64,000 nucleotides of DNA from Actinomycetota bacterium. GTDB lineage: Bacteria; Actinomycetota; Acidimicrobiia; IMCC26256; PALSA-555. How positions within the stretch are numbered: position 1 is the stretch's first letter; each line of letters starts with the position of its first letter. The stretch is from the NCBI GenBank assembly GCA_016870355.1, contig VGBR01000005.1, positions 124,001-188,000 on the forward strand, in the 5' to 3' direction. Positions 1 through 64,000 of this stretch are shown in pieces. A program made the position numbers and the translations under genes. The notes under the pieces are model-generated. The model did no database searches. It was not told the origin of the DNA and worked only from the letters and a program-made list of their open reading frames with translations.

Positions 1-71
1 AGCCGCCCGCCGTCGGTACGCAGGTCGGCCTGGTGATCGACCCCGACGGGGTCGTCGAGCTCGATCGCTGA
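1..71 (+). CDS. 3' end of an unidentified gene (partial)
   Basis: An open frame enters from the left edge and ends at TGA 69-71. The 22 visible residues end in VGLVIDPDGVVELDR. That is too little to assign a product. The short beta-rich sequence could be the end of a TOBE-type domain of an ABC transporter ATPase, but this is only a guess. The next gene starts 64 bases downstream with its own promoter-like box. Confidence 0.5.
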   Translation, partial: PPAVGTQVGLVIDPDGVVELDR

Positions 72-122
72 GCCTGCACTGAATCCGCACATCTTCGGCA
101 GGACTCCCGCACACCGGCTCCG

Positions 123-128
123 TACGAT
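123..128 (+). promoter_or_regulatory. -10-like box TACGAT for the two-component operon
   Basis: TACGAT lies 6 bases before the GTG start at 135, with no ribosome-binding sequence between them. This spacing would place transcription start at or next to the GTG, which means a leaderless mRNA. The same arrangement recurs at many genes in the window. Confidence 0.45.
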
Positions 129-134
129 GGACTC

Positions 135-851
135 GTGCCCGCAACTGCCCTGCCGGTGACACCTGCGTCGACGCCGACGCGCACGATCCTCGTGATCGAG
201 GACGAGGTGACGATCGCCGAAGCAGTCGCGGCGCGGTTGCGCAGCGAGGGCTACGCGGTCGAGATCGTCGGAGACGGACCCGGCGGCGTCGAGATGTGCG
301 CGCGGCTGCGCCCCGACTTGGTGATCCTGGATCTGATGCTCCCCGGTCTCGACGGCCTCGAGGTCTGCAAGCAGATCCAACGCGAGCGCCCGGTGCCCGT
401 GTTGATGCTCACGGCCCGCGACTCCGAGACCGACCTGGTCGTCGGGCTCGCAGTGGGCGCCGACGACTACATCACCAAACCGTTCAGCACTCGGGAGCTC
501 ACGGCGCGCGTCCAGGCGCTGCTGCGGCGAGTCGACCGCGTACCGGACCGGGGCGATAGCGGCGCCTTGCATCTGCGCGACATCGACATCGACGTCGAGA
601 CCCGCAAGGTCACGCAGTCTGAAGACGAGATCCATCTGACCCCGACCGAGTTCGACCTGCTCACGTTCCTCGCCAAGCGTCCGGGTCGAGTGCTCACCCG
701 CGAGCAGCTGCTCGGCGAGGTGTGGGGCTACCGCGACGGCTCGGGTGCCCGCACCGTCGACTCGCATGTGCGCGCGCTGCGCAGAAAGCTGGGCGCCGAC
801 ACCATCCGAACCGTCCACGGTGTCGGATACGCCGCAGGTGATCCCGAATGA
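135..851 (+). CDS. OmpR/PhoB-family response regulator
   Basis: DNA-binding response regulator of 238 aa. The receiver domain spans about residues 16-130: acidic pocket E22-D23-E24, phospho-acceptor D66 in VILDLMLPG, T93 and K115 in ITKPF. A winged-helix output domain follows (about 140-236; LTPTEFDLL and ending TVHGVGYAAG). Both parts are full length and all receiver residues needed for phosphorylation are present. The GTG start at 135 follows a -10-like box directly. An ATG at 127 is in another frame. The stop overlaps the histidine kinase start by 4 bp (ATGA), so the pair is co-transcribed and probably translationally coupled. The signal sensed is not visible from sequence. Confidence 0.93.
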   Translation: MPATALPVTPASTPTRTILVIEDEVTIAEAVAARLRSEGYAVEIVGDGPGGVEMCARLRPDLVILDLMLPGLDGLEVCKQIQRERPVPVLMLTARDSETDLVVGLAVGADDYITKPFSTRELTARVQALLRRVDRVPDRGDSGALHLRDIDIDVETRKVTQSEDEIHLTPTEFDLLTFLAKRPGRVLTREQLLGEVWGYRDGSGARTVDSHVRALRRKLGADTIRTVHGVGYAAGDPE

Positions 852-2029
852 ACCTTCGCCTCCTCGTGCAGAGGACGCACCTGCGTCAGATCGACATGCG
901 TCGGCCGCTCGACGCGATGCCATCGATCAAGCTGAAGCTGGGCTTCTTGATCGTCGGCGCGGTCGCGGCCACGGTCTTGGTGTTCTGGCTGGGCGTCACC
1001 GTGGGCTTGTGGCCATCGATCAGTGGCGCGCTCGCCGCGCTCGTCGCGATGACGCTCGTGTACTTCCTCTCGCGTGACATGACTCGCCCGCTTCGCGAGA
1101 TGGCAGCCGCGGCCGACGCCATGGCCCATGGCGATTACTCGCGCCAAGTGATTACGTCGTCGCACGATGAGGTGGGCACGCTGGCCGCCGCGTTCAACGA
1201 GATGGCGGCGGAGCTCGCCGAGACCGACCGCGTTCGACGTGACCTCGTGGCCAACGTGTCGCACGAGTTGCGCACGCCAATCGCCGCGCTTCAGCTCGCG
1301 CTGGAGAACCTCGTCGACGGCGTCGCCACACCGGAGCAAGAGACCTTCCGCACGATGCTCGCCCAGGTCGAGCGGCTCGGTCGGCTCGTGCAGCAGCTGC
1401 TCGACCTGTCGCGACTCGAGGCGGGCGTGGTGCCGCTGGCCCGCGAAGAGTTCCGCGTCGAGCCGCTCATCGAGCACGCCGTGCGCGAGCAGCAACTCAA
1501 CGCACCCAAGGTCGACGTGGAAGTGAGCGTTGAGCCGACCGACCTCACAGCCGATGGCGACCCGGAGCGCGTGCACCAGGTGGTGGCCAACCTGCTCGAG
1601 AACGCGGTCCGCTTCACCCCGAATGGCGGTGTGGTCGAGGTGCGCGCATCGCGAACCGATCACGGCGTCACGATCGAGGTGATCGACGAGGGGCCGGGAA
1701 TCCCCGACGCCGATCGCACTCGTGTGTTCGAGCGCTTCTACAGAGCCGACGCGGCGCGGTCATCGACCAACGGCGGCGCGGGCCTCGGCCTTGCGATCGC
1801 GCGCTGGATCGTCGACCTCCACGGCGGCGACATCCATCCGGAACAACGTGAGCCGCACGGCTGCCGCATGGTGGTCACGCTCCCGCGGCAAGGCGGCGAG
1901 CGAAGCGAGCTCGCGGGAGCGGTGAACGGCCCGAAGGGCGGCGCCGTGTGCCGAGTGGCTCTGCCGCCCGGCACACATGAGACGGAGCCTGCGGAGTCGA
2001 CCATAAGGTCGGTTCCGGGTGCCGAGTGA
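848..2029 (+). CDS. Sensor histidine kinase with a repeat-derived C-terminal tail
   Basis: Membrane histidine kinase of 393 aa, partner of the preceding regulator. It has two transmembrane segments with almost no extracellular loop (about residues 31-75), a HAMP-like linker (about 76-128), a dimerisation/phospho-acceptor helix with H139 in VSHELRTPIAAL, and an HATPase_c domain with N252, DEGPGIP (280-286) and GGAGLGLA. The kinase proper ends near residue 346 (MVVTLPR). The last 47 residues (GGERSELAGAVNGPKGG...) are encoded by a dispersed repeat element, and even the TGA comes from the element's terminal sequence. The short sensor loop suggests sensing within the membrane or through a partner. 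Confidence 0.92.
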   Translation: MNLRLLVQRTHLRQIDMRRPLDAMPSIKLKLGFLIVGAVAATVLVFWLGVTVGLWPSISGALAALVAMTLVYFLSRDMTRPLREMAAAADAMAHGDYSRQVITSSHDEVGTLAAAFNEMAAELAETDRVRRDLVANVSHELRTPIAALQLALENLVDGVATPEQETFRTMLAQVERLGRLVQQLLDLSRLEAGVVPLAREEFRVEPLIEHAVREQQLNAPKVDVEVSVEPTDLTADGDPERVHQVVANLLENAVRFTPNGGVVEVRASRTDHGVTIEVIDEGPGIPDADRTRVFERFYRADAARSSTNGGAGLGLAIARWIVDLHGGDIHPEQREPHGCRMVVTLPRQGGERSELAGAVNGPKGGAVCRVALPPGTHETEPAESTIRSVPGAE

Positions 2030-2040
2030 ACGCGACCAAG
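1895..2040 (+). repeat. Dispersed palindromic element, copy A (translated into the kinase tail)
   Basis: Starts GCGAGCGAAGCGAGCTCG, contains the GGCCCGAAGGGCGGC block, has a longer middle section shared with copy C (encoding ...ETEPAES), and ends GAGTGAACGCGACCAAG. It lies inside the 3' end of the histidine kinase frame and runs to just before the ribB Shine-Dalgarno sequence. Confidence 0.8.
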
Positions 2041-2055
2041 GAAGAGGAACCCCAC

Positions 2056-2688
2056 ATGCAGCTCACCCCCATCGAAGAAGCACTCAAGCGGATCCGTCGC
2101 GGCGAGATGGTCCTTGTCGTCGACGACGAGGACCGCGAGAACGAGGGCGACCTCCAAATGGCGGCGAGCTGGGTGACTGCCGACGCGCTGAACTTCATGT
2201 TGAAGTGGGCGCGCGGTCTCGTCTGCATGCCCGCCGCGCCTGAGGTCATCGACGCGCTGGCGCTCGCGCCGATGGTCGCTCCTGATGAAGCTGGGTGCGA
2301 CACCCCCTTCACGGTGCCGATCGACCACGTCGAAGCCGGCAGTGGGATCAGCGCCGCCGATCGTGCGCTCACCATCCGGCGGGTCGTCGACCGGGATGCC
2401 AAGCGCAGCGAGTTCCGTTGCCCTGGTCACGTGTTTCCGCTGCGCGCCGCGCCCGGGGGCACGCTCGAGCGGCGCGGTCACACCGAAGCGGCCGTCGACC
2501 TCGCACTGCTCGCGGGGCTTCCGCCAGTGGGCATCACCTGCGAGGTGCTCGACGACGACGGCGACGCTGCGAGTGGCGAGGTGCTCGTGGCATTCGCGGA
2601 GCGTCACCGGATCGCGATGGTCTCGATCGACCAGATCGCCGGTCACCGCGGCGCAGAGTCCCGCTCCCCCGCTCCGTTGCTTCTCTAG
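2056..2688 (+). CDS. ribB: 3,4-dihydroxy-2-butanone 4-phosphate synthase (RibB)
   Basis: Makes the four-carbon unit of riboflavin from ribulose 5-phosphate. At 210 aa it is a single-domain RibB; the GTP cyclohydrolase II domain often fused in Actinobacteria is absent. Diagnostic segments are DDEDRENEGDLQMAA near the N-terminus, SGISAADRALT, HVFPLRA and RGHTEAAVDLALLAG. ATG 2056 is chosen because AGGAAGAGG sits 8 bases upstream; an in-frame GTG at 2026 overlaps the kinase stop and has no such signal. It follows the two-component operon after a repeat element, so co-transcription is possible but not shown. No riboswitch fold was recognised upstream. Confidence 0.9.
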   Translation: MQLTPIEEALKRIRRGEMVLVVDDEDRENEGDLQMAASWVTADALNFMLKWARGLVCMPAAPEVIDALALAPMVAPDEAGCDTPFTVPIDHVEAGSGISAADRALTIRRVVDRDAKRSEFRCPGHVFPLRAAPGGTLERRGHTEAAVDLALLAGLPPVGITCEVLDDDGDAASGEVLVAFAERHRIAMVSIDQIAGHRGAESRSPAPLLL

Positions 2689-2715
2689 TTTCCACAGCGG
2701 CAACGCAGCTCTGCA

Positions 2716-2792
2716 GGAGCGCAGGTGCTCGCAGGCGCTGGCGAGCGTCCCGAAGGGCGCCGGGTATCCCGGCGCCGAGCGAGCGCGCCAGG
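2716..2792 (+). repeat. Dispersed palindromic element, copy B
   Basis: Short intergenic copy between ribB and a convergent small gene. It contains GAGCGTCCCGAAGGGCGCC, the palindromic GGCGCCGGGTATCCCGGCGCC-like core and the end GAGCGAGCGCGCCAGG. Its location between convergent genes would allow it to act as a hairpin terminator. Confidence 0.75.
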
Positions 2793-3044
2793 TCAGGCGT
2801 CTTCGCCGATCTCTCGGAGTGCGGCTGCGATCGCGGCGCGGAGGCGACGGGCGGTGTCGGGTGCGAGGTGCGCGACGAGCCCGGCGCCCGAGCGGCCGAC
2901 CTCTTCGAGGGTGAGCACGACGCGCAGCGCGTCGTCACCGCACGCCTCGCAGTCATCGGACACCGCGATCGCCCAGGACGCGGGCGGTCGGTCGTCCTCA
3001 TCGGAAGGGTGGTCGTCGGTGGCGTCGTCGATCGAGCGTCGCAT
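2793..3044 (-). CDS. Small acidic hypothetical protein
   Basis: Protein of 83 aa, acidic at the N-terminus (DDATDDHPSDEDD), with a predicted helix at the C-terminus (DTARRLRAAIAAALREIGED). The start ATG (complement of 3042-3044) is preceded by AGGAGG about 11 bases upstream, a strong signal that rules out longer frames. The stop of the upstream yhhN-like gene lies just before it, so the two are probably an operon. No family recognised; the CEAC dyad (DDCEACGDD) is the only notable motif. Confidence 0.6.
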   Translation of the reverse strand: MRRSIDDATDDHPSDEDDRPPASWAIAVSDDCEACGDDALRVVLTLEEVGRSGAGLVAHLAPDTARRLRAAIAAALREIGEDA

Positions 3045-3064
3045 GCGCGCAGGGACCTCCTGAT

Positions 3065-3724
3065 CTAGGGGAGCAAGGAAACCACGAGCGCGGCCTGCGC
3101 AAGGTGGTACGTGACCATGATCGCCACGCGACCATGCGGCCGCGGCCCCACGTAAGGCCTGGATCCGCCTCCGAAGCGTGTTTCCGCGATCAACGTGTCG
3201 GACACCAAGAACAGCGTGGCGCCGATGACCGCCCACTCATTGCCGACGGCGATCGCACTCGCGACCATCGCGCCGATCGCCGCCACGTACAGCACCACTG
3301 GTGGGATCAGCTCCCGTCGACCCGTGCTGGCGAGCGCGCGCACGTATCGACGAGCGAGGAGCACGGCCGGGACGCTGACGATCACCGCGCCGAGCAGGTA
3401 GTCAGGCGCGTCGCCACCGAGCAGGCCGAAGCCAACGATGTACGCGAGGTGGCCGAGGAGGAACGCCCCGAGACCGACGACGAAGCGATCGCTCGGCAAC
3501 ATCAAGGCGACGTCACCGATCAGCGACAAGACGAGGGCGATCACGAAGGCCGTGCGTTGGTCGGACGACGCCGGATCGAGCGTGGCGGCGACGCCGACGA
3601 GCAACGCCAGGGCCAACGGCTTGCACACATGTTCGAGGCGGGTGTGCTCGCGGGAGACCGCGACCCAGTCGCCCAGTGCGGCGACCGCCGCGAGCCCGAG
3701 CAGCACCCCGGCCGATGTCGTCAT
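3065..3724 (-). CDS. YhhN/TMEM86 family membrane protein
   Basis: Integral membrane protein of 219 aa with about eight hydrophobic helices. It matches the YhhN/TMEM86 family pattern: KPLALALL near the first helices, GDVALMLP followed by F..GLGAFLLGHLAYIVGF, and a late SDTLIAE...YHLAQAALV. Characterised eukaryotic members (TMEM86B) hydrolyse lysoplasmalogen; bacterial function is mostly unproven, so a lipid-hydrolase role is inference. It precedes the small acidic protein on the same strand and is divergent from the sigma factor gene. Confidence 0.75.
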   Translation of the reverse strand: MTTSAGVLLGLAAVAALGDWVAVSREHTRLEHVCKPLALALLVGVAATLDPASSDQRTAFVIALVLSLIGDVALMLPSDRFVVGLGAFLLGHLAYIVGFGLLGGDAPDYLLGAVIVSVPAVLLARRYVRALASTGRRELIPPVVLYVAAIGAMVASAIAVGNEWAVIGATLFLVSDTLIAETRFGGGSRPYVGPRPHGRVAIMVTYHLAQAALVVSLLP

Positions 3725-3812
3725 CGCGGTGAATCTTTTCGCAAGATCGCGCGCCAGCCGCGTCTCTCTCCTGCGTGCGCATCGCTGGCCCAGCGCCGCC
3801 TCACTGCCCTTC

Positions 3813-3818
3813 TACCAT
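3813..3818 (+). promoter_or_regulatory. -10-like box TACCAT for the sigma-factor gene
   Basis: TACCAT lies 6 bases upstream of ATG 3825 with no Shine-Dalgarno sequence between, the leaderless arrangement seen repeatedly in this window. It supports starting the protein at 3825 rather than in the long open frame upstream. Confidence 0.45.
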
Positions 3819-3824
3819 CGAGTC

Positions 3825-5204
3825 ATGCCAGACGACGTCACCGCAGGCGACGCCGAGCTGGTCGACGCTGCTCGGTCGGGCGATCAGGCCGCCTTCGCGG
3901 CGATCTACGACCGGTACGCGGACCGCCTCCACGACTTCTGCCACTCGGTGCTGCGCGATCGGCACGACGCGGCCGACGCCATGCAGGACACGTTCGTGCT
4001 GGCGGCACAGCGGCTGGGCCAGCTCCGCGACCCGAGCAAGCTGCGCCCCTGGCTGTTCGCGATCGCGCGCCATGAGGCGCTCCGTCGCGCCAAGGCTCGA
4101 GGTCGGGCGACGCCGACCGAGGACGCGGGCGTCGACGTCGCCGCTGCGACCGCTAGCCCCGAGGATGTCGTGAGCAGGCGCGACGCGGGCGCCATCGTGT
4201 GGGACGCGGCCGCCGGATTGTCCGACCGGGACCGGGTGCTGCTCGACCTGCACCTCCGCCAGGGGCTCGATGGCCAGGAGCTCGCTGACGCGATCGGCAC
4301 CACCGCCAGCCAGGCCTATGTGTTGATGAGTCGCCTCCGCGACCAGGTCGAGCGCGCGCTCGGTGCACTGCTCGTGGCGCGGCTGGGTCGGGAGGACTGC
4401 GAACAGCTGCAAGCCGTGCTCTCGGACTGGGACGGCACGTTCTCGCCCGTGTGGCGCAAGCGCGTCGCGCGCCATGTCGACGGCTGCCAGGTCTGCTCGG
4501 AGAAGCGCAAGACGCTGCTCAGCCCGCTGTCGCTGCTTGCCGCCGCACCGCTCGTGCCGGCGCCGATGGTGCTGCGCGACCAGACGCTCGATCGCGTCCG
4601 CACCATCTCGAACGTTCGGCCGGCCGGTGCGTGGCGCCACCCATCGGCGCGCGGCGGATTCCCGCCACCGATGATCGTGAACCGCCGCCGGCGACCGCTC
4701 CTCGCCGCGGCTGCGGCCGCGCTCTTCCTCATTCCCGCGGTCATCGTGGCCGAGCCGCGGGGACGAGGCGGTGGTGAACCTGAGGTCGCGAGTGCAAGGC
4801 GCGACGTCACCACCACAACGGCCGCGCCCACCACGAGCACCGCACCCACGACCACGACGACCGACGCTCCGGTGGCCCCCGTGGCGCCGCCACCTGACAC
4901 CACAGGACCATTGCTGTCCGCGGTGCAGGGAGACGACTGCTACAGCACGTTCTCCGGGTCGAACCCCATCAGCGCAACCGCGACAGATCCGTCCAGCGTC
5001 GCATCGGTGACCCTGACTGCGAGTGGTCCCAACATGACGTCACCGGGCTCACAGGCGATGAGCCCGAGCGGTGGCAACAGCTACACAGCCTCGATCAGCT
5101 GGAACGGACTTGGAACGATCTCGTGGACCGTGACTGCGGCGGACTCGGTGGGCAACACAAGTTCATCGTCGGGTTCTTTCATCGTCCAGACCACCTCCTG
5201 CTGA
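3825..5204 (+). CDS. ECF sigma factor fused to anti-sigma-like zinc motif, membrane helix and Thr-rich exported domain
   Basis: Protein of 459 aa. Sigma region 2 spans about residues 12-90 (AAFAAIYDRYADRLHDF, DAADAMQDTFV, RPWLFAIARH) and region 4 about 125-180 (LSDRDRVLLDLHLRQGLDGQ). It continues into C192...H217-xxx-C221-xx-C224, the spacing of a zinc-binding anti-sigma (ZAS) motif, then an arginine cluster and one transmembrane helix (about 291-309), a Thr/Pro-rich linker (about 328-360) and an exported domain of about 100 residues with an Ig-like look. A sigma factor tethered to the membrane by its own anti-sigma-like segment implies release by proteolysis or permanent membrane association; both are inference. 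No separate anti-sigma gene is adjacent. Confidence 0.85.
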   Translation: MPDDVTAGDAELVDAARSGDQAAFAAIYDRYADRLHDFCHSVLRDRHDAADAMQDTFVLAAQRLGQLRDPSKLRPWLFAIARHEALRRAKARGRATPTEDAGVDVAAATASPEDVVSRRDAGAIVWDAAAGLSDRDRVLLDLHLRQGLDGQELADAIGTTASQAYVLMSRLRDQVERALGALLVARLGREDCEQLQAVLSDWDGTFSPVWRKRVARHVDGCQVCSEKRKTLLSPLSLLAAAPLVPAPMVLRDQTLDRVRTISNVRPAGAWRHPSARGGFPPPMIVNRRRRPLLAAAAAALFLIPAVIVAEPRGRGGGEPEVASARRDVTTTTAAPTTSTAPTTTTTDAPVAPVAPPPDTTGPLLSAVQGDDCYSTFSGSNPISATATDPSSVASVTLTASGPNMTSPGSQAMSPSGGNSYTASISWNGLGTISWTVTAADSVGNTSSSSGSFIVQTTSC

Positions 5205-5235
5205 GTTGATCCGCCGCGCCCTGGACTGGGCGCCC

Positions 5236-5290
5236 AGGATTTTCGGCACGTTCAACAACACATCGTTGGGTTCAGCGTGCCGAAAAACCT
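5236..5290. terminator. Inverted repeat (stem with TTTTCGGCACG) between convergent genes, copy 1
   Basis: AGGATTTTCGGCACG (5236-5250) pairs with CGTGCCGAAAAACCT (5276-5290). It lies between the convergent sigma-factor and pdxH genes. A second copy in the opposite orientation is at 58787-58839. The position suggests a bidirectional terminator, although the T run is in the 5' arm rather than after the stem. Confidence 0.6.
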
Positions 5291-5294
5291 GGGG

Positions 5295-5894
5295 TCAGGG
5301 CTGGAGGCGTTCGATGAGCCAACCGTCCGATGTTCGGCGGTAACGGAGGCGGTCGTGGAGGCGATCGTCACGGTGCTGCCAGAGCTCAACCTCGTCGGGC
5401 TCGAGTCGATAGCCGCCCCAGAAGGGCGGCAACGGGATCTCGCCGTCGCCGAAACGCTCCCGCGCTTCGTCGACTGCGGCCTCGAGCGCGCCACGGTCGG
5501 AAATCATCTCGCTCTGGCGTGACGCCCAGGCACTGAGACGGCTCGCCGCGGGGCGATTCCGCCAATAGGGCGTCGATTCCTCCGCGCTCATCCGCACGAC
5601 GGCACCCTTCGCGCGCACCTGACGGCCTTGCTCACGAAAGTGGAGCACGACCGCAGCTCGCGGGTTCTCGGCCAGGTTGCGACCTTTCTCACTCTCGTAG
5701 CTCGTGTAGAAGCAGAAACCACGTTCGTCGTGTCCTCGCAGCAGCACCACTCGCGCGGACGGTGCGCCCGATGCGTCTGCGGTCGCGACGACCATCGCGT
5801 CCCAATCAGCGACGCCTTCGTCCTGCGCGGCGTCGATCCAGCGCCCCACCTCGACCATCGGATCGGCCGCGACGTCCGACTCGTGCAGCTCCAC
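5295..5894 (-). CDS. pdxH: Pyridoxamine 5'-phosphate oxidase
   Basis: FMN-dependent oxidase making pyridoxal 5'-phosphate in B6 salvage/synthesis. The 199-aa protein has the PdxH order of motifs: PSARVVLLRG, FYTSYESEKGR, YWRNRPAASRLSAWASRQSE, LPPFWGGYRLEPDEVELWQ and a basic C-terminus (RLHDRLRYRR). The start is a judgement: GTG at 5894 is preceded by TAGCCT 7 bases upstream, like other leaderless genes here. A longer frame to 5981 adds residues with no resemblance to PdxH and leaves only 25 bp to the divergent acyl-CoA dehydrogenase gene. Confidence 0.88.
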   Translation of the reverse strand: MELHESDVAADPMVEVGRWIDAAQDEGVADWDAMVVATADASGAPSARVVLLRGHDERGFCFYTSYESEKGRNLAENPRAAVVLHFREQGRQVRAKGAVVRMSAEESTPYWRNRPAASRLSAWASRQSEMISDRGALEAAVDEARERFGDGEIPLPPFWGGYRLEPDEVELWQHRDDRLHDRLRYRRTSDGWLIERLQP

Positions 5895-5994
5895 CCCGCG
5901 GAGGCTACCGATGCCATTCTGGTGGCCAACGCAAAATGGGTCCGTCACCTGCGCCTGTTGAGCCCACGAAAGTGACCTCATAGAGAGAGTTCAT

Positions 5995-6000
5995 TATCGT
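5995..6000 (+). promoter_or_regulatory. -10-like box TATCGT for the acyl-CoA dehydrogenase gene
   Basis: TATCGT ends 6 bases before the GTG start at 6007, in a locally AT-richer stretch (GAGTTCATTATCGT). This is a typical leaderless arrangement for this window. Confidence 0.45.
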
Positions 6001-6006
6001 GCCGGC

Positions 6007-7224
6007 GTGGACTTCGCTCTCGGCGGCCGCTGCGAGCAGCTGCGCGAACAGCTGTCGGACTTCATCGACACCGTGGTCGAGCCCGCGACGGCCGTGTACC
6101 GCGAGCAGGTAGAAGAGTCGGGCGACCCGCACTTCCACCCGCCCATCATGGAGGAGCTGAAGGCCGACGCCCGCAGCCGCGACCTCTGGAACCTCTTCTT
6201 CCCCGACGACAAGCACGGCGTTGGTCTCACCAACCTCGAGTACGCGCCGCTGTGCGAGCTCATGGGGCGCAGTGCGCTCGCGGCTGAAGCCACGAACTGC
6301 TCGGCACCCGACACCGGCAACATGGAGGTGCTCGCGAAGTTCGGCACCCCGCTCGTGCAGGAGCAGTTCCTCACGCCGTTGCTCGCGGGCGAGATCCGCT
6401 CCTGCTTCGCGATGACCGAACCGTGGGTCGCTAGCAGTGACGCCACAAACATCTCGAGCCGCATCGAGCGTGATGGTGATGGCTACGTCGTCAACGCGCA
6501 CAAGTGGTGGACGAGCGGCGCGGCATCGCCTCGATGCCAGGTCGCCGTCGTGATGGGCGTGTCCGACCCCGACGCCGACCCGTACCACCGCCATTCCATG
6601 GTGGTCGTGCCGTTCGACGCCCCCGGCTTCCGAGTGGTGAGGACACTGCCCGTCCTCGGTCACGACGGCGGTGGCGGGCATTGCGAGACGCTGTTCGAGA
6701 ACGTGCGGATCCCCGGCGACTACCTGCTCGGTGAGGAAGGTGGCGGCTTTGCCATCGCGCAGGCCCGACTCGGGCCGGGTCGCATCCACCACTGCATGCG
6801 CGCGGTTGGGGTCGCCGAACGCGCGCTCGAGCTGATGTGCCAGCGGGCGCAGCAGCGCATCGCCTTCGGGAAGCCGCTCGCCGAGCAAGGAGTGGTGCAG
6901 GACCACATCGCCGAGAGCCGGATCGCCATCGAACAGGCTCGACTGCTCACCATGAAGGCGGCATGGCTCATGGACACCGTTGGCAACAAGGGCGCGCGCT
7001 TCGAGATCGCGGCGATCAAGGTCGTCGCCGCCCGGATGGCCACCACGGTCGTGGACCGTGCGATCCAGGTGTTCGGCGGCGCGGGACTGTCCGAGGATTG
7101 GCCGCTCGCTCAGATGTACACGTACGCGCGCACGCTGCACCTCGTCGACGGTCCCGACGAGGTGCACAAGATGCAGATCGCCCGTCGAGAGCTGCGCAAG
7201 CACGAGTCCCATCGAGTGGGATGA
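6007..7224 (+). CDS. Acyl-CoA dehydrogenase (ACAD10/11-like)
   Basis: FAD-dependent acyl-CoA dehydrogenase of 405 aa. N-terminal helical domain, middle beta domain with CFAMTEPWVASSDATNI (about residues 137-153), and C-terminal helical domain with RIHHCMRAVGVAERALELM, AFGKPLAEQGVVQD and QVFGGAGLSED. Near the C-terminus, VDGPDEVHKMQIAR is the signature common to ACAD10/11-like enzymes. Substrate chain length cannot be read from sequence. The stop overlaps the next gene by 4 bp (ATGA), so it forms an operon with the luciferase-like oxidoreductase. Confidence 0.9.
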   Translation: MDFALGGRCEQLREQLSDFIDTVVEPATAVYREQVEESGDPHFHPPIMEELKADARSRDLWNLFFPDDKHGVGLTNLEYAPLCELMGRSALAAEATNCSAPDTGNMEVLAKFGTPLVQEQFLTPLLAGEIRSCFAMTEPWVASSDATNISSRIERDGDGYVVNAHKWWTSGAASPRCQVAVVMGVSDPDADPYHRHSMVVVPFDAPGFRVVRTLPVLGHDGGGGHCETLFENVRIPGDYLLGEEGGGFAIAQARLGPGRIHHCMRAVGVAERALELMCQRAQQRIAFGKPLAEQGVVQDHIAESRIAIEQARLLTMKAAWLMDTVGNKGARFEIAAIKVVAARMATTVVDRAIQVFGGAGLSEDWPLAQMYTYARTLHLVDGPDEVHKMQIARRELRKHESHRVG

Positions 7225-8114
7225 AGGTCAGGATCGGATTCGGGCTCGGGATCGCTGGGCTGCGCGACGAGGCGCGTTTCGGCGAGCTCGTCGACGCGCT
7301 CGAAGGGAACGGCCTCGACTCGCTCTGGTTGTCGGAGCGCGTGGCCGGCGAAGCACTCGATCCCGTCATCGGACTTTCGTTCGCGGCGGGTCGCACCACT
7401 CGGCTCAAGCTGGGCACGAGCGTCCAGGTGCTGCCCGGCCGCAACCCCGCGCTGGTCGCCAAGGAGTGGGCCAGCCTCGATCGCTTGTCGGTTGGCCGCG
7501 CACTCCCCGCTTTCGGACTCGGCAATCCGATCGCGGCGGAGCACCAAGCATTCGGCGTGGCGCGCGAGGACCGAGCGTCGATCTTCGACGAGGCGCTTCC
7601 CCTGATTCGCCGCCTCTGGGCCGAGGATGAGGTGCATCACGACGGCAAGTGGTTCCAGTACGACGCGCTCACCGTCCATCCCAAGCCGATGCAGGGCTCC
7701 ATCGACGTGTGGCTCGGCGGTCGCGCGCCGAGCGAGCTACGGCGGTGCGGTCGCCTCGGCGACGGGTGGCTCGCGAGCTTCTTCACCCCCGCGGATTGCG
7801 CCGAGGGTCGTCCCGTCATCGAGGAAGCCGCCGCGGCTGAAGATCGCGCAATTGACCCCGAGCACTTCGGTGCAATGGTCACGTACTCGCACGAAGACAT
7901 CCCCGACGCGCTGCGCGAGCGGCTCGCGGCGATCCGGCCCGGCCTCGACGCCTCGGATCTCGTGCCCGTGGGTCTCGACGCGCTGCGCACGCGTCTCACC
8001 GAGTACGTCGACGTCGGGTTCTCGAAGCTCGTGCTCGTGCCACTCGCCGAGCCAAAGAGCTGGGACGAAGAGCTGGCCCGGGTCGCCGACGCAGTCCTCG
8101 ATCTTCAGACCTGA
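7221..8114 (+). CDS. LLM-class (luciferase-like, probably F420-dependent) oxidoreductase
   Basis: Protein of 297 aa with a bacterial-luciferase-like TIM barrel: GFGLGIAGLRDEARFGELVDALE at the N-terminus, SLWLSERV, TTRLKLGTSVQVLPGRNP and HHDGKWFQYDALTVHPKP. These fit the LLM family, whose actinobacterial members mostly use coenzyme F420, though some use FMN. Translation starts at ATG 7221 within the stop of the acyl-CoA dehydrogenase gene, suggesting a shared lipid or steroid-type oxidation role. Its 3' end overlaps the convergent transporter gene by 10 bp. Confidence 0.86.
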   Translation: MKVRIGFGLGIAGLRDEARFGELVDALEGNGLDSLWLSERVAGEALDPVIGLSFAAGRTTRLKLGTSVQVLPGRNPALVAKEWASLDRLSVGRALPAFGLGNPIAAEHQAFGVAREDRASIFDEALPLIRRLWAEDEVHHDGKWFQYDALTVHPKPMQGSIDVWLGGRAPSELRRCGRLGDGWLASFFTPADCAEGRPVIEEAAAAEDRAIDPEHFGAMVTYSHEDIPDALRERLAAIRPGLDASDLVPVGLDALRTRLTEYVDVGFSKLVLVPLAEPKSWDEELARVADAVLDLQT

Positions 8115-9004
8115 GCTGACGAGTCGGGCGTCGCGGCCCGGTGTTGGGACAGCACAAGGGGCGACCGGGCGAGGCGCAGGGTTGCCATCACCATCACGAT
8201 GACGGCCACGGCTGTTGCCGCGACCTCCAACGGCTCGGAGGCACCGAAGCGCTCACCGAACAACGCCACGCCGAGCGCGGCGCTGAGCACCGGGTTCGTG
8301 ACCGCGATCGTCGGGAGCGAAGCTGCGAGGTGGCCTGCCTGGAACGCGCTCTGGTTGAGCACGAGTCCGGCGATCGACACCGCCACGAGGGCGTACGGCT
8401 GCCAATGCGTGAACGTGTCGAGCACGCCGTGATCGAACAGATCGACCGTCGCCTTGGTGAGCACCGCGGTGAGCGCGTACAGCGTTCCTGTCGCAAGTCC
8501 GAACATCAGCGCGCGCTCTGACGCGTCACGAGCACGTCGACCGACGGCCACCGCCGCGCCCGCGAGCAAGGCGATGCACACACTGGCCAGAGCCCATTGG
8601 GTTCCCGACGCAGTCGACGCGTCACCGCGAGGATCGCCGATCCCGATGAACACAGCGAGACCACCGACGATGAGGGCCGCAGGAACCATCTCACGTCGGG
8701 TCACACGCGCCGGGCGGCCGACGGTGGCGAGCGGGATCGCGAACAGCAGGCTGCTCACGAGCACCGGGCCAACCACGACTATCGAGCCGACCCCCAACGC
8801 GGCGGCTTCGAGCCCGTATGCCGCGATGTCGAACACGATGCCGAGCAACCACAACGGTCGCCGTACGAGGCGACCGATGAGTCGCAAGGAGAGCGACAGC
8901 TCAGGTGGCTGCTCCGCTGCGGCGCGCTGCTGGAGCACGGCTGCGATCGAGTAACAAAGGCCGCCCGCAAGGGCGAGGACGACGGCGAGCGCGGTATCAG
9001 ACAC
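8105..9004 (-). CDS. DMT-superfamily (EamA-like) membrane transporter
   Basis: Hydrophobic protein of 299 aa with about ten transmembrane helices in two halves (ALAGGLCYSIAAVLQQRA... and ...LMFGLATGTLYALTAVLTKATVDLF). The layout and the late FGERFG motif (ALFGERFGASEPLEV) fit the drug/metabolite transporter superfamily. Substrate unknown. The GTG start at 9004 overlaps the end of the upstream deacetylase gene by 8 bp, so the two are probably co-transcribed and coupled. Confidence 0.82.
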   Translation of the reverse strand: MSDTALAVVLALAGGLCYSIAAVLQQRAAAEQPPELSLSLRLIGRLVRRPLWLLGIVFDIAAYGLEAAALGVGSIVVVGPVLVSSLLFAIPLATVGRPARVTRREMVPAALIVGGLAVFIGIGDPRGDASTASGTQWALASVCIALLAGAAVAVGRRARDASERALMFGLATGTLYALTAVLTKATVDLFDHGVLDTFTHWQPYALVAVSIAGLVLNQSAFQAGHLAASLPTIAVTNPVLSAALGVALFGERFGASEPLEVAATAVAVIVMVMATLRLARSPLVLSQHRAATPDSSAQV

Positions 9005-9737
9005 CCGCGGTCACGGGCGCGCCGCGCAATCCGTGGTCGCGCAACGGACCGACCTCGAGATCGAGTGCCGCGAGACGCTCCGCGAGCAACGGCAGCGCAC
9101 CGAGCGCGCTGCGCCACGACTCGGAGTCGGATTGACAGTCGGAGTCGTGGAGTAGCACCGTCCCTCCGTCGACCTTGCGTCGCATGATCTCGTCGGCCAC
9201 CGAGTCGGCCGTTGCGTCGCTCCGCCAGTCGCGGCCCCAGTTCGTCCAGAGCACCGTTCGCAAGCCGGCGCAGCGTGCCCCCCGCAGTGCGCCGAAGGCG
9301 AGCGTCCCGAATGGTGGGCGGAAGAACGCTGGCGACGCGCCCGTCAGCTCGGCGAGCGTGTCGCGCGCGCGGCGGATGTCGGCCGCGGCGGCCCACGGTG
9401 TGCGTCGCATCATGTTCCGGTGCTCATCGCCATGCACTGCGATCTCGTGACCTGCCGCGGCCACTTCAGCCGCGAGTGAAGGTGACCGTCTCGCCAGCGA
9501 TCCCAGCATGAAGAAGGTCGCCGTCCATCCCAACCGGTTCAGCTCGGTGAGGAAGGCGGGCGTGGAGTCGGGATCGGGACCGTCGTCGAACGTGAGCGCG
9601 ACGTGGCCGTGCCGACCCCGGCCGTGCAACGACGGCACGACGTGCATCCCCACGGGATAGAGCCCGGGAAGCCCGGGACCGACGTGCACGAGTGCTCCGA
9701 TGCCTGCGACGCCGGCAACTGACGCCGACGCCACCAC
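8997..9737 (-). CDS. Polysaccharide deacetylase (NodB domain)
   Basis: Carbohydrate esterase family 4 type protein of 246 aa with an N-terminal hydrophobic anchor (about residues 1-25). Catalytic motifs are intact: TFDDGPD (49-55), metal ligands H102 and H106 in HGDEHRN, RPPFG (140-144) and a late VLLHDSD. It should remove N-acetyl groups from a cell-surface polysaccharide or peptidoglycan on the outer face of the membrane. It sits directly downstream of the glycosyltransferase fusion gene (8 bp gap), whose C-terminal domain resembles a degenerate version of this enzyme. Confidence 0.88.
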   Translation of the reverse strand: MVASASVAGVAGIGALVHVGPGLPGLYPVGMHVVPSLHGRGRHGHVALTFDDGPDPDSTPAFLTELNRLGWTATFFMLGSLARRSPSLAAEVAAAGHEIAVHGDEHRNMMRRTPWAAAADIRRARDTLAELTGASPAFFRPPFGTLAFGALRGARCAGLRTVLWTNWGRDWRSDATADSVADEIMRRKVDGGTVLLHDSDCQSDSESWRSALGALPLLAERLAALDLEVGPLRDHGLRGAPVTAGV

Positions 9738-9745
9738 CGCGATGC

Positions 9746-11527
9746 TCAGCGCAGCTCCTCGAGTGGCCGGACCTGGAGCCCCCGCGCTTCGGCCCGCGCC
9801 ACGAACTCGCTGAGCGAAGCGGCGACCTCAGCCGGATCGCGGTGCCGGCCGTCGAGGAGATAGATGTTGCGGTCCTCGAGCTTGGGCTGCTTGCCCGGGC
9901 GGAACTGCTCGTTCGCACGCACGAGTCGCTGCTTGTCGTTGCCGGTTCGGCAGTAGAGCTGGTCGAACGCGTCGAACGAGCGGCCAGGGACGAACTCTTG
10001 CATCCGTTCACCCGACGTGGCCGCGATCACACGCCACGACTTGTCGCAGTCGTCCTGAGCTCGGTTCCACCGCAGGAACGAGCTGCCACCCCAGCCGCCG
10101 TTGGCGAGATCGAGGCCAGCGGCCGCGAGCTCTTGCACACGCGGACCGGCATCGCGAGCCACGCGCCCGCTGACCACGAGCGTGGCGTCGGCAGCACCGA
10201 TCGCGTCGGTGACCTCCGCGCTGTAGAGCTCCTGACTGTTGACGCGCACGCCGAGGTACACGGTGTCGACGGCGTGCTTCGGCGGCTTGGCGACACCCAC
10301 ACCCAGCGCAGCAACGCTGTACGCGCCGATCGTGAGTGCGAAGTACAGACCAAACAGGGCGGCGAAGCCGAAGACGAACCGGCGGCGACTGGGCTTCGCA
10401 CGGAGCGGCGTGAGGAGTGCGTGCGCTGGAGTGTGGGCGGCGAGCTCGAGCGCGTGGTCGGCCGGATCGGACGCGAACAGCGCGTGACCAGCGGCGACCA
10501 GCGCGTCCCGTTCTGGTCCCGGGGTGGTGGCTTCCGCGAGATCGCGGGCAAACTCGTAGCCGTCGTGCGCATACCGGTTGACACCGGCGCGCGACATGCA
10601 GCTGGCGTTGTCCTTGCCGTGACCAGCGATCGGGTGGAACGTGATGACAGGGAGCCCCGCTGCGAACGCCTCCATCGCGGTCAGCCCGCCAGCGTTCTCC
10701 ACGCTCGCGTCTGCCGCGGCCATGAGCTCGGGCATCTCGTTCGTCCATCCGATGACCGTGCCGCCGAGGTTCTGCGCGCGCAACGTGGCTTCGAGTCGCT
10801 CGTCGCGTCCACACACCGTGATCGGGTGGTAACGCGCACCACAGCGCCTGATCGCCTCGACCGTGCTCGGGACGTGCCCGACACCCCACGACCCCGCGAC
10901 CACGAGGACCGCGCGTTCGTCGTCGGTGATGCCAAGTCGATCGCGCATCGCCGCTCGCGCTTTGGGTTGTGCTCGGAAGCGCTCCGAGACGAGCGGGCCC
11001 GACGCGCGCGTCTTGCGACTGCCGAGTACGTCCGCCGCTTCCGCCGAGCCCGGACTGACGGTCAGGTTGAGGTCGACGCCGGGGTGCACCCAGAGCGGAT
11101 GGACTCCGAAGTCGCACAGATAGCTGGCGACCGGGACTCGCAGGGAACCCTGGCTGCGCAGGAACCCGAGCATGAGCGACGCGAGCCAGTAGGTGGACAC
11201 AACGGCGTCGGGCCGCGCGTCCCGTAGCGCGCGCTTGAAGGCGCGTCGACCGAACCAGCTCGTCACACGAGCGAGCGGTCGGCGGATGATGCGACCCAAT
11301 CGGCGACTGAACATCCGGTACGACGCGTCGTAGGTGGACGGCAGTCGGTTCAGCTGGAAGTGGTAGGTCCAGCGAAGCCATCGCCCGATGCCGAACGGGA
11401 GCATCGCGAGGAAGTCGACGACCTTGACCTCGTGACCGCGCGCGCGAAGACGGCGCTCGAGCTCATAGGCCGCGCCGTTGTGCCCGGCGCCCATCGACGC
11501 CGAGACGATCAGGATCCCCCGACGCAC
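9746..11527 (-). CDS. MGDG-synthase/MurG-type glycosyltransferase fused to a degenerate deacetylase-like domain
   Basis: Protein of 593 aa. The N-terminal part (about 1-370) is a GT-B glycosyltransferase of the diglycosyl-diacylglycerol/MurG type: SASMGAGHNGAA (10-20), YLCDFGVHPLWVHPG and the nucleotide-sugar site ENAGGLTAMEAFAAGLPV (278-294). A transmembrane helix follows (about 384-408), then a domain from about 420 to the end. Its ATLVVSGRVARDAGPRVQELAAAGLDLANGG aligns by eye with ATFFMLGSLARRSPSLAAEVAAAGHEIAVHG of the neighbouring deacetylase, but the metal histidines are lost. The fusion suggests a membrane-coupled glycolipid or polysaccharide step; the role of the dead domain is inference. 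TATCGT lies 6 bases before the GTG start. Confidence 0.82.
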   Translation of the reverse strand: MRRGILIVSASMGAGHNGAAYELERRLRARGHEVKVVDFLAMLPFGIGRWLRWTYHFQLNRLPSTYDASYRMFSRRLGRIIRRPLARVTSWFGRRAFKRALRDARPDAVVSTYWLASLMLGFLRSQGSLRVPVASYLCDFGVHPLWVHPGVDLNLTVSPGSAEAADVLGSRKTRASGPLVSERFRAQPKARAAMRDRLGITDDERAVLVVAGSWGVGHVPSTVEAIRRCGARYHPITVCGRDERLEATLRAQNLGGTVIGWTNEMPELMAAADASVENAGGLTAMEAFAAGLPVITFHPIAGHGKDNASCMSRAGVNRYAHDGYEFARDLAEATTPGPERDALVAAGHALFASDPADHALELAAHTPAHALLTPLRAKPSRRRFVFGFAALFGLYFALTIGAYSVAALGVGVAKPPKHAVDTVYLGVRVNSQELYSAEVTDAIGAADATLVVSGRVARDAGPRVQELAAAGLDLANGGWGGSSFLRWNRAQDDCDKSWRVIAATSGERMQEFVPGRSFDAFDQLYCRTGNDKQRLVRANEQFRPGKQPKLEDRNIYLLDGRHRDPAEVAASLSEFVARAEARGLQVRPLEELR

Positions 11528-11576
11528 GCAAAGACGATACTCCTGACCCCTTGTGGAAGGGTCAGCGGGCCCGTCG

Positions 11577-12611
11577 TCACACGTCTACCGCGGCCCCCAC
11601 GAGCATGCCCACCACCAGCAGTGCACCCGCGACGCGCGTGTGCACGAACGCGAGCGCTGCGAACCAGAGCGGCCAGATCGGGAAGCCGTCGGGTGGCGCG
11701 TCCGGCTTGGGCACCGAGAACGCGCGCCACACCCTGGCCAGCCGCGTGAGCCCGACAAGGCACACGAGTGACAGGATGGGCATCGCGCCGATCGCGACGA
11801 CGACACCGACCAGCGGGTAGAAGGCCACCATCAGGCCCTGCGTCAGCAGCCGAGCCCGCTGCTCGCCAAGGAGCACCGGGAGGGTGCGGGTGCCGTCGGG
11901 CGCATCCCACGGGATCTTGTCGATGTGCTTCCCCATCAGCACGGCCGTGCACAGCAGGGCATACGGGATGGACGCGACGAGCACTTCCCACGGCACGTCG
12001 CCGACCGCGGCGTAGTAGGTGCCACCGACCATCAGCGGTCCCCAGACGACCAGGACCGTGGGCTCGCCGAGTCCGCGCTTCTTCAGGCGCAATGGCGGCG
12101 CGGTGTAGGCGGCCGACAGCAAAAAGCCTCCGAGCGCGAAGCCGACGATCGCCCATCCCCGCTCGAGCGCGAGCACCACGAGGATCGCAAGGTCGATCAC
12201 GTTCACGATCAGTGCCCGCACCGCGAGTCCGCGGCGGCTGACCATGCCCGAGAGCACGGGGTGCGGCGCGTAGAGCGCGCGTGGGTAGTCGTCGGCGTCG
12301 GTCCCGACCTCGAGGTCGAAGAGGTCGTTCATGAGGTTGTTCGCCACATGGGCGAGCACGATGCCGACACTGGCCAGTGCCCAGAGCCCGACGTCGACGT
12401 CGTCGGCGTTCCACCACGCGAGGAGCCCGGCAACGAACGCCGCGGTCACCGTCATCGGCAGCACCGATGCGCGCGACAGAACGAGCCAGCGGGTCACGAC
12501 GTCGAGCTCGCCCGCGGGCGCGTTCCCGGTGGCGAGCGCGACGCGCCACCGGTGTAGGAGACCGCGCGATGCCGCCCGTGCGTCGTCGTCGGTCCCACGG
12601 AGCGTGGTCAC
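11577..12611 (-). CDS. UbiA-family prenyltransferase (not the menA of the men cluster)
   Basis: Polytopic membrane protein of 344 aa with about eight helices. First aspartate-rich motif NNLMNDLFDLEVGTD (about 91-105); the second is HIDKIPWDAPDG. Both Mg-prenyl-diphosphate sites are present. The GTG start at 12611 is preceded by TACGCT 6 bases upstream (leaderless pattern). A second, different UbiA protein at 23395-24267 lies in the menaquinone cluster and is the better MenA, so the acceptor of this one is unknown; another quinone or lipid acceptor is possible. Confidence 0.82.
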   Translation of the reverse strand: MTTLRGTDDDARAASRGLLHRWRVALATGNAPAGELDVVTRWLVLSRASVLPMTVTAAFVAGLLAWWNADDVDVGLWALASVGIVLAHVANNLMNDLFDLEVGTDADDYPRALYAPHPVLSGMVSRRGLAVRALIVNVIDLAILVVLALERGWAIVGFALGGFLLSAAYTAPPLRLKKRGLGEPTVLVVWGPLMVGGTYYAAVGDVPWEVLVASIPYALLCTAVLMGKHIDKIPWDAPDGTRTLPVLLGEQRARLLTQGLMVAFYPLVGVVVAIGAMPILSLVCLVGLTRLARVWRAFSVPKPDAPPDGFPIWPLWFAALAFVHTRVAGALLVVGMLVGAAVDV

Positions 12612-12712
12612 GGTGCGAGCGTAAACCGTGGAGGGTCCAACCGAAGATGAGGCGCGGCATGCCAGGATATTCTTCGCTACGCCAGTTCGGCGCGTGAGCG
12701 AGGGGGCATTCC

Positions 12713-13111
12713 ATGCCGGCGAAGCGCAAGGCGACGAAGCGTCGCACCACCAAGCGCAAGGCGACGACCAAGCGTCGTACCACCAAGAAGGCCGCGGCCA
12801 GGAAGCCCGCGCGGCGCAAGGCGCCTGCAAAGCGTCGCACTACCAAGCGCAAGGCTGCGCCCAAGAAGCCAGCCAAGCGCAAGGCGACCAAACGCGCCAG
12901 CACCAAGAAGGCCGCGGCGAGGAAGCCTGCGAAGCGCAAGGCGGCGAAGCGGACCACGAAGCGGAAGTCCGCGGCGCGACGCCCTGCCAAGCGCAAGGCT
13001 GCGCCGACGCGCAGCGCCATCCCGTTGACTCCGACGCCTTCGACTCCGATGGCACCGGCGGCGGGTCCGGCGAAGCCCAGCCTCTGGGATCGCCTCACCG
13101 GCAAGACCTGA
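12713..13111 (+). CDS. Histone H1-like lysine/arginine/alanine-rich repeat protein
   Basis: Protein of 132 aa. Residues 1-100 are degenerate repeats of the KRKATKRRTTK / KKAAARKPAKRKA type, followed by a Pro/Thr-rich stretch and a short hydrophobic tail (LWDRLTGKT). No acidic residue occurs before the final segment. The composition matches bacterial histone H1-like and HU-tail-like DNA-binding proteins, so nucleoid binding is the likely role; there is no globular domain. GAGGGGG about 9 bases upstream supports ATG 12713. Divergent from the UbiA gene with about 100 bp between. The repeated codons make the gene prone to length change. Confidence 0.8.
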   Translation: MPAKRKATKRRTTKRKATTKRRTTKKAAARKPARRKAPAKRRTTKRKAAPKKPAKRKATKRASTKKAAARKPAKRKAAKRTTKRKSAARRPAKRKAAPTRSAIPLTPTPSTPMAPAAGPAKPSLWDRLTGKT

Positions 13112-13188
13112 TCCAGCCCAGCCCGGATCGCCGAGGCGACGGTCGACCGCCAGGTCGGCCGTCGTTTCGCGTCCGGCCTCTTCGGCGT

Positions 13189-13734
13189 TCAGCCGCCGTA
13201 GTTCATGCGCGTGTCCTCCATGCGGAGGACGGGGGTGTCCTCGTCCTTGAGGAAGCCAGCGTCGACGACTTCACCGACGAACAGCGTGTGATTGCCCGCC
13301 TCGACCTGCTGGCGCAGCTCGCAGTCGACGAACGCGACCGCCTGCGCGAGCACTGGGGCGCCGGTCGCGCGCTCGACGTAGGAAAAGTCGTTGAGCGTCT
13401 TGGCAGCGAGGTCGACGTCGACTGGCTTCGTGAACTTGCGCACGATCACGCGGTCCTCCCGATCGATCAGTGAGACGGCGAAGCAGCCGCCAGCGGCGAT
13501 GAGCTCGTGCGTGAGCGCCTCGCGCTCGACGCTCACCCCGACCCACTTCGGATCGAACGACAGCTGGGTGACCCAGTTCGCGGTCATCCCATTGAGCCGT
13601 TGTGCGCCGTCAGTCGAGCCGATCACGTAGAGGCCCGACGGCATCGCCCAGAGCACACGCCGGCGGAGCCGGTCGTACTCATCGGGGTCGGCACCTTCGG
13701 GGAACGGACCCACGAGACCGTCTTTGGTGGGCAT
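13189..13734 (-). CDS. Flavin reductase-like FMN-binding split-barrel protein
   Basis: Protein of 181 aa of the flavin-reductase/styrene-monooxygenase-small-component type: [47 protein letters not shown] and [18 protein letters not shown], then [12 protein letters not shown]. It probably reduces or binds FMN for a partner oxygenase that is not in the window. Start is ATG 13734 (MPTKDG), with GGGAAG close upstream. The open frame extends a further 49 codons, but these are dispersed repeat copy C in translation ([11 protein letters not shown]...ETEPAES), not flavin reductase sequence. Confidence 0.85.
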
Positions 13735-13743
13735 GCATCTTCC

Positions 13744-13903
13744 CTTGTCGCACTCGCTTGGGCGCAGGGTACCTGCCTCTCTGGGCGACTCCGCAGGCTC
13801 GGTCTCCACCGGCGTCGCGGCGGCAAAGCCACCGCGACACCTGCGCCCGCCCTTCGGGCCGTTCGCCGCTCCGGCGAGCACCTCCGCTTCGCTCCGGTGC
13901 CGC
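13744..13903 (-). repeat. Dispersed palindromic element, copy C (long form)
   Basis: Occupies most of the gap between the divergent flavin reductase and msrA genes. Read on the minus strand it starts GCGGCACCGGAGCGAAGCGGAGG, contains GGCCCGAAGGGCGGGC, has the same middle section as copy A (GAGCCTGCGGAGTCG), then GCAGGTACCCTGCGCC and the end AAGCGAGTGCGACAAG. It sits immediately upstream of the flavin reductase start, so it lies in that gene's leader. Confidence 0.78.
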
Positions 13904-13928
13904 GCTTGTGAGCGTTACCGTGATTCAC

Positions 13929-14573
13929 ATGGGATCGACACGAATGCCTACCGAAGCCGAGGCCCTGCCGGGGCGCGACCGGGAGATGCCCGTCCCGCCG
14001 CAGCACTTCGTGCTCGGCACACCCTTGAGGCCTCCGTTCCCCGACGGGTTCGAGCAGCTGATCGTGGGCATGGGGTGCTTCTGGGGCGCGGAGCGAAAGT
14101 TCTGGGAGACCGAGGGCGTGTTCACGACCGCCGTTGGCTATTCGGGTGGCTTCACCCCCAATCCCTCCTATGAAGAGGTGTGCAGCGGAAGAACCGGCCA
14201 CAACGAAGTCGTGCTGGTGGTGTTCGACCCCGCGCGCACGAGCTACGAGGACATGCTGCGCGTCTTCTGGGAGAGCCACGACCCCACCCAGGGCATGCGT
14301 CAGGGCAACGACGTCGGCACGCAGTACCGCTCGGGCATCTACGTGTTCGACGACGCGCAGCGCAAGATCGCGGAGTGGTCGCGCGACATGTACCAAGAGG
14401 TGCTCGACCGCGCCGGCCTCGGCGCGATCACCACGGAGATCGTCGACGCCACACCCTTCTATTACGCCGAGGACTACCACCAGCAGTACCTCGGGAAGAA
14501 CCCTGGCGGCTATTGCGGACTCGGCGGAACCGGTCTCGCGTGCCCGATTGGCGTGGCGCGCTTCGACTCATGA
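13929..14573 (+). CDS. msrA: Peptide methionine sulfoxide reductase A
   Basis: Repairs methionine-S-sulfoxide. Protein of 214 aa with catalytic C50 in [39 protein letters not shown] in the active-site region, [20 protein letters not shown], and C196 and C205 in [12 protein letters not shown] as likely resolving cysteines. An N-terminal extension of about 40 residues before the core is usual in some MsrA. TACCGT ends 7 bases before ATG 13929. Overlaps the next gene by 4 bp (ATGA). Confidence 0.94.
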
Positions 14574-15262
14574 GCGAGCGCCCGAACTACGCCGACGCGT
14601 ATCGCGGCATTCGAGAACGGGTGACTGCGCTCGTGCAGGATCGCTCCGACGAAGACCTCGACCAGCGCGCGCCGGCCACACCGGAATGGCGCGTGCGTGA
14701 TGTGCTCGCGCACTACGCCGGCGTGTGTGATGACATCGCGAACGGGCGACTCGAAGGTGTCGGCACCGACGACTGGACCGACGTGCAGGTGCAGATGCGG
14801 CGCGAGTGGCCGGTCGCCAAGGTGCTTGCCGACTGGCAGGAACACGCGGAAGCGATCGCCCCGCAGATGCAAGCGTTCCCGGAGATCGCCGTCGGTCAGA
14901 TGCTCTTCGACGCGTGGACGCACGAGCACGACATCCGAGGCGCGCTCGGAGAGCCCGGTAGTCGCGACTCCGACGCCACCGACGTCTCGTTCAACTGGAT
15001 CACCGACCGGCTGAGCGAGCGGATCAGCGCCGACGGCAAGGGCACAGTCGTGCTCGAGACCGAAGCAGGTGAGAAGCAGATCGGAGCAGGCGAGCCGACG
15101 ACTCGGCTGCGCGCCGATCGCTTCGAGGTGTTGCGTGCGGCGACCGGCCGGCGCAGCGTTGCGCAGCTGCGCGCCATGGACTGGGACGGACCGTTCGAGC
15201 CCGAGCAGCTCGTCGTCTCGACCGCGATCTTCACTCCCCCCGCGAACGACCTCCTCGAGTAG
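14570..15262 (+). CDS. DinB-like / maleylpyruvate isomerase N-terminal family protein
   Basis: Protein of 230 aa. N-terminal four-helix DinB-type metal-binding domain with [12 protein letters not shown] and [16 protein letters not shown] supplying the histidines, followed by a smaller C-terminal domain (about residues 140-230). Actinobacterial relatives act with mycothiol in isomerase or transferase reactions, but most are uncharacterised. Coupled to msrA by an ATGA overlap and followed 6 bp later by an MFS gene, so a redox or detoxification operon is plausible. Confidence 0.78.
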
Positions 15263-15268
15263 CGCCGC

Positions 15269-16528
15269 GTGGCGCTCCCCCGGTCACTGGCTCCACTCCG
15301 GCACCGGCCATACGCGGCTCTGTGGACCGGTGCGTTCTGCTCGAACATCGGCACCTGGATGGAGACCGTCGCGGTCGGCATCCTCGTCACCGAGGTCACC
15401 GGTCTCGCGGTGTGGGCGACGCTCGTGGCGGCCGCGGGGTTCGTTCCGAACGCGTTCCTCGGACCAATCGGTGGCGCGCTCGCCGATCGCATCCCGCGCC
15501 GCCGCATGCTCCTCGGGGCCACACTGGTGCAGACCGTGCTGGCTGGCGTGCTCACCACACTGGCCGCTCTCGATGCGGCTGAACCCTGGGCCGTCACGCT
15601 GATCGTGCTGGCGTCTGGCTGCGCGGGCGCACTCGGCTTCCCGTCGTACCAATCGATGATGCCGGACCTCGTGCCCCGCGAAGAGCTCACGGCGGCAGCC
15701 GCGCTCGGCGCGGCGCAGTGGAACCTCGGCCGCGTGGTCGGACCCGCGCTCGCGGGGCTGGTGATCGCCGCCGGGGGCTACGAGTGGGCCTTCGCGATCA
15801 ACACGGTCAGCTTCATCGCAGTGATCATCGCCATTGCACCGCTCAGGCTCCCCGTACCGAAGCCGAAGGAAGGCGAATCCATCCCCACCGCGATCAAAGC
15901 CGGAATCGGGTACGCGATGCGCGAGTCCGGCATCCGCGCGGTGATGGCCTATCTCGCGCTCAACGCGCTCCTGGCCGCGCCGTTCATCGGCCTCGTCCCC
16001 GCGGTTGCGAAGAAGATCTTCCACGAGGGCAGGACGGGCACGTCAGTACTCGTGACTGCCCAAGGGATCGGTGCCGTGCTCATGGCCTTGCTTCTCGGCG
16101 GGCTGGCGGCTCGCTTCGGCAATCGTCGGGTAGTGCTCGGCGCGCTCACGCTGCTGCCGGCCGCGCTGGTGCTCTACGCGATCGCACCGACGCTCGAGCT
16201 CGCGGCCGTCGCGATCTTCGCGGTCGGCTTCCTCTACTTGGGTTGCCTGTCGTCGTTCACCACCATCGCCCAGCTCCGCGCGCCGCCGGAGATGCGGGGA
16301 CGGATCATGAGCGGGCTGATGGTGCTCCTCGGCACGCTCTACCCGCTCGGGCTCCTCACCCAGGGGGCGTTGGCCGACGAGATCGGCGAGCGCGCCACGA
16401 CGGCTGGCGCGGCGGTGATCCTGGCGGCCGCGCTCTTCCTCGTGCGCACCACGCGCCCGGGGTTCGACCGCGATCTCGGCGACATCGCGCCACGTGCCGA
16501 CACTGCACCCATCGCCGCCACGGAGTAG
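15269..16528 (+). CDS. MFS transporter (EntS-like exporter)
   Basis: Membrane protein of 419 aa with about twelve helices. N-terminus RSLAPLRHRPYAALWTGAFCSNIGTWME and GPIGGALADRIPRRRML (between helices 2 and 3) are typical of the EntS/DHA3 branch of the major facilitator superfamily, which exports siderophores or drugs. Substrate unknown. GTG start at 15269, 6 bp after the DinB-like gene, so in the same operon as msrA. Confidence 0.87.
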   Translation: MALPRSLAPLRHRPYAALWTGAFCSNIGTWMETVAVGILVTEVTGLAVWATLVAAAGFVPNAFLGPIGGALADRIPRRRMLLGATLVQTVLAGVLTTLAALDAAEPWAVTLIVLASGCAGALGFPSYQSMMPDLVPREELTAAAALGAAQWNLGRVVGPALAGLVIAAGGYEWAFAINTVSFIAVIIAIAPLRLPVPKPKEGESIPTAIKAGIGYAMRESGIRAVMAYLALNALLAAPFIGLVPAVAKKIFHEGRTGTSVLVTAQGIGAVLMALLLGGLAARFGNRRVVLGALTLLPAALVLYAIAPTLELAAVAIFAVGFLYLGCLSSFTTIAQLRAPPEMRGRIMSGLMVLLGTLYPLGLLTQGALADEIGERATTAGAAVILAAALFLVRTTRPGFDRDLGDIAPRADTAPIAATE

Positions 16529-16568
16529 CCCAACACGCTCGACGGGGAAGTCCATCTACTCTGCCGCC

Positions 16569-17348
16569 ATGAGCGACGACATCCTTGTGCGGGAACGACG
16601 GGGCCGAACCGAGATCCTGCGCCTCAATCGGCCGGAAGCGCGGAACGCGATGAGCCCCGAGCTCTCACTCGCCATTGAGCACGCGCTCGATGACATCGAG
16701 CAACAACGAGACGTGTGGACCGTCGTCATCACCGGCACCGGTCCCATCTTCTGCGCCGGCGCCGACCTCAAGGTCGTCGCACAAGGACGGGGCCTCGAGA
16801 TCACCACCAAGAAGGGTGGCTTCGGCGGCTTCGCGCAACGCGACTTCCCGAAGCCGATCATCGCCGCCGTCAACGGCCCAGCCCTCGCCGGTGGGTTCGA
16901 GCTCGTGCTGGCGTGCGACCTCGTCGTCGCGGCTGACACCGCAACTTTCGGGTTGCCCGAAGCCAAGCGCGGCCTGCTCGCTGCGGCCGGAGGACCGATC
17001 CGGCTCGCGAAGCGCGTCGCCCTCGCCACCGCGCTCGAGCTCGTGATGCTGGGCGAGCAGATGCCGGTTGCCCGCGCCTACGAGCTCGGTCTCGTGAATC
17101 GAGTGGTGCCTGAAGCCAACGTGCTCGACGAAGCCCTCGCGCTCGCCGACGCCATCAACGAGAGCTCACCAACTGCGGTGCGCATCGGCCGTCGCCTCGT
17201 GAAGGACGCGGCCAACCTCACCGAGGCCGAGGGATGGGAGCGCACCAACGAGCTGAGCCGCGAGCTCTTCTCCAGCGGCGACGCGATCGAAGGCGCCACC
17301 GCCTTCGTCGAGAAGCGTGCCCCGAAGTGGGGAGATCCGCCCGCCTAG
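16569..17348 (+). CDS. Enoyl-CoA hydratase/isomerase (crotonase family)
   Basis: Protein of 259 aa with the crotonase fold: RLNRPEARNAMSPEL, oxyanion-hole segments IFCAGADLKV and GPALAGGFELVLACDLVVAAD, and FGLPEAKRGLLAAAGG carrying the usual acid-region Glu. It hydrates or isomerises an acyl-CoA; the exact substrate is not readable. TACTCT lies 6 bases before ATG 16569. It stands upstream of the men cluster but is clearly distinct from menB in sequence. Confidence 0.88.
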   Translation: MSDDILVRERRGRTEILRLNRPEARNAMSPELSLAIEHALDDIEQQRDVWTVVITGTGPIFCAGADLKVVAQGRGLEITTKKGGFGGFAQRDFPKPIIAAVNGPALAGGFELVLACDLVVAADTATFGLPEAKRGLLAAAGGPIRLAKRVALATALELVMLGEQMPVARAYELGLVNRVVPEANVLDEALALADAINESSPTAVRIGRRLVKDAANLTEAEGWERTNELSRELFSSGDAIEGATAFVEKRAPKWGDPPA

Positions 17349-17349
17349 G

Positions 17350-17449
17350 ACTGCGGCGACCGGAGCGAAGCGGAGGGAGGTCGCCGGGAGCGGCGAGCGG
17401 CCCGAAGGGCGGCGCCGGGTACCCCGGCGCCCGAGCGAGTGCGACCAAG
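17350..17449 (+). repeat. Dispersed palindromic element, copy D
   Basis: Intergenic copy directly after the enoyl-CoA hydratase stop. GACCGGAGCGAAGCGGAGG, GAGCGGCCCGAAGGGCGGC, then the clean palindromic core GGCGCCGGGTACCCCGGCGC and the end GAGCGAGTGCGACCAAG. It stops 4 bp before the 19-bp operator-like box of the merR gene. Confidence 0.82.
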
Positions 17450-17453
17450 ACTA

Positions 17454-17472
17454 TGGGAGTGATCACTCCTAC
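17454..17472. promoter_or_regulatory. 19-bp palindromic box upstream of merR (operator candidate)
   Basis: TGGGAGTGATCACTCCTAC, with a perfect 14-bp palindrome GGAGTGATCACTCC. An identical 19-mer lies at 25262-25280. Here its right edge overlaps a -10-like TACAAT (17470-17475), so the palindrome occupies the -10/-35 spacer region, the usual site for a MerR-type regulator. Autoregulation by the adjacent MerR protein is inference. Confidence 0.6.
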
Positions 17473-17475
17473 AAT
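17470..17475 (+). promoter_or_regulatory. -10-like box TACAAT for merR
   Basis: TACAAT ends 7 bases before ATG 17483 and overlaps the right arm of the palindromic box. It supports the 17483 start over an in-frame ATG at 17453 that would translate the palindrome. Confidence 0.45.
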
Positions 17476-17482
17476 CCGGGGG

Positions 17483-18262
17483 ATGCCGGACGGGTTGCGG
17501 GTCGAGGAGCTTTCTGCTCAGAGCGGGCTCTCGGTGGACACGATTCGCTTCTACCAGAAGCGCCGATTGCTGCCGCCGCCGGTGCGGGACGGGCGTGTGG
17601 CCTTGTATGGCCCGGATCATGTGGAGCGATTGGCGCGCATCCGCGAGCTCCAGGGGAGGGGCTTCAACCTCGCGGTGATCCGGCGCCTGCTCGAAGGCGA
17701 GCTCGATCCTGCGGACGAGCCACTCGTCGCGGCGGTCGCAGGCGCGCAGCGCGGTGAGCCACTCGGTGAGGACGATGGCGAGCTGTTGACGCTGGCCGAG
17801 CTGTCCGAGCGCGCCGGTGTCCCGGAGTCGATCCTGGAAGCGGTGGCGAAGGAGGGACTGCTGACCGCACAGGCGCGCGACGGAGTCGACGTGTTCGCGT
17901 CGTCTGACGTCGAGCTGGTGACCGCAGGCTTGCGCTTGCTCGAAGCGGGGTTCCCGTTGCCAGAGCTCCTGGCGCTCGCCAGCCGCCATCACGAGATGAC
18001 GCGAGCAATCGCAGAAGACGCGGTTCGCATGTTCGATGACCACGTGCGCGAGCCGTTGCGCACCGCCGACCTGCCGGACGACGAGAAGGCGCGACGCCTC
18101 GTCGACGCGTTCCGCACGCTCTTGCCGACAGCAACGAGCCTCATCGCGCAGCACTTCCGGTCTGTGCTGCTCGAGGTGGCAACGGAGCACCTCGAATCGG
18201 TCGGCGGGCCCGAGGAGCTCGCAGCCGCCCGCGCCGAACCCGAATGGGGCACGGCGCAATGA
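17483..18262 (+). CDS. MerR-family regulator with two helix-turn-helix modules
   Basis: Protein of 259 aa. N-terminal MerR winged helix (about 5-72): LRVEELSAQSGLSVDTIRFYQKRRLLPPP, then ALYGPDHVERLARIRELQGRGFNLAVIRRLL. A second, weaker MerR-like module runs from about 101 to 170 (LLTLAELSERAGVPESILEAVAKEGLL...VELVTAGLRLLEAGFPLPELLAL). The C-terminal 90 residues are helical without recognised ligand motifs. Overlaps menG by 4 bp (ATGA), so it is the first gene of the menG-menF operon and may control it. The palindrome at its promoter is a natural operator candidate. Confidence 0.83.
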   Translation: MPDGLRVEELSAQSGLSVDTIRFYQKRRLLPPPVRDGRVALYGPDHVERLARIRELQGRGFNLAVIRRLLEGELDPADEPLVAAVAGAQRGEPLGEDDGELLTLAELSERAGVPESILEAVAKEGLLTAQARDGVDVFASSDVELVTAGLRLLEAGFPLPELLALASRHHEMTRAIAEDAVRMFDDHVREPLRTADLPDDEKARRLVDAFRTLLPTATSLIAQHFRSVLLEVATEHLESVGGPEELAAARAEPEWGTAQ

Positions 18263-18975
18263 CCTCGCGCACACAGGTGCTCGGACGCGACGGCGCGCTC
18301 CCCGAAGGTGCGGACAAGCGGCGTGCCGTCGAGGAGATGTTCGACCGCGTCGCGCCGGGCTACGACCGGATGAATCGGATCATCTCGCTCGGCCAGGACC
18401 GCCGTTGGCGGCGGCGGGCTGTAAGCGCACTGGCGCTTGCGCCGGGCGCGCGCGTCCTCGATGTCGCGTGCGGCACCGGCGATCTCTGCGACGATCTCGC
18501 GGCGGCGGGCCACACAGCGATCGGCCTCGACTTCTCGGCCGGCATGCTCCGCCAGGCCCACACCGCAGCACCGCTCGTTCGCGGCGACGCGTTGCACCTC
18601 CCCACGCCCGGTGGCGCGTTCGACGGCGTCATCACTGGCTTCGCGCTGCGCAACTTCGTCGATCTCGGCGCGGTGCTCGACGCGTGCGCGCGGGCGCTCA
18701 GACCGGGTGGCCGATTCGTCGCCCTCGACGCAGCGGTGCCAGCCAATCCGGTGCTGCGGGCGGGGAACACGCTCTGGTTCCGCGGTGCCGTGCCGCTGCT
18801 CGGTCGAGTGCTGTCACGTGACGTGGAGGCCTACCGATACCTCCCCAAGTCGACGGCATACCTGCCCGGACCGAGCGAGCTCGTCGCCGCGTTGGAAGCC
18901 GCGGGGTTCACGGCCGTCGACCGCACCACGTTCATGGGTGGTTCGGTGCAGCTCCTGTCGGGCACGCGCTCATGA
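18259..18975 (+). CDS. menG: Demethylmenaquinone methyltransferase (MenG/UbiE)
   Basis: Last step of menaquinone synthesis: SAM-dependent C-methylation of demethylmenaquinone. Protein of 238 aa with the UbiE opening KRRAVEEMFDRVAPGYDRMNRIISLGQDRRWRR, SAM motif VLDVACGTGDLCDDLAAAG, GDALHLPTPGGAFDGVITGFALRNF and a C-terminal FMGGSVQLLSGTR. ATG 18259 lies in the ATGA overlap with merR; its own stop overlaps menF by 4 bp. Confidence 0.9.
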   Translation: MTSRTQVLGRDGALPEGADKRRAVEEMFDRVAPGYDRMNRIISLGQDRRWRRRAVSALALAPGARVLDVACGTGDLCDDLAAAGHTAIGLDFSAGMLRQAHTAAPLVRGDALHLPTPGGAFDGVITGFALRNFVDLGAVLDACARALRPGGRFVALDAAVPANPVLRAGNTLWFRGAVPLLGRVLSRDVEAYRYLPKSTAYLPGPSELVAALEAAGFTAVDRTTFMGGSVQLLSGTRS

Positions 18976-20147
18976 CGGCAACGGTCGCGCTCTCCGATCT
19001 GCGGGCGGTCACCCGGGAGGTCGATCCACCAGCAGACGTGCTCGCGGCGTTCGGCGAGGACGGCACCGCGTGGCTCCACGACGGCGCCGAGTTCGTCACT
19101 GCTGGTGTCGCCGCGCGGGTCGCAGCCCAAGACGCAGTGGTCGCACTCGCCGCCATCGAGCACGACGCTGATCCCGCGCTCCCGGGTGCCGGACCGCGGG
19201 CGATCGGCGCGCTGCACTTCGATCCCAACGAACCGGCCGAGCTCGTCGTCCCGAGCCGGATCGTGGGACGGACCAGTGACGGTCGCGGGTGGGTGACCGA
19301 GGTCGGGACACCGGCGCGCTCGAACCCATCGACTGCTGACGAACCGACTCGCTTCAGCGTCGCCGCGCTCTGCTCACGAGAGGAGTGGAGCGCCGCCATT
19401 GCCGAGGTGCTTGCCGCGATTGACGGTGGTGAAGTCGACAAGGTCGTGCTGGCGCGAGCGGTCGAGGTGGAAGGCGACCGACCGTTCGATCCACAGCTGT
19501 TGCTGGCACGCCTGCGCCTTCAGCAACCGGGCTGCTTCGTGTACGGCGCGGACGGGATGTTCGGCGCGACCCCCGAACTCCTGGTCGCCCGCTTCGGACG
19601 ACACGTCGTCTCGAGACCGATGGCGGGAACCGCACCGGCAGGCAGCGGCGCACTGGATGCGCTGCGCGGCTCCGCGAAGGACGCGTGGGAGCACCGGATC
19701 GTCGTCGATGCGATCGTCTCGACGCTGCACCGGTCGTGCACCGAGGTCGACGCCGCGGCCGCGCCGGAGGTCGATGAGTTCGCCGACGTCGCGCACCTAG
19801 CGACGCCGATCCACGGCACGCTCGCCGACCCCGCCCCGGACGCGCTCGCTATGGCACGCGCGCTGCACCCGACCCCTGCAGTCGGGGGTGCACCAACCGA
19901 CGGTGCGTTGGAGCTGATCGCTCGCCTCGAAGGTGCCGAGCGCGGTCGGTACGCAGGTCCCGTCGGATGGGTCGACGCACGCGGCGACGGTGAGTGGGCA
20001 GTCGCACTTCGCGGTGCGTCGATCGACGGTGCGCGGGCACGACTCCACGCCGGTGCTGGCATCGTCGCCGGCTCCGACCCCGAGCAAGAGTGGCGAGAGA
20101 CCGAAGCAAAGCTCGACCCCATGCTCCGCGCCCTCGTTCGGCCCTGA
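18972..20147 (+). CDS. menF: Isochorismate synthase (MenF)
   Basis: Converts chorismate to isochorismate, the first committed menaquinone step. 391 aa, with the conserved chorismate-binding core in the C-terminal two thirds: SAAIAEVLAAIDGGEVDKVVLARAVEVE, GADGMFGATPELLVAR, SRPMAGTAPAG, AKDAWEHRIVVDAI, LATPIHGTL, HPTPAVGGAPTDGALELI and YAGPVGWVDARGDGEWAVALR. Its place among men genes favours MenF over EntC or anthranilate synthase. Convergent with menD, 13 bp apart. Confidence 0.9.
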   Translation: MTATVALSDLRAVTREVDPPADVLAAFGEDGTAWLHDGAEFVTAGVAARVAAQDAVVALAAIEHDADPALPGAGPRAIGALHFDPNEPAELVVPSRIVGRTSDGRGWVTEVGTPARSNPSTADEPTRFSVAALCSREEWSAAIAEVLAAIDGGEVDKVVLARAVEVEGDRPFDPQLLLARLRLQQPGCFVYGADGMFGATPELLVARFGRHVVSRPMAGTAPAGSGALDALRGSAKDAWEHRIVVDAIVSTLHRSCTEVDAAAAPEVDEFADVAHLATPIHGTLADPAPDALAMARALHPTPAVGGAPTDGALELIARLEGAERGRYAGPVGWVDARGDGEWAVALRGASIDGARARLHAGAGIVAGSDPEQEWRETEAKLDPMLRALVRP

Positions 20148-20160
20148 TTCCTCTCGGGGG

Positions 20161-21879
20161 TCAGGCGATCGCGTTGGCGACGGCGGTCCAGGCTTCGCGG
20201 TGGGCGGTGACGTTGTCGGCGCGGTTGGTGCGGACGAGCACGACGCGCACGCCGCCCGCTTCGATCGAGTCGTGCATCGCGGGGATCAGATCGCCTGACT
20301 TCTCCACTTCGCTGCACGGCACACCGTGTACGGCCGCGACCGCGGCAAGGTCCATGCCGTGGGGCGTGCCGAAGAGCGTCTCGAAGTGCTGAGGCTCGTC
20401 GGCCTGCGGGAGGAACGAGAAGATCCCGCCCCCGTCGTTGTCCACCACCACGAGCGTCACATCGATGCCGCGCTCGTTCGCACCGAGCAGACCGTTCGCG
20501 TCGTGCAGGAAGCAGAGGTCGCCGAGCAGTGCCACGACGGGGCCGTCCGCCACCGCACCAACTCCGAGCGCGGTTGAGGTGAACCCATCGATGCCGTTCA
20601 CGCCTCGATTGGCCACAAAGCGAATGCCGTCACGCGGCGCGGAAAACGACTCGACATCACGGACGGGCATGCTCGATGCGACAACCAGGTGCGATCCGTC
20701 AGGCAGGCCCGCGACGACATCGCGCGCGATGCAACCTTCGAACGGATCCTCTAGGTCGTCGAGCATCATGTCGAGCGCAGACCGCGCGAGACGCTCTGCC
20801 TCACGCCATCGCTCGACCCACACCGTCTCGCGCGGGGCACCAAGTGCGTCGACCACTGCCGCGAGCAAGAGCTCGGCATCGCACGCGAGCAGCTCCGACG
20901 ACGCTCGGTGTGGATCGAGCCACGCTTGATCGGGATCGACGATCCACTGCGGCACAGCTGCAAGCCACCCATTGGCGACCTTGCCCGTCGTTGGCGCGCC
21001 CACGCGCACTGCGAGGTCCGGACGATGGGTGTCAGCGAACTCCGGTGTGCGCAGCAACGCGTCGTAGGTCGACAGCGCAAGAGCTCCAGTGCGCAGTCCT
21101 GACAGCGGATCCGCGACAACCGGCCAGCCCGCGGCGATCGCGAAGCGCGCCGCCGTGACGGACGTCACCTGCGCGCCCCAACCGGCCACCAGCACGCCGC
21201 GCTCCGTCCCGCTCACCGCGTTGACGACACGCGTGACGGTCTCCGCCGTCGGTGCGCGCGACGGCACGGACACCTTCACCCAGGGTGCGCCATCGGCGCG
21301 TCCGGGTGCCGGCACCAGTGGCGCGCCGGTCGGGACCAACGGCTCGCGGAAGGCAAGGTTGAGGTGCACCGGCCCCGAGGGTGGACCGATCGCCGTCGCA
21401 GCCGCTCGGGCCGAGATCGACCGCCAGTGCGCAGCAACGTCGGGTCGATCGTCGGGTGGCCCCGGGTCGGCTTCCCACCGCACCGCCTTGCCGAACAGAC
21501 CGCGTTGATCGATCGTCTGCCCCGCACCGGTGTCACGGAGCTCAGGCGGCCGGTCGGCCGTGCACACGACCAACGGCACGCGACCGTGGTGCGCCTCGAG
21601 CACCGCGGGGTGCAAGTTCGCTGCGGCCGTCCCCGACGTCGTGAGCACCAGCGCCGGTCGCTTGGTGACGCGCGCCGTCCCCAGCGCGAAGAACGACGCC
21701 GATCGCTCGTCGATGTGCACGTGGACCCGGATCCGATCGTCGTGTGCGAGCGCGAGCGCGACCGGCGTCGACCGGGACCCGGGCGCGATGCACGCCTCGG
21801 TCACCCCGCCCCGCACCAGCTCATCCACCAACGCGCGGGCCAGCGAAGTGTTTGCGTCGTAGGCCGGCGGGTTCATCAT
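20161..21879 (-). CDS. menD: SEPHCHC synthase (MenD)
   Basis: ThDP-dependent enzyme joining isochorismate and 2-oxoglutarate, 572 aa. N-terminal pyrimidine-binding domain with EACIAPGSRSTPVALAL, HIDERSASFFALGTA and LTTSGTAAANLHPAVLEAHH; C-terminal pyrophosphate domain with FVANRGVNGIDGFTSTALG and LLGDLCFLHDANGLL (Mg/ThDP motif). Two adjacent ATGs start the frame (21879 and 21876). Divergent from menH with only 14 bp between, so its promoter must lie inside the menH coding region or upstream of it. Confidence 0.93.
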   Translation of the reverse strand: MMNPPAYDANTSLARALVDELVRGGVTEACIAPGSRSTPVALALAHDDRIRVHVHIDERSASFFALGTARVTKRPALVLTTSGTAAANLHPAVLEAHHGRVPLVVCTADRPPELRDTGAGQTIDQRGLFGKAVRWEADPGPPDDRPDVAAHWRSISARAAATAIGPPSGPVHLNLAFREPLVPTGAPLVPAPGRADGAPWVKVSVPSRAPTAETVTRVVNAVSGTERGVLVAGWGAQVTSVTAARFAIAAGWPVVADPLSGLRTGALALSTYDALLRTPEFADTHRPDLAVRVGAPTTGKVANGWLAAVPQWIVDPDQAWLDPHRASSELLACDAELLLAAVVDALGAPRETVWVERWREAERLARSALDMMLDDLEDPFEGCIARDVVAGLPDGSHLVVASSMPVRDVESFSAPRDGIRFVANRGVNGIDGFTSTALGVGAVADGPVVALLGDLCFLHDANGLLGANERGIDVTLVVVDNDGGGIFSFLPQADEPQHFETLFGTPHGMDLAAVAAVHGVPCSEVEKSGDLIPAMHDSIEAGGVRVVLVRTNRADNVTAHREAWTAVANAIA

Positions 21880-21893
21880 GGGAGGATTCCCTG

Positions 21894-22589
21894 ATGCGGT
21901 TGCGCCTGGTGCACGGCTTCACCCAGACGATCCGGTCGTGGGAGCCGATGGAGGCGCGCCTGCCCCGCGACTGGGACGTGCAGGCGATCGAGCTGCCCGA
22001 TGGGCTCGACTTCGCCGCGACCGCGCAGACGCTCGGGATGCGGGGAGGAGCAGGTACCTGGGTCGGCTATTCGATGGGTGGACGACTCTGCTTGCGGCTC
22101 GCGCTCGACCGCCCCGATGTCGTCGAGCGCCTCGTGCTGCTCAGTGCATCGCCCGGGATCGAAGGTGCGAACGAGCGCCAGGCGCGCCGGGCACTCGACG
22201 AGCGACGTGTCCAGGATCTGGAGCGTGACGGGGTCGAGAAGTTCATCGACCATTGGCTCGCGCAGCGGTTGTTCGAGACGTTGCCGAAGGAAGCCGCGAT
22301 GGCCGACGACCGGCGCCGCAACACGGTGCACGCGCTGGCCCACCAGCTGCGTTCGCTCGGGTCGGCCGCGCACGAGTCGATGTGGGGCGCGCTCAGCCGC
22401 CTCGAGATGCCCGTACTTCTGGTCGCCGGACAATGGGACCGCACTTACAGCGAGATGGCCGAACGAGCCGGCGCGGCGATCGGCGCGAACGCGACGGTGG
22501 CGACCATCGAGAAGGCCGGACACGCGTTGCACCTCGAACGTCCTTCGGAGGTTGCTCAAGTCGTGACCTCCTGGCTCGAGAGCGAGTAA
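21894..22589 (+). CDS. menH: Alpha/beta hydrolase, probable SHCHC synthase (MenH)
   Basis: 231 aa with the alpha/beta hydrolase fold: LVHGFTQTIRSWEPM (oxyanion region), nucleophile elbow GYSMGGRL, LLSASPG, an acid near AGQWD and the catalytic His in AGHALHLERP. Its place between menD and menC supports MenH, which removes pyruvate from the MenD product. GGGAGG 8 bases upstream fixes ATG 21894. Its 3' end overlaps the convergent menC gene by 34 bp. Confidence 0.85.
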   Translation: MRLRLVHGFTQTIRSWEPMEARLPRDWDVQAIELPDGLDFAATAQTLGMRGGAGTWVGYSMGGRLCLRLALDRPDVVERLVLLSASPGIEGANERQARRALDERRVQDLERDGVEKFIDHWLAQRLFETLPKEAAMADDRRRNTVHALAHQLRSLGSAAHESMWGALSRLEMPVLLVAGQWDRTYSEMAERAGAAIGANATVATIEKAGHALHLERPSEVAQVVTSWLESE

Positions 22590-23407
22590 CGCTCCAAGAA
22601 ACCGCGGTCGGGCACGACGGCGCGAACGCGCAGGACTCCGCGTTCGGGGATCAACGGCTCGCGCGTCACATCGTGGGTGAGCAACGCGGCTGTACCGAGG
22701 CCACACGCGTACGGAAGCTCGGGCAATGCCGCGGCAAGTGCGAGACCCGCCGCGATGCCGACCGACGTCTCCATCATCGAGGTGGGAATCGCAGGGACAC
22801 CGGCCGCATCAGCGACGGCGAGCGCGGCTCGAACGCCACCAAGAGGCTGCACCTTCAGCACGACAGCGTCGGCCGCATCGAGGGATCGCAACCGCTGAGC
22901 ATCGGCGATGGTCCGCACGCACTCGTCCGCGGCGAGCGGAACGGACACGTCACGTCGCAAGCGCGCGAGGTCATCGAGCGAAGCCACCGGTTGCTCGACC
23001 AGGTCGACATCCAGCGCCGCGAGCCGCGCGATGACTGCGGAGGCGGTTTCGAGATCCCATGCGCCGTTGGCGTCGACCCGCAGCGACACCTTCGGTCCGA
23101 CCGTGTCACGCACGCGAGCAACGAGGTCGACGTCGGCCAATGCGCGCAACTTCACCTTCACGGTGTCGAACCCGTCGAGATCAGCCGCGTCGAACGAAGC
23201 ATCTGTCACGAGAGCGTTGACGGCCACGGTGTCGCGCAACGCAGCCGGCCAGCCCACGCTTGCGGCCTCCTCGGCCGCCTGCCTCGCCATCGCGGGATCA
23301 CACGGGTAGTCGTCGAGCAGCGAGCACTCCCCCCAACCCGCGCCACCTTCCAGCAGCGTGACCGCACGGTCGCCGACCAGGAGGCGGTGCTCGGTCAGGA
23401 CAGCCAC
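22556..23407 (-). CDS. menC: o-Succinylbenzoate synthase (MenC)
   Basis: Enolase-superfamily dehydratase of 283 aa. Barrel residues are visible in TVKVKLRALADVD (KxK motif), LRVDANGAWD (metal Asp), DLVEQPVA (metal Glu), PLAADECV (metal Glu/Asp) and AVVLKVQPLGGV (general-base Lys). Somewhat short at the N-terminus compared with most MenC. It overlaps menA by 13 bp on the same strand, which suggests coupled translation with menA upstream. Confidence 0.88.
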   Translation of the reverse strand: MAVLTEHRLLVGDRAVTLLEGGAGWGECSLLDDYPCDPAMARQAAEEAASVGWPAALRDTVAVNALVTDASFDAADLDGFDTVKVKLRALADVDLVARVRDTVGPKVSLRVDANGAWDLETASAVIARLAALDVDLVEQPVASLDDLARLRRDVSVPLAADECVRTIADAQRLRSLDAADAVVLKVQPLGGVRAALAVADAAGVPAIPTSMMETSVGIAAGLALAAALPELPYACGLGTAALLTHDVTREPLIPERGVLRVRAVVPDRGFLERYSLSSQEVTT

Positions 23408-24267
23408 AGCCCGACTCCGAGCAGGAGTGCGGTGGCGAGCTGGAGGCGCGCCGTCGTCACCAGTGCTCGCACGAGAACAAGAGGCGTGGTCGCAGTGATC
23501 ACTAGCCGTGCCGGTTCGATCGCCAACGGCAGCGCCAGCAACGCCGCGAACGCACCGTGGTGGTCAACGGCGACGGGGAACACCGCCCCAAAGGCGACCG
23601 CGACGCACCCCAGGTACAGCGACCGGGTGTGATCGACACCGAGGCGAGCGGCGAGCGTGCGCTTGCCGGCCGCGCGATCGGTCTCGACGTCGCGCAAGTT
23701 GTTCGCCACGAGGATGGCGCAGGCAAGCAGACCCACGGTGAGCGACGCCCACCATGCCGGTTCGGGGATGCGCTCCAGCTGCACGAAGGTCGAGCCCGCG
23801 GTGGCGACGAACCCGAAGAAGACGAGCACCATGAGCTCGCCGAGCCCGTGGTAGCCGTAGGGCTTAGGGCCGCCGGTGTAGAAGACAGCGGCGGCGATAG
23901 CGAGTGAGCCAACGAGCAAGAGCCATGGCGTCACGATCATGGCGAGCGCGAGCCCAGCGAGTGCCGAGATCGCGATCGCAAGTGCGGACGCGCGTCGCAC
24001 CGCTTCCGGAGTTGCGAGCCCCGACGCCGTGAGCCGCAACGGTCCCCGTCGGTCACGGTCGGTGCCGCGCACGCCGTCGGAGTAGTCGTTGGCGTAGTTC
24101 ACGCCGACCTGGAGCCCGAGCGCGACCACCAGCGCGAGCACCGCGCGCTCCCACCCCACGTGGGCGACCTCGGCGTACGCGACCGCGGTGCCGACGACCA
24201 CCGGCGACACGGCAGCACCGAGCGTGCGCGGGCGCGCGCCCTGAAGCCACTCTGTTGGACGCGTCAC
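23395..24267 (-). CDS. menA: 1,4-dihydroxy-2-naphthoate polyprenyltransferase (MenA)
   Basis: Membrane prenyltransferase of 290 aa attaching the isoprenoid tail to DHNA. ARPRTLGAAVSPVVVGTAVAY at the N-terminus, first Asp motif NYANDYSDGVRGTD, FYTGGPKPYGYHGLGELMVLVFFG, and the second Asp motif NNLRDVETDRAAGKRTLAARLG. These details match MenA rather than UbiA proper. The start is taken as GTG 24267 (VTRPTEWLQG); the open frame upstream translates low-complexity intergenic sequence. Lies between menB and menC on the same strand. Confidence 0.9.
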   Translation of the reverse strand: MTRPTEWLQGARPRTLGAAVSPVVVGTAVAYAEVAHVGWERAVLALVVALGLQVGVNYANDYSDGVRGTDRDRRGPLRLTASGLATPEAVRRASALAIAISALAGLALAMIVTPWLLLVGSLAIAAAVFYTGGPKPYGYHGLGELMVLVFFGFVATAGSTFVQLERIPEPAWWASLTVGLLACAILVANNLRDVETDRAAGKRTLAARLGVDHTRSLYLGCVAVAFGAVFPVAVDHHGAFAALLALPLAIEPARLVITATTPLVLVRALVTTARLQLATALLLGVGLWLS

Positions 24268-24269
24268 CC

Positions 24270-24345
24270 CTTGCTTCGCTCCCGCTCCGCTGCTTCCGTT
24301 CGCGGGCGCTCGCTCCACTCGCTCCGCACGCTGCGCGTCAAGGTC
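24270..24345. repeat. Possible degenerate copy of the dispersed element (copy E)
   Basis: The menB-menA gap and the very end of menB hold GCTTCGCTCCCGCTCCGCTGC and GGGCGCTCGCTCCACTCGCTC, phrases like those of the dispersed element, but the CCCGAAGGGCGGC block and the core palindrome are missing. It may be a decayed copy or only similar composition. Confidence 0.3.
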
Positions 24346-25228
24346 GCTTCGGGAACCGATCGAACTCGGGGCGGCGCTTCTCGAGGTACGCCTGCTTGCC
24401 CTCTTGCGCCTCTTCACTCATGTAATAGAGGAGCGTGGCGTCGCCCGCGAGCTGCTGGAGACCGGCAAGCCCATCGTCGGTGGCGTTCATTGACGCCTTG
24501 AGCATGCGCAGCGCGAGCGGGCTATGCGCCAGCATGCGCGTGCACCACGCGACCGTCTCCACCTCGAGGTCCTCGAGTGGCACGACGCGGTTGACGAGAC
24601 CCATGCGCTCGGCTTCCTCCGCGTCGTACTCGTCGCACAGGTACCAGATCTCGCGCGCCTTCTTCTGGCCCACCATGCGCGCGAGCAGTCCCGAGCCGTA
24701 CCCACCGTCGAACGAGCCCACCTTCGGTCCGGTCTGACCGAAGCGCGCGTTGTCGGCGGCAACCGTGAGGTCACAGACGACGTGCAAAACATGACCGCCG
24801 CCGATCGCGAAGCCTGCGACCATCGCGACAACGGGCTTCGGGAGTCGACGGATCTGCACCTGGAGGTCGAGCACGTTGAGGCGCCCGACTCCGTCGTCGC
24901 CCACGTACCCGTCATCGCCGCGGATGCGTTGATCGCCGCCCGAGCAGAACGCTTCGGGGCCTTCACCCGTGAGGATGATCACCCCCACCTCGGGGTCGTT
25001 GCGGGCGCGTTCGAACCCGGCCTGGAGCTCGAAGAGCGTGCGAGGCCGGAACGCGTTGCGCACCTCCGGCCGGCAGATCGTGATCTTGGCGATCGCGCCG
25101 CCTTCTAGCGACGCGGTCTCGTAGCGGATGTCGGAGAAGTCGACGTCCCCCGGCTTCCATTCGGCTCCGGGCCGGATGGCGCGTACGTTGCCGGCAGCGT
25201 CGAGGGCGACGGACGGACGCTTTGCCAT
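24338..25228 (-). CDS. menB: 1,4-dihydroxy-2-naphthoyl-CoA synthase (MenB)
   Basis: Crotonase-family enzyme of 296 aa closing the second ring of the naphthoquinone. [57 protein letters not shown] (the long MenB loop), [22 protein letters not shown] and [22 protein letters not shown] all match MenB. A GAGGAG sequence precedes ATG 25228. Divergent from the broken ligase gene; the 19-bp palindromic box lies between them. Confidence 0.93.
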
Positions 25229-25261
25229 GGGGCTGCTCCTCGCTCTTCGGAGTGACGATCG

Positions 25262-25280
25262 TGGGAGTGATCACTCCTAC
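25262..25280. promoter_or_regulatory. 19-bp palindromic box between menB and the broken ligase gene
   Basis: TGGGAGTGATCACTCCTAC, identical over 19 bp to the box at 17454-17472 upstream of merR. A partial GGAGTGA direct repeat precedes it at 25249-25255. On the plus strand it is followed by TACGCT 8 bases before the ligase ATG; on the minus strand it is upstream of menB. The same regulator could control merR-menG-menF and menB. Confidence 0.58.
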
Positions 25281-25296
25281 GGTACGCTCGGCCACG

Positions 25297-26215
25297 ATGG
25301 CGGCCAAGTCGGGGGCGCTGCCCCTTCCGATGCTGGCGGTGGCCGCCGCCGACCTGCCCCCAGAAGATGGTGGGTGGGCCTACGAGATGAAGTGGGACGG
25401 CTAGCGCGCCATCGCCAAGCTGGCCGGCGGCGAGCTCCGCCTGGCATCCCGCCGCGGCAACGACTTCACCGCCCGCTTCCCCGAGCTGGCCGGGCTGCCA
25501 GCAGCGGTGGGCGTCGACGCCATCCTCGACGGCGAGCTCGTCGTGCTCGATGCGAACGGTCGCGCAAGCTTCCAGGCGATCCAGCAGCACGAAGGCCCAG
25601 CGGTGTTCGTCTGCTTCGACGTGCTCGAGCTCGACGGCCCGTGATGTGACCGCGCTCCCGTGGCACGAGCGACGCAAGCTCGTCGAGCGGCTCGCACTCT
25701 CCGGTGATCGGTGGCAGACGTCGCCCGCGACGATCGGAGATGGTGCAGCCACGCACGCAGCCGCCGACGAGCTCGGCTTCGAGGGCGTCGTGTGCAAGCG
25801 CGTCGACTCGCCATACCTGCCGGGGAAGCGCTCGCCGAACTGGCGGAAGGTCAAGCTCTCGAAGGTTCAGGAGCTTGTGATCGGCGGATGGCTGCCGGGA
25901 TCGGGACGGCTGTCGACGACCCTCGGCTCCGTGCTCGTCGGGTACTACGACGAGCCCGGCGGCAGGCTCGAGTACGCGGGCCGAGTGGGATCAGGATTCA
26001 AAGATGACCAACGCGACGTGATGCAGCAGCAGTTGCGTCGGCGCGCCACGAGCCCGTTCGATCCCGCGCCCAAGCTCACAGACGCCGTGTGGGTCGAGCC
26101 CGACTGCGTCGCACAGGTGAGGTTCACCGAGTGGACCGACGACGGCATCCTCCGTCAACCCGTCTTCCTAGGCCTCCGCGACGACAAAGACCCCAAAGAC
26201 GTCACCCGCGAGTGA
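25297..26215 (+). pseudogene. ATP-dependent DNA ligase (LigC/LigD-type), broken by a nonsense codon and a frameshift
   Basis: Reads as a ligase adenylation plus OB-fold domain. The frame from ATG 25297 gives ...GGWAYEMKWDG and then TAG at 25402-25404 exactly where motif I (KxDGxR) should read Y; the next codons give RAIAKLAGGELRLASRRGNDFTARFPEL in frame. One codon change (TAC to TAG) explains it. Near 25637 an extra C in a CCC run shifts the frame: after VCFDVLELDG the sequence resumes in another frame as DVTALPWHERRKLVERL, then FEGVVCKR (motif IV), NWRKVKL (motif V) and the OB fold to TGA 26215. All else is intact, so the loss is recent or one lesion is a sequence error. No Ku gene is nearby. 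Confidence 0.82.
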
Positions 26216-26220
26216 CACGG

Positions 26221-26314
26221 AGCGGCGAGTGAGCGAAGCGAGCGAGCTCGCCGGAGCAGCCGAGCGTCCCGAAGGGCGGCGCCCGGTATCCGGGCGCCGA
26301 GCGAGCGCGACCAG
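26221..26314 (+). repeat. Dispersed palindromic element, copy F
   Basis: Intergenic copy just after the ligase remnant: GGCGAGTGAGCGAAGCGAGC, GAGCTCGCCGGAGCAGCC, GAGCGTCCCGAAGGGCGGC, core GGCGCCCGGTATCCGGGCGCC and end GAGCGAGCGCGACCAGG. It stops 3 bp before the stop codon of the convergent 123-aa gene. Confidence 0.82.
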
Positions 26315-26317
26315 GAT

Positions 26318-26689
26318 CTACGCGTCGCGGAGAGACTCCTTCCAGGTGCGGAACCTTGTGTGCTGCTGGCCGTCGGGACCCGTGCCCGCGCCGGTGCCGT
26401 CAGGGAAGATCCGGAACACGTACTGCACCGAGAGATCCCCGGCATCCACTGCCATGTAACGCGCGTCCGCACCTCGGGCCGGCCCGGCCCGCCACAGCAG
26501 GAAGCGCTCGATCCGACGCTTGTAGGCCACCAGGTCGATGCCGAGGTCCGCGCCCAGCGCGTGCAACGTGGCCGGCGCCTCGATCCATCGCTCGGCCGGG
26601 ATCAGGAAGTCGCGCTGCGGCGTGGCTGGCAGCTCATCGGAGTGCCAATCGCGCTCGGTCGGCGGTCGCTCCTCCGCGGGCTGCGCCAT
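26318..26689 (-). CDS. Conserved-looking hypothetical protein
   Basis: Soluble protein of 123 aa with no signal peptide or membrane helix. The sequence is compositionally normal and well folded in appearance (ERWIEAPATLHALGADLGIDLVAYKRRIERFLLWRAGPA; SVQYVFRIFPDGTG; TRFRTWKESLRDA), so it is likely a real gene. Start ATG 26689 has GGAGG 8 bases upstream. No family recognised. Divergent from the D-threonine-aldolase-like gene with 92 bp between. Confidence 0.65.
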   Translation of the reverse strand: MAQPAEERPPTERDWHSDELPATPQRDFLIPAERWIEAPATLHALGADLGIDLVAYKRRIERFLLWRAGPARGADARYMAVDAGDLSVQYVFRIFPDGTGAGTGPDGQQHTRFRTWKESLRDA

Positions 26690-26781
26690 GCGTGCGCCTC
26701 CATTGGTCGCCCTCGCAAGCTGCGGGCTCTCGTCCCGAAGCGATCGGCAAAGCCGTCGCTGCGTGCCATGCTCCCACCCCC

Positions 26782-27789
26782 ATGGCGTCACTTGAAGACC
26801 TCACCACGCCCGCGCTCGTCGTCGATGGCGACACGCTCGAGCACAACCTCACCACAATGGCCACCGCGCTGCCGGGCGCCCGGTGTCGTCCCCACATCAA
26901 GGCGCACAAGACGACGGCACTCGCGCACCGCCAGCGCGCGATCGGGCACGTCGGCTTCACGTGCGCGACCGCACGCGAGATCATCGGCCTGGCGCGCGCC
27001 GGACTCGGCGACGACCTCCTCCTCGCCAACGAGGTGCTCGATTCCGAGCAGCTCGCGGCGCTCGCAGGTGTGGATGGCAGGGTCACGATCGCGGTCGACT
27101 CCGAGGTGACCGCCGATGCTGCGGCCGATGCGGGCATCCGCGAGTGCCTGGTCGACGTGAACGTGGGAATGCCTCGTTGCGGTTGCCTCCCCGAAGATGC
27201 GGGCCGGATCGCCGACCACGCGCGCGCTCGTGGTCTCGATGTGCGCGGCGTCATGGGGTACGAGGGTCACCTCGTCGACATGGTGGACCGCGCCGCGCGC
27301 GAAGAGCAGACCGCGGAATGCATGGCGCACCTCGCTCGCGCGCACCTCGCGGTCGGTGGCGACGTCATCTCCGTAGGAGGTACCGGCACCTACGACTGCA
27401 ACCACTTCGGGACCGAGATCCAAGCCGGTTCGTACGCGTTGATGGACACGCACTACGCACGGCTTCCCGATCTCCCGTTTCGACGCGCGTTGTTCGTGCT
27501 TGCCACCGTGATCTCGGTCAACCAGCGCGAAGGCTTCGCGGTCGCGAACTGCGGGCTGAAGTCACTCGGCATGGACCACGGCACGCCAGAGATCGATGGG
27601 GCGACGGTCTGGTACTGCTCCGACGAGCACACCGTGTTCTCCGTCGGTGGTGAGCTTCCCAACGTGGGCGATCGGTTGCGGGTGTGGCCCGCGCACATCG
27701 ACCCCACGATCGCGTACCACGAGCACATGCACGTGCTCGTCGGCGAAGACGTCGCCGAGACGTGGACCGTCGACCTGCGCGGCTGGTGA
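26782..27789 (+). CDS. D-threonine aldolase / D-serine dehydratase-like PLP enzyme
   Basis: Fold-type III PLP protein of 335 aa. N-terminal alanine-racemase barrel starts LTTPALVVDGDTLEHNL, with the PLP lysine probably K40 in RPHIKAHKT. The C-terminal D-ser_dehydrat domain has CSDEHTVFSVGG...VGDRLRVWPAHIDPTIAYHEHMHVL. Family members bind a metal with a His and a Cys in a PxHxC-type motif; here the Cys position reads D (PAHID), so metal use may differ. Substrate is uncertain. Followed 42 bp later by an amidase gene. Confidence 0.82.
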   Translation: MASLEDLTTPALVVDGDTLEHNLTTMATALPGARCRPHIKAHKTTALAHRQRAIGHVGFTCATAREIIGLARAGLGDDLLLANEVLDSEQLAALAGVDGRVTIAVDSEVTADAAADAGIRECLVDVNVGMPRCGCLPEDAGRIADHARARGLDVRGVMGYEGHLVDMVDRAAREEQTAECMAHLARAHLAVGGDVISVGGTGTYDCNHFGTEIQAGSYALMDTHYARLPDLPFRRALFVLATVISVNQREGFAVANCGLKSLGMDHGTPEIDGATVWYCSDEHTVFSVGGELPNVGDRLRVWPAHIDPTIAYHEHMHVLVGEDVAETWTVDLRGW

Positions 27790-27831
27790 CACCGGGAGCT
27801 GCGCGTCGCCTGGGGAGTACCCTGCCGACCC

Positions 27832-29286
27832 ATGGGCACTGAGCTCTCAACCCTCGACGCCACGGCCCAGGCCGCGCTCGTGCGCGATGGCGACGTCACA
27901 CCACTCGAGCTCGTCGAGACCGCGATCAACCGCATCGAGAAGGTGAACGACGAGCTCAATGCGGTCATCCATCCGTTGTTCGACAAGGCCCGCGCGACCG
28001 CACCGGGCGCCGTCGACGGCCCGTTCCAGGGCGTGCCCATGGTCATCAAGGACCTCGATGGCACATCGACGGGTGATCCGTATCACGGGGGGAACCAGCT
28101 GCTGAAGCGGGTCGGACACGTCGCCGACCGCGACTCGCATCTCTTCTCAAAGCTGCGCGCCGCGGGCTTCGTGTTCGTGGGCAAGACGAACACGCCCGAG
28201 CTTGGGCTCATGCCCACCACCGAGTCGGTCGCGTACGGCCCGGCGCGCAACCCGTGGAACACCGATCACAGCACCGGCGGTTCGAGCGGCGGCAGTGCGG
28301 CCGCGGTCGCGTCGGGCATGGTGCCCGTCGGGCACGCCGGCGACGGCGGAGGTTCGATCCGCATCCCATCGAGCGCGTGCGGGCTCGTCGGCCTGAAGCC
28401 AACCAGAGGTCGCGTGTCTCTCGGCCCAGACATCGGTGAGGCCTGGGCGGGGCTCGTGCAGCGCCACGTCGTCACCCGCTCGGTGCGCGACAGCGCCGCC
28501 GTGCTCGACGCGCTGCAGGGCCCGATGCCGGGCGATCCGTACTTCGCGCCTCCCCCGGCGCGTCCGTTCCTCGCCGAGGTCGGCGCGGATCCAGGACGGC
28601 TCCGGATCGGCATCCGCACGGCCGCGCCCATGGGACTCACCGAGACGACCGCGGCGTGCGCGGCCGCCGCGGAAGATGCCGCACGCACGCTGGAGTCGCT
28701 CGGGCACACCGTCGAAGAGGCGTCGCCAGCCGCGCTCGACGAAGTCGAGCTGTTCGCACTGTTCTTCTCGCTCCTCACGACCCACGTCGTCGCGGACTTG
28801 CGCGAGCTCGAGGCGTTGACGGGCACGACGGTCGGGCCCGATGACGTCGAGCCGCTGACGTGGCTGTACTACGAGCAGGGACAAGCCGTCACCGGGATCC
28901 AGTACCTCGACGCAGTCAATGGCGCGCACAACTGGTCACGTCGGATGGCGTCGTGGTGGGAACCGGTCGACGGCAGTACTGGGTTCGACCTCTTGCTCAC
29001 ACCGACGATGGCGGAACCACCACCGGTCATCGGCGACTGCGTGAGCACCAAGGACGACATCGAGCGAGGCATGGTGCGCGCCACCGCGTTCGCGGCCTAC
29101 TGCGCGCCGTTCAACGTCACTGGTCAACCGGCGATGTCGGTGCCGCTGGCTTGGACCGAGACGGGGCTTCCCATCGGCGTACAGCTCGTGGCGCCGTACG
29201 CGCGCGAGGACGTGCTGCTGCGCGTGGCCACCCAGCTCGAGACGGCGCAGCCTTGGGTCGACCGCCGTCCGCCCGTGCACGCTTGA
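27832..29286 (+). CDS. Amidase-signature family amidohydrolase
   Basis: Protein of 484 aa of the amidase-signature family. The Ser-cisSer-Lys triad is visible: K73 in MVIKDLDG, S151 in [11 protein letters not shown] and nucleophile S175 in GGGSIRIPS. The C-terminal part ([32 protein letters not shown]) is also typical. It hydrolyses an unknown carboxamide or aryl acylamide. TACCCT lies 8 bases before ATG 27832. AtuA-type genes follow 13 bp later, so these may form a catabolic operon. Confidence 0.88.
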
Positions 29287-29299
29287 CTCGACACCACCC

Positions 29300-30676
29300 A
29301 TGATCAGGGTCGCCGGCGGCCAGGGGTTCTACGGCGACACTCCCAAGGCACTCGATGCGCTCCTCGCCGAGGAGGAAGGCGTTGACTACCTGTGCCTCGA
29401 GGCGCTCGCGGAGCTGACCCTCGCGATCCTCCAGAAGGACCGCCAGAAAGATGAAGCCCGCGGGTACACCCGCGACCTGCCGGCGTACATGGCCGCCGCG
29501 CTTCCTGCGGTCGCGGCCGGTCGCACGAAGATCATCACCAACGCGGGAGGCATCAACCCGACCGCGGCGGCGCGCGCGGCGATCGGCACCGCGCGCGACC
29601 TCGGGTTGCACGGCCTGAAGGTCGCAACGGTCACCGGTGACGACCTGATGCCACGGCTCGACGCGATCGCTGCAACGACCCCGCTCGCACATCTCGACAC
29701 CGATGCTCCCTACACCGACTTCCCAGCACCGACCCTGTTCGCGTCGGCCTATCTCGGCGCGCGTCCGATCGTCGACGCGCTCGCGCAGGACGCCGACGTC
29801 GTGATCACCGGACGGGTGGCTGACGCGGCGCTCTTCCTCGCTCCGTTGGTCCATGAACACGGGTGGGCATGGGATGACTGGGATCGCATCGCGGCCGGCA
29901 CGTTGGTGGGTCACCTGCTGGAGTGCTCGGGCCAGAGCGCTGGCGGCAACCTGAGCCGGCAGTGGTGGGACGTCCCGCGTCCTTGGGATCTGCCGTATCC
30001 GATCGCCGAGGTCGACGCCGACAGCACCGCCGTCATCACCAAGCCCAAGGCCTCGGGCGGACGAGTGAGCTTCGACACGGTGCGGCATCAACTGCTCTAC
30101 GAGGTGCACGACCCGACCGCGTACCTCTCGCCCGATGTCGTCGCAGACTTCACGAGCACACACTTCGAGGACCTCGGTGACGATCGCGTGCGAGTGACCG
30201 ACGTGCGCGGGAGGCCTGCGACCGATACCTATAAGGCGCTGCTCGCGCACTCCGTCGGATGGGCCGGCGAAGCACGGATCGCGTTCTCCTGGCCCGAAGC
30301 GCACGAGAAGGCGACTGCCGCCGCCGCGATCTTCGCGAAGCGAGTGGAGCAGGCTGGGCTCGACGTGGACGAGTGGTGCGTCGAGATGTGGGGTGTCGAT
30401 GCCCTGGGTGGCCCGACGGTTCCGAACGCCACTTCAGAGCACGACGCCGAGCCGCCCGACTGCGTGGCGCGGATCGCGTGGCGCTGCGCGGATCCGCTGA
30501 CGGCCGGACTGGTCGGACGCGAGCTGGTGCCGCTGACGTTGTCCGCGCCTCCCGCAGGAATGACTGGCATGGGGCGTGGTGCCGGCCGTCCGACTGAGCT
30601 GCTTGGGCTCTGGCCCACGCTGGTGGAGAAGACGCACGTGGATCCGCACGTTGCCGTCACGATCGAGGAGACCTGA
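29300..30676 (+). CDS. AtuA-family (DUF1446) protein
   Basis: Protein of 458 aa resembling AtuA: VAGGQGFYGDTPKALDALL at the N-terminus, DYLCLEALAELTLAIL, NAGGINPTAAARA and ADVVITGRVADAALFLAPL. AtuA is required for acyclic terpene (citronellol/geranyl-CoA) use in Pseudomonas, but its reaction is not settled. The other atu genes are absent, so the substrate here may differ. Its stop is followed after one base by the GTG of the AtuA C-terminal-type protein; they are probably translated together. Confidence 0.82.
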   Translation: MIRVAGGQGFYGDTPKALDALLAEEEGVDYLCLEALAELTLAILQKDRQKDEARGYTRDLPAYMAAALPAVAAGRTKIITNAGGINPTAAARAAIGTARDLGLHGLKVATVTGDDLMPRLDAIAATTPLAHLDTDAPYTDFPAPTLFASAYLGARPIVDALAQDADVVITGRVADAALFLAPLVHEHGWAWDDWDRIAAGTLVGHLLECSGQSAGGNLSRQWWDVPRPWDLPYPIAEVDADSTAVITKPKASGGRVSFDTVRHQLLYEVHDPTAYLSPDVVADFTSTHFEDLGDDRVRVTDVRGRPATDTYKALLAHSVGWAGEARIAFSWPEAHEKATAAAAIFAKRVEQAGLDVDEWCVEMWGVDALGGPTVPNATSEHDAEPPDCVARIAWRCADPLTAGLVGRELVPLTLSAPPAGMTGMGRGAGRPTELLGLWPTLVEKTHVDPHVAVTIEET

Positions 30677-30677
30677 G

Positions 30678-31070
30678 GTGACTCGCCTTCGACTCCACGA
30701 GCTCTGCGGGTATCGCGCGGGCGACAAGGGCGACATCGCCAACATCGCGGTGTTCGCTGACGACGATGCGGTCTACGAGGTGATCGTGCGCGAAGTCACC
30801 GCCGAGCGGGTGAAGGCACACTTCGGCGCCATGGTGACGGGAGGCGTGCTGCGCTACGAGGTACCCAACGTGCTGGCGCTCAACTTCGTGCTGCACGGCG
30901 CTCTTGGCGGCGGCGGACCGCGCAGTCTGCGCGCCGACAGCCTCGGCAAGACCCTTGGTGGCGCGTTGGTGCGCCTCGAGATCGAGGTGCCCGATTCGCT
31001 CGCCGATCGCCGCGCTCCGAAGCCCGACGTGGGATGGGCCAGGACGATCGTCGACGGGTTGACGGACTAG
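30678..31070 (+). CDS. AtuA C-terminal-domain-like small protein
   Basis: Protein of 130 aa (LRLHELCGYRAGDKGDIANIAVFADDD...VLRYEVPNVLALNFVLHGALGGGGPRSLRADSLGKTLG) matching the region that in many organisms is the C-terminal part of AtuA-like proteins. Here it is a separate gene one base after the AtuA gene, so a split architecture. Start GTG 30678. The TAG stop at 31068-31070 shares the palindrome CTAG with the stop of the convergent EAL remnant. Confidence 0.75.
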   Translation: MTRLRLHELCGYRAGDKGDIANIAVFADDDAVYEVIVREVTAERVKAHFGAMVTGGVLRYEVPNVLALNFVLHGALGGGGPRSLRADSLGKTLGGALVRLEIEVPDSLADRRAPKPDVGWARTIVDGLTD

Positions 31071-31312
31071 GTGTACTCGGCCATCAGGTTGGCGTCAGAC
31101 GCTGGCGCGCTCGCGCTGAGCGCGATCCGTCCGCCGCGTCGCTCCAGGTGCGCTTCCATGTCGGGAGGCGACAGCGCCGTCCCGAAGCGGTGACCTTGAG
31201 CGAAGAGACAGCCGGCGGCGTGGAGGCGCTTTAGTTGACTCGCCGTCTCGACTCCTTCTGCGACCGTGACAAGATCGAGACGGCGACCGAGCTCGAGGAT
31301 CGAGTCGACCTG
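31067..31312 (-). pseudogene. C-terminal remnant of an EAL-domain (c-di-GMP phosphodiesterase) gene
   Basis: The minus strand codes about 80 residues ending at TAG 31067-31069: VDSILELGRRLDLVTVAEGVETASQLKRL, then AAGCLFAQGHRFGTALSPPDMEAHL. This is the end of an EAL domain (AEGVET and the Q-G-x-x-F motif). In the same frame, upstream, the 15-bp tandem repeat supplies a TAG at 31316-31318, and the rest of the gene is gone. Deletion probably joined it to the 3' flank of lhr. No start codon fits, so it is a pseudogene. Confidence 0.75.
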
Positions 31313-31410
31313 TCTCTAGGACTCCTGTCTCTAGGACTCCTGCCTCTAGGACTCCTGCCTCTAGGACTCCTGCCTCTAGGACTCCTGCCTCGAGGACTCC
31401 TGCCTCTAGG
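31311..31410. repeat. 15-bp tandem repeat at the 3' end of lhr
   Basis: Six full units of 15 bp, TG(T/C)CTCTAGGACTCC, from 31311 to 31400, then a partial seventh that includes the lhr stop (CTA 31406-31408). Units differ only at position 3 and one T-to-G change (CTCGAGG in unit six). Each complete CTAG gives a TAG on the minus strand; copy-number change would not shift frames because 15 is a multiple of 3. Confidence 0.9.
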
Positions 31411-34400
31411 AGAAGGGCGTCACCGCATCCTCGGGGACCCCGTCGACGTACGTGACCGTCTTGGTGCGGATGGCTGTCACGGTGGTGCCGGGCACGATCA
31501 CGCCCACCAGGTTGAGCGGATCGGTGGCGTTGACCACCACCCGCTCGCCGTTGCGGGGGCTGCGGCGAACCTGCCCGAGCTGCTCGATCGCGGCGGGCAG
31601 GGCGTACTGCTCCCCCGTCATCCCGGCCACGAAGCGGCCGCCCCTCACGAGCCCACGATCCTCGAGCCGGCGCAGCGCCCGTTGCACGTCGCGCCACGGG
31701 AACCTGCCCCCGCCGCAGATGCTGGAGTCGCGAACCGCGAGATCACGGAAGACGACTCCCCAGCGGTGCAGCAACAGCTCGGCGACGGCCTCGGCGAGCT
31801 CCTCGCGATCGATCTCTTCCGCCATGGGATGAGCGAGGGCCGCGACGAGCGACCACCGCCCGGCGCCGACCACCCGCACCGGCTCACGGCGCAGGCGCGA
31901 CAGCCGCGCGACCTCGCGGCGGCGACCGTTCCCCGCGAGCCGTCCCCTGATCGCGCCGAAACCGTCGGACGTGAGCAAGCCGCGCGCCACGCCGTCCCAC
32001 AGCGCGCGGTCGATGGTGTCGGGCAGCTGGTTCGTCGCGACTGCGAGCTCTCCTGCGAAGCAGGCGCCACGCTCGCGGAGCACCTCGATGACCTCGGCAG
32101 TCACGCCGACCGGCGGCTCGACCGGCTCACCCGCGTCCCGCGCCGCGGTGAGGAGCCACGGCAGGTCGTCGCGCAGCACGACCGAGATCGGCGTCGCCTT
32201 CGACGGCGCGCCGGGGGTGATCCGGGCGTCGTCACCGGCACGCGGCGTGAGGCGCAGCCACGCCACCTGCCCGTCGTGACACAGCCGGTCGAGCAACCCG
32301 GCTTGGTAGCCGCGCACGCGGCGGGCGAACAGCTCCGACTCCCATGCGACCGCCGCGCCCTCGTAGCCCTGGAGCTGATCGATCGCCTCGACGAGACCCG
32401 CCTCACCAGCAAGCTGCGTGCCCGGCGCGACGTGCTGCCAGCGAAGCAGGAAGCGCATGAAGTCCTGGGCAGTGACCGCCTGCACCGACTCGCGTCGGCT
32501 GCGCCGCGAGTAGGAGTGCATGCGGGCCAGCAATCGGCGCGACACCCACTGCATCTCACTTGCGGCGTGATCGGCGCCGGGCGAGTAGCGGCCCTGGAGC
32601 GCGAAGCCTTCGCGCTCGAGCATCGCCAACCCAGTGGCGACGCGCGTCATCGGCAGCGCGGTCATCGCGTGGAGCACTTCGGGGGTGATGACACCAGAGA
32701 TCTCCAGGTGGCCGCGCAACACGGCGGCAACCGCCTCGTCAGCACCGGCGAGCGCCTGCTCCGCATCGGCGCGTTGCTCGGTCGTGCACCACAGCTCGCT
32801 GCTCTCATCGCGCAGGACCTGCCCGCGGTTGCGCGCCACCAGCTCGTCCCATCGAGGGCGCCACTCGTCGCGGGCACGGGTGACGACCAGGCTCGAGAGC
32901 AAGTCGTGGAGGTCGTCGGCGGTCTCAGGATCAGGCGCCACCTCGGTGTGAACTCGCTCGATCGCCTCGGGCTCGAGCGCACCGATGGCGCTGAGGTCGA
33001 CGGCCAGCCCGCGTCGGAGCGTGACCGCGTTCGTGCGCCGGTTCTGCACCTCTCCCTCGTCGTCGAGGAAGGCATAGGGCCGGGCGGTGAGGATCTCGTG
33101 CGCGAGCACCGACGGTTCGGTCGTCTCGACGCAGTGCACGGCAACCTGCTCCTGCTCGATGCCTGCGAGCAGATCGCACACGCCCTCGACATCGAGCGCC
33201 TCATGCAGCGTGTCGGTGATGGTCTGGCGCACGAGCACGTGATCAGGGATCTCGATCGGGCCGGTGACGTTCTCGGCGCACGCGGCCGCTTGCGGGAAGA
33301 CCGCGGCCATCAGGTCGTCGCTCTCCATGCGCTGGATCGGCGGCGGGTTGCGACGACCGTTGCGGAAGCGCAGGACCATGAGCGCGCGGTTCAGGTTCCA
33401 GCGCCAGCGTGACTGGAACATCGGCGAGTCGAGCACCGCGTGCCGCAGCGTGTCCTCGACCGTCTTGCTCGCGAGGTAGCGGGGCACCTCAGCAAGCGGG
33501 AAGCTGTGATGCGGCCCGAGCGACAACACGACGGCGTCGTCGTTGGCCGCGGCCTGGAGCTCGAAGTTGAAGGTTCGGCAGAACTTCTTGCGCAGCGCGA
33601 GGCCGAGCGCGCGGTTGATGCGCCCGCCGTGCGGCGAGTGGACGACGAGCTGCATGCCGCCGGTCTCGTCGAAGAACCGCTCCAGCACGAGGAGATCCTG
33701 GGTAGGCATCGCGCCGAGCGCGGCCCGGCCAACTGCGAGGTAGTCGACGATCATCGCGGCGACTTCGGCGTCGACGCCCGCAACCTCGACGATGTGGGCA
33801 CGTGCCGCGTCGGGATCGCCGGCTTCGAGCAGCTCGTCGACCCGTGCTCGCAGTGCCGACACCTCGGCCGAGAGCTCGGCGGTGCGCGCGGGGGCTTCGC
33901 CGAGCCAGAACGGGATCGTGGGTGGCGCGCCCGCGGCATCGCGGACGCGCATCACGCCGGGCTCGACCTTGCGCACCTGCCACGAGTGGGTGCCGAGCAG
34001 GAAGATGTCGCCCGCCATCGACTCGATGGCCCAGTCCTCGTTGACGGTGCCGATGAAGGTGTCGTCGGGCTCGGCCACCACCCGGTAGTCGCCGGTCTCG
34101 GGGATCGCTCCTCCCGACGTGAGCGCCGCAAGCCGCGCTGCCTTGCGCCCCCGCACCTCTCCGTTCACCGCGTCGTGATGGATGTAGGCACCCCGCAGCC
34201 CGCGCGGCGTGCGGATCCCGTCGGCGACCAGCGTGATCACCTCGTCGAACTCGGCGCGGGTCATGTCCATGTAGGGCGCGGCCCGCCGCACGAGATCGAA
34301 CAGGTCGTCGGTACGCCACTCCTGCGCGGCGACTTCAGCGACGATCTGCTGCGCGGCGATGTCGAGCGGAAGCCGTGACGGGTGGATCGCGTCGAGCCGA

Positions 34401-35641
34401 CCGGCGCGCACGGCCGCGAGCAGCGCGGTGCACTCGACGAGCTCGTCACGAGTAAGTGGATAGAGCCGACCCTTCGGCGTTCCCGCGCGGGTGTGGTTCG
34501 AACGACCCACCCGTTGCAGGAACGTGGCGATGCTGCGCGGTGAGCCGACCTGACACACCAGCTCGACCGGTCCGATGTCGATGCCGAGCTCCAGCGATGC
34601 GGTGGCGACGAGGCACTTCAGATCACCAGCGCGCAGCCGGGACTCGATCCGGTAGCGGCGGTCCTTCGAGAGGCTGCCGTGGTGCGCGGCCACCAGCCCA
34701 CCCTCGGGTTGGTCGCCCAGGCGCTCCCCGAGGTGGTGCGCGAGCCGTTCGGCGAGTCGACGGGTGTTGACGAACACGAGCGTCGTGCGGTGCTGTGCAA
34801 CGTGCGCCGCGATGCGATCGAGCACGTCGGACATCTGCTCGTGCGACGACACCGCTTCGAGCTCACCTTCGGGGAGCTCGAGCGCAAGATCGAGATCACG
34901 CTGGTGACCCGAGTCGACGATCTCCGGGAGCCGGCGATCACCGACCAGCAGCCGCGCCACCGTCTCGATGGGCCGCTGCGTAGCCGACAACCCGATGCGA
35001 CTCGGGCGCTCGTCGCAGAGCGCTTCGAGCCGCTCCATCGTGAGCGCGAGGTGCGCGCCGCGCTTGTCGCGCGCGACCGCATGGATCTCGTCGATGATCA
35101 CTGTGTCGACGGTGCGGAGGATCTCGCGGCTCTTGGCCGCGGTGACCAACAGGTAGAGCGACTCCGGCGTCGTCACCACGAAGCTCGGCGGGCGGCGCAG
35201 CATCGCGGCGCGTTGCGAACTCGTGGTGTCGCCCGTGCGCACCGCCACCTCCAAGCTCGGCGCGTCGAGCCCCATCTCCGCGGCGACGGCGGCGATCTCC
35301 GCCAGCGGCCGTTCCAGGTTCTCGGCGATGTCGACGGCCAGCGCCTTCAGCGGAGACACGTAGACGACGCGCGCGACGTGGTGCACGTCTTCACCGGCTT
35401 GGTGCGCGCAGTACAGGCGATCGATCGCGACGAGGAATGCGGAAAGCGTCTTGCCCGAGCCCGTGGGCGCGGCGATCAGGGTGTCGGCACGCGCAGCGAT
35501 GCGCGGCCATCCGTCGCGCTGTGGTGCTGTCGGGCCGTTCGGGAACCGCCGCGCGAACCAGGTGGCCACCGCCGGGTGGAAGCCCGCGGGCGCGCCGGGT
35601 AGGTCGACAAGGGGAAGCCGCGGAGAGGCGATGGTCGCCAT
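31406..35641 (-). CDS. lhr: Lhr-type ATP-dependent helicase
   Basis: Large superfamily 2 helicase of 1411 aa, the size usual for actinobacterial Lhr. Walker A APTGSGKT (58-65), VIIDEIHAVARDKRGAHLALTMERLEAL (motif II region), SATQRP (motif III), the C-terminal RecA domain with LVFVNTRRLAERLAHHL, AAHHGSLSKDRR, CLVATASLELGIDIG and QRVGRSNH, followed by the winged-helix and Lhr-core domains and the long Lhr C-terminal part. It acts in DNA repair as an ATP-dependent 3'-5' helicase. Start ATG 35641 (MATIASPRL) with GGAGAA upstream. Its stop lies in the first unit of the 15-bp tandem repeat. Confidence 0.92.
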   Translation of the reverse strand: MATIASPRLPLVDLPGAPAGFHPAVATWFARRFPNGPTAPQRDGWPRIAARADTLIAAPTGSGKTLSAFLVAIDRLYCAHQAGEDVHHVARVVYVSPLKALAVDIAENLERPLAEIAAVAAEMGLDAPSLEVAVRTGDTTSSQRAAMLRRPPSFVVTTPESLYLLVTAAKSREILRTVDTVIIDEIHAVARDKRGAHLALTMERLEALCDERPSRIGLSATQRPIETVARLLVGDRRLPEIVDSGHQRDLDLALELPEGELEAVSSHEQMSDVLDRIAAHVAQHRTTLVFVNTRRLAERLAHHLGERLGDQPEGGLVAAHHGSLSKDRRYRIESRLRAGDLKCLVATASLELGIDIGPVELVCQVGSPRSIATFLQRVGRSNHTRAGTPKGRLYPLTRDELVECTALLAAVRAGRLDAIHPSRLPLDIAAQQIVAEVAAQEWRTDDLFDLVRRAAPYMDMTRAEFDEVITLVADGIRTPRGLRGAYIHHDAVNGEVRGRKAARLAALTSGGAIPETGDYRVVAEPDDTFIGTVNEDWAIESMAGDIFLLGTHSWQVRKVEPGVMRVRDAAGAPPTIPFWLGEAPARTAELSAEVSALRARVDELLEAGDPDAARAHIVEVAGVDAEVAAMIVDYLAVGRAALGAMPTQDLLVLERFFDETGGMQLVVHSPHGGRINRALGLALRKKFCRTFNFELQAAANDDAVVLSLGPHHSFPLAEVPRYLASKTVEDTLRHAVLDSPMFQSRWRWNLNRALMVLRFRNGRRNPPPIQRMESDDLMAAVFPQAAACAENVTGPIEIPDHVLVRQTITDTLHEALDVEGVCDLLAGIEQEQVAVHCVETTEPSVLAHEILTARPYAFLDDEGEVQNRRTNAVTLRRGLAVDLSAIGALEPEAIERVHTEVAPDPETADDLHDLLSSLVVTRARDEWRPRWDELVARNRGQVLRDESSELWCTTEQRADAEQALAGADEAVAAVLRGHLEISGVITPEVLHAMTALPMTRVATGLAMLEREGFALQGRYSPGADHAASEMQWVSRRLLARMHSYSRRSRRESVQAVTAQDFMRFLLRWQHVAPGTQLAGEAGLVEAIDQLQGYEGAAVAWESELFARRVRGYQAGLLDRLCHDGQVAWLRLTPRAGDDARITPGAPSKATPISVVLRDDLPWLLTAARDAGEPVEPPVGVTAEVIEVLRERGACFAGELAVATNQLPDTIDRALWDGVARGLLTSDGFGAIRGRLAGNGRRREVARLSRLRREPVRVVGAGRWSLVAALAHPMAEEIDREELAEAVAELLLHRWGVVFRDLAVRDSSICGGGRFPWRDVQRALRRLEDRGLVRGGRFVAGMTGEQYALPAAIEQLGQVRRSPRNGERVVVNATDPLNLVGVIVPGTTVTAIRTKTVTYVDGVPEDAVTPFS

Positions 35642-35705
35642 CACGAGGCATTCTCCACCATGGCTACGACACTCCAAGCTGAGATGTCGGCCTCGGATCT
35701 CGTCG

Positions 35706-36920
35706 TCACGCCGCCGCCAGCGGCTCGAGCGTTCGTCGATCTCGATCCGCAGGGAGCCATTCCAAGGCGGGCACGAACGTCTTCTGAGTGCCAACGCCGA
35801 GCAAGCGCAGGTCATGTCGGTGCTTGTAGTGGTGATGGAAGCGACAGAGCTTCTGAAGGTTGTCGAGCTCCGTACGACCGCCGAACTCGAGTGGCACGTT
35901 GTGGTCGACATCGAGGCCCCAGGCCGCGTTGCAGCCAGCGACTGCGCACTCCGGGTACAGATCGTCGATCGCGCTGCGCAGGTGAGTGGAGATCGTGCGT
36001 CCGAGATGAGAGATCGCGAGGACGTCGGTGCCGTTGGTGATGAGCGCCTTCATGAACGCGTCCTCGGCAAGACACCGAGCGACGGAGACCGGAATCGGCC
36101 CGACTCCGGCGATCTCGCAGACTTCGCCCGGCTTGGTGTCGCCACGCAGGAACGCGGCGTGGTCGATCCGCACCGTCACCACCGGCATCGGCCCCGAGCC
36201 CGCGGGCATCTCACCGGTGCAGGCTTCGGCTTGTGCGAGCGCTGCGTCGAACATCAGCGCGCGGTGCGGCTCGCGTTCGGCCGGGTCCTGATCCTTCACC
36301 CGAGCGAAGAGCTCGGCTTCGTAGGCCGCCAAGGAGTTGGCGATACGGGTAGTGAGGTCGATCGGGCCACGAATGTCGATGCGGCCGGTGCCGTCCCAGT
36401 CCTGCCAATGCCGCCACGAACGCTCGCCGTAGATCCGGTCGTACGTGGTGTCGGCGTCGATGGCAGCGGCGGCGACCACCCGCTTGGACTCTGCTTTGAG
36501 ACCCTTGAGCCCATCGGTCTCGGCGCGACGCAGCAGGAGCGATTCCGCCGACGGGTCGGCGCTGGCTGCCGCGCCAACCTCTTTCGCCTGCGCGCCGGAC
36601 AGTCGACCGTCACGCAACGCGGCTTCGGTCTCAGAGAGCTGTTCAACCTGGTGCGCGGTATCGATCACCTGCGCCGCCGCACCCACACTCGTGCCAGACA
36701 TCTTCGCCAGGTAGTGCGCGGTGCTCCGGTAGGAGCCGTCGTGCGCACCGAGCTCATCGACCCTCCCCGCGGCCAGCATCTTGCTCGCCGCCGCCAAGCG
36801 CTCGAGGTCGGCCGACTCCACCAGATGCCGCCGTGCACCCGCGCCATCGAGCACACCGTGATCGACCTCGGCGAGATGCTCCCGCATCAGCTCGATCGCC
36901 TGGCGGACCTTCGACGGCAC
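35706..36920 (-). CDS. DUF222 and HNH endonuclease domain protein
   Basis: Protein of 404 aa. The N-terminal helical DUF222 domain (about 1-300) is typical of the 13E12-repeat family abundant in Actinobacteria. The C-terminal HNH domain has PECAVAGCNAAWGLDVDHNVPLEFGGRTELDNLQKLCRFHHHYKH with the Cys pairs and DH/N/H residues of HNH nucleases intact. Biological role unknown; such genes are often multi-copy and may be selfish. Start is chosen as GTG 36920 because GGAGGA lies just upstream; a TTG at 36932 would include the Shine-Dalgarno sequence in the protein. Confidence 0.85.
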   Translation of the reverse strand: MPSKVRQAIELMREHLAEVDHGVLDGAGARRHLVESADLERLAAASKMLAAGRVDELGAHDGSYRSTAHYLAKMSGTSVGAAAQVIDTAHQVEQLSETEAALRDGRLSGAQAKEVGAAASADPSAESLLLRRAETDGLKGLKAESKRVVAAAAIDADTTYDRIYGERSWRHWQDWDGTGRIDIRGPIDLTTRIANSLAAYEAELFARVKDQDPAEREPHRALMFDAALAQAEACTGEMPAGSGPMPVVTVRIDHAAFLRGDTKPGEVCEIAGVGPIPVSVARCLAEDAFMKALITNGTDVLAISHLGRTISTHLRSAIDDLYPECAVAGCNAAWGLDVDHNVPLEFGGRTELDNLQKLCRFHHHYKHRHDLRLLGVGTQKTFVPALEWLPADRDRRTLEPLAAA

Positions 36921-37104
36921 GACTTCCTCCAATCAGGGCCGGCCCCCCTTCCCGAGGGCCTCCAACATCAACTGGGGAAGTTGCCACCACTCTGCGAACA
37001 CCTGTTCGCCCTGTCAAGCCCGGGACGCGTCTCGGCGGGGGCCGTATAGGGCTCTCACCTGCGCAAATAGTCGGCTCAAGAAATTCTTCCGAAAAAAGCA
37101 GGTC

Positions 37105-37110
37105 TACAGT
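37105..37110 (+). promoter_or_regulatory. -10-like box TACAGT for the lipoprotein gene
   Basis: TACAGT ends 8 bases before ATG 37119. The 36933-37104 stretch between the divergent HNH and lipoprotein genes is AT-richer near its right end (AAATTCTTCCGAAAAAAG) and shows no gene. Confidence 0.45.
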
Positions 37111-37118
37111 GATGCGCC

Positions 37119-37526
37119 ATGAGGTGTGACGGCTGGAGGCAGATGGTCACGCGGGTCGGGCTCGGGGTGGTGCTTGCGACGGCGCTAGTCGCGTGCGGTG
37201 GCGGGCCCGCCGACGGATTCCAGTCCATCGGCACCGGCGACACCTACGGCGAATGGGAGCTGTTCGCCGAGGCGAAGGACGGCGAGTGGACCGGCTGCCT
37301 CCGTTGGGACGGCGGCGGTGTCGAGTCCGAGGAGTGCACCGACCCGGCGCGCGGAGCGCTGTTCGAAGTCGAGTTCGAAGACGTGATCTTCGGTGCCGTA
37401 GCCGACGGCCGCACGCTCGTCTTCGCCGACGACGGACGCGAGGTCGAGCTCATCGACGAGGCTGGCCTCCCGGGCCATGACTTCTTCGTCGTCGCCCGCG
37501 AGGCCACGCTCGAGCTCGACGACTGA
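37119..37526 (+). CDS. Small secreted lipoprotein, function unknown
   Basis: Protein of 135 aa with an N-terminal signal peptide and lipobox LVAC, the lipidated Cys being C26 (LATALVACGGG). The mature part is acidic (GDTYGEWELFAEAKDGEWTGCLRWDGGGVESEECTD...) with two further Cys (in GCLRW and EECTD) that may form a disulfide. It should be anchored on the outer face of the cytoplasmic membrane. No domain family recognised. Confidence 0.7.
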   Translation: MRCDGWRQMVTRVGLGVVLATALVACGGGPADGFQSIGTGDTYGEWELFAEAKDGEWTGCLRWDGGGVESEECTDPARGALFEVEFEDVIFGAVADGRTLVFADDGREVELIDEAGLPGHDFFVVAREATLELDD

Positions 37527-37645
37527 GCAGCCGAGGGTTCGCCAGACAGAACGCCCCGGCACCGCAGCGTTGCAATGAACTTCCCGACGATCATCGCCGC
37601 ACTGATCGAAGCCGAGATCGGCAGCCCGACCGTGGGCTCTGGACC

Positions 37646-38152
37646 CTACAGGTTCGGCAGATCCGCGAGCCACCACGCGAGCGCTGCCCCCACCCAGATG
37701 GGCGCGCTGATGAAGATCGCGAGGTCGGTGTTTCGGGTGGACAGCGCGCCGATAGCAGCCACCGCAGCGTCGATGGGGAAGTAGATCGGGAACACGACCA
37801 GCACAGCACCACCGGACGTTGCCACGCCCTTGCCGCCACGAAAGCGCGACCACACCGGGAAGATGTGACCCGCGATCCCCGCCGTCGCACCCGCGTACGC
37901 ACCGGGCTCGTCACCGATCAGCCACCCGACGAGACCGGCGACGACACCCTTGATGATGTCGACGACGATCACCAGCACGCCCCACTTCGCGCCGACCACG
38001 TGCATCGCGTTGAGTCCGCCGGGGTTTCCGCTCCCTGCCGTCCGCAAGTCCACGCGACCGCGAGTCGCGATCCGGGCGACGAGGTCCGCAGTGGGGAACG
38101 TGCCGACGAAGTAGCCCGCCGCGGCCGCGGCGACTGTCAGCCCTTCGTCCAT
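37646..38152 (-). CDS. plsY: Acyl-phosphate:glycerol-3-phosphate acyltransferase (PlsY)
   Basis: Membrane acyltransferase of 168 aa making lysophosphatidic acid from acyl-phosphate. PlsY motifs: GSGNPGGLNAMHVVGAKWG (motif 1), DIIKG, and GHIFPVWSRFRGGKGVATSGG (motifs 2/3). The C-terminus is shorter than in most PlsY (about 200 aa) and ends at LADLPNL. Start ATG 38152; an upstream GTG at 38185 would add 11 residues. No partner PlsX gene is present. Confidence 0.85.
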   Translation of the reverse strand: MDEGLTVAAAAAGYFVGTFPTADLVARIATRGRVDLRTAGSGNPGGLNAMHVVGAKWGVLVIVVDIIKGVVAGLVGWLIGDEPGAYAGATAGIAGHIFPVWSRFRGGKGVATSGGAVLVVFPIYFPIDAAVAAIGALSTRNTDLAIFISAPIWVGAALAWWLADLPNL

Positions 38153-38202
38153 GAAGAGAGGATATTGAGGCCAGTACGCTTCCACGTCGAGCAGGAGCGC
38201 TT

Positions 38203-38439
38203 GTGCCGTACTTCCTCGACCGCCACGACAACGTCGAAGCGACGCCTGAGGAGCTTGCGGCCGCGCACGTTCAAGACGTGGCGATCCAGTCGAAGTACGG
38301 GGTGAACTACCTCAGCGACTGGTTCGACCCCGAGGCGCGCTCCGTCTTCGGCTTCGTCGACGCTCCCGACGCTGATGCTGCCGAGGCAGACCGTGGAGTC
38401 CGATACCGGTCGACCAACCGCCGTCAGAACGGGAGATGA
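38203..38439 (+). CDS. DUF4242 (SCO4226 nickel-binding-like) protein, probably C-terminally altered
   Basis: Protein of 78 aa opening MPYFLDRHDNVEATPEELAAAHVQDVAIQSKYGVNYLSDWFDPEARSVFGFVDAPDADAAEA, the clear start of a DUF4242 domain, whose Streptomyces member SCO4226 binds nickel. The expected end (AVHREAHG-type segment) is missing and the last 17 residues are basic and unlike the family, so a 3' truncation or frameshift is likely. GCAGGAGC precedes GTG 38203. Divergent from plsY. Confidence 0.65.
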   Translation: MPYFLDRHDNVEATPEELAAAHVQDVAIQSKYGVNYLSDWFDPEARSVFGFVDAPDADAAEADRGVRYRSTNRRQNGR

Positions 38440-38445
38440 CCTGCG

Positions 38446-39507
<1,062 letters not shown>

Positions 39508-39516
39508 TCAGATTAC

Positions 39517-40009
39517 TCAGGGCAGTTGTTCCGCCGGATCGACCTGGAAGAGCTCCATCGCCGACAACGTGGGGTCGGCCGCCAGCCTCGGCAGCATCCG
39601 CCGATACGCATCGATGTAGCCAGAGGAGTTGTGGGTCTCCTGCACCGTGCGGCGCGCCGCATCTCCGAGTCGGGCGCGGTCCGCTGGCGTGAGCGTGAGC
39701 AGACGCTGGAGCGCACCACCCAGCGCACCGAGGTCACGCGGCTCGAACAGCAATCCGTTCTCGTCATCGCGCACCACCTCGGGGTTGCCCCAGACGGCGG
39801 ACACTGCAACCGGAAGACCGAACGCCATGGCTTCGAGCAACGTCCGGGGCAGGGACTCCACGTCGGAGCAGAGCACGAAGGCATCCGCGGCGACATACCA
39901 AGGAAGGTGATCCTCGACCACCGGTCGGATCTGGACGCACGGCCCGAGCCCGAGACGCTCGACGACCTCGCGAACTGCCAACGCGTAGGCGACGGCTCGT
40001 CGACACCGG
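39517..40009 (-). pseudogene. 3' fragment of a group 1 glycosyltransferase
   Basis: About 160 residues resembling the C-terminal half of a GT4-type glycosyltransferase: AVREVVERLGLGPCVQIRPV, ADAFVLCSDVESLPRTLLEAMAFGLPV, GNPEVVRDDENGLLFEPRDLGALGGAL. The N-terminal half is absent, and in frame a stop lies just upstream of the fragment. It is joined at its 5' side, out of frame, to a truncated methyltransferase gene. It is probably not expressed as a functional enzyme. Confidence 0.75.
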
Positions 40010-40592
40010 TGTCAACCGAGCTCTTGCCGTGCCCCCACACGGTGCGCCCCACCAGCTCCAGATCCGGGAGCTCGTGCGCGTCGCCCCGCATCTCCCAGTA
40101 CCCGGATCCCTGATAGGTCGCGTAGAGGATCCCACCTGGTCGGAGCACGCGGCGGAGCTCGAGCAACCATGCCGCCGCGGTGTCGGTGAGGTGCGTGAAC
40201 ACCGACGCCGCATGAACGAGGTCGACACTCGAGTCCGCCAGGGGAAGTGGCGGAACGGCCCCGCAGTGCAACACCTCGAACGGTGGACACATGTGCGCGT
40301 GCACCCACGCGACGCTCTCATCGTGCACGTCGCAGCCGATGAACGCCTCCGTGCGCCCGGCTTCCTCAGCGAAGTGACGCATGACGCGGCCGGCACCACA
40401 GCCGAAGTCCAGCACGGTCTTGCCGTCGAACGACCAGTCGGCGGGAAGGTTCTTCAAGAGGTTCTCGCGTTTGAAGCGACCTGTTTCGAGCCAGGCCGCG
40501 CGCGTCTCGCTCGCCGACGGAGGGAAGTTCCCGACCCGACGGATCAGCGCGTCCGGCGGTACAGGGAAGGGCTCGCGCTCGGCTGCGGTCAC
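40010..40592 (-). pseudogene. 5' part of a class I SAM methyltransferase, truncated by fusion
   Basis: Begins at GTG 40592, in the stop of ilvN (GTGA overlap). FDGKTVLDFGCGAGRVMRHFAEEAG is the SAM motif I, FIGCDVHDESV motif II, and LADSSVDLVHAASVFTHL motif IV region; LLELRRVLRPGGILYATYQGSG follows. After ...DLELVGRTVWGHGKSS the sequence no longer resembles a methyltransferase; the frame reads on into the glycosyltransferase fragment in the wrong frame and ends at 39513. The first 190 residues may still fold. Such methyltransferase-glycosyltransferase pairs usually belong to surface-glycan clusters, so this is a displaced remnant. Confidence 0.72.
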
Positions 40593-41128
40593 GCGCCCCG
40601 AGTCTTCACCGCGCGGAGGCGCTGCTGACTGCGGCTCAGCTTCGGCAAGGCGATCTGGCCGGTGCGCTGGAGCTCGACGATGCCGAACGGCGTGAGCAGG
40701 TCGGTGATCGCGTCGAGCTTGTCGGGGCGACCAGCCACCTGGATCGTGATCGCCTCGAACCCGACATCTTCGATGCGGGCCTCGAAGATCGATGCGAGCT
40801 CGGTGATCTGCGAGCGCGTGTCGACTTCAGCCTTGACCGTCACCAGCATGAGCTCGCGCTCCACCGCGTCGTCTGGGTGCAGCTCCATGACCTTGATGAC
40901 CGGGATCAGCTTGTGGAGCTGCTTGGTGACCTGCTCCAGCGGCGCCGACGCCGCGTCGACCACGATCGTCATGCGACTGAAGCGCTCGTCCTCGGTCGGG
41001 CTCACCGCCAACGACACGATGTTGAACCCGCGCCGCGCGAAGAGCCCCGCGACGCGGCTGAGCACGCCGAACTTGTTCTCGACGGTGATCGAGTAGATGT
41101 GATGTTGGATGTCGCCGGTGGCTGCCAT
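40589..41128 (-). CDS. ilvN: Acetolactate synthase small (regulatory) subunit
   Basis: Regulatory subunit of 179 aa that confers valine feedback inhibition on IlvB. N-terminal ACT domain (HIYSITVENKFGVLSRVAGLFARRGFNIVSLAVSPTED, about 9-47) and a C-terminal ALS-ss domain (RELMLVTVKAEVDTRSQI...GIVELQRTGQIALPKLSR). AGGAAAGG precedes ATG 41128. Lies 65 bp downstream of ilvB on the same strand; its stop overlaps the broken methyltransferase start by 4 bp. Confidence 0.93.
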   Translation of the reverse strand: MAATGDIQHHIYSITVENKFGVLSRVAGLFARRGFNIVSLAVSPTEDERFSRMTIVVDAASAPLEQVTKQLHKLIPVIKVMELHPDDAVERELMLVTVKAEVDTRSQITELASIFEARIEDVGFEAITIQVAGRPDKLDAITDLLTPFGIVELQRTGQIALPKLSRSQQRLRAVKTRGA

Positions 41129-41193
41129 GGTCACCTTTCCTGGTCGATTCCGCTCCGGCGTCCCGGCCTCCGGCCACGCCTGCGCTGCATCTC

Positions 41194-42933
41194 CTACCGC
41201 TCTCCAAACGAGTCGTGCGCGGGATCGAGGATGATCTCGTCGTTCGAGTGACCGGCGGGCACCATCGGGTACACCTTCTCCCGATAGTCGGTTCGGAAGT
41301 CGATGACCACCGGGCGGTCGTCGATCGCGTTGGCCTTCTCGATCGCCGGCTCCACCTCTTCGGCGTGGTCGACGCGGATGCCCTCGCACCCCATCGCCTC
41401 GGCCCACTTCACGTAGTCAGGCAGGTCCGGCGAGAGGTACACCTCGCTGTAGCGCTCCTCGTAGAAGAGCTCCTGCCACTGGCGCACCATGCCCAGGTAC
41501 GCGTTGTTCAGGATCGCGACCTTGATCGGGATGCGCTCCGACGCCGCGGTCACGAGCTCCTGCGCGGTCATCTGGAAGCACCCGTCACCGTCGATCGCCC
41601 ACACCATGCGGGAGGGACAGCCGACCTTGGCGCCGATGGCCGCCGGCACTGCGAAGCCCATGGTGCCGAGTCCACCGGAGTTCACGAACGTATACGGGTG
41701 GTTGAACTTCCAGCGCTGGCTCGCCCACATCTGGTGCTGCCCCACGCCCGACACCACGATCGTGTCGTCGGGAGTGTGGTCGCGCAGCTGGTCCACGCAG
41801 AACTGCGGCTTCAACGGACCGCCTTCGGTCTGCTCATACACGAGCGGGAAGTCGCGCTGCCACTCCTTCAGACGTGTGTGCCACTCGTCGAGGGACGGCC
41901 ACGCCGCTTCGTCGTCCTCGTGCTTGGCCTTGTCGGAGCTGACCGCCTTCACGAGCTCCTCGATCACGCGCCGACAGTCGCCCACGATCGGCACGTCGGG
42001 TCGGCGCACCTTGCCGAGCTCGGCGGGGTCGATGTCGACGTGGATGATCTTGGCCTCGGGCGCGAACGCACCGACTTTGCCCGTCACCCGGTCGTCGAAA
42101 CGGGAGCCGAGCGCGATGAGGAGGTCGGCTTGCTGCATCGACGTGACCGCGGTGTAGTTCCCGTGCATCCCCGGCATGCCGAGGCACAGCTCGTGGTCGT
42201 CGGGGAACGCGCCCCGCGCCATCAGCGTCGTCACCACCGGGAAGCCGGTGAGCTCGACGAGCTCCTTGAGCGCCTCGGCTGCGCGCGCCTTGAGGATCCC
42301 ACCGCCCGCGTAGATCACGGGCCGCTTCGACTGCGACATCAGTCGCGCCGCGTCCTTGATCTGCTTCGAGTGGCCCTTGGTCGTGGGCTTGTAGCCAGGC
42401 AGGTCGATGCTGTCGGGCCAGTACCAGTCCATCGTCTGGTTCGCGATGTCCTTGGGCACGTCCACGAGCACCGGACCGGGCCGGCCGGTCGTCGCCACGT
42501 GGAACGCCTCGCGCACGATGCGCGGGATGTCCTGCGAGTCGGTCACGAGCCAGTTGTGCTTGGTGACCGGCATCGTGATGCCGACGGTGTCGCACTCTTG
42601 GAAGGCGTCGGTGCCGATGTTGGCGTAGGGCACCTGGCCGGTGATCACCACGATCGGGATCGAGTCCATGTAGGCGTCGCAGAGGGGCGTGACGATGTTC
42701 GTCGCCGCCGGCCCGCTCGTGACCATCGCCACGCCGGGACGCCCCGTCGCATGCGCATAGCCCTCGGCCATGTGGCCGGCGCCCTGCTCGTGGCGCACAA
42801 GGATGTGGCGGATCGACGAGTCGATGAGCGGGTCGTAGACCGGGAGGATCGCCCCTCCGGGCAGGCCGAACATGACCTCCACGGCCTCTTGCTCGAGGCT
42901 CTTGATGAGGGCTTGGGCTCCGGTCAGCTGCAT
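41194..42933 (-). CDS. ilvB: Acetolactate synthase large subunit
   Basis: ThDP- and FAD-dependent catalytic subunit of 579 aa. The ThDP glutamate is in [17 protein letters not shown]-domain segments and [14 protein letters not shown] follow; the Mg/ThDP motif is [32 protein letters not shown]. It condenses pyruvate with pyruvate or 2-oxobutyrate. ATG 42933 has a purine-rich GAGAGAGAG region upstream. The 5' leader carries a short Leu/Val-rich peptide and a terminator, so expression is probably attenuated by branched-chain amino acids. Confidence 0.95.
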
Positions 42934-42989
42934 CTCGGTCTCTCTCTCTCAGTGGTGACTCGGTGGGGTGGAAAAGGGCTCGGGATATG

Positions 42990-43013
42990 AAAAACCCCTC
43001 GCTGTGCGAGGGG
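42990..43013 (-). terminator. Attenuator terminator in the ilvB leader
   Basis: On the minus strand CCCCTCG-cacag-CGAGGGG followed by TTTTT: a 7-bp GC stem and U tract typical of an intrinsic terminator, placed between the leader peptide and ilvB. It would cut transcription before ilvB unless an alternative fold forms. Confidence 0.78.
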
Positions 43014-43018
43014 CGGGA

Positions 43019-43047
43019 GCGCACGCGCGTCTGGAGGCGGCGTGCGC
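43019..43047 (-). promoter_or_regulatory. Upstream leader hairpin (candidate alternative fold of the ilvB attenuator)
   Basis: An 8-bp stem (GCGCACGC with GCGTGCGC, 13-base loop) lies between the leader peptide stop and the terminator. The 11-mer GCACGCCGCCT occurs both at the start of the leader peptide frame and in this hairpin, which would allow exclusive pairings as in amino-acid attenuators. The exact switch needs RNA folding. Confidence 0.5.
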
Positions 43048-43082
43048 TACGTAACGACTACGAGGAGGTAGGCGGCGTGCAT
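43047..43082 (-). CDS. ilvB leader peptide
   Basis: Eleven-residue frame M-H-A-A-Y-L-L-V-V-V-T ending at TAG, rich in Leu and Val. It stands about 30 bp before a terminator hairpin and about 110 bp before ilvB. Ribosome stalling on Leu/Val codons when charged tRNA is scarce would favour read-through, the classic attenuation logic known for ilv operons. There is no Shine-Dalgarno sequence; the promoter-like boxes suggest a leaderless start at this ATG. Confidence 0.75.
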   Translation of the reverse strand: MHAAYLLVVVT

Positions 43083-43090
43083 CGGCGGAC

Positions 43091-43119
43091 AGTGTGACGG
43101 ATCCCGCCCGGGAGCGCAA
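43091..43119 (-). promoter_or_regulatory. Promoter candidate for the ilvB leader
   Basis: Minus-strand TTGCGC (43114-43119) and CACACT (43091-43096) are separated by 17 bases, and the -10-like box ends 8 bases before the leader peptide ATG. The -10 is weak, so this is a plausible rather than a firm promoter. Confidence 0.4.
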
Positions 43120-43292
43120 GGGGTATCGCGTTGGCTGTGCTCACGGCTGCGCGCCGGACGTTGTGGGCGAGGGCACGCCTTGGCTCGGGCCGTCACCGGC
43201 CCTCGCAAACCCCCGTTGTTGCGCTCTCCAGGACTGGTGGCAGGAGGCCGATGATCTGGACGGGTAGGGGTCCAACCGCTGAGGTCCTCGCA

Positions 43293-44210
43293 ATGGGAGA
43301 GACGCCACAGATCATCGTCACTGATGCCGACCGGGCGAAGGCTCGGGATCAGGTGCGGGCTGCCTCGCGCGGGACGAGTGTTGGCGGGTTCGTGCTGGTT
43401 GGGTTCACCAACCTGATCGGTGCGGGCGTCACGGAGCTGGCGTTTCCTCAGATCGATGGTGTGGTGCGCGTGCGCGGCTTCTGGGGTGACTTCGCCGAAG
43501 CAGTTGTGCTCGGCATCGTCGCGGTCGCGCTCATCGGCGCCACGATCGTGCGCCCGTTCGAGCACGCGATGCACGCGCGGCGCCGCGCCAGCGCCGACCG
43601 AGAAGCGTCGTTCCGCAGAGAGACCGAGCGACGCAACTTCGAACGTCAACTGGCCACAGGTCTCGATCTCTGCGACAACGAACCCGATCTCCTCTCGACG
43701 ACCGCCTACGCGATGCGCATCGTGACCGGCGACGCACCGACCGAGCTCCTGCTCGCCGGCGACCGCGACCAGGCATTCGAGCGGAGGCTGGTGACCGGTC
43801 GCGAGGCTCCCGGCTGCCAGGTCCAAGACCCTGCGCGCTGTCCGGCAACCCGCCGCGGTGCGGTGCAGGTGTTCGCTGACTCCGAGTCGATCGACGCGTG
43901 TCCATGGCTCCCCGACCGGCCGATCGGTCGCGTCGGCTGCGTCTGCGCACCGGTGTCGGTCACGGGGCGCGCACTCGGGGTGCTGCACGCCGTGCACGCG
44001 GTCGAGGAACAGCCGCCGTCCGCCCAGGTCGAGCAGCTGACCGCGCTCGCCGACCACTTCGGCCAGCACATCGGCATCCTCCGCCTCACTGAAGCCGCCG
44101 GCCATGGCGTGCCGTCAGAGCTGATGGCGCGGGCAGCTGTAGGTGGTGCGGCCACCAACGGTTCGGCGGAGGAGGGCGACACCGTCCTTCGGGCAGAGGC
44201 CGCCGGGTAG
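43293..44210 (+). CDS. Membrane-anchored GAF-like domain protein, probably truncated
   Basis: Protein of 305 aa: two transmembrane helices (about residues 31-53 and 70-90), a short coiled linker, then a GAF-like sensor domain (about 110-260; LDLCDNEPDLLSTTAYAMRI..., GRVGCVCAPVSVTGRALGVLHAVHAVEEQPP). In relatives such a module is often followed by a GGDEF domain; none is present. The last 31 residues lie antisense to the 3' end of the glycosylase gene (95 bp overlap), so the frame seems to run past a lost C-terminal domain. Start ATG 43293. Ligand unknown. Confidence 0.65.
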   Translation: MGETPQIIVTDADRAKARDQVRAASRGTSVGGFVLVGFTNLIGAGVTELAFPQIDGVVRVRGFWGDFAEAVVLGIVAVALIGATIVRPFEHAMHARRRASADREASFRRETERRNFERQLATGLDLCDNEPDLLSTTAYAMRIVTGDAPTELLLAGDRDQAFERRLVTGREAPGCQVQDPARCPATRRGAVQVFADSESIDACPWLPDRPIGRVGCVCAPVSVTGRALGVLHAVHAVEEQPPSAQVEQLTALADHFGQHIGILRLTEAAGHGVPSELMARAAVGGAATNGSAEEGDTVLRAEAAG

Positions 44211-44978
44211 TCGAGCCACCATCAGGTCGCCGGTGTGCGACCCGCCACGACGACCGAGCACTCGCAACGTGGTGGCGATCGCGCGCCGGAGCCGCACCTG
44301 TTCGCCGGCATCGAGCGACTCGGCCGGGCGTGCTGGATCGAGCCCTGCTCGCCACAGCGCCTCATCGACGAGCAGGTTGCCGAGACCGGCGATGCGCGAC
44401 TGGTCCATCAGCACCGCCTTCAATGGTGCGCGACTGCGCGAGACGACCGAGCGCAGGTACGGGAGCGCGAGCTCCAACGCGTCGACGCCCAATCGGTCTT
44501 CGTCTGGGTCGAGCTCGACCGCGCCGAGGCGCCGTGGATCACGCATCGCGAGGCGGCCGCCGTCGGCGAACTCGATGATGAATCGGTGCCACTGCACGTT
44601 CTCGCGGTTGCTCGCGTAGAGCAGCGGGTCTCCCGCGGCCTCGCCGTCGATGAGCACTCGCCCACTCATGCCCAAGTGCAACCCGATGGTCGGGCCGGCA
44701 CTCTGGTCGCACTCGCTGCGGGGCGGGTTACCCGCCCCGCGGACGCTCGCTGCTCCGGCGAGCTCGCTTCGCTCGCCGCTCGTATCGACCAGGAGCAGCT
44801 TCCCGCGTCGGCGGGCCGTGGTGAGGCGACGGCCAGGTAGCGCCTTGCGCACTGCCCGTGGCGTCAGGCCGCGCTTCAGGTACCACGTGTCTGGTGCGCG
44901 CACGGCCGCGATCGGTCGGTTCAGCGCCAGTGCTTCGACGAGCGTTCGCGCCGCCTCGACCTCGAGCAGCTCCGGCAA
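44115..44978 (-). CDS. Fpg/Nei-family DNA glycosylase with an in-frame repeat insertion
   Basis: Base-excision-repair glycosylase/AP lyase of 287 aa. N-terminal MPELLEVE (catalytic P2, E3), then GKLLLVDTS followed by about 27 extra residues GERSELAGAASVRGAG...DQSA (68-94), then GPTIGLHLGMSGRV, the normal continuation. Helix-two-turn-helix DQSRIAGLGNLLVDEALWRAGLDP is present. The zinc-finger region reads CPKDG...SCPRHQ, with Asp and His in place of two Cys, as in some actinobacterial members. The insertion is dispersed repeat copy G. Starts 5 bp after the ilvD stop. Whether the inserted loop is tolerated is not known. Confidence 0.85.
   Translation of the reverse strand: MPELLEVEAARTLVEALALNRPIAAVRAPDTWYLKRGLTPRAVRKALPGRRLTTARRRGKLLLVDTSGERSELAGAASVRGAGNPPRSECDQSAGPTIGLHLGMSGRVLIDGEAAGDPLLYASNRENVQWHRFIIEFADGGRLAMRDPRRLGAVELDPDEDRLGVDALELALPYLRSVVSRSRAPLKAVLMDQSRIAGLGNLLVDEALWRAGLDPARPAESLDAGEQVRLRRAIATTLRVLGRRGGSHTGDLMVARLPGGLCPKDGVALLRRTVGGRTTYSCPRHQL
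44703..44781 (-). repeat. Dispersed palindromic element, copy G (inside the Fpg/Nei gene)
   Basis: On the minus strand: GGCGAGCGAAGCGAGCTCGC, CGGAGCAGCGAGCGTCCGCG, core GGGGCGGGTAACCCGCCCC-like palindrome, and the end GCAGCGAGTGCGACCAGA. The CCCGAAGGG block is shortened in this copy. Net length is a multiple of three, so the host frame is preserved. Confidence 0.82.
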
Positions 44979-44983
44979 GGGGG

Positions 44984-46666
44984 CTAGGAGGAGACGTTCG
45001 TGATCGCGCCGGTCTCGGCACCCTGCGCGAGACGCGCGTACTTCGCGATGAATCCGCTCGTGTATCGCGGCTTGCGCGGCTTCCAGCCCTTGCGGCGCGC
45101 GGCGAGCGTCTTCTCGTCGACCAAGAGATCGATCGTGTGGCTCACGGCATCGATGGCGATTCGATCCCCTTCCTCCACGAACGCGATGGGTCCGCCGTCG
45201 ACGGCTTCGGGTGCGACGTGCCCCACGCAGAAGCCTTGTGTGCCACCGGAGAAGCGGCCGTCGGTCACGAGCGCGACGTCCTCACCGCGGCCGATGCCCT
45301 TGATGGCGCCCGTCGTCGCCAGCATCTCCCGCATCCCCGGTCCGCCCTTGGGTCCCTCGTAGCGGATCACCACGACGTCGCCCGCGTCGATCTTCCGCGC
45401 CAACACGGCTTCGAGCGCCGCATCTTCGCCATCGAAGACGCGAGCGCGCCCCTCGAACTTGAGCGCATCCATCCCAGCAACCTTCACGACGCTGCCGTTC
45501 GGAGCGAGGGACCCGGTGAGGATCGCGATCCCACCCTGGCCATGGATCGAATCAGAGAGCGGATGCACGATCGAGCCGTCGGGTGGCGGTGCATCCAGCG
45601 TTGCCAGTTCTTCGGCGATCGTCTTTCCGGTGATCGTGAGGCAGTCGCCGTGCAGCAAGCCGGCATCGAGCAGCTCTGCCATCACGGTGGGCACGCCACC
45701 GATGCGGTCGAGATCGACCATGTGGTACTTGCCGTGCGGCTTCATGTCGGCGATGTGCGGCACCTTCGCGCCGACGCGGTTGAAGTCGTCGAGCTCCAGC
45801 TCCACGCCCGCTTCGAACGCGATCGCGAGCAAGTGCAACACGAGGTTCGTCGAGCCGCCGAGCGCCATGCCCACTGCGATCGCGTTCTCGAACGCTTCCT
45901 TCGTGAGGATCTGTCGCGGTCGGATGCCCAGCTCTAGCTGGTGCACGACGGCGCGTCCGCTCTCGAACGCGAACTCGTCGCGGCGCGAGTCGACAGCTGG
46001 GGCGGACGAGCTACCAAGCAGCGAGAGGCCGAGCGCCTCGCCGGCGGCGGCCATCGTGTTCGCGGTGAACATCCCGGCGCACGACCCTTCGGTGGGACAC
46101 GCGCGCTTCTCGATCTCACCGAGCTCGTTCTCGGTCAACGTGCCCGCCGCGCAGGCACCGATCCCCTCGAAGACGCTCACGACATCGAGTGCCTGATTCT
46201 TGTACTGGCCGGGGAGGATCGTCCCGCCGTACACGAACACTGACGGCAGGTTCAGTCGGGCTGCGGCCATCATCATCCCGGGCAGGCTCTTGTCGCACCC
46301 GGCGAACGTGACCATCGCGTCGAGCCGCTCCGAGTGCATCACGCACTCCACCGAGTCGGCGATGATCTCGCGGGACGGGAGTGACCCCCGCATTCCCTCG
46401 TGGCCCATCGAGATGCCGTCGCTGATCGCAATGGTCACGAACTCGAGGGGAAAGCCTCCCGCGTCACGCACTCCCTCTTTCGCCCTCTTGGCGAGACGGT
46501 CGAGCGGCATGTTGCAAGGCGTGACCTCGTTCCAGCTCGAGGCGACACCGACCTGCGGCTTGTCCCAATCGTCGTCGGTCATGCCGACTGCGCGCAGCAT
46601 GGCTCGCGCACCGGCTCGCTCCATCCCGTCGGTGACGTCTCGACTGCGAGGCTTCATGTCGGCCAT
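44984..46666 (-). CDS. ilvD: Dihydroxy-acid dehydratase
   Basis: Third common step of branched-chain amino acid synthesis, 560 aa. Iron-sulfur-cluster Cys are seen in [19 protein letters not shown] and [18 protein letters not shown]; a first Cys is in [19 protein letters not shown]-type motif appears as [14 protein letters not shown], and [22 protein letters not shown] near the C-terminus. Start ATG 46666 (MADMKPRS) with GGGAAG six bases upstream; the TTG at 46672 is in the spacer. Followed 5 bp later by the Fpg/Nei gene. Confidence 0.94.
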
Positions 46667-46687
46667 GTCCAACTTCCCGCTCTCGGC

Positions 46688-46754
46688 GCTGCGCGCCGGG
46701 CCGCTCGGGCCCCGGCTCGTGCGCCGCAGGGTACCTGCGGCGCGTTCACTCGCC
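46688..46754. repeat. Possible variant copy of the dispersed element (copy H)
   Basis: Between divergent ilvD and the BNR-like gene: CGCCGGGCCGCTCGGGCCCCGG followed by CGCCGCAGGGTACCTGCGGCG, a palindrome like the core of copies C and I, and TTCACTCGCC. The GAAGGGCGGC block is not present, so assignment is tentative. Confidence 0.4.
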
Positions 46755-46775
46755 TTCGATCGTACCGGCCGGCGT

Positions 46776-46781
46776 TACCCT
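46776..46781 (+). promoter_or_regulatory. -10-like box TACCCT for the BNR-like gene
   Basis: TACCCT ends 6 bases before ATG 46788 with no Shine-Dalgarno sequence, the leaderless pattern of this window. Confidence 0.45.
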
Positions 46782-46787
46782 GACCGC

Positions 46788-47693
46788 ATGGCCTTCGCGC
46801 TCGTCGGCACGTCCAACGGCATCACTGCGCTCGATGCGGACGGCCACGCGCACTTCGAGCTCGACAGTGGCGACGTGTCTCGGCTCGCGCGCAGCACCCG
46901 TGGATGTTGGGCCATCGTCGGTGGCGGGCGCTTGCTGCGCCGGGGTGACGACGAGGTCTGGCACGAAGTTGCAGAGGTCGACGGCGAGCTCACCGCGGTG
47001 CTGCCGTTCGCCGACGGTGCGCTCGCGGGTGTCCGCGATGGCCAACTTCTGCGGATCTCGACGGACGCTGCCGAAGCGGTATCTGGGTTCGATGAAGTCC
47101 AGGGCCGCGAGAACTGGCACGCCGTCCCGAGCGGAGACCCGTACGTTCGGTCGCTGGCGGCCACGGCCGACGCAGGTGCGGTGCTCGCCAACGTCCACGT
47201 CGGTGGGATCCCGCGCTCGACCGATGGCGGTGCGACGTGGTTGCCGACGATCGACCCCGAAGTCGATGTGCACGAGGTGCGCGGCCATCCCTCCGACGAG
47301 GCGCTCGTCGTCGCGGCCGCGGGCGCCGGCTTCTTCTGGAGCACCGACGGCGGCGTCACGTGGACCGAGCACAACGACGGCCTTCACACGACCTACGCAC
47401 GCGCGGTGGCATTCACGAGCGAGGGTGTGCTCGTGAGCGTGTCGGACGGACCGTTCGCTCGCGAAGGCGCGGTGTATCGGTGGGTGCTCGGGACCGACGA
47501 ACCCCTGGAGCGCTGTGTTGACGGCCTCCCCGACGAGCTCGCAGGCAACATCGACACCGGCGCGCTCGACGCGTCCGGCGAAGACGCGGTGCTCGTCGAT
47601 CAAGGCGGCGCGGTCTACGTCAGCGGCAACACCGGCCTCTCCTGGTCACACCTCGCCGACGTAGAGGACGCACACACCGTCGTCCTCGCCTAA
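46788..47693 (+). CDS. BNR/sialidase-like repeat (beta-propeller) protein
   Basis: Cytoplasmic-looking protein of 301 aa with BNR-type turns: STDGGATW, STDGGVTW and a degenerate SGNTGLSW, spaced about 45-120 residues apart. These mark beta-propeller blades as in WD40/YVTN/BNR proteins; catalytic sialidase residues were not recognised. No signal peptide. Function unknown. Convergent with gatB; a strong hairpin lies between. Confidence 0.75.
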   Translation: MAFALVGTSNGITALDADGHAHFELDSGDVSRLARSTRGCWAIVGGGRLLRRGDDEVWHEVAEVDGELTAVLPFADGALAGVRDGQLLRISTDAAEAVSGFDEVQGRENWHAVPSGDPYVRSLAATADAGAVLANVHVGGIPRSTDGGATWLPTIDPEVDVHEVRGHPSDEALVVAAAGAGFFWSTDGGVTWTEHNDGLHTTYARAVAFTSEGVLVSVSDGPFAREGAVYRWVLGTDEPLERCVDGLPDELAGNIDTGALDASGEDAVLVDQGGAVYVSGNTGLSWSHLADVEDAHTVVLA

Positions 47694-47699
47694 CCCTGT

Positions 47700-47757
47700 C
47701 TGCACTCTGGGGACGTTGAAGGTCGCAAGAGCGACCAAATCCGTCCCCAAAGTGCAG
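47700..47757. terminator. Long hairpin between convergent BNR and gatB genes
   Basis: Outer arms CTGCACTCTGGGGACG (47700-47715) and CGTCCCCAAAGTGCAG (47742-47757) pair with one mismatch; inside is a second stem GGTCGC-aaga-GCGACC. It begins 6 bp after the BNR stop and ends 11 bp before the gatB stop, so it probably ends both transcripts. Confidence 0.65.
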
Positions 47758-47768
47758 AGGGGCGGCGG

Positions 47769-49208
47769 CTACCCGAGGCGGTCGTCGAGGAGCTTCTTGA
47801 GGAGCTGGCCGTTGGCTTTGCCGCCGGTTGCCTTCATTGCCTGTCCGATGAAGAAGCCTTGGAGCTTGCCCCGCGCCTTGTCGTCACCCGCGCGGTACGC
47901 GTCTGACTCCTTCGGGTTCGCCGTGATGATGTCGTCGATCACCTTCGCGAGCTCACCCTCGTCGCTCACCTGCGCGAGACCCTGATCCTTCACGACTTCA
48001 CGAGGGACCTTCGAAGTTCCCCACACCTGGTCGAACACTTCCTTGGCTTGTGCACGGGAGATCGTTCCTTCCGCCACGAGATCGACCAGCTCTCCGAGTC
48101 GCGCGGCGGGGAGCTTCTCCTCGGGATCGGCATCCTCGGCGTTCACGCGTGCCAGCACTTCGCCCTGGACCCAGTTCGCAACGTCCGCGGTTGTAGCGGT
48201 CGACACCGTCGCGCTGGTTGTGTACGTCGTCAGCTCGGCCTCCACGATCGTGCGGGCGGCTGCCTCGGGAACACCAAGAGCGACCAACCGGGACCGTTGC
48301 TGTGCGGGGAGCTCCGGCAACGCACCTCGCACTGCCGCGCGCTGCTCATCCGTCGGCGCGACCGGGGTGAGGTCAGGTTCCGGGAAGTAGCGGTAGTCGC
48401 TCGACCCTTCCTTCGTGCGCATGCCGTGCGTCGTGCCGTCATCCTCGTTCCAGTGACGGGTCTCCTGGATGATGCGCTCGCCCGCGTCGAGCATCGCCGA
48501 CTGCCGTTCGATCTCGTGCTCGATGGCGCGGCCAAGGGAGCGCAGCGAGTTCATGTTCTTGATCTCGACTTTGGTCCCGAACTCGGCCGCTCCGGCCTCC
48601 CGCACCGACACGTTGGCGTCGACCCGCATCGAGCCCTCTTCCATCTTCACGTCGGAGAGCCCGATCGCCTTGAGCACACCGCGCAGCTCGGTGACGTAAG
48701 CGCGGGCCTGCTCGGCAGATCGGATGTCGGGCCGACTCACGATCTCCATGAGCGGCACGCCGGCGCGGTTGTAGTCCACGAGCGAGTGCTCAGCATCGTG
48801 GATGCGACCGCCGCCGCCCATGTGCACGGTCTTCCCGGTGTCTTCCTCGAGGTGCGCACGCTCGATGCCAACGGTCGCGCCATCAACTTCCAGGCGACCG
48901 TCGGACAGGATCGGCGACTCGTACTGACTGATCTGAAAGTCCTTGGGCATGTCGGGGTAGAAGTAGTTCTTCCTCGCGAAGATCGAACGGTCCGGCACGT
49001 CGAAGTCGAGCGCTTCCGCGAGCCGCAACGCGAGTTCGACGGCGCGTGCGTTGAGCACCGGCAGCGACCCCGGCAAGCCGAGACACACCGGGCACACGTT
49101 CGTGTTGGGCTCGGCCCCGAACTCATTCGGGCACGAGCAGAAGAGCTTCGTGGCCGTCGCGAGCTCCACGTGTAACTCGAGACCGATCACCGCTTCGTAG
49201 ACGCTCAC
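47769..49208 (-). CDS. gatB: Aspartyl/glutamyl-tRNA amidotransferase subunit B
   Basis: tRNA-binding kinase subunit of GatCAB, 479 aa: YEAVIGLELHVELATATKLFCSCPNEFGAEPNTNVCPVCLGLPGSLPV at the N-terminus with the zinc-type Cys, DYNRAGVPLMEIVSRPD, GTKVEIKNMNSLRSLGRAIEHEIERQ, RYFPEPDLTP, and the YqeY-like tail ending GGKANGQLLKKLLDDRL. It converts mischarged Glu-tRNA(Gln) or Asp-tRNA(Asn). GTG start overlaps the preceding small frame by 4 bp (GTGA). Confidence 0.95.
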   Translation of the reverse strand: MSVYEAVIGLELHVELATATKLFCSCPNEFGAEPNTNVCPVCLGLPGSLPVLNARAVELALRLAEALDFDVPDRSIFARKNYFYPDMPKDFQISQYESPILSDGRLEVDGATVGIERAHLEEDTGKTVHMGGGGRIHDAEHSLVDYNRAGVPLMEIVSRPDIRSAEQARAYVTELRGVLKAIGLSDVKMEEGSMRVDANVSVREAGAAEFGTKVEIKNMNSLRSLGRAIEHEIERQSAMLDAGERIIQETRHWNEDDGTTHGMRTKEGSSDYRYFPEPDLTPVAPTDEQRAAVRGALPELPAQQRSRLVALGVPEAAARTIVEAELTTYTTSATVSTATTADVANWVQGEVLARVNAEDADPEEKLPAARLGELVDLVAEGTISRAQAKEVFDQVWGTSKVPREVVKDQGLAQVSDEGELAKVIDDIITANPKESDAYRAGDDKARGKLQGFFIGQAMKATGGKANGQLLKKLLDDRLG

Positions 49209-49390
49209 GATCTGCTCCCCTGTGCGGCCAGCAGGTCACCGCACACCCAGCGCAATGAAGTGTTGAGCACGTCGGCCGCTTCCCATTGCACGAAGTGACC
49301 GCAGCGTTGCAGCACGAACGGCCCGATGATGTTCAAGAACGCGACGCGGCACCGGTCGGGAAACGTGGGCGCGAGATCGGGCGCTCTCAT
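49205..49390 (-). CDS. 61-aa alpha/beta-hydrolase C-terminal fragment coupled between gatA and gatB
   Basis: Short frame [20 protein letters not shown]... with [33 protein letters not shown], the usual end of an alpha/beta hydrolase including the catalytic His (GHF). The nucleophile and the rest of the fold are missing. It begins in an ATGA overlap with gatA and ends in a GTGA overlap with gatB, so it is translated in coupling with both. Either a deletion remnant kept because it preserves coupling, or a small protein with a new role; the first seems more likely. Confidence 0.6.
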
Positions 49391-50814
49391 CGCACCGACT
49401 CCTCGAGCGCCTGTGCGGTGCGCAGCATGATCACTTCGGCGAGCGGCGGTGCGAGCACCTGCACGCCGACCGGGAGGTTGTCGGCGCCCGTACCGAACGG
49501 CACGCTCATCGCCGGGTGACCGGCGAGGCTGCTCGGCACCGTGCATACGTCGGACAGGTACATCGCCAGCGGATCAGAGGTCTTCTCGCCGAGCTTGAAC
49601 GCCACCGTTGGAGTAGTGGGCGCGAGCAGCACGTTGTGCGTCTCGTACGCGCGTGCGAAGTCACGGATGATCAGCGTGCGGACCTTCTGCGCCTTGCCGT
49701 AGTAGGCGTCGAAGTACCCGGCGGAGAGCGCGTACGTGCCCAGCATGATGCGACGCTTCACCTCGTCGCCGAAGCCCGCCGCGCGTGTGCGTGCGTTCAT
49801 CGTGCCGACGTCCTCACCCTCGACCCGGAGGCCGTAACGCACACCGTCGTAGCGCGCGAGGTTCGACGACGCCTCCGCCGGTGCGATGAGGTAGTACGCC
49901 GAGATCCCGTAGACCGCGCTCGGCACCGATACCCGATCGACGTGTGCGCCGCCGGCTTCGAGCACCGACGCGGCGCGCTCGACCGCGTTGCGAACCTCAG
50001 GCTCTACCCCGTCAGCCTCCGTGAGCTCCTCGACGATTCCCACTCGAAGTCCGTCCGCCCCCGTTTGGAGCGCCTCCACGTATGCGGGCCGCGCGTCGGG
50101 GATGCAGGTGGAATCGCGCGGGTCGGGCACGGCGATGGCATCAAGTGCGGCGGCCGCGTCGGCGACCGTGCTCGCGAACGGGCCGATCTGGTCGAGGCTG
50201 CTTGCGAACGCCACCAAGCCGTACCGCGACACGAGCCCGTAGGTCGGCTTCACGCCGACGACGCCGCACAGCGCTGCCGGCTGACGGATCGATCCCCCCG
50301 TGTCCGACCCGAGCGCGAGCGGTGCAAACCCGGCCGCGACTGCGGCGGCGGAGCCCCCACTCGATCCGCCCGGCACACGCGCAAGGTCGTGCGGGTTGCC
50401 CGTGGGACCGAACGCCGAGTTCTCGGTGGACGAGCCCATCGCGAACTCGTCGAGGTTCGTCTTGCCAACGAGCACCGCGCCGGCTTCGCGCAGGCGCTCG
50501 ACGACCGTGGCGTCGTAGGGTGGGCGCCAACCTTCGAGGATCCGCGACCCGCACGTGGTCGGGATCCCGCGAGTGCACATGTTGTCCTTGACCACCACCG
50601 GGACTCCGGCCAGCGGCCCCGGATCGTCGCCCGCCGCGATCGAACCGTCGACCGCGTCTGCGGTGCGGCGGGCTTCCTCGGCGAGTACGGCGTTGAACGC
50701 GTGGACCTCACCCTCGCGTGCCTCGATGGTGGCGAGGTGCTCGTCGACGACTTCCCGCGCCGACCGTCGGCGGGCGCGCACATCGGCAGCGATGTCGAGC
50801 GCGGTCTGGGTCAC
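49387..50814 (-). CDS. gatA: Aspartyl/glutamyl-tRNA amidotransferase subunit A
   Basis: Glutaminase subunit of 475 aa of the amidase-signature family. Triad K76 ([10 protein letters not shown]), S151 ([11 protein letters not shown]) and nucleophile S175 ([11 protein letters not shown]). [31 protein letters not shown] is the typical GatA stretch, and [26 protein letters not shown] follows. It supplies ammonia to GatB. Start GTG 50814 overlaps gatC stop (GTGA); stop overlaps the small hydrolase fragment (ATGA). Confidence 0.95.
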
Positions 50815-51110
50815 GGTGCGTCGAGGATGCGCGGCACCCGGAAGCGTCCATCTGCCGCGTCGGGCGCCGCGGCAAGGACTTCCTCGCGGTCCAGCGTCGG
50901 GCCGACCTCATCAGCGCGGAGCACGTTCACCAGCGGAAGCGGGTGCGCGGTCGGCGGAACGCCGTCGAGATCGATCGCAGCCAAGTCTTCGACGTGTTCG
51001 AGGATCCCCGAGAGCTCACCCACCATCCGCTCGGCCTCGTCGTCGGTGAGCGACAGTCGCGCCAGCCGCGCGACGTGCTCCACGTCGTCTCGCGTGATTC
51101 GGGGCGTCAC
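50811..51110 (-). CDS. gatC: Aspartyl/glutamyl-tRNA amidotransferase subunit C
   Basis: Small stabilising subunit of 99 aa: [53 protein letters not shown] is the full GatC pattern, ending [11 protein letters not shown] start at 51110. First gene of the gatC-gatA-fragment-gatB operon, divergent from the SCP2-like gene with 42 bp between. Confidence 0.93.
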
Positions 51111-51152
51111 GGCGCCGAGTCTACGATCCGATCCCGAACGGAGGACCTTCCT

Positions 51153-51557
51153 TTGGCCAAGCACGCCTTCTTGTCTGACGAGTGGTTCGCGATCGTGGAG
51201 AAGCTCGTCGAAGAGCACAGTCCGGAGGCGCCCCCGGGCGTCGACATGGTCACGAACATCGTCGTGACTGATTCACCGTTCGGCGCCGAGCGTCACCTGC
51301 ACATGTCGTCACGCGGCGGGCGCGGGCACGTCGGCATCGGGCACGCGTCCGACGCCGACGCAACAGTGACCACCGATTACGAGACGGCGAAGGAGATGTT
51401 CACCTCCGGTGACCCCAACGCCGCGATGCAGGCGTTCCTCGCCGGAAAGCTCCGCATCCAGGGCGACCTCGCCAAGATGATGGCGGCGCAGGCCGCGGCG
51501 AACCCCGCGACAGCCAACGAGGCCCTCCTCGAGGCCATCCAAGGCGTCACTGAATAG
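51153..51557 (+). CDS. SCP2 sterol-binding-fold protein
   Basis: Protein of 134 aa with an SCP2-like lipid-binding fold: ATVTTDYETAKEMFTSGDPNAAMQAFLAGKLRIQGDLAKMMAAQAA is the typical SCP2 segment (the gain at about residues 80-110). It may carry lipids or acyl-CoA. The start is TTG 51153, which has GGAGGA about 8 bases upstream; no ATG or GTG fits better. Divergent from gatC. Confidence 0.8.
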   Translation: MAKHAFLSDEWFAIVEKLVEEHSPEAPPGVDMVTNIVVTDSPFGAERHLHMSSRGGRGHVGIGHASDADATVTTDYETAKEMFTSGDPNAAMQAFLAGKLRIQGDLAKMMAAQAAANPATANEALLEAIQGVTE

Positions 51558-51575
51558 GGAGCCTCGCTCCCCGCG

Positions 51576-52262
51576 CTACCGGTTCTCGGGGACGGCGTTC
51601 CAGGACCGCAGGAAGATCACAACGGACGCCAAGGCGAGCGAGCCGTACGACAACAGGTCGGCGATGCCTTGCTGGCGCGCCACGTCGCCGTCGACGCCAC
51701 CGACCTCGAAGCCTGACTCTCCAACGATCGCTTCGAGTGCCGGCGGCACGTCGAATCCGCCAGGCAGCGCCGAGCCGCTGCCGCCGAACACGCCGGGGGC
51801 GATGATCTGGAAGATGCCGTAGACGGCCTTCGCCGCCGCGGTGAGCGCGAGCACTGCGGCTACAAAGCAGATGCCGTAGTGCGCGGCGCGCGCAACAGCA
51901 CCGGTCGCGCCGCAGGCGAGCTTTCCGGCCGGTGCGAGCGCTTCGGACCGTCGGTAGTGGAACACGAACACGATGCCAGCCGCGATCATCAGCAACCCGT
52001 TGTCGAGCGCGTCGCGGTAGAGCGAGTTGTCGTCGTGGCCGTCGACGATGAACTGCGTCAACGCCCGCACGACGCTGTAGAAGGCGAGCAACGTGACGAA
52101 CAACGTGAGGATCGTGATGGTCCCGACGTAGCGCGTCTGCGTGCGGGTTCCGCCGACATCGTCGTCGCGGCGACCCGCGACGAGGATCAGGATCGCCGCA
52201 ATGATCACCAGGATCCCGACCACGATCAGCAGGAAGTCCGGCGTGTTCCCGAAGATGCTCAT
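51576..52262 (-). CDS. Hypothetical four-helix membrane protein
   Basis: Protein of 228 aa with about five hydrophobic stretches: FLLIVVGILVIIAAILILVAG, ITILTLFVTLLAFYSVVRAL, GLLMIAAGIVFVFHY, GICFVAAVLALTAAAKAVYGI and LLSYGSLALASVVIFL. GGGGG lies 4 bases before ATG 52262. No family recognised and no catalytic motif; the loop before the last helix is acidic (VGESGFEVGGVDGD). Confidence 0.65.
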   Translation of the reverse strand: MSIFGNTPDFLLIVVGILVIIAAILILVAGRRDDDVGGTRTQTRYVGTITILTLFVTLLAFYSVVRALTQFIVDGHDDNSLYRDALDNGLLMIAAGIVFVFHYRRSEALAPAGKLACGATGAVARAAHYGICFVAAVLALTAAAKAVYGIFQIIAPGVFGGSGSALPGGFDVPPALEAIVGESGFEVGGVDGDVARQQGIADLLSYGSLALASVVIFLRSWNAVPENR

Positions 52263-52300
52263 GTCGCCCCCAATAGTGGTCGCGATCAGTCTTTCAGGGC

Positions 52301-53230
52301 TCAGTCCTTCAAAGCGATGGCGATCTCGTCGGGACCTCCGCGTCGCGTCTTGGGCTGCAGGCCCGACGCGGCCTTCGCGAGCTGCTCGACCGACCAGCGC
52401 TCGCCCTTGTTCACGATCCTCTCCGCCATCGAGTACGGCTGATAGCGGACCACGCGGTCACCTTCGACGAAGAAAGTGTCGCCGGTGAACGGGCAGTCGG
52501 CGGTCGAGAGGTAGGCGACCATCGGCGAGACGTTCGCCGGGTCCCACATGTCGAACTTCGACGCGTCCTCGGGCGCCTTGACCATGTCTTCCATGCCCGG
52601 CGTCTGCTCAGTCAGGCGCGTGCGCGCCATCGGCGTGATCGCGTTGGACCGCACGCCGTAGCGCCCGAGCTCCATCGCGCAGATCGCCGAGAACGTGGCG
52701 ATGCCGGCCTTGGCTGCGCCGTAGTTCGTCTGTCCCGCGTTGCCGAGCACACCCGACGTGGATGATGTGTGAACGAGCGCCGCGTTGACCGTCTTCTCGG
52801 CCTTCACCTGTCCGCGCCAGTACTCGGCTGCGTGGCGCGTCGGGCAGAAGTGGCCGCGCAGGTGCACCTCGATGACCGAGTCCCAGTCCTCTTCACTCAT
52901 GTTCACGAGCATGCGGTCGCGCAGGATGCCGGCGTTGTTCACCAGCACGTGGAGGTCCCCGAACGTCTCGATCGCGAGATCGATGAGTGCCTTGGAGCCG
53001 TCCCAGTCAGTGACGCTGTCGGTGTTCGCAACCGCTTCACCGCCCATGGCCTTGATCTCGTCAACGACCTGCTGTGCCGGGGCGCGGTCTTCTCCCTCAC
53101 CGTGGATGTCACCACCGAGGTCGTTCACGACGACCTTGGCGCCTTCGGCGGCGAACAGCAGCGCGTGCTCGCGCCCGAGCCCACGCCCCGCACCCGTGAT
53201 GATGGCAACTCGCCCGTCCAACGTCCCCAT
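52301..53230 (-). CDS. Short-chain dehydrogenase/reductase
   Basis: SDR of 309 aa. Cofactor site TGAGRGLGREHA (about 12-23), NDLGGD, NNAGILRD, catalytic SSTSG...YGAAK (Ser, Tyr, Lys), with a longer insertion after NDLGG like that of the peroxisomal multifunctional enzyme type 2 (HSD17B4) dehydrogenase domain; this hints at 3-hydroxyacyl-CoA or steroid substrates. AAGGAG upstream supports ATG 53230. It lies downstream of a repeat element copy. Confidence 0.87.
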   Translation of the reverse strand: MGTLDGRVAIITGAGRGLGREHALLFAAEGAKVVVNDLGGDIHGEGEDRAPAQQVVDEIKAMGGEAVANTDSVTDWDGSKALIDLAIETFGDLHVLVNNAGILRDRMLVNMSEEDWDSVIEVHLRGHFCPTRHAAEYWRGQVKAEKTVNAALVHTSSTSGVLGNAGQTNYGAAKAGIATFSAICAMELGRYGVRSNAITPMARTRLTEQTPGMEDMVKAPEDASKFDMWDPANVSPMVAYLSTADCPFTGDTFFVEGDRVVRYQPYSMAERIVNKGERWSVEQLAKAASGLQPKTRRGGPDEIAIALKD

Positions 53231-53279
53231 TCATGCGCTCCTTCGCTGCGGCGCAGCGATCGTAGGCAGTCCATCGCGC

Positions 53280-53360
53280 GCGGTGCCGAAGCGGAGCGGA
53301 GGCACTCGCCAGGGAGCGACCGTCCGCGGCGCAGGTACCCTGCGTCGCAGGGAGCGAGCT
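53280..53360 (+). repeat. Dispersed palindromic element, copy I (variant)
   Basis: In the gap between the protein kinase and SDR genes: GGTGCCGAAGCGGAGCGGAGG, ACTCGCCAGGGAGCGACCGTCC and core GCGCAGGTACCCTGCG followed by GGGAGCGAGC. It resembles copy C in its GCAGGTACCCTGC core; the GAAGGGCGGC block is altered. It overlaps the last base pairs of the kinase stop region. Confidence 0.6.
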
Positions 53361-55242
53361 AAAGGTAGAGGGTGACTTTGGAGCCCTTGGGGACGACGTT
53401 GCCGCCAGTAGGTGCCTGCGCCCGAACCGGGGCACCGGGCGCGTAGTTCTCGACGTCGGGCACCAAACCGAGATCGCGCACCACGGCGCTCGCGGCCTCG
53501 ACCGTCATGCCCACGACGTTCGGAACCGTGATGAGCTCAGGCCCCTTGCTCACGACGACCGTGACCTGCGAGTCACGCGGCGCCAGCTCGCCGACCGCCG
53601 GCTTCGTCCCGATCACGACGCCCGCGGGCACGGAGTCGCTGAAGGCGTCTTCACGCACCGCGGTGAATCGCACCGACGCCAGGATCGCAACCGCCTCCTC
53701 ATAGGTCTTGCCGGCAACGTCGGGAACCGCGACCGGCTTGGGACCATTGCTGACGACGAGCTCGACCCGCTTGTCGGGACGCCACTTCGTGCCGACGGGC
53801 GGGTTCGTGCTGAGCGCGATGTCCTTCGCGATCTCCTCGTGATGCACGGGCGTGACTGCGACGACAAAGCCCGACTGCTCGAGCAGCACGGTCGCATCGG
53901 CGACGGGCAGGCCTGCAACATCGGGGATCGGGATTGGAGGTGGGCCACGCGACACCACGACCGTGATCTCGTCGCCTTCGTCCAAGAACGCGCCGGGTCC
54001 GGGCTGCTGCTCGATCACCAGGCCGCGCGGGTCGTCCGACGTGCGGCGCTCGACGACCTTCATGAGCAAGCCCTTTTCGGTGGCCAATGACGCGGCTTCC
54101 TCGCGATCCACTCCAACGAGCGCTGGCGCGTCGACGCTGGCGCCGGCACCGGTAGAGAGGAACAACGCCGCGGGCGCGATGAGCATCGCCGCAATCGCGA
54201 TCCCGACCACGACTGGGATCGCGCTCTTGCGCATGACGACATGGAGTGGCTCGCCACCATGGATCTCGAGCGGCGCTTCGGCCTCGTTCACCGTGTCGTC
54301 ATTCGACGGATCCGACGACGGCTTGCCGGTTCGCATCCGTGCGATGCGCGTCGGATTCATGTCGTCGAGGTCGCCGCCCAGGCCGGCGATCGGCAGTGCC
54401 GCCGGCGTCGGAAGCTGGCGGGCGGCGCGGGCGAGCGCTGTGCCCATGTCGGCCGCATTGGCGTAGCGCTCGCTCGGGTCGGGGCGGCCAGCGCGCGCGA
54501 CCACTTGCGCGAGCGGTCCCATCTCGAACGGTGGCTGGATGCCGCGCGACGCTCGGCTCGCGATCGTGCCGAACGCGGTGTCGGCCACACCGGGCACGGT
54601 GCCCGTGCACGCTTCGACGAGCACCAGGCCGAGCGCGTACAAGTCGGCACGGCCGTCGAGTCGCCCTTCTTCGGCCTGCTCGGGTGCCGCGTAGCGAGCC
54701 GTGCCGAGCACCGTGCCGCTCGGCTCGGTCCACGATGCTTCGGCCAGCGCGCGAGCGAGGCCAAAGTCGGCGACCCGCACGATCCCGTGCTCGTCGAACA
54801 AGAGGTTCGCTGGCTTCACGTCGCGGTGCACCAGACCGCGGGCGTGGGCGTACCGGAGTGCGGCCGCGACCTGCCGCCCGACATGGGCGGCTTGTTCCGG
54901 GGTGAGCCGGGCGCCAGTGTCGAGGAGCCCCCGCAACGAGCCGCCCTTCAGCAGCTCCAGCACCATGAAGGGGACGCCGTCGTCCTCGCCCCAGTCGTAG
55001 ACCGCCATCACGTGGGGGTGATGGAGCGCGGCGGCGATCTGGGCCTCGGCCCGGAACCGGCGCAGGAAACCGGCGTCGTCCGCGAGCCCGCTGTGCAGGA
55101 CCTTCACGGCCACCCGCCGCCGCAGGCGGATGTCGTCGGCGACGTAGACGCGACCGCTCCCCCCGGCGCCGATGGGCGCCAGGAGGCGGTAGCGCCCTGC
55201 CAGGACGCGACCAACGAGGTCAACGAGGGCAGTGTTGGCCAT
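53359..55242 (-). CDS. PknB-type Ser/Thr protein kinase with four PASTA domains
   Basis: Membrane kinase of 627 aa. Kinase domain about 14-285: glycine loop IGAGGSGRVY, K47 in VAVKVL, HRDVKPAN (D141, N146) and DFGLAR (159-164); a juxtamembrane linker, one transmembrane helix (about 345-365) and four PASTA repeats to the C-terminus (VPALVGV..., IPDVAGLP..., VPDVAGKT..., VPNVVGMT...). PASTA domains sense muropeptides or lipid II in PknB/PrkC, linking wall state to growth. All catalytic residues present. Start ATG 55242 (MANTALVDL); the longer frame to 55269 adds only basic residues. Confidence 0.93.
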   Translation of the reverse strand: MANTALVDLVGRVLAGRYRLLAPIGAGGSGRVYVADDIRLRRRVAVKVLHSGLADDAGFLRRFRAEAQIAAALHHPHVMAVYDWGEDDGVPFMVLELLKGGSLRGLLDTGARLTPEQAAHVGRQVAAALRYAHARGLVHRDVKPANLLFDEHGIVRVADFGLARALAEASWTEPSGTVLGTARYAAPEQAEEGRLDGRADLYALGLVLVEACTGTVPGVADTAFGTIASRASRGIQPPFEMGPLAQVVARAGRPDPSERYANAADMGTALARAARQLPTPAALPIAGLGGDLDDMNPTRIARMRTGKPSSDPSNDDTVNEAEAPLEIHGGEPLHVVMRKSAIPVVVGIAIAAMLIAPAALFLSTGAGASVDAPALVGVDREEAASLATEKGLLMKVVERRTSDDPRGLVIEQQPGPGAFLDEGDEITVVVSRGPPPIPIPDVAGLPVADATVLLEQSGFVVAVTPVHHEEIAKDIALSTNPPVGTKWRPDKRVELVVSNGPKPVAVPDVAGKTYEEAVAILASVRFTAVREDAFSDSVPAGVVIGTKPAVGELAPRDSQVTVVVSKGPELITVPNVVGMTVEAASAVVRDLGLVPDVENYAPGAPVRAQAPTGGNVVPKGSKVTLYL

Positions 55243-55331
55243 GTGGCGTACCAGGCTACGAGGCACCATCCGCCGCGCCGCGCCACCCCCGTAGAGAGGT
55301 TGTGGCAGGCCCTCACTACGCTCAACGACGC

Positions 55332-57815
<2,484 letters not shown>

Positions 57816-57884
57816 TCACGGGTTCCGTCCGAGCCATGACCCGATCGTCGGATCCTCGGAGCTCCCCGAGGCCAGACTACGGCG

Positions 57885-58775
57885 ATGCCGGTCAAGGTCA
57901 GCGTGTGGCTGTTGCGCTCGGGATGGATCACGCTGCCACTCACTGCGGGTCCAGCCGCGAGCGACGCGATCTCGACGTTCGCCGATGCGCCGCGCGTCGC
58001 GGCGGCTGTGGGGTTGTTCATCGCGTGGGGTGCCGGTGCCGTGGCCGTGCTCGCTCCGCATCCGATGGGGCTCACGTTGCTGCGCGCGGTCGCGCCGTGC
58101 TTCGCGCTGCTCGCGATCGGCGCCCGCGTCGCGGATCAGACCACTGGTGCTGAGAGTTGGGGCGCGATCGCCGCGACGGTGATCGTGATGCTGCTGGTGT
58201 CCTCAGCCGGCGTCGCCCGCGCCGCGGCGAACGGGATCGCCTACGGCGACGAAGACCGCTTTCCGTTGCGCGCGCCACCGGCGCTTTTCATCGGACCGAT
58301 ACCCGTCGCCCGGTTGCTGGCGATCGGCGGGCTCGCCACCGGTCCGCTGTTGCTCGCTGACGAGCAGGTGCTCGGTGGCGTGATCGCCTTGGTGCTCGGG
58401 GTTCCCGTGGCGGTGTTCGCGGGGCGCGCGCTGCACGCGCTCTCTCTGCGGTGGCTCGTCGTCGTGCCGGCTGGCGTCGTGATCGTCGACCCGATGACGC
58501 TGTCAGACCCGGTGCTGTTCGTGCGCCGACAGGTGCGCGCGCTTCGCCCGCTCTCGTCCGGTACATCAGCACCCCACGATGCCGTCGATCTCCGTCTGGG
58601 CGCGGTCGCGGGCACGGTGCTCCTCGACCTCGGCGAGGACGTCGAGATCCTCCAGCGAAGCCGCGGACGACGATCGAGCGCGAACGTCGCCGTCCACCGA
58701 CTGCTCATCGCTGTCGTGCACCGCGACCAGATGCTCCACTCAGCTGCCCGCCGCGTTCCCGTCGAAGCCCGGTAG
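57885..58775 (+). CDS. Hypothetical polytopic membrane protein
   Basis: Protein of 296 aa with about six hydrophobic helices in the first 210 residues (ITLPLTAGPAAS..., AAVGLFIAWGAGAVAVLAPHP, LLLADEQVLGGVIALVLGVPVAVFAG, WLVVVPAGVVIVDP), then a soluble C-terminal part (DLRLGAVAGTVLLDLGEDVEILQRSRGRRSSANVAVHRLLI). The last part has a DUF-like look but no family was recognised. Convergent with mnmA; an inverted repeat separates them. Confidence 0.65.
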   Translation: MPVKVSVWLLRSGWITLPLTAGPAASDAISTFADAPRVAAAVGLFIAWGAGAVAVLAPHPMGLTLLRAVAPCFALLAIGARVADQTTGAESWGAIAATVIVMLLVSSAGVARAAANGIAYGDEDRFPLRAPPALFIGPIPVARLLAIGGLATGPLLLADEQVLGGVIALVLGVPVAVFAGRALHALSLRWLVVVPAGVVIVDPMTLSDPVLFVRRQVRALRPLSSGTSAPHDAVDLRLGAVAGTVLLDLGEDVEILQRSRGRRSSANVAVHRLLIAVVHRDQMLHSAARRVPVEAR

Positions 58776-58786
58776 CCCCACCCCAC

Positions 58787-58839
58787 GGATTTTCGGCACG
58801 TTCAACCCAACTATGTGTTGTTGAGCGTGCCGAAAAACC
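58787..58839. terminator. Inverted repeat (stem with TTTTCGGCACG) between convergent genes, copy 2
   Basis: GGATTTTCGGCACG (58787-58800) pairs with CGTGCCGAAAAACC (58826-58839). The loop is nearly the reverse complement of that in copy 1 (5236-5290), so the element is inserted in the opposite direction. Both copies lie between convergent genes. Confidence 0.6.
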
Positions 58840-58853
58840 TTGGGTTGGGGTCT

Positions 58854-59882
58854 CTAGGCGGCGATGCCGCCGCCTACGAGCTCGTCGCGGTCGTAGAGGG
58901 CGACGACTTGGCCGGACGCGACACGTGGATGCGGCTCGTGCATCACGATCCGATCGGGTGCGACGACGCGGCCGGGAGCCGGCTGCCCGTGCGCCCGCAC
59001 CTGCACGGTGAGGTCGCGGCCGCGTGCTGGCGCGCCGACCCACACGAGATCGCGCACCGGGATCTCGGTGCGCAGCAGATCCTCTCGGCGTCCGATCGTC
59101 ACCGTCGCGCTCACCGCGTCGACATCGACGACGTAGCGCCGCTCGCCGGCTGCGACACCGAGGCCCCGCCGCTGCCCGACCGTGAAGTGGGCGATCCCGT
59201 TGTGGTGTGCGACGAGGCGCCCGCCCATGTCGACGACGTCACCCGGTCGACCGGGTGCACGATCGTCGAGGAACCGGCGCCGCTCGTCGCGAGCGACGAA
59301 GCAGACGTCCATGCTCTCGGGCTTGCTGGCGGTCCGAAGGCCGAGCCGGGTCGCGTGCGCTCGCACCTCGGCCTTCGTGAGCTCACCGATCGGGAGCATC
59401 ACGCGGGCGAGCTCGTGCTGGCCGAGCATGTAGAGGACGTATGACTGGTCCTTGGCAGCGTCGACGCCGCGGAGCAGCCGGAGGTCACCATCGCGCGCGC
59501 GGCGCACGCGGGCGTGGTGACCGGTCGCCACTGCGTCGAAGCCGAGCGCGGCGGCGCGTCCGAGCAGCACGCCGAACTTGATCGACCGGTTGCACTCGAC
59601 GCAGGGGTTGGGTGTCTGGCCCTGTGCATGCGCCTCGACGTACGGCCCGACCACGCTGTCGTCGAACTGCTCGGCCAGGTTGAACACATAGTGGGGGACG
59701 TCGAGCTGCGCAGCCACCCGCCGGGCATCTTCGACGTCACCGACCGAGCAGCACCCGGAGTCGATCTGACCACCCCACAGTCGCAGCGTCACCCCGGTCA
59801 CGTCATGACCCTGGTCGCGCAGCAGCGCGGCTGCGACGGACGAGTCGACGCCACCGCTCATCGCCACGAGGACGTTCATCAT
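58854..59882 (-). CDS. mnmA: tRNA 2-thiouridylase (MnmA)
   Basis: Thiolates U34 of Lys, Glu and Gln tRNAs. Protein of 342 aa: PP-loop MSGGVDSSVAAALL (8-21), catalytic C97 in NPCVECNRSIKFG, ATGHHAR, DQSYVLYML and persulfide C194 in ESMDVCFVA; C-terminal barrel with HFTVGQRRGL. The start ATGATG at 59882/59879 overlaps the cysteine desulfurase stop, so sulfur is delivered by a co-translated partner. Confidence 0.95.
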   Translation of the reverse strand: MMNVLVAMSGGVDSSVAAALLRDQGHDVTGVTLRLWGGQIDSGCCSVGDVEDARRVAAQLDVPHYVFNLAEQFDDSVVGPYVEAHAQGQTPNPCVECNRSIKFGVLLGRAAALGFDAVATGHHARVRRARDGDLRLLRGVDAAKDQSYVLYMLGQHELARVMLPIGELTKAEVRAHATRLGLRTASKPESMDVCFVARDERRRFLDDRAPGRPGDVVDMGGRLVAHHNGIAHFTVGQRRGLGVAAGERRYVVDVDAVSATVTIGRREDLLRTEIPVRDLVWVGAPARGRDLTVQVRAHGQPAPGRVVAPDRIVMHEPHPRVASGQVVALYDRDELVGGGIAA

Positions 59883-61138
59883 TCCGGTCGCGCTCGCTCG
59901 TCGCCGGGGTTCCCGGCGCCGCCCTTCGGGACGCTCGCCGCTCCTGCGAGCTCCCTCGCTCTGCTCGGGCGCCGCCCCTCGTGACGAAGCTGCGCGACCA
60001 CGTCGGGGATGACGGCGAGCGCGTGATCGACGTCGGCATCGGTCGACGCGAAGCCGAGGCTCAGACGGATCGATGCCAACGCCTGGTCGCGCGGTACGCC
60101 CATCGCCGCGAGGACGTGTGAGGGCTCCGTTGCCCCCGACGAACACGACGATCCCGCTGCCGCGAGCACCCCGCGTCGATCGAGCGCGACGAGCAACGTC
60201 TCGGCTTCGACCCCGCCGAATGCGACATGGAGGTTGCCTTCGACCTTGCGCGCCGCATCGCCGTTGAACGAGCAGTCGGGGATGGCTGCGGTGATCCCGC
60301 CGGCGAGACGGTCGCGGAGCCCGGCAACTCGCGTCAGCTCCTCATCGCGGGTCGCCACCGTGACGCGCAACGCCGCGGCCGTCGCGACCGCACCCGCAAC
60401 GTTGACCGTCCCAGCACGCAGCCCTCGCTCCTGTCCACCACCCTCGATGAGCGACTCGAGCGGCACCTTGTTGCGCACGAGCAGCGCACCGGCGCCCTTG
60501 GGCCCACCGAACTTGTGGGCCGAGATCGTGACGAGGTCGACGGCCGCGGCCGCGGTCGCGACGTCGAGCCACGGCACCCCCTGCACGGCATCGGTGTGCA
60601 CGACGGCGTTCGGAGCATGGGCCCGAACCAGCCGCACGACCTCGTCCAGCGGCTGGATCGTGCCGACCTCGTTGTTGACGAGCATCACCGAGACCACGAC
60701 GGTGCGCTCGTCGAGCGTCTCGACGAGCGCGTCCAGATCGACGACACCGCCCGCGGACACCGGAACCCGCTGCACACGAAGCCCTTCGCGCTCGAGCCGG
60801 TCACACGGGGCCAGCACGCCCTTGTGCTCGAAGGCAGTGGTCACGACCCCGTCGCCACGGTCGGCCGCGCGCGCCGCCCGTGCCGCGCCGAGCACCGCCA
60901 GGTTGTCGGACTCGGTGCCGCCGGCCGTGAACACGAGCTCGTCGGGCTGGCCACCGAGCGCGGCGGCGACCTCCTCGCGGGCGATCTCGAGCGCGGTCTT
61001 GGCGGCTCGGGCCGCGGCGTGGCCGCCCGACGGGTTCCCGTAGCTGCCGGCGAGGAAGGGGGTCATCGCCTCGAGCGCCTCGGGCCGCATCGGCGTGCTG
61101 GCGGCCTGGTCGAGGTTGGCGGTCGGGGCGGAACGCAC
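59879..61138 (-). CDS. Cysteine desulfurase (IscS/NifS type) with a repeat-derived C-terminal tail
   Basis: PLP enzyme of 419 aa supplying persulfide sulfur. NLDQAASTPMRPEALEAM at the N-terminus, K209 in SAHKFGGPKGAG binds PLP, GGGQERGLRAGTVNV follows, and active C332 is in GSSCSSGATEPSHVL. The family sequence ends about residue 387 (DVVAQLRHE). Residues 388-419 (...RARELAGAASVPKGGAGNPGDERARPE) are translated from dispersed repeat copy J, in the same frame as the kinase and Fpg/Nei copies. TAGACT lies 6 bases before the GTG start 61138. Coupled to mnmA. Confidence 0.93.
   Translation of the reverse strand: MRSAPTANLDQAASTPMRPEALEAMTPFLAGSYGNPSGGHAAARAAKTALEIAREEVAAALGGQPDELVFTAGGTESDNLAVLGAARAARAADRGDGVVTTAFEHKGVLAPCDRLEREGLRVQRVPVSAGGVVDLDALVETLDERTVVVSVMLVNNEVGTIQPLDEVVRLVRAHAPNAVVHTDAVQGVPWLDVATAAAAVDLVTISAHKFGGPKGAGALLVRNKVPLESLIEGGGQERGLRAGTVNVAGAVATAAALRVTVATRDEELTRVAGLRDRLAGGITAAIPDCSFNGDAARKVEGNLHVAFGGVEAETLLVALDRRGVLAAAGSSCSSGATEPSHVLAAMGVPRDQALASIRLSLGFASTDADVDHALAVIPDVVAQLRHEGRRPSRARELAGAASVPKGGAGNPGDERARPE
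59884..59975 (-). repeat. Dispersed palindromic element, copy J (3' end of cysteine desulfurase gene)
   Basis: On the minus strand: GGCGCCCGAGCAGAGCGAGGG, GAGCTCGCAGGAGCGGC, GAGCGTCCCGAAGGGCGGC, core GGCGCCGGGAACCCCGGCGA and the end GAGCGAGCGCGACCGGAATG, where the final ATGs start mnmA. The stop codon of the host gene is in the sequence just after the element. Confidence 0.82.
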
Positions 61139-61217
61139 TCCGAAAGTCTAGGAGCGGGCTGTCAACGCCGGATCAGCGTCGTGCGTCGGACGGTGAGAAC
61201 CCATCAAGGAGATCCCT

Positions 61218-62234
61218 GTGCGCGCCGACTCATATGAGACACTTTGGGCCGGGCAGTTCGAGGAGCAGCGGGTGCATCGAGGTTCTCATCTCCGGCGGCG
61301 AGCGATGCTCGCGTGCGCGGTTGTCGCCATCGCGCTGGTCGCGAGCGCGTGTGTGCCGCCACCGCCGTCTCCTCCGACCGTCATCTTCTACGGCGACTCC
61401 CTGCTCAGCAGCTCCAGCGGAGCCATCACCAACGGCATCACCGCCCAACGCCCGGGCTGGGAGGTCGTGACGAGGTCGTTCGGGGGCACCGCGCTGTGCG
61501 ACTGGCTCGACTCCATGCGCGGCGACGGCGACCTCAACGCCAAGGTCGTGGTGATCGAGTTCGTGGGCAACAGCCTCACGCCATGCATGGGTTCGGGTGC
61601 GCACCCCGCGATGTCACCAGGGTGGTACTCCCTGTACTCCAGTGCCGCGAACGAGGCCGCGTCGATCTGGGCGGCGCGGGGCGTGAAGGTGCTCTTCGCG
61701 AGCGCGCCCCGCGGCGTGTGCAGCGCGCCACCGGCACCGCTCGATGGCATCTACCAACAGGCGGCGAATGCGTGGGGCGCGACGTTCAGCGCTGCGCCAT
61801 CAGAGACGTTCCTCGTGTCGACGGGCACACCCCCGTCGGAGCCGACGACCACGACGACCTCGACGGCGTCGACCACCGTCACCACGGCCCCGCCGGAGGT
61901 TGAAGGAGCGGCGACGCTCCCCCCGATGAGCGTGGGCTCGAGCGTCCTGGCCGCGATGGACGAAGTGATGGTCCAGGCCGAAGGATCCTGGCCGTGCACG
62001 GATCTCGGTGACCCGCCGCCGCCGAGCATCTACGGGTTCGAGATGCCGTGCCTCCCCGACGAGACGCTGGCGATGGGGTGTGTGAACGGCCTCATCCAGG
62101 TGCGTGAGGGCACCGCCGCGAACCCTGGCGGGCACTTCTGCCCGGTGTCTGTGAGCCAGTGCCCGATGTACTCCTCGGGGGTCCGCCGCTTCAGCGATGC
62201 CATCGTGGCCGCGACCGTCCCCTTGATGGTCTGA
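61218..62234 (+). CDS. SGNH/GDSL-hydrolase-like lipoprotein
   Basis: Exported protein of 338 aa: basic N-terminus, hydrophobic stretch LACAVVAIALVASAC with lipobox Cys 45, then an SGNH-like hydrolase opening VIFYGDSLLSSSSGAITNGI (Ser 61 in GDS) and VVVIEFVGNSLTPCMG (block III-like Asn). A Thr/Pro-rich linker (PPSEPTTTTTSTASTTVTTAPPEV) divides the domain unusually. Block V Asp-x-x-His was not clearly found, so activity is uncertain. Related proteins act on acylated cell-surface polymers. The N-terminal 28 residues before the hydrophobic core are longer than usual; an internal start near residue 30 is possible. Confidence 0.7.
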   Translation: MRADSYETLWAGQFEEQRVHRGSHLRRRAMLACAVVAIALVASACVPPPPSPPTVIFYGDSLLSSSSGAITNGITAQRPGWEVVTRSFGGTALCDWLDSMRGDGDLNAKVVVIEFVGNSLTPCMGSGAHPAMSPGWYSLYSSAANEAASIWAARGVKVLFASAPRGVCSAPPAPLDGIYQQAANAWGATFSAAPSETFLVSTGTPPSEPTTTTTSTASTTVTTAPPEVEGAATLPPMSVGSSVLAAMDEVMVQAEGSWPCTDLGDPPPPSIYGFEMPCLPDETLAMGCVNGLIQVREGTAANPGGHFCPVSVSQCPMYSSGVRRFSDAIVAATVPLMV

Positions 62235-62354
62235 CCCCTCGATCCACCCCGATCCAGGCGGCAGAGAGGCGCCAAATCTGCCTCCTGACCTGCATCTTGG
62301 TGCCGCATGTCACACCCGGGAATGACTGTCATACCCCCCGGGGATACTCATGGT

Positions 62355-62597
62355 GTGCACACGCAGCTCCGCCTCGTCGACGCCCCGAAGACCTCCTCCA
62401 CTGAGCAGGGTCCGGCAGCACGCCGGCGTCCTTCGGCTCGGCGCGTGAAGGGCCGCGCCGCTCGACGGGTCACCTGGGGTGCCGACTGGCACCTCGACAC
62501 CAAGGTCCGCCGGGTCGGCCGGGAGGGCGTCGCGGCGGCCCGTCAAGCGCTCGCCGAGGCGACGCCTCCCGACGGCAGGTTGCGCAAGGCGAGCTGA
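62355..62597 (+). CDS. Small basic protein, function unknown
   Basis: Protein of 80 aa starting at GTG 62355: QLRLVDAPKTSSTEQGPAARRRPSARRVKGRAARRVTWGADWHLDTKVRRVGREGVAAARQALAEA. Basic N-terminal part, then an amphipathic helix with WHLDTKVRRVGREGVAAAR. GGGGATACT lies just upstream. No domain recognised; a short DNA- or RNA-associated protein is possible. Convergent with the amidase gene, 9 bp apart. Confidence 0.5.
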   Translation: MHTQLRLVDAPKTSSTEQGPAARRRPSARRVKGRAARRVTWGADWHLDTKVRRVGREGVAAARQALAEATPPDGRLRKAS

Positions 62598-62606
62598 CCG
62601 CCCGGG

Positions 62607-64000
62607 TCAGGGCGAGCTGCTGGTAGTGGTGCTCGCCGGTGGACCGGTCGAGGTCGTCGTCGATGCCGATGTCGCGCCGCTCCCGAGTGTGGTGACGGTC
62701 GTGCTGCTCGTGGTCGTTGTCGGCGGATAGACGAGACCCGACTGCACCTGGCTCCGCAGCGTCGCGAGCTCGGTGTAGAACGCGTTGCCCGGGCACCCGG
62801 TCTGGTCGACGTCGCGGTGCGTCACGATCGCGTTCGGCAGGTACACCGACGTGCCCACCGGCCAGTTCTGGCAGTTGCACGGTGAGCTCGCCACGGTCTG
62901 CCAGAAGCCGGCCGCCGGGTTCACGTAGGCCTGGCTCAGCCGCCAGCGCAGCAGGTGCACGAGCGCCTTCCACTGCGCGTCGCTCGGCTTGATGCTCGTG
63001 AAGTCGCCAAGCAGCGCGACACCCACCGAGCCGGTGTTGAACCCGCCGGCGTGTCCGCCGATGACTGGGTTCAGCATCCCGCCGTCGCGGCCTTCGAAGA
63101 TCTGGCCGTACTTGTCGATGAGGAAGTGGTACGCGATGTCGCAGTAGCCATTCGTGTTCATGTGGTACGACTGGATGCCGCGCACGATCGCCGCGCTCTG
63201 CTGCGGCGAGTAGTTGTTGCTTCCCGCGGTGTGGTGCACGACCGCGAAGCGCAGGCCACCGTCGGCCATCTGCGGCGCGTCGCACGTGACGGGCCCGGTG
63301 CCGAACGGTGCGGCCGACCAGGTCGAGCGAACGTAGATCGGCGGCATCGTGCTGCCGTTTGCTGGCGGAGCCGGACGGCAACCCACCGCGACGAGACCAA
63401 CCGCGCAGCCGATGATCAGCGCGCGTCGAACGCGCAGGCTTCGCCATGGCGACCAACCGAGCGCGATCGCGCCGAGCAGCACGGCGGACGCGAACAGCGC
63501 GCCGGCGAACAAGTAGCGACCCGGACCGTCGATCGCGGGCACGAAGCCGCCAAACGCGGCAGCCGAGCCAGCAGGTGGGTCGGCTGGGGAGGAGTCGACC
63601 GCTTCGACGGTCACGTTCGCGGCGGTTCCGTCGGCGAGCGTGACGCGCACTGCGGTCGCGTCGTCGCCGACCCAGATCGGGTCGGTCGCAGTGCCTTCGG
63701 TCGTCGCGGCACCGACCGCGTCGCGGGTGCCCTCGTCGACCTGGCTGTCGGAGTCGCCTTCGACGGCGGTCGCCTTGGTCCACGTGCCGTTCGCGCGCTG
63801 CACCTCGACGGTGAACTCGGCCGAGCTGTCGCCCTCCCACGAGACGCCCACGAGGTTGGCGTCGATCGGGGTGGGCGCCGACTGCCACCCCGTCGCGACC
63901 GTCTGGTCGGCGGGCGCGACCGGGACTTCTTCGGTGGTCGGTGGCGGCGCGGCCGTGCTCTCGACGGCGAGCACAGGGCCGCCCAGCAGCACGAGAAGAG
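62607..64000 (-). CDS. Peptidoglycan-recognition-type N-acetylmuramoyl-L-alanine amidase (5' end outside window)
   Basis: The frame enters from beyond 64000, so the N-terminus (a signal-peptide-like LLVLLGGPVLAVES) is incomplete. A secreted domain of about 150 residues, a hydrophobic hairpin (GRYLFAGALFASAVLLGAIALGW and ALIIGCAVGLVAVGC), then an Amidase_2/PGRP domain: FAVVHHTAGSNNYSP, QSYHMNTNGYCDIAYHFLIDKYGQIFEGR, GGHAGGFNTGSVGVALLGDF, and THRDVDQTGCPGN. Zinc residues (HH, H and Cys) are present, so it probably cleaves the Mur-L-Ala bond. The end is a Thr/Ser-rich tail. The mid-protein lipobox-like LVAVGC is odd. Confidence 0.85.
   Translation of the reverse strand, partial: LLVLLGGPVLAVESTAAPPPTTEEVPVAPADQTVATGWQSAPTPIDANLVGVSWEGDSSAEFTVEVQRANGTWTKATAVEGDSDSQVDEGTRDAVGAATTEGTATDPIWVGDDATAVRVTLADGTAANVTVEAVDSSPADPPAGSAAAFGGFVPAIDGPGRYLFAGALFASAVLLGAIALGWSPWRSLRVRRALIIGCAVGLVAVGCRPAPPANGSTMPPIYVRSTWSAAPFGTGPVTCDAPQMADGGLRFAVVHHTAGSNNYSPQQSAAIVRGIQSYHMNTNGYCDIAYHFLIDKYGQIFEGRDGGMLNPVIGGHAGGFNTGSVGVALLGDFTSIKPSDAQWKALVHLLRWRLSQAYVNPAAGFWQTVASSPCNCQNWPVGTSVYLPNAIVTHRDVDQTGCPGNAFYTELATLRSQVQSGLVYPPTTTTSSTTVTTLGSGATSASTTTSTGPPASTTTSSSP

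Follow-up and report, generated by a model that had tools for sequence, protein, structure and literature searches.

The window (the whole 64,000-nt stretch of DNA analysed here) contains at 44115..44978 on the minus strand an Fpg/Nei-family DNA glycosylase gene, recognised by its open reading frame and Pfam domains (Fapy_DNA_glyco and H2TH). It has a TTG start and codes for 287 aa. The active-site residues P2, E3 and K60 and the C-terminal GRTTYSCPRHQ of the zinc-finger region are conserved in the product. The gene carries an in-frame copy of a dispersed palindromic element (core 44703..44778, minus strand), whose forward strand coincides with the coding strand. This copy encodes residues ~68-93 of the glycosylase (GERSELAGAASVRGAGNPPRSECDQS), and SELAGAASVR and SECDQSAGPTIGLHLGMSGR are peptides predicted from the translated insert. 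The central hairpin of the copy (44718..44740, minus strand) was found as an inverted repeat, GCGGGGCGGGT A ACCCGCCCCGC, with 11-nt arms that pair perfectly; folding of the copy gave z = -4.9 (101 nt).

The covariance-model match to the glycosylase copy spans 44700-44785 and scores 83 bits (E 1.1e-13 for the genome). A BLAST match to another locus has 84% identity over 76 nt (E 2.6e-17). BLAST located copies of the element in more than 20 solid further places in the genome, so the segment does not stand alone, and the sequence-only reading, which described a dispersed element lying in frame inside an Fpg/Nei gene, was right on this point.

The glycosylase insert and its history

Glycosylase homologues are present in 36 of 41 genomes, and those of relatives are mostly 256-268 aa long. 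In nearly all homologues (36 genomes) GKLLLVDT runs directly into GP(V/T)xGLHLGMSGR. The orthologues from two genomes of the same genus, G001 and G003, have 263 aa each and lack the insert. In the alignment with homologues the glycosylase of the window shows a net gain of 24 residues; the insertion was thus placed correctly by the sequence-only reading, while its size of 27 residues was an overestimate. Short additions unrelated to the element occur in the same loop in G006, G008 and G036. The sole exception among the homologues checked is the G002 glycosylase, where a related insert occupies the identical site. The same residues are therefore not shared by many genera, and the insert is not confined to this species either.

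Both exceptions belong to sister pairs of the same genus: the genome of the window, G000, is paired with G001, and G002 with G003. The glycosylase gene tree, calculated with the insert removed, has the topology ((G000,G001),(G002,G003)) with strong support, and the insert is found in G000 and G002 only, their sisters being free of it. Judging from this tree, a single clean insertion would not fit the pattern, and two insertions or two losses would be needed. The insert may be ancestral and have disappeared from both sisters, the element may have entered the site independently in G000 and G002, or a copy may have passed between the lineages. The two inserts agree in their boundaries, in having the TAA loop, which is the rarer one, and in a 5' module of 92% similarity; their hairpins differ in type. 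The 5' module of the G002 insert is closest to the copy in the window, while its full length is closer to another copy.

The AlphaFold2 model of the glycosylase has a mean pLDDT of 85, with residues 75-92 below 50, and places the insert between strands 61-66 and 97-101. The model thus suggests that the insert forms a disordered loop within a confident Fpg/Nei fold. In Fpg this site is what we take to be the beta-turn after the strand bearing the catalytic lysine, a permissive place. Since the active-site residues are conserved, the beta-turn is permissive and relatives carry unrelated additions in the same loop, the function of the glycosylase is probably retained despite the insert.

Anatomy and distribution of the element family

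The element is GC-rich, roughly 75-100 bp long and built around a strong central hairpin. Its 5' module is exemplified by GGCGAGCGAAGCGAG..GAGCTCGCC(G)GGAGC, followed by GCGAGCGNCC. The hairpin comprises about 10 bp around a TAY loop, as in GCGGGCCGGG-TAT-CCCGGCCCGC, and the 3' module begins with AGCGAGCGAGC or reads AGCGAGTGCGACCA. Several variants were distinguished. Type 2 is distinguished by an additional mini-hairpin, CCCGAAGGG, and type B by a second block at the 3' side, GGGGCCCGAGCGGCCCGGCCCGCAGGGCCGAGAGCGGGA; the long form contains ~70 nt more in the loop, with GAGACGGAGCCTGCGGAGTCGACC, and the same block was found in other G000 and G001 copies. In some copies (window 1886-2042, L166:367-514, L186:5154 and 5222, and several G001 copies) the loop holds a second repeated block, GGAGACGGAGCCTGCGGAGTCGACC, preceded by a GTGGCT-TGCCGC hairpin; these copies are either long variants or carry another element nested in them.

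That copies of the element also occupy intergenic sites of the window was confirmed by scanning with R1, a covariance model derived from 20 element copies. The long variant is located at 1886..2042 (plus strand, 29 bits), its hairpin loop holding the extra block. Further copies are found at 2706..2795 (plus, 48 bits), 53281..53366 (plus, 70 bits) and 59881..59974 (minus, 55 bits). Two copies belong to type 2: one at 17354..17451 (plus, 48 bits), with an ATG start 34 nt past the hairpin centre, and one at 26223..26317 (plus, 69 bits), which has the mini-hairpin. A weak type-B copy (46704..46789, minus, 27 bits, E 0.008) lies upstream of ilvD, coding for dihydroxy-acid dehydratase, and its 3' module GGCCCGAGCGGCCCGGC stands shortly ahead of an ATG. 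Within 46672-46789 the listed ilvD start (TTG) adjoins this element, and the real start may be the ATG right after AGAGCGGGAAG.

Scanning of the 2.8-Mb genome with R1 gave at least 138 matches at E<=1 and at least about 123 at E<=0.01; these counts are approximate, as 150 candidates were scored and the E-values of the model are rough. The element is therefore a real family with at least ~120 copies in the 2.8 Mb of G000. The reversed pattern, used as a control, gave zero matches in 58 of 58 genomes. A search for over-represented k-mers yielded just two hairpin centres, the commonest ones, in G001; in G000 it detected no hairpin centre.

The exact pattern was searched over 84,980 species, and the matches came only from Acidimicrobiia/Actinomycetota MAGs of this order, plus contigs titled Bifidobacterium breve. 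Three contigs with this title (CAMDCC01; L112, L117, L130) carry the element at positions equal to those in the same-genus genome G002, so the title looks wrong. The element was present in 12 of 58 genomes of the order and in 18 of 198 genomes of the class, all of them within its own order; among 246 genomes of the phylum it was found in G000 only. Most of the host family lacks it. As far as the genomes compared indicate, these being drafts and mostly metagenome assemblies, the family does not extend beyond a single order of Acidimicrobiia, where its occurrence is patchy. Rfam gave no match at the gathering threshold in the window, and the surroundings of the element had no match even at E<=5. 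No description of the family was found in the part of the literature on palindromic elements of Actinobacteria and Acidimicrobiia that was covered, and the family is apparently undescribed so far.

Pairing of the hairpin arms was evaluated at sites selected solely on the loop and the 5' side. The result is bimodal, with a background of 0-5 pairs out of 10 and the elements at 8-10. Of 10 possible pairs, 9-10 are formed at 52 sites, which comprise 32 distinct arm sequences. Orthologous G000 and G001 copies can differ in their arms and still be paired (GCGGGCC/GGCCCGC vs GCGTGCC/GGCACGC), and one orthologous site shows a compensatory change from G-C to T-A. The palindrome of the hairpin is kept while the sequence of the arms is free, which fits both an RNA and a DNA reading.

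Tandem copies with flanking gene-end sequence, in units of about 60-120 nt, were observed at L151:13299-13468 (G000 contig C3), G048 C20:54548-54704, G014 C8 and G029 C21. A 3' module in contig C53 of G001 (L198, near 154913) is interrupted by a stretch of N and then poly-C, suggesting that the hairpins of the element break assemblies.

Placement between and inside genes

Gene boundaries and starts were set by a home-made codon model trained on long ORFs, without curated annotation. About 60% of the copies lie between co-directed genes, where 62 G000 and 64 G001 copies are in sense orientation and 9 and 8, respectively, are antisense. One G000 copy was counted twice in overlapping stretches, so the sense to antisense ratio is 125:17 with the duplicate removed. 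Another 21 copies in each of the two genomes are located between divergent genes, and 9 in G000 and 13 in G001 between convergent ones. The copies on two G000 contigs show a strong strand bias along the whole contig (18 plus and 1 minus on C2, 22 plus and 6 minus on C3), which probably reflects gene orientation. Distances from the hairpin centre to the downstream start peak at 20-49 nt and, for type B, at 60-69 nt. Type-B copies have the ending GAGAGCGGGA-(N)-ATG, similar to a Shine-Dalgarno site. Such motifs are only modestly enriched at element sites (33 of 87, vs 9-26 of 87 at control offsets).

The flanks of 68 G000 copies (one of them counted twice) could be matched in the 1.48 Mb of G001 covered by the comparison; 35 of these sites have no detectable G001 copy and 33 have one, so element sites come and go. 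The stop-to-start spacings of the empty G001 junctions are -4, -1, -1, -1, +1, +3, +6, +13 and +24, and one more junction has no assigned spacing. Most of these junctions overlap or nearly overlap, and the element occupies formerly coupled or nearly coupled junctions. At filled junctions the upstream stop is located about 90 nt before the downstream start. At 35 of 57 element junctions (61%) the start codon coincides with the end of an ORF of 60 nt or more, which terminates at -4 or -1 in most cases. Such an ORF is found at 65 of 276 junctions that lack the element and have comparable spacing (24%) and in 154 of 216 truly overlapping gene pairs. A target-site duplication is unreadable in the sister genomes, as the flanks are ~12-25% diverged, and L180:4342 hints at a duplicated TGA. 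MIRU insertion is said to duplicate a DTGA target, a report associated with Supply et al. 1997.

Among the classified matches, five in G000 and five in G001 are intragenic and in frame, i.e., 10 of 217 (one genomic copy counted twice), or ~5%. All three sense frames are used, and one copy is antisense. The RecG copy accounts for 21 extra residues relative to PDB 1gm5 and the RimO copy for about 24 relative to PDB 4jc0. The NuoL gene has one antisense copy in G000 and two sense copies in G001, and an AidB-like acyl-CoA dehydrogenase carries the element in G000 and in G001, at an identical position. Further in-frame copies were found in a small protein in L178 and in a DnaE-type polymerase III alpha subunit. 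PDB alignments of this polymerase, of NuoL and of the dehydrogenase show length differences in the region which delimit the insert less cleanly than in RecG. The inserts in RecG, RimO and Fpg are confirmed by alignment against homologues.

Origin of the insert and its relation to known elements

Two kinds of known elements resemble the family. MIRUs (mycobacterial interspersed repetitive units) insert at start codons, and their internal ORF is coupled to the downstream gene at -4 nt (PMC12548453). Like them, the element is a short dispersed actinobacterial repeat, apparently mobile and sense-oriented between operon genes, with overlapping stop/start junctions before insertion and ORFs which end on the downstream start. 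In contrast to MIRUs, with which it was compared by description, it has a strong hairpin that covaries, 5' and 3' modules in several variants and clear in-frame copies in conserved genes, and its own pattern and model gave no matches outside one Acidimicrobiia order. The sequence-only reading did not know of this family in Actinobacteria; no description of it was found in the literature covered, and MIRUs provide a close functional precedent in these bacteria (PMC12548453).

The other precedent, already named in the sequence-only reading, is that of Rickettsia palindromic elements (RPEs), of ~150 bp, which encode a conserved peptide and lie in frame within genes, nearly half of them being located in ORFs (PMC10969869). 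The likeness consists in dispersed palindromic copies in frame in unrelated conserved genes, where they are presumably translated. It does not extend further: the element described here is ~75-100 bp long, in-gene copies are a minority, and, since all three sense frames are used, there is no conserved peptide in a preferred frame. The element also shares with MITEs its small size, non-coding nature, dispersal and occasional in-frame fusions. Unlike in MITEs, only the internal palindrome is conserved, and in the alignment the ends of the element are not inverted repeats.

We consider it probable that the glycosylase copy is a member of a new small, apparently non-autonomous dispersed family, characterised by insertion at operon junctions, stop-poor sense frames and in-frame tolerance. 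The element would insert, or survive insertion, chiefly at tightly packed operon junctions with overlapping or nearly overlapping stop and start codons. It would be co-oriented with transcription and abut the next start codon with its 3' end; a reading frame running through it and ending on that start would keep translational coupling. Since the sense direction is nearly free of stop codons, the element could be harmless at junctions, and the same stop-poor frames would allow intragenic copies to be read through. The glycosylase copy would have fallen in a beta-turn loop, adding about 24 disordered residues, and may be tolerated for this reason. We infer both the mobility of the element and the role of tolerance as the cause of its distribution. 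As a tentative and rather doubtful extension, the element may be a transposable translational-coupling cassette which replaces overlapping stop/start junctions genome-wide and in which pairing, not sequence, is selected even when translated; the same loci in sister species would then carry hairpins that are differently spelled and perfectly paired.

The alternatives differ in what they take the palindrome to be for. A functional RNA, i.e., an intercistronic hairpin with a ribosome-binding or coupling module, selected for control of translation or mRNA processing and with the intragenic copies as strays, would account for the sense-strand bias and the anchoring at start codons, for free arms with kept pairing, for orthologous copies with different matched arms and for the Shine-Dalgarno-like ends of type B. 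We regard it as unlikely, since G001 lacks a copy at roughly half of the sites that could be compared, most of the host family lacks the element and the enrichment of Shine-Dalgarno-like motifs is only modest. Moreover, template-switch mutation or the need of a mobilising enzyme could also keep the palindrome perfect.

Such an enzyme is central to the very improbable idea of REP-like palindromes moved by a Y1 transposase of the IS200/IS605 type (REP/RAYT). High copy number, GC-rich palindromes and a location mostly between genes are shared with REPs, but the element exceeds them in length and is anchored to start codons. The GT(A/G)G head expected at the hairpin foot, GTAG or GTGG, is absent in the alignment, where GAGCGNCC precedes the hairpin. 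PF01797 was not found in any of the element-bearing genomes searched (G000-G003, G005, G012, G014, G016, G022, G027-G029), so this route is not supported; three element-free genomes of another genus do have a match. The search for a parent transposon, which covered PF01797, found none in the element-bearing genomes. Almost no credence can be given to the insert being an ordinary lineage-specific loop, similar to other sites by chance in GC-rich DNA. The short additions in the same loop of G006, G008 and G036 would agree with it, but it is refuted by the BLAST and covariance-model scores of the copy together with the empty reversed-pattern control.

The element joins two precedents that are usually separate, MIRU-like insertion at coupling junctions and RPE-like in-frame insertion, and suggests one explanation for both: stop-free sense frames would let it survive wherever ribosomes pass. 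If this is true, operon spacing, annotated starts and the odd loops of many proteins in these genomes would all be side effects of a single element, and starts and ends near its copies will have been misplaced by gene callers. It also adds an apparently undescribed element family to a class of largely uncultured actinobacteria.
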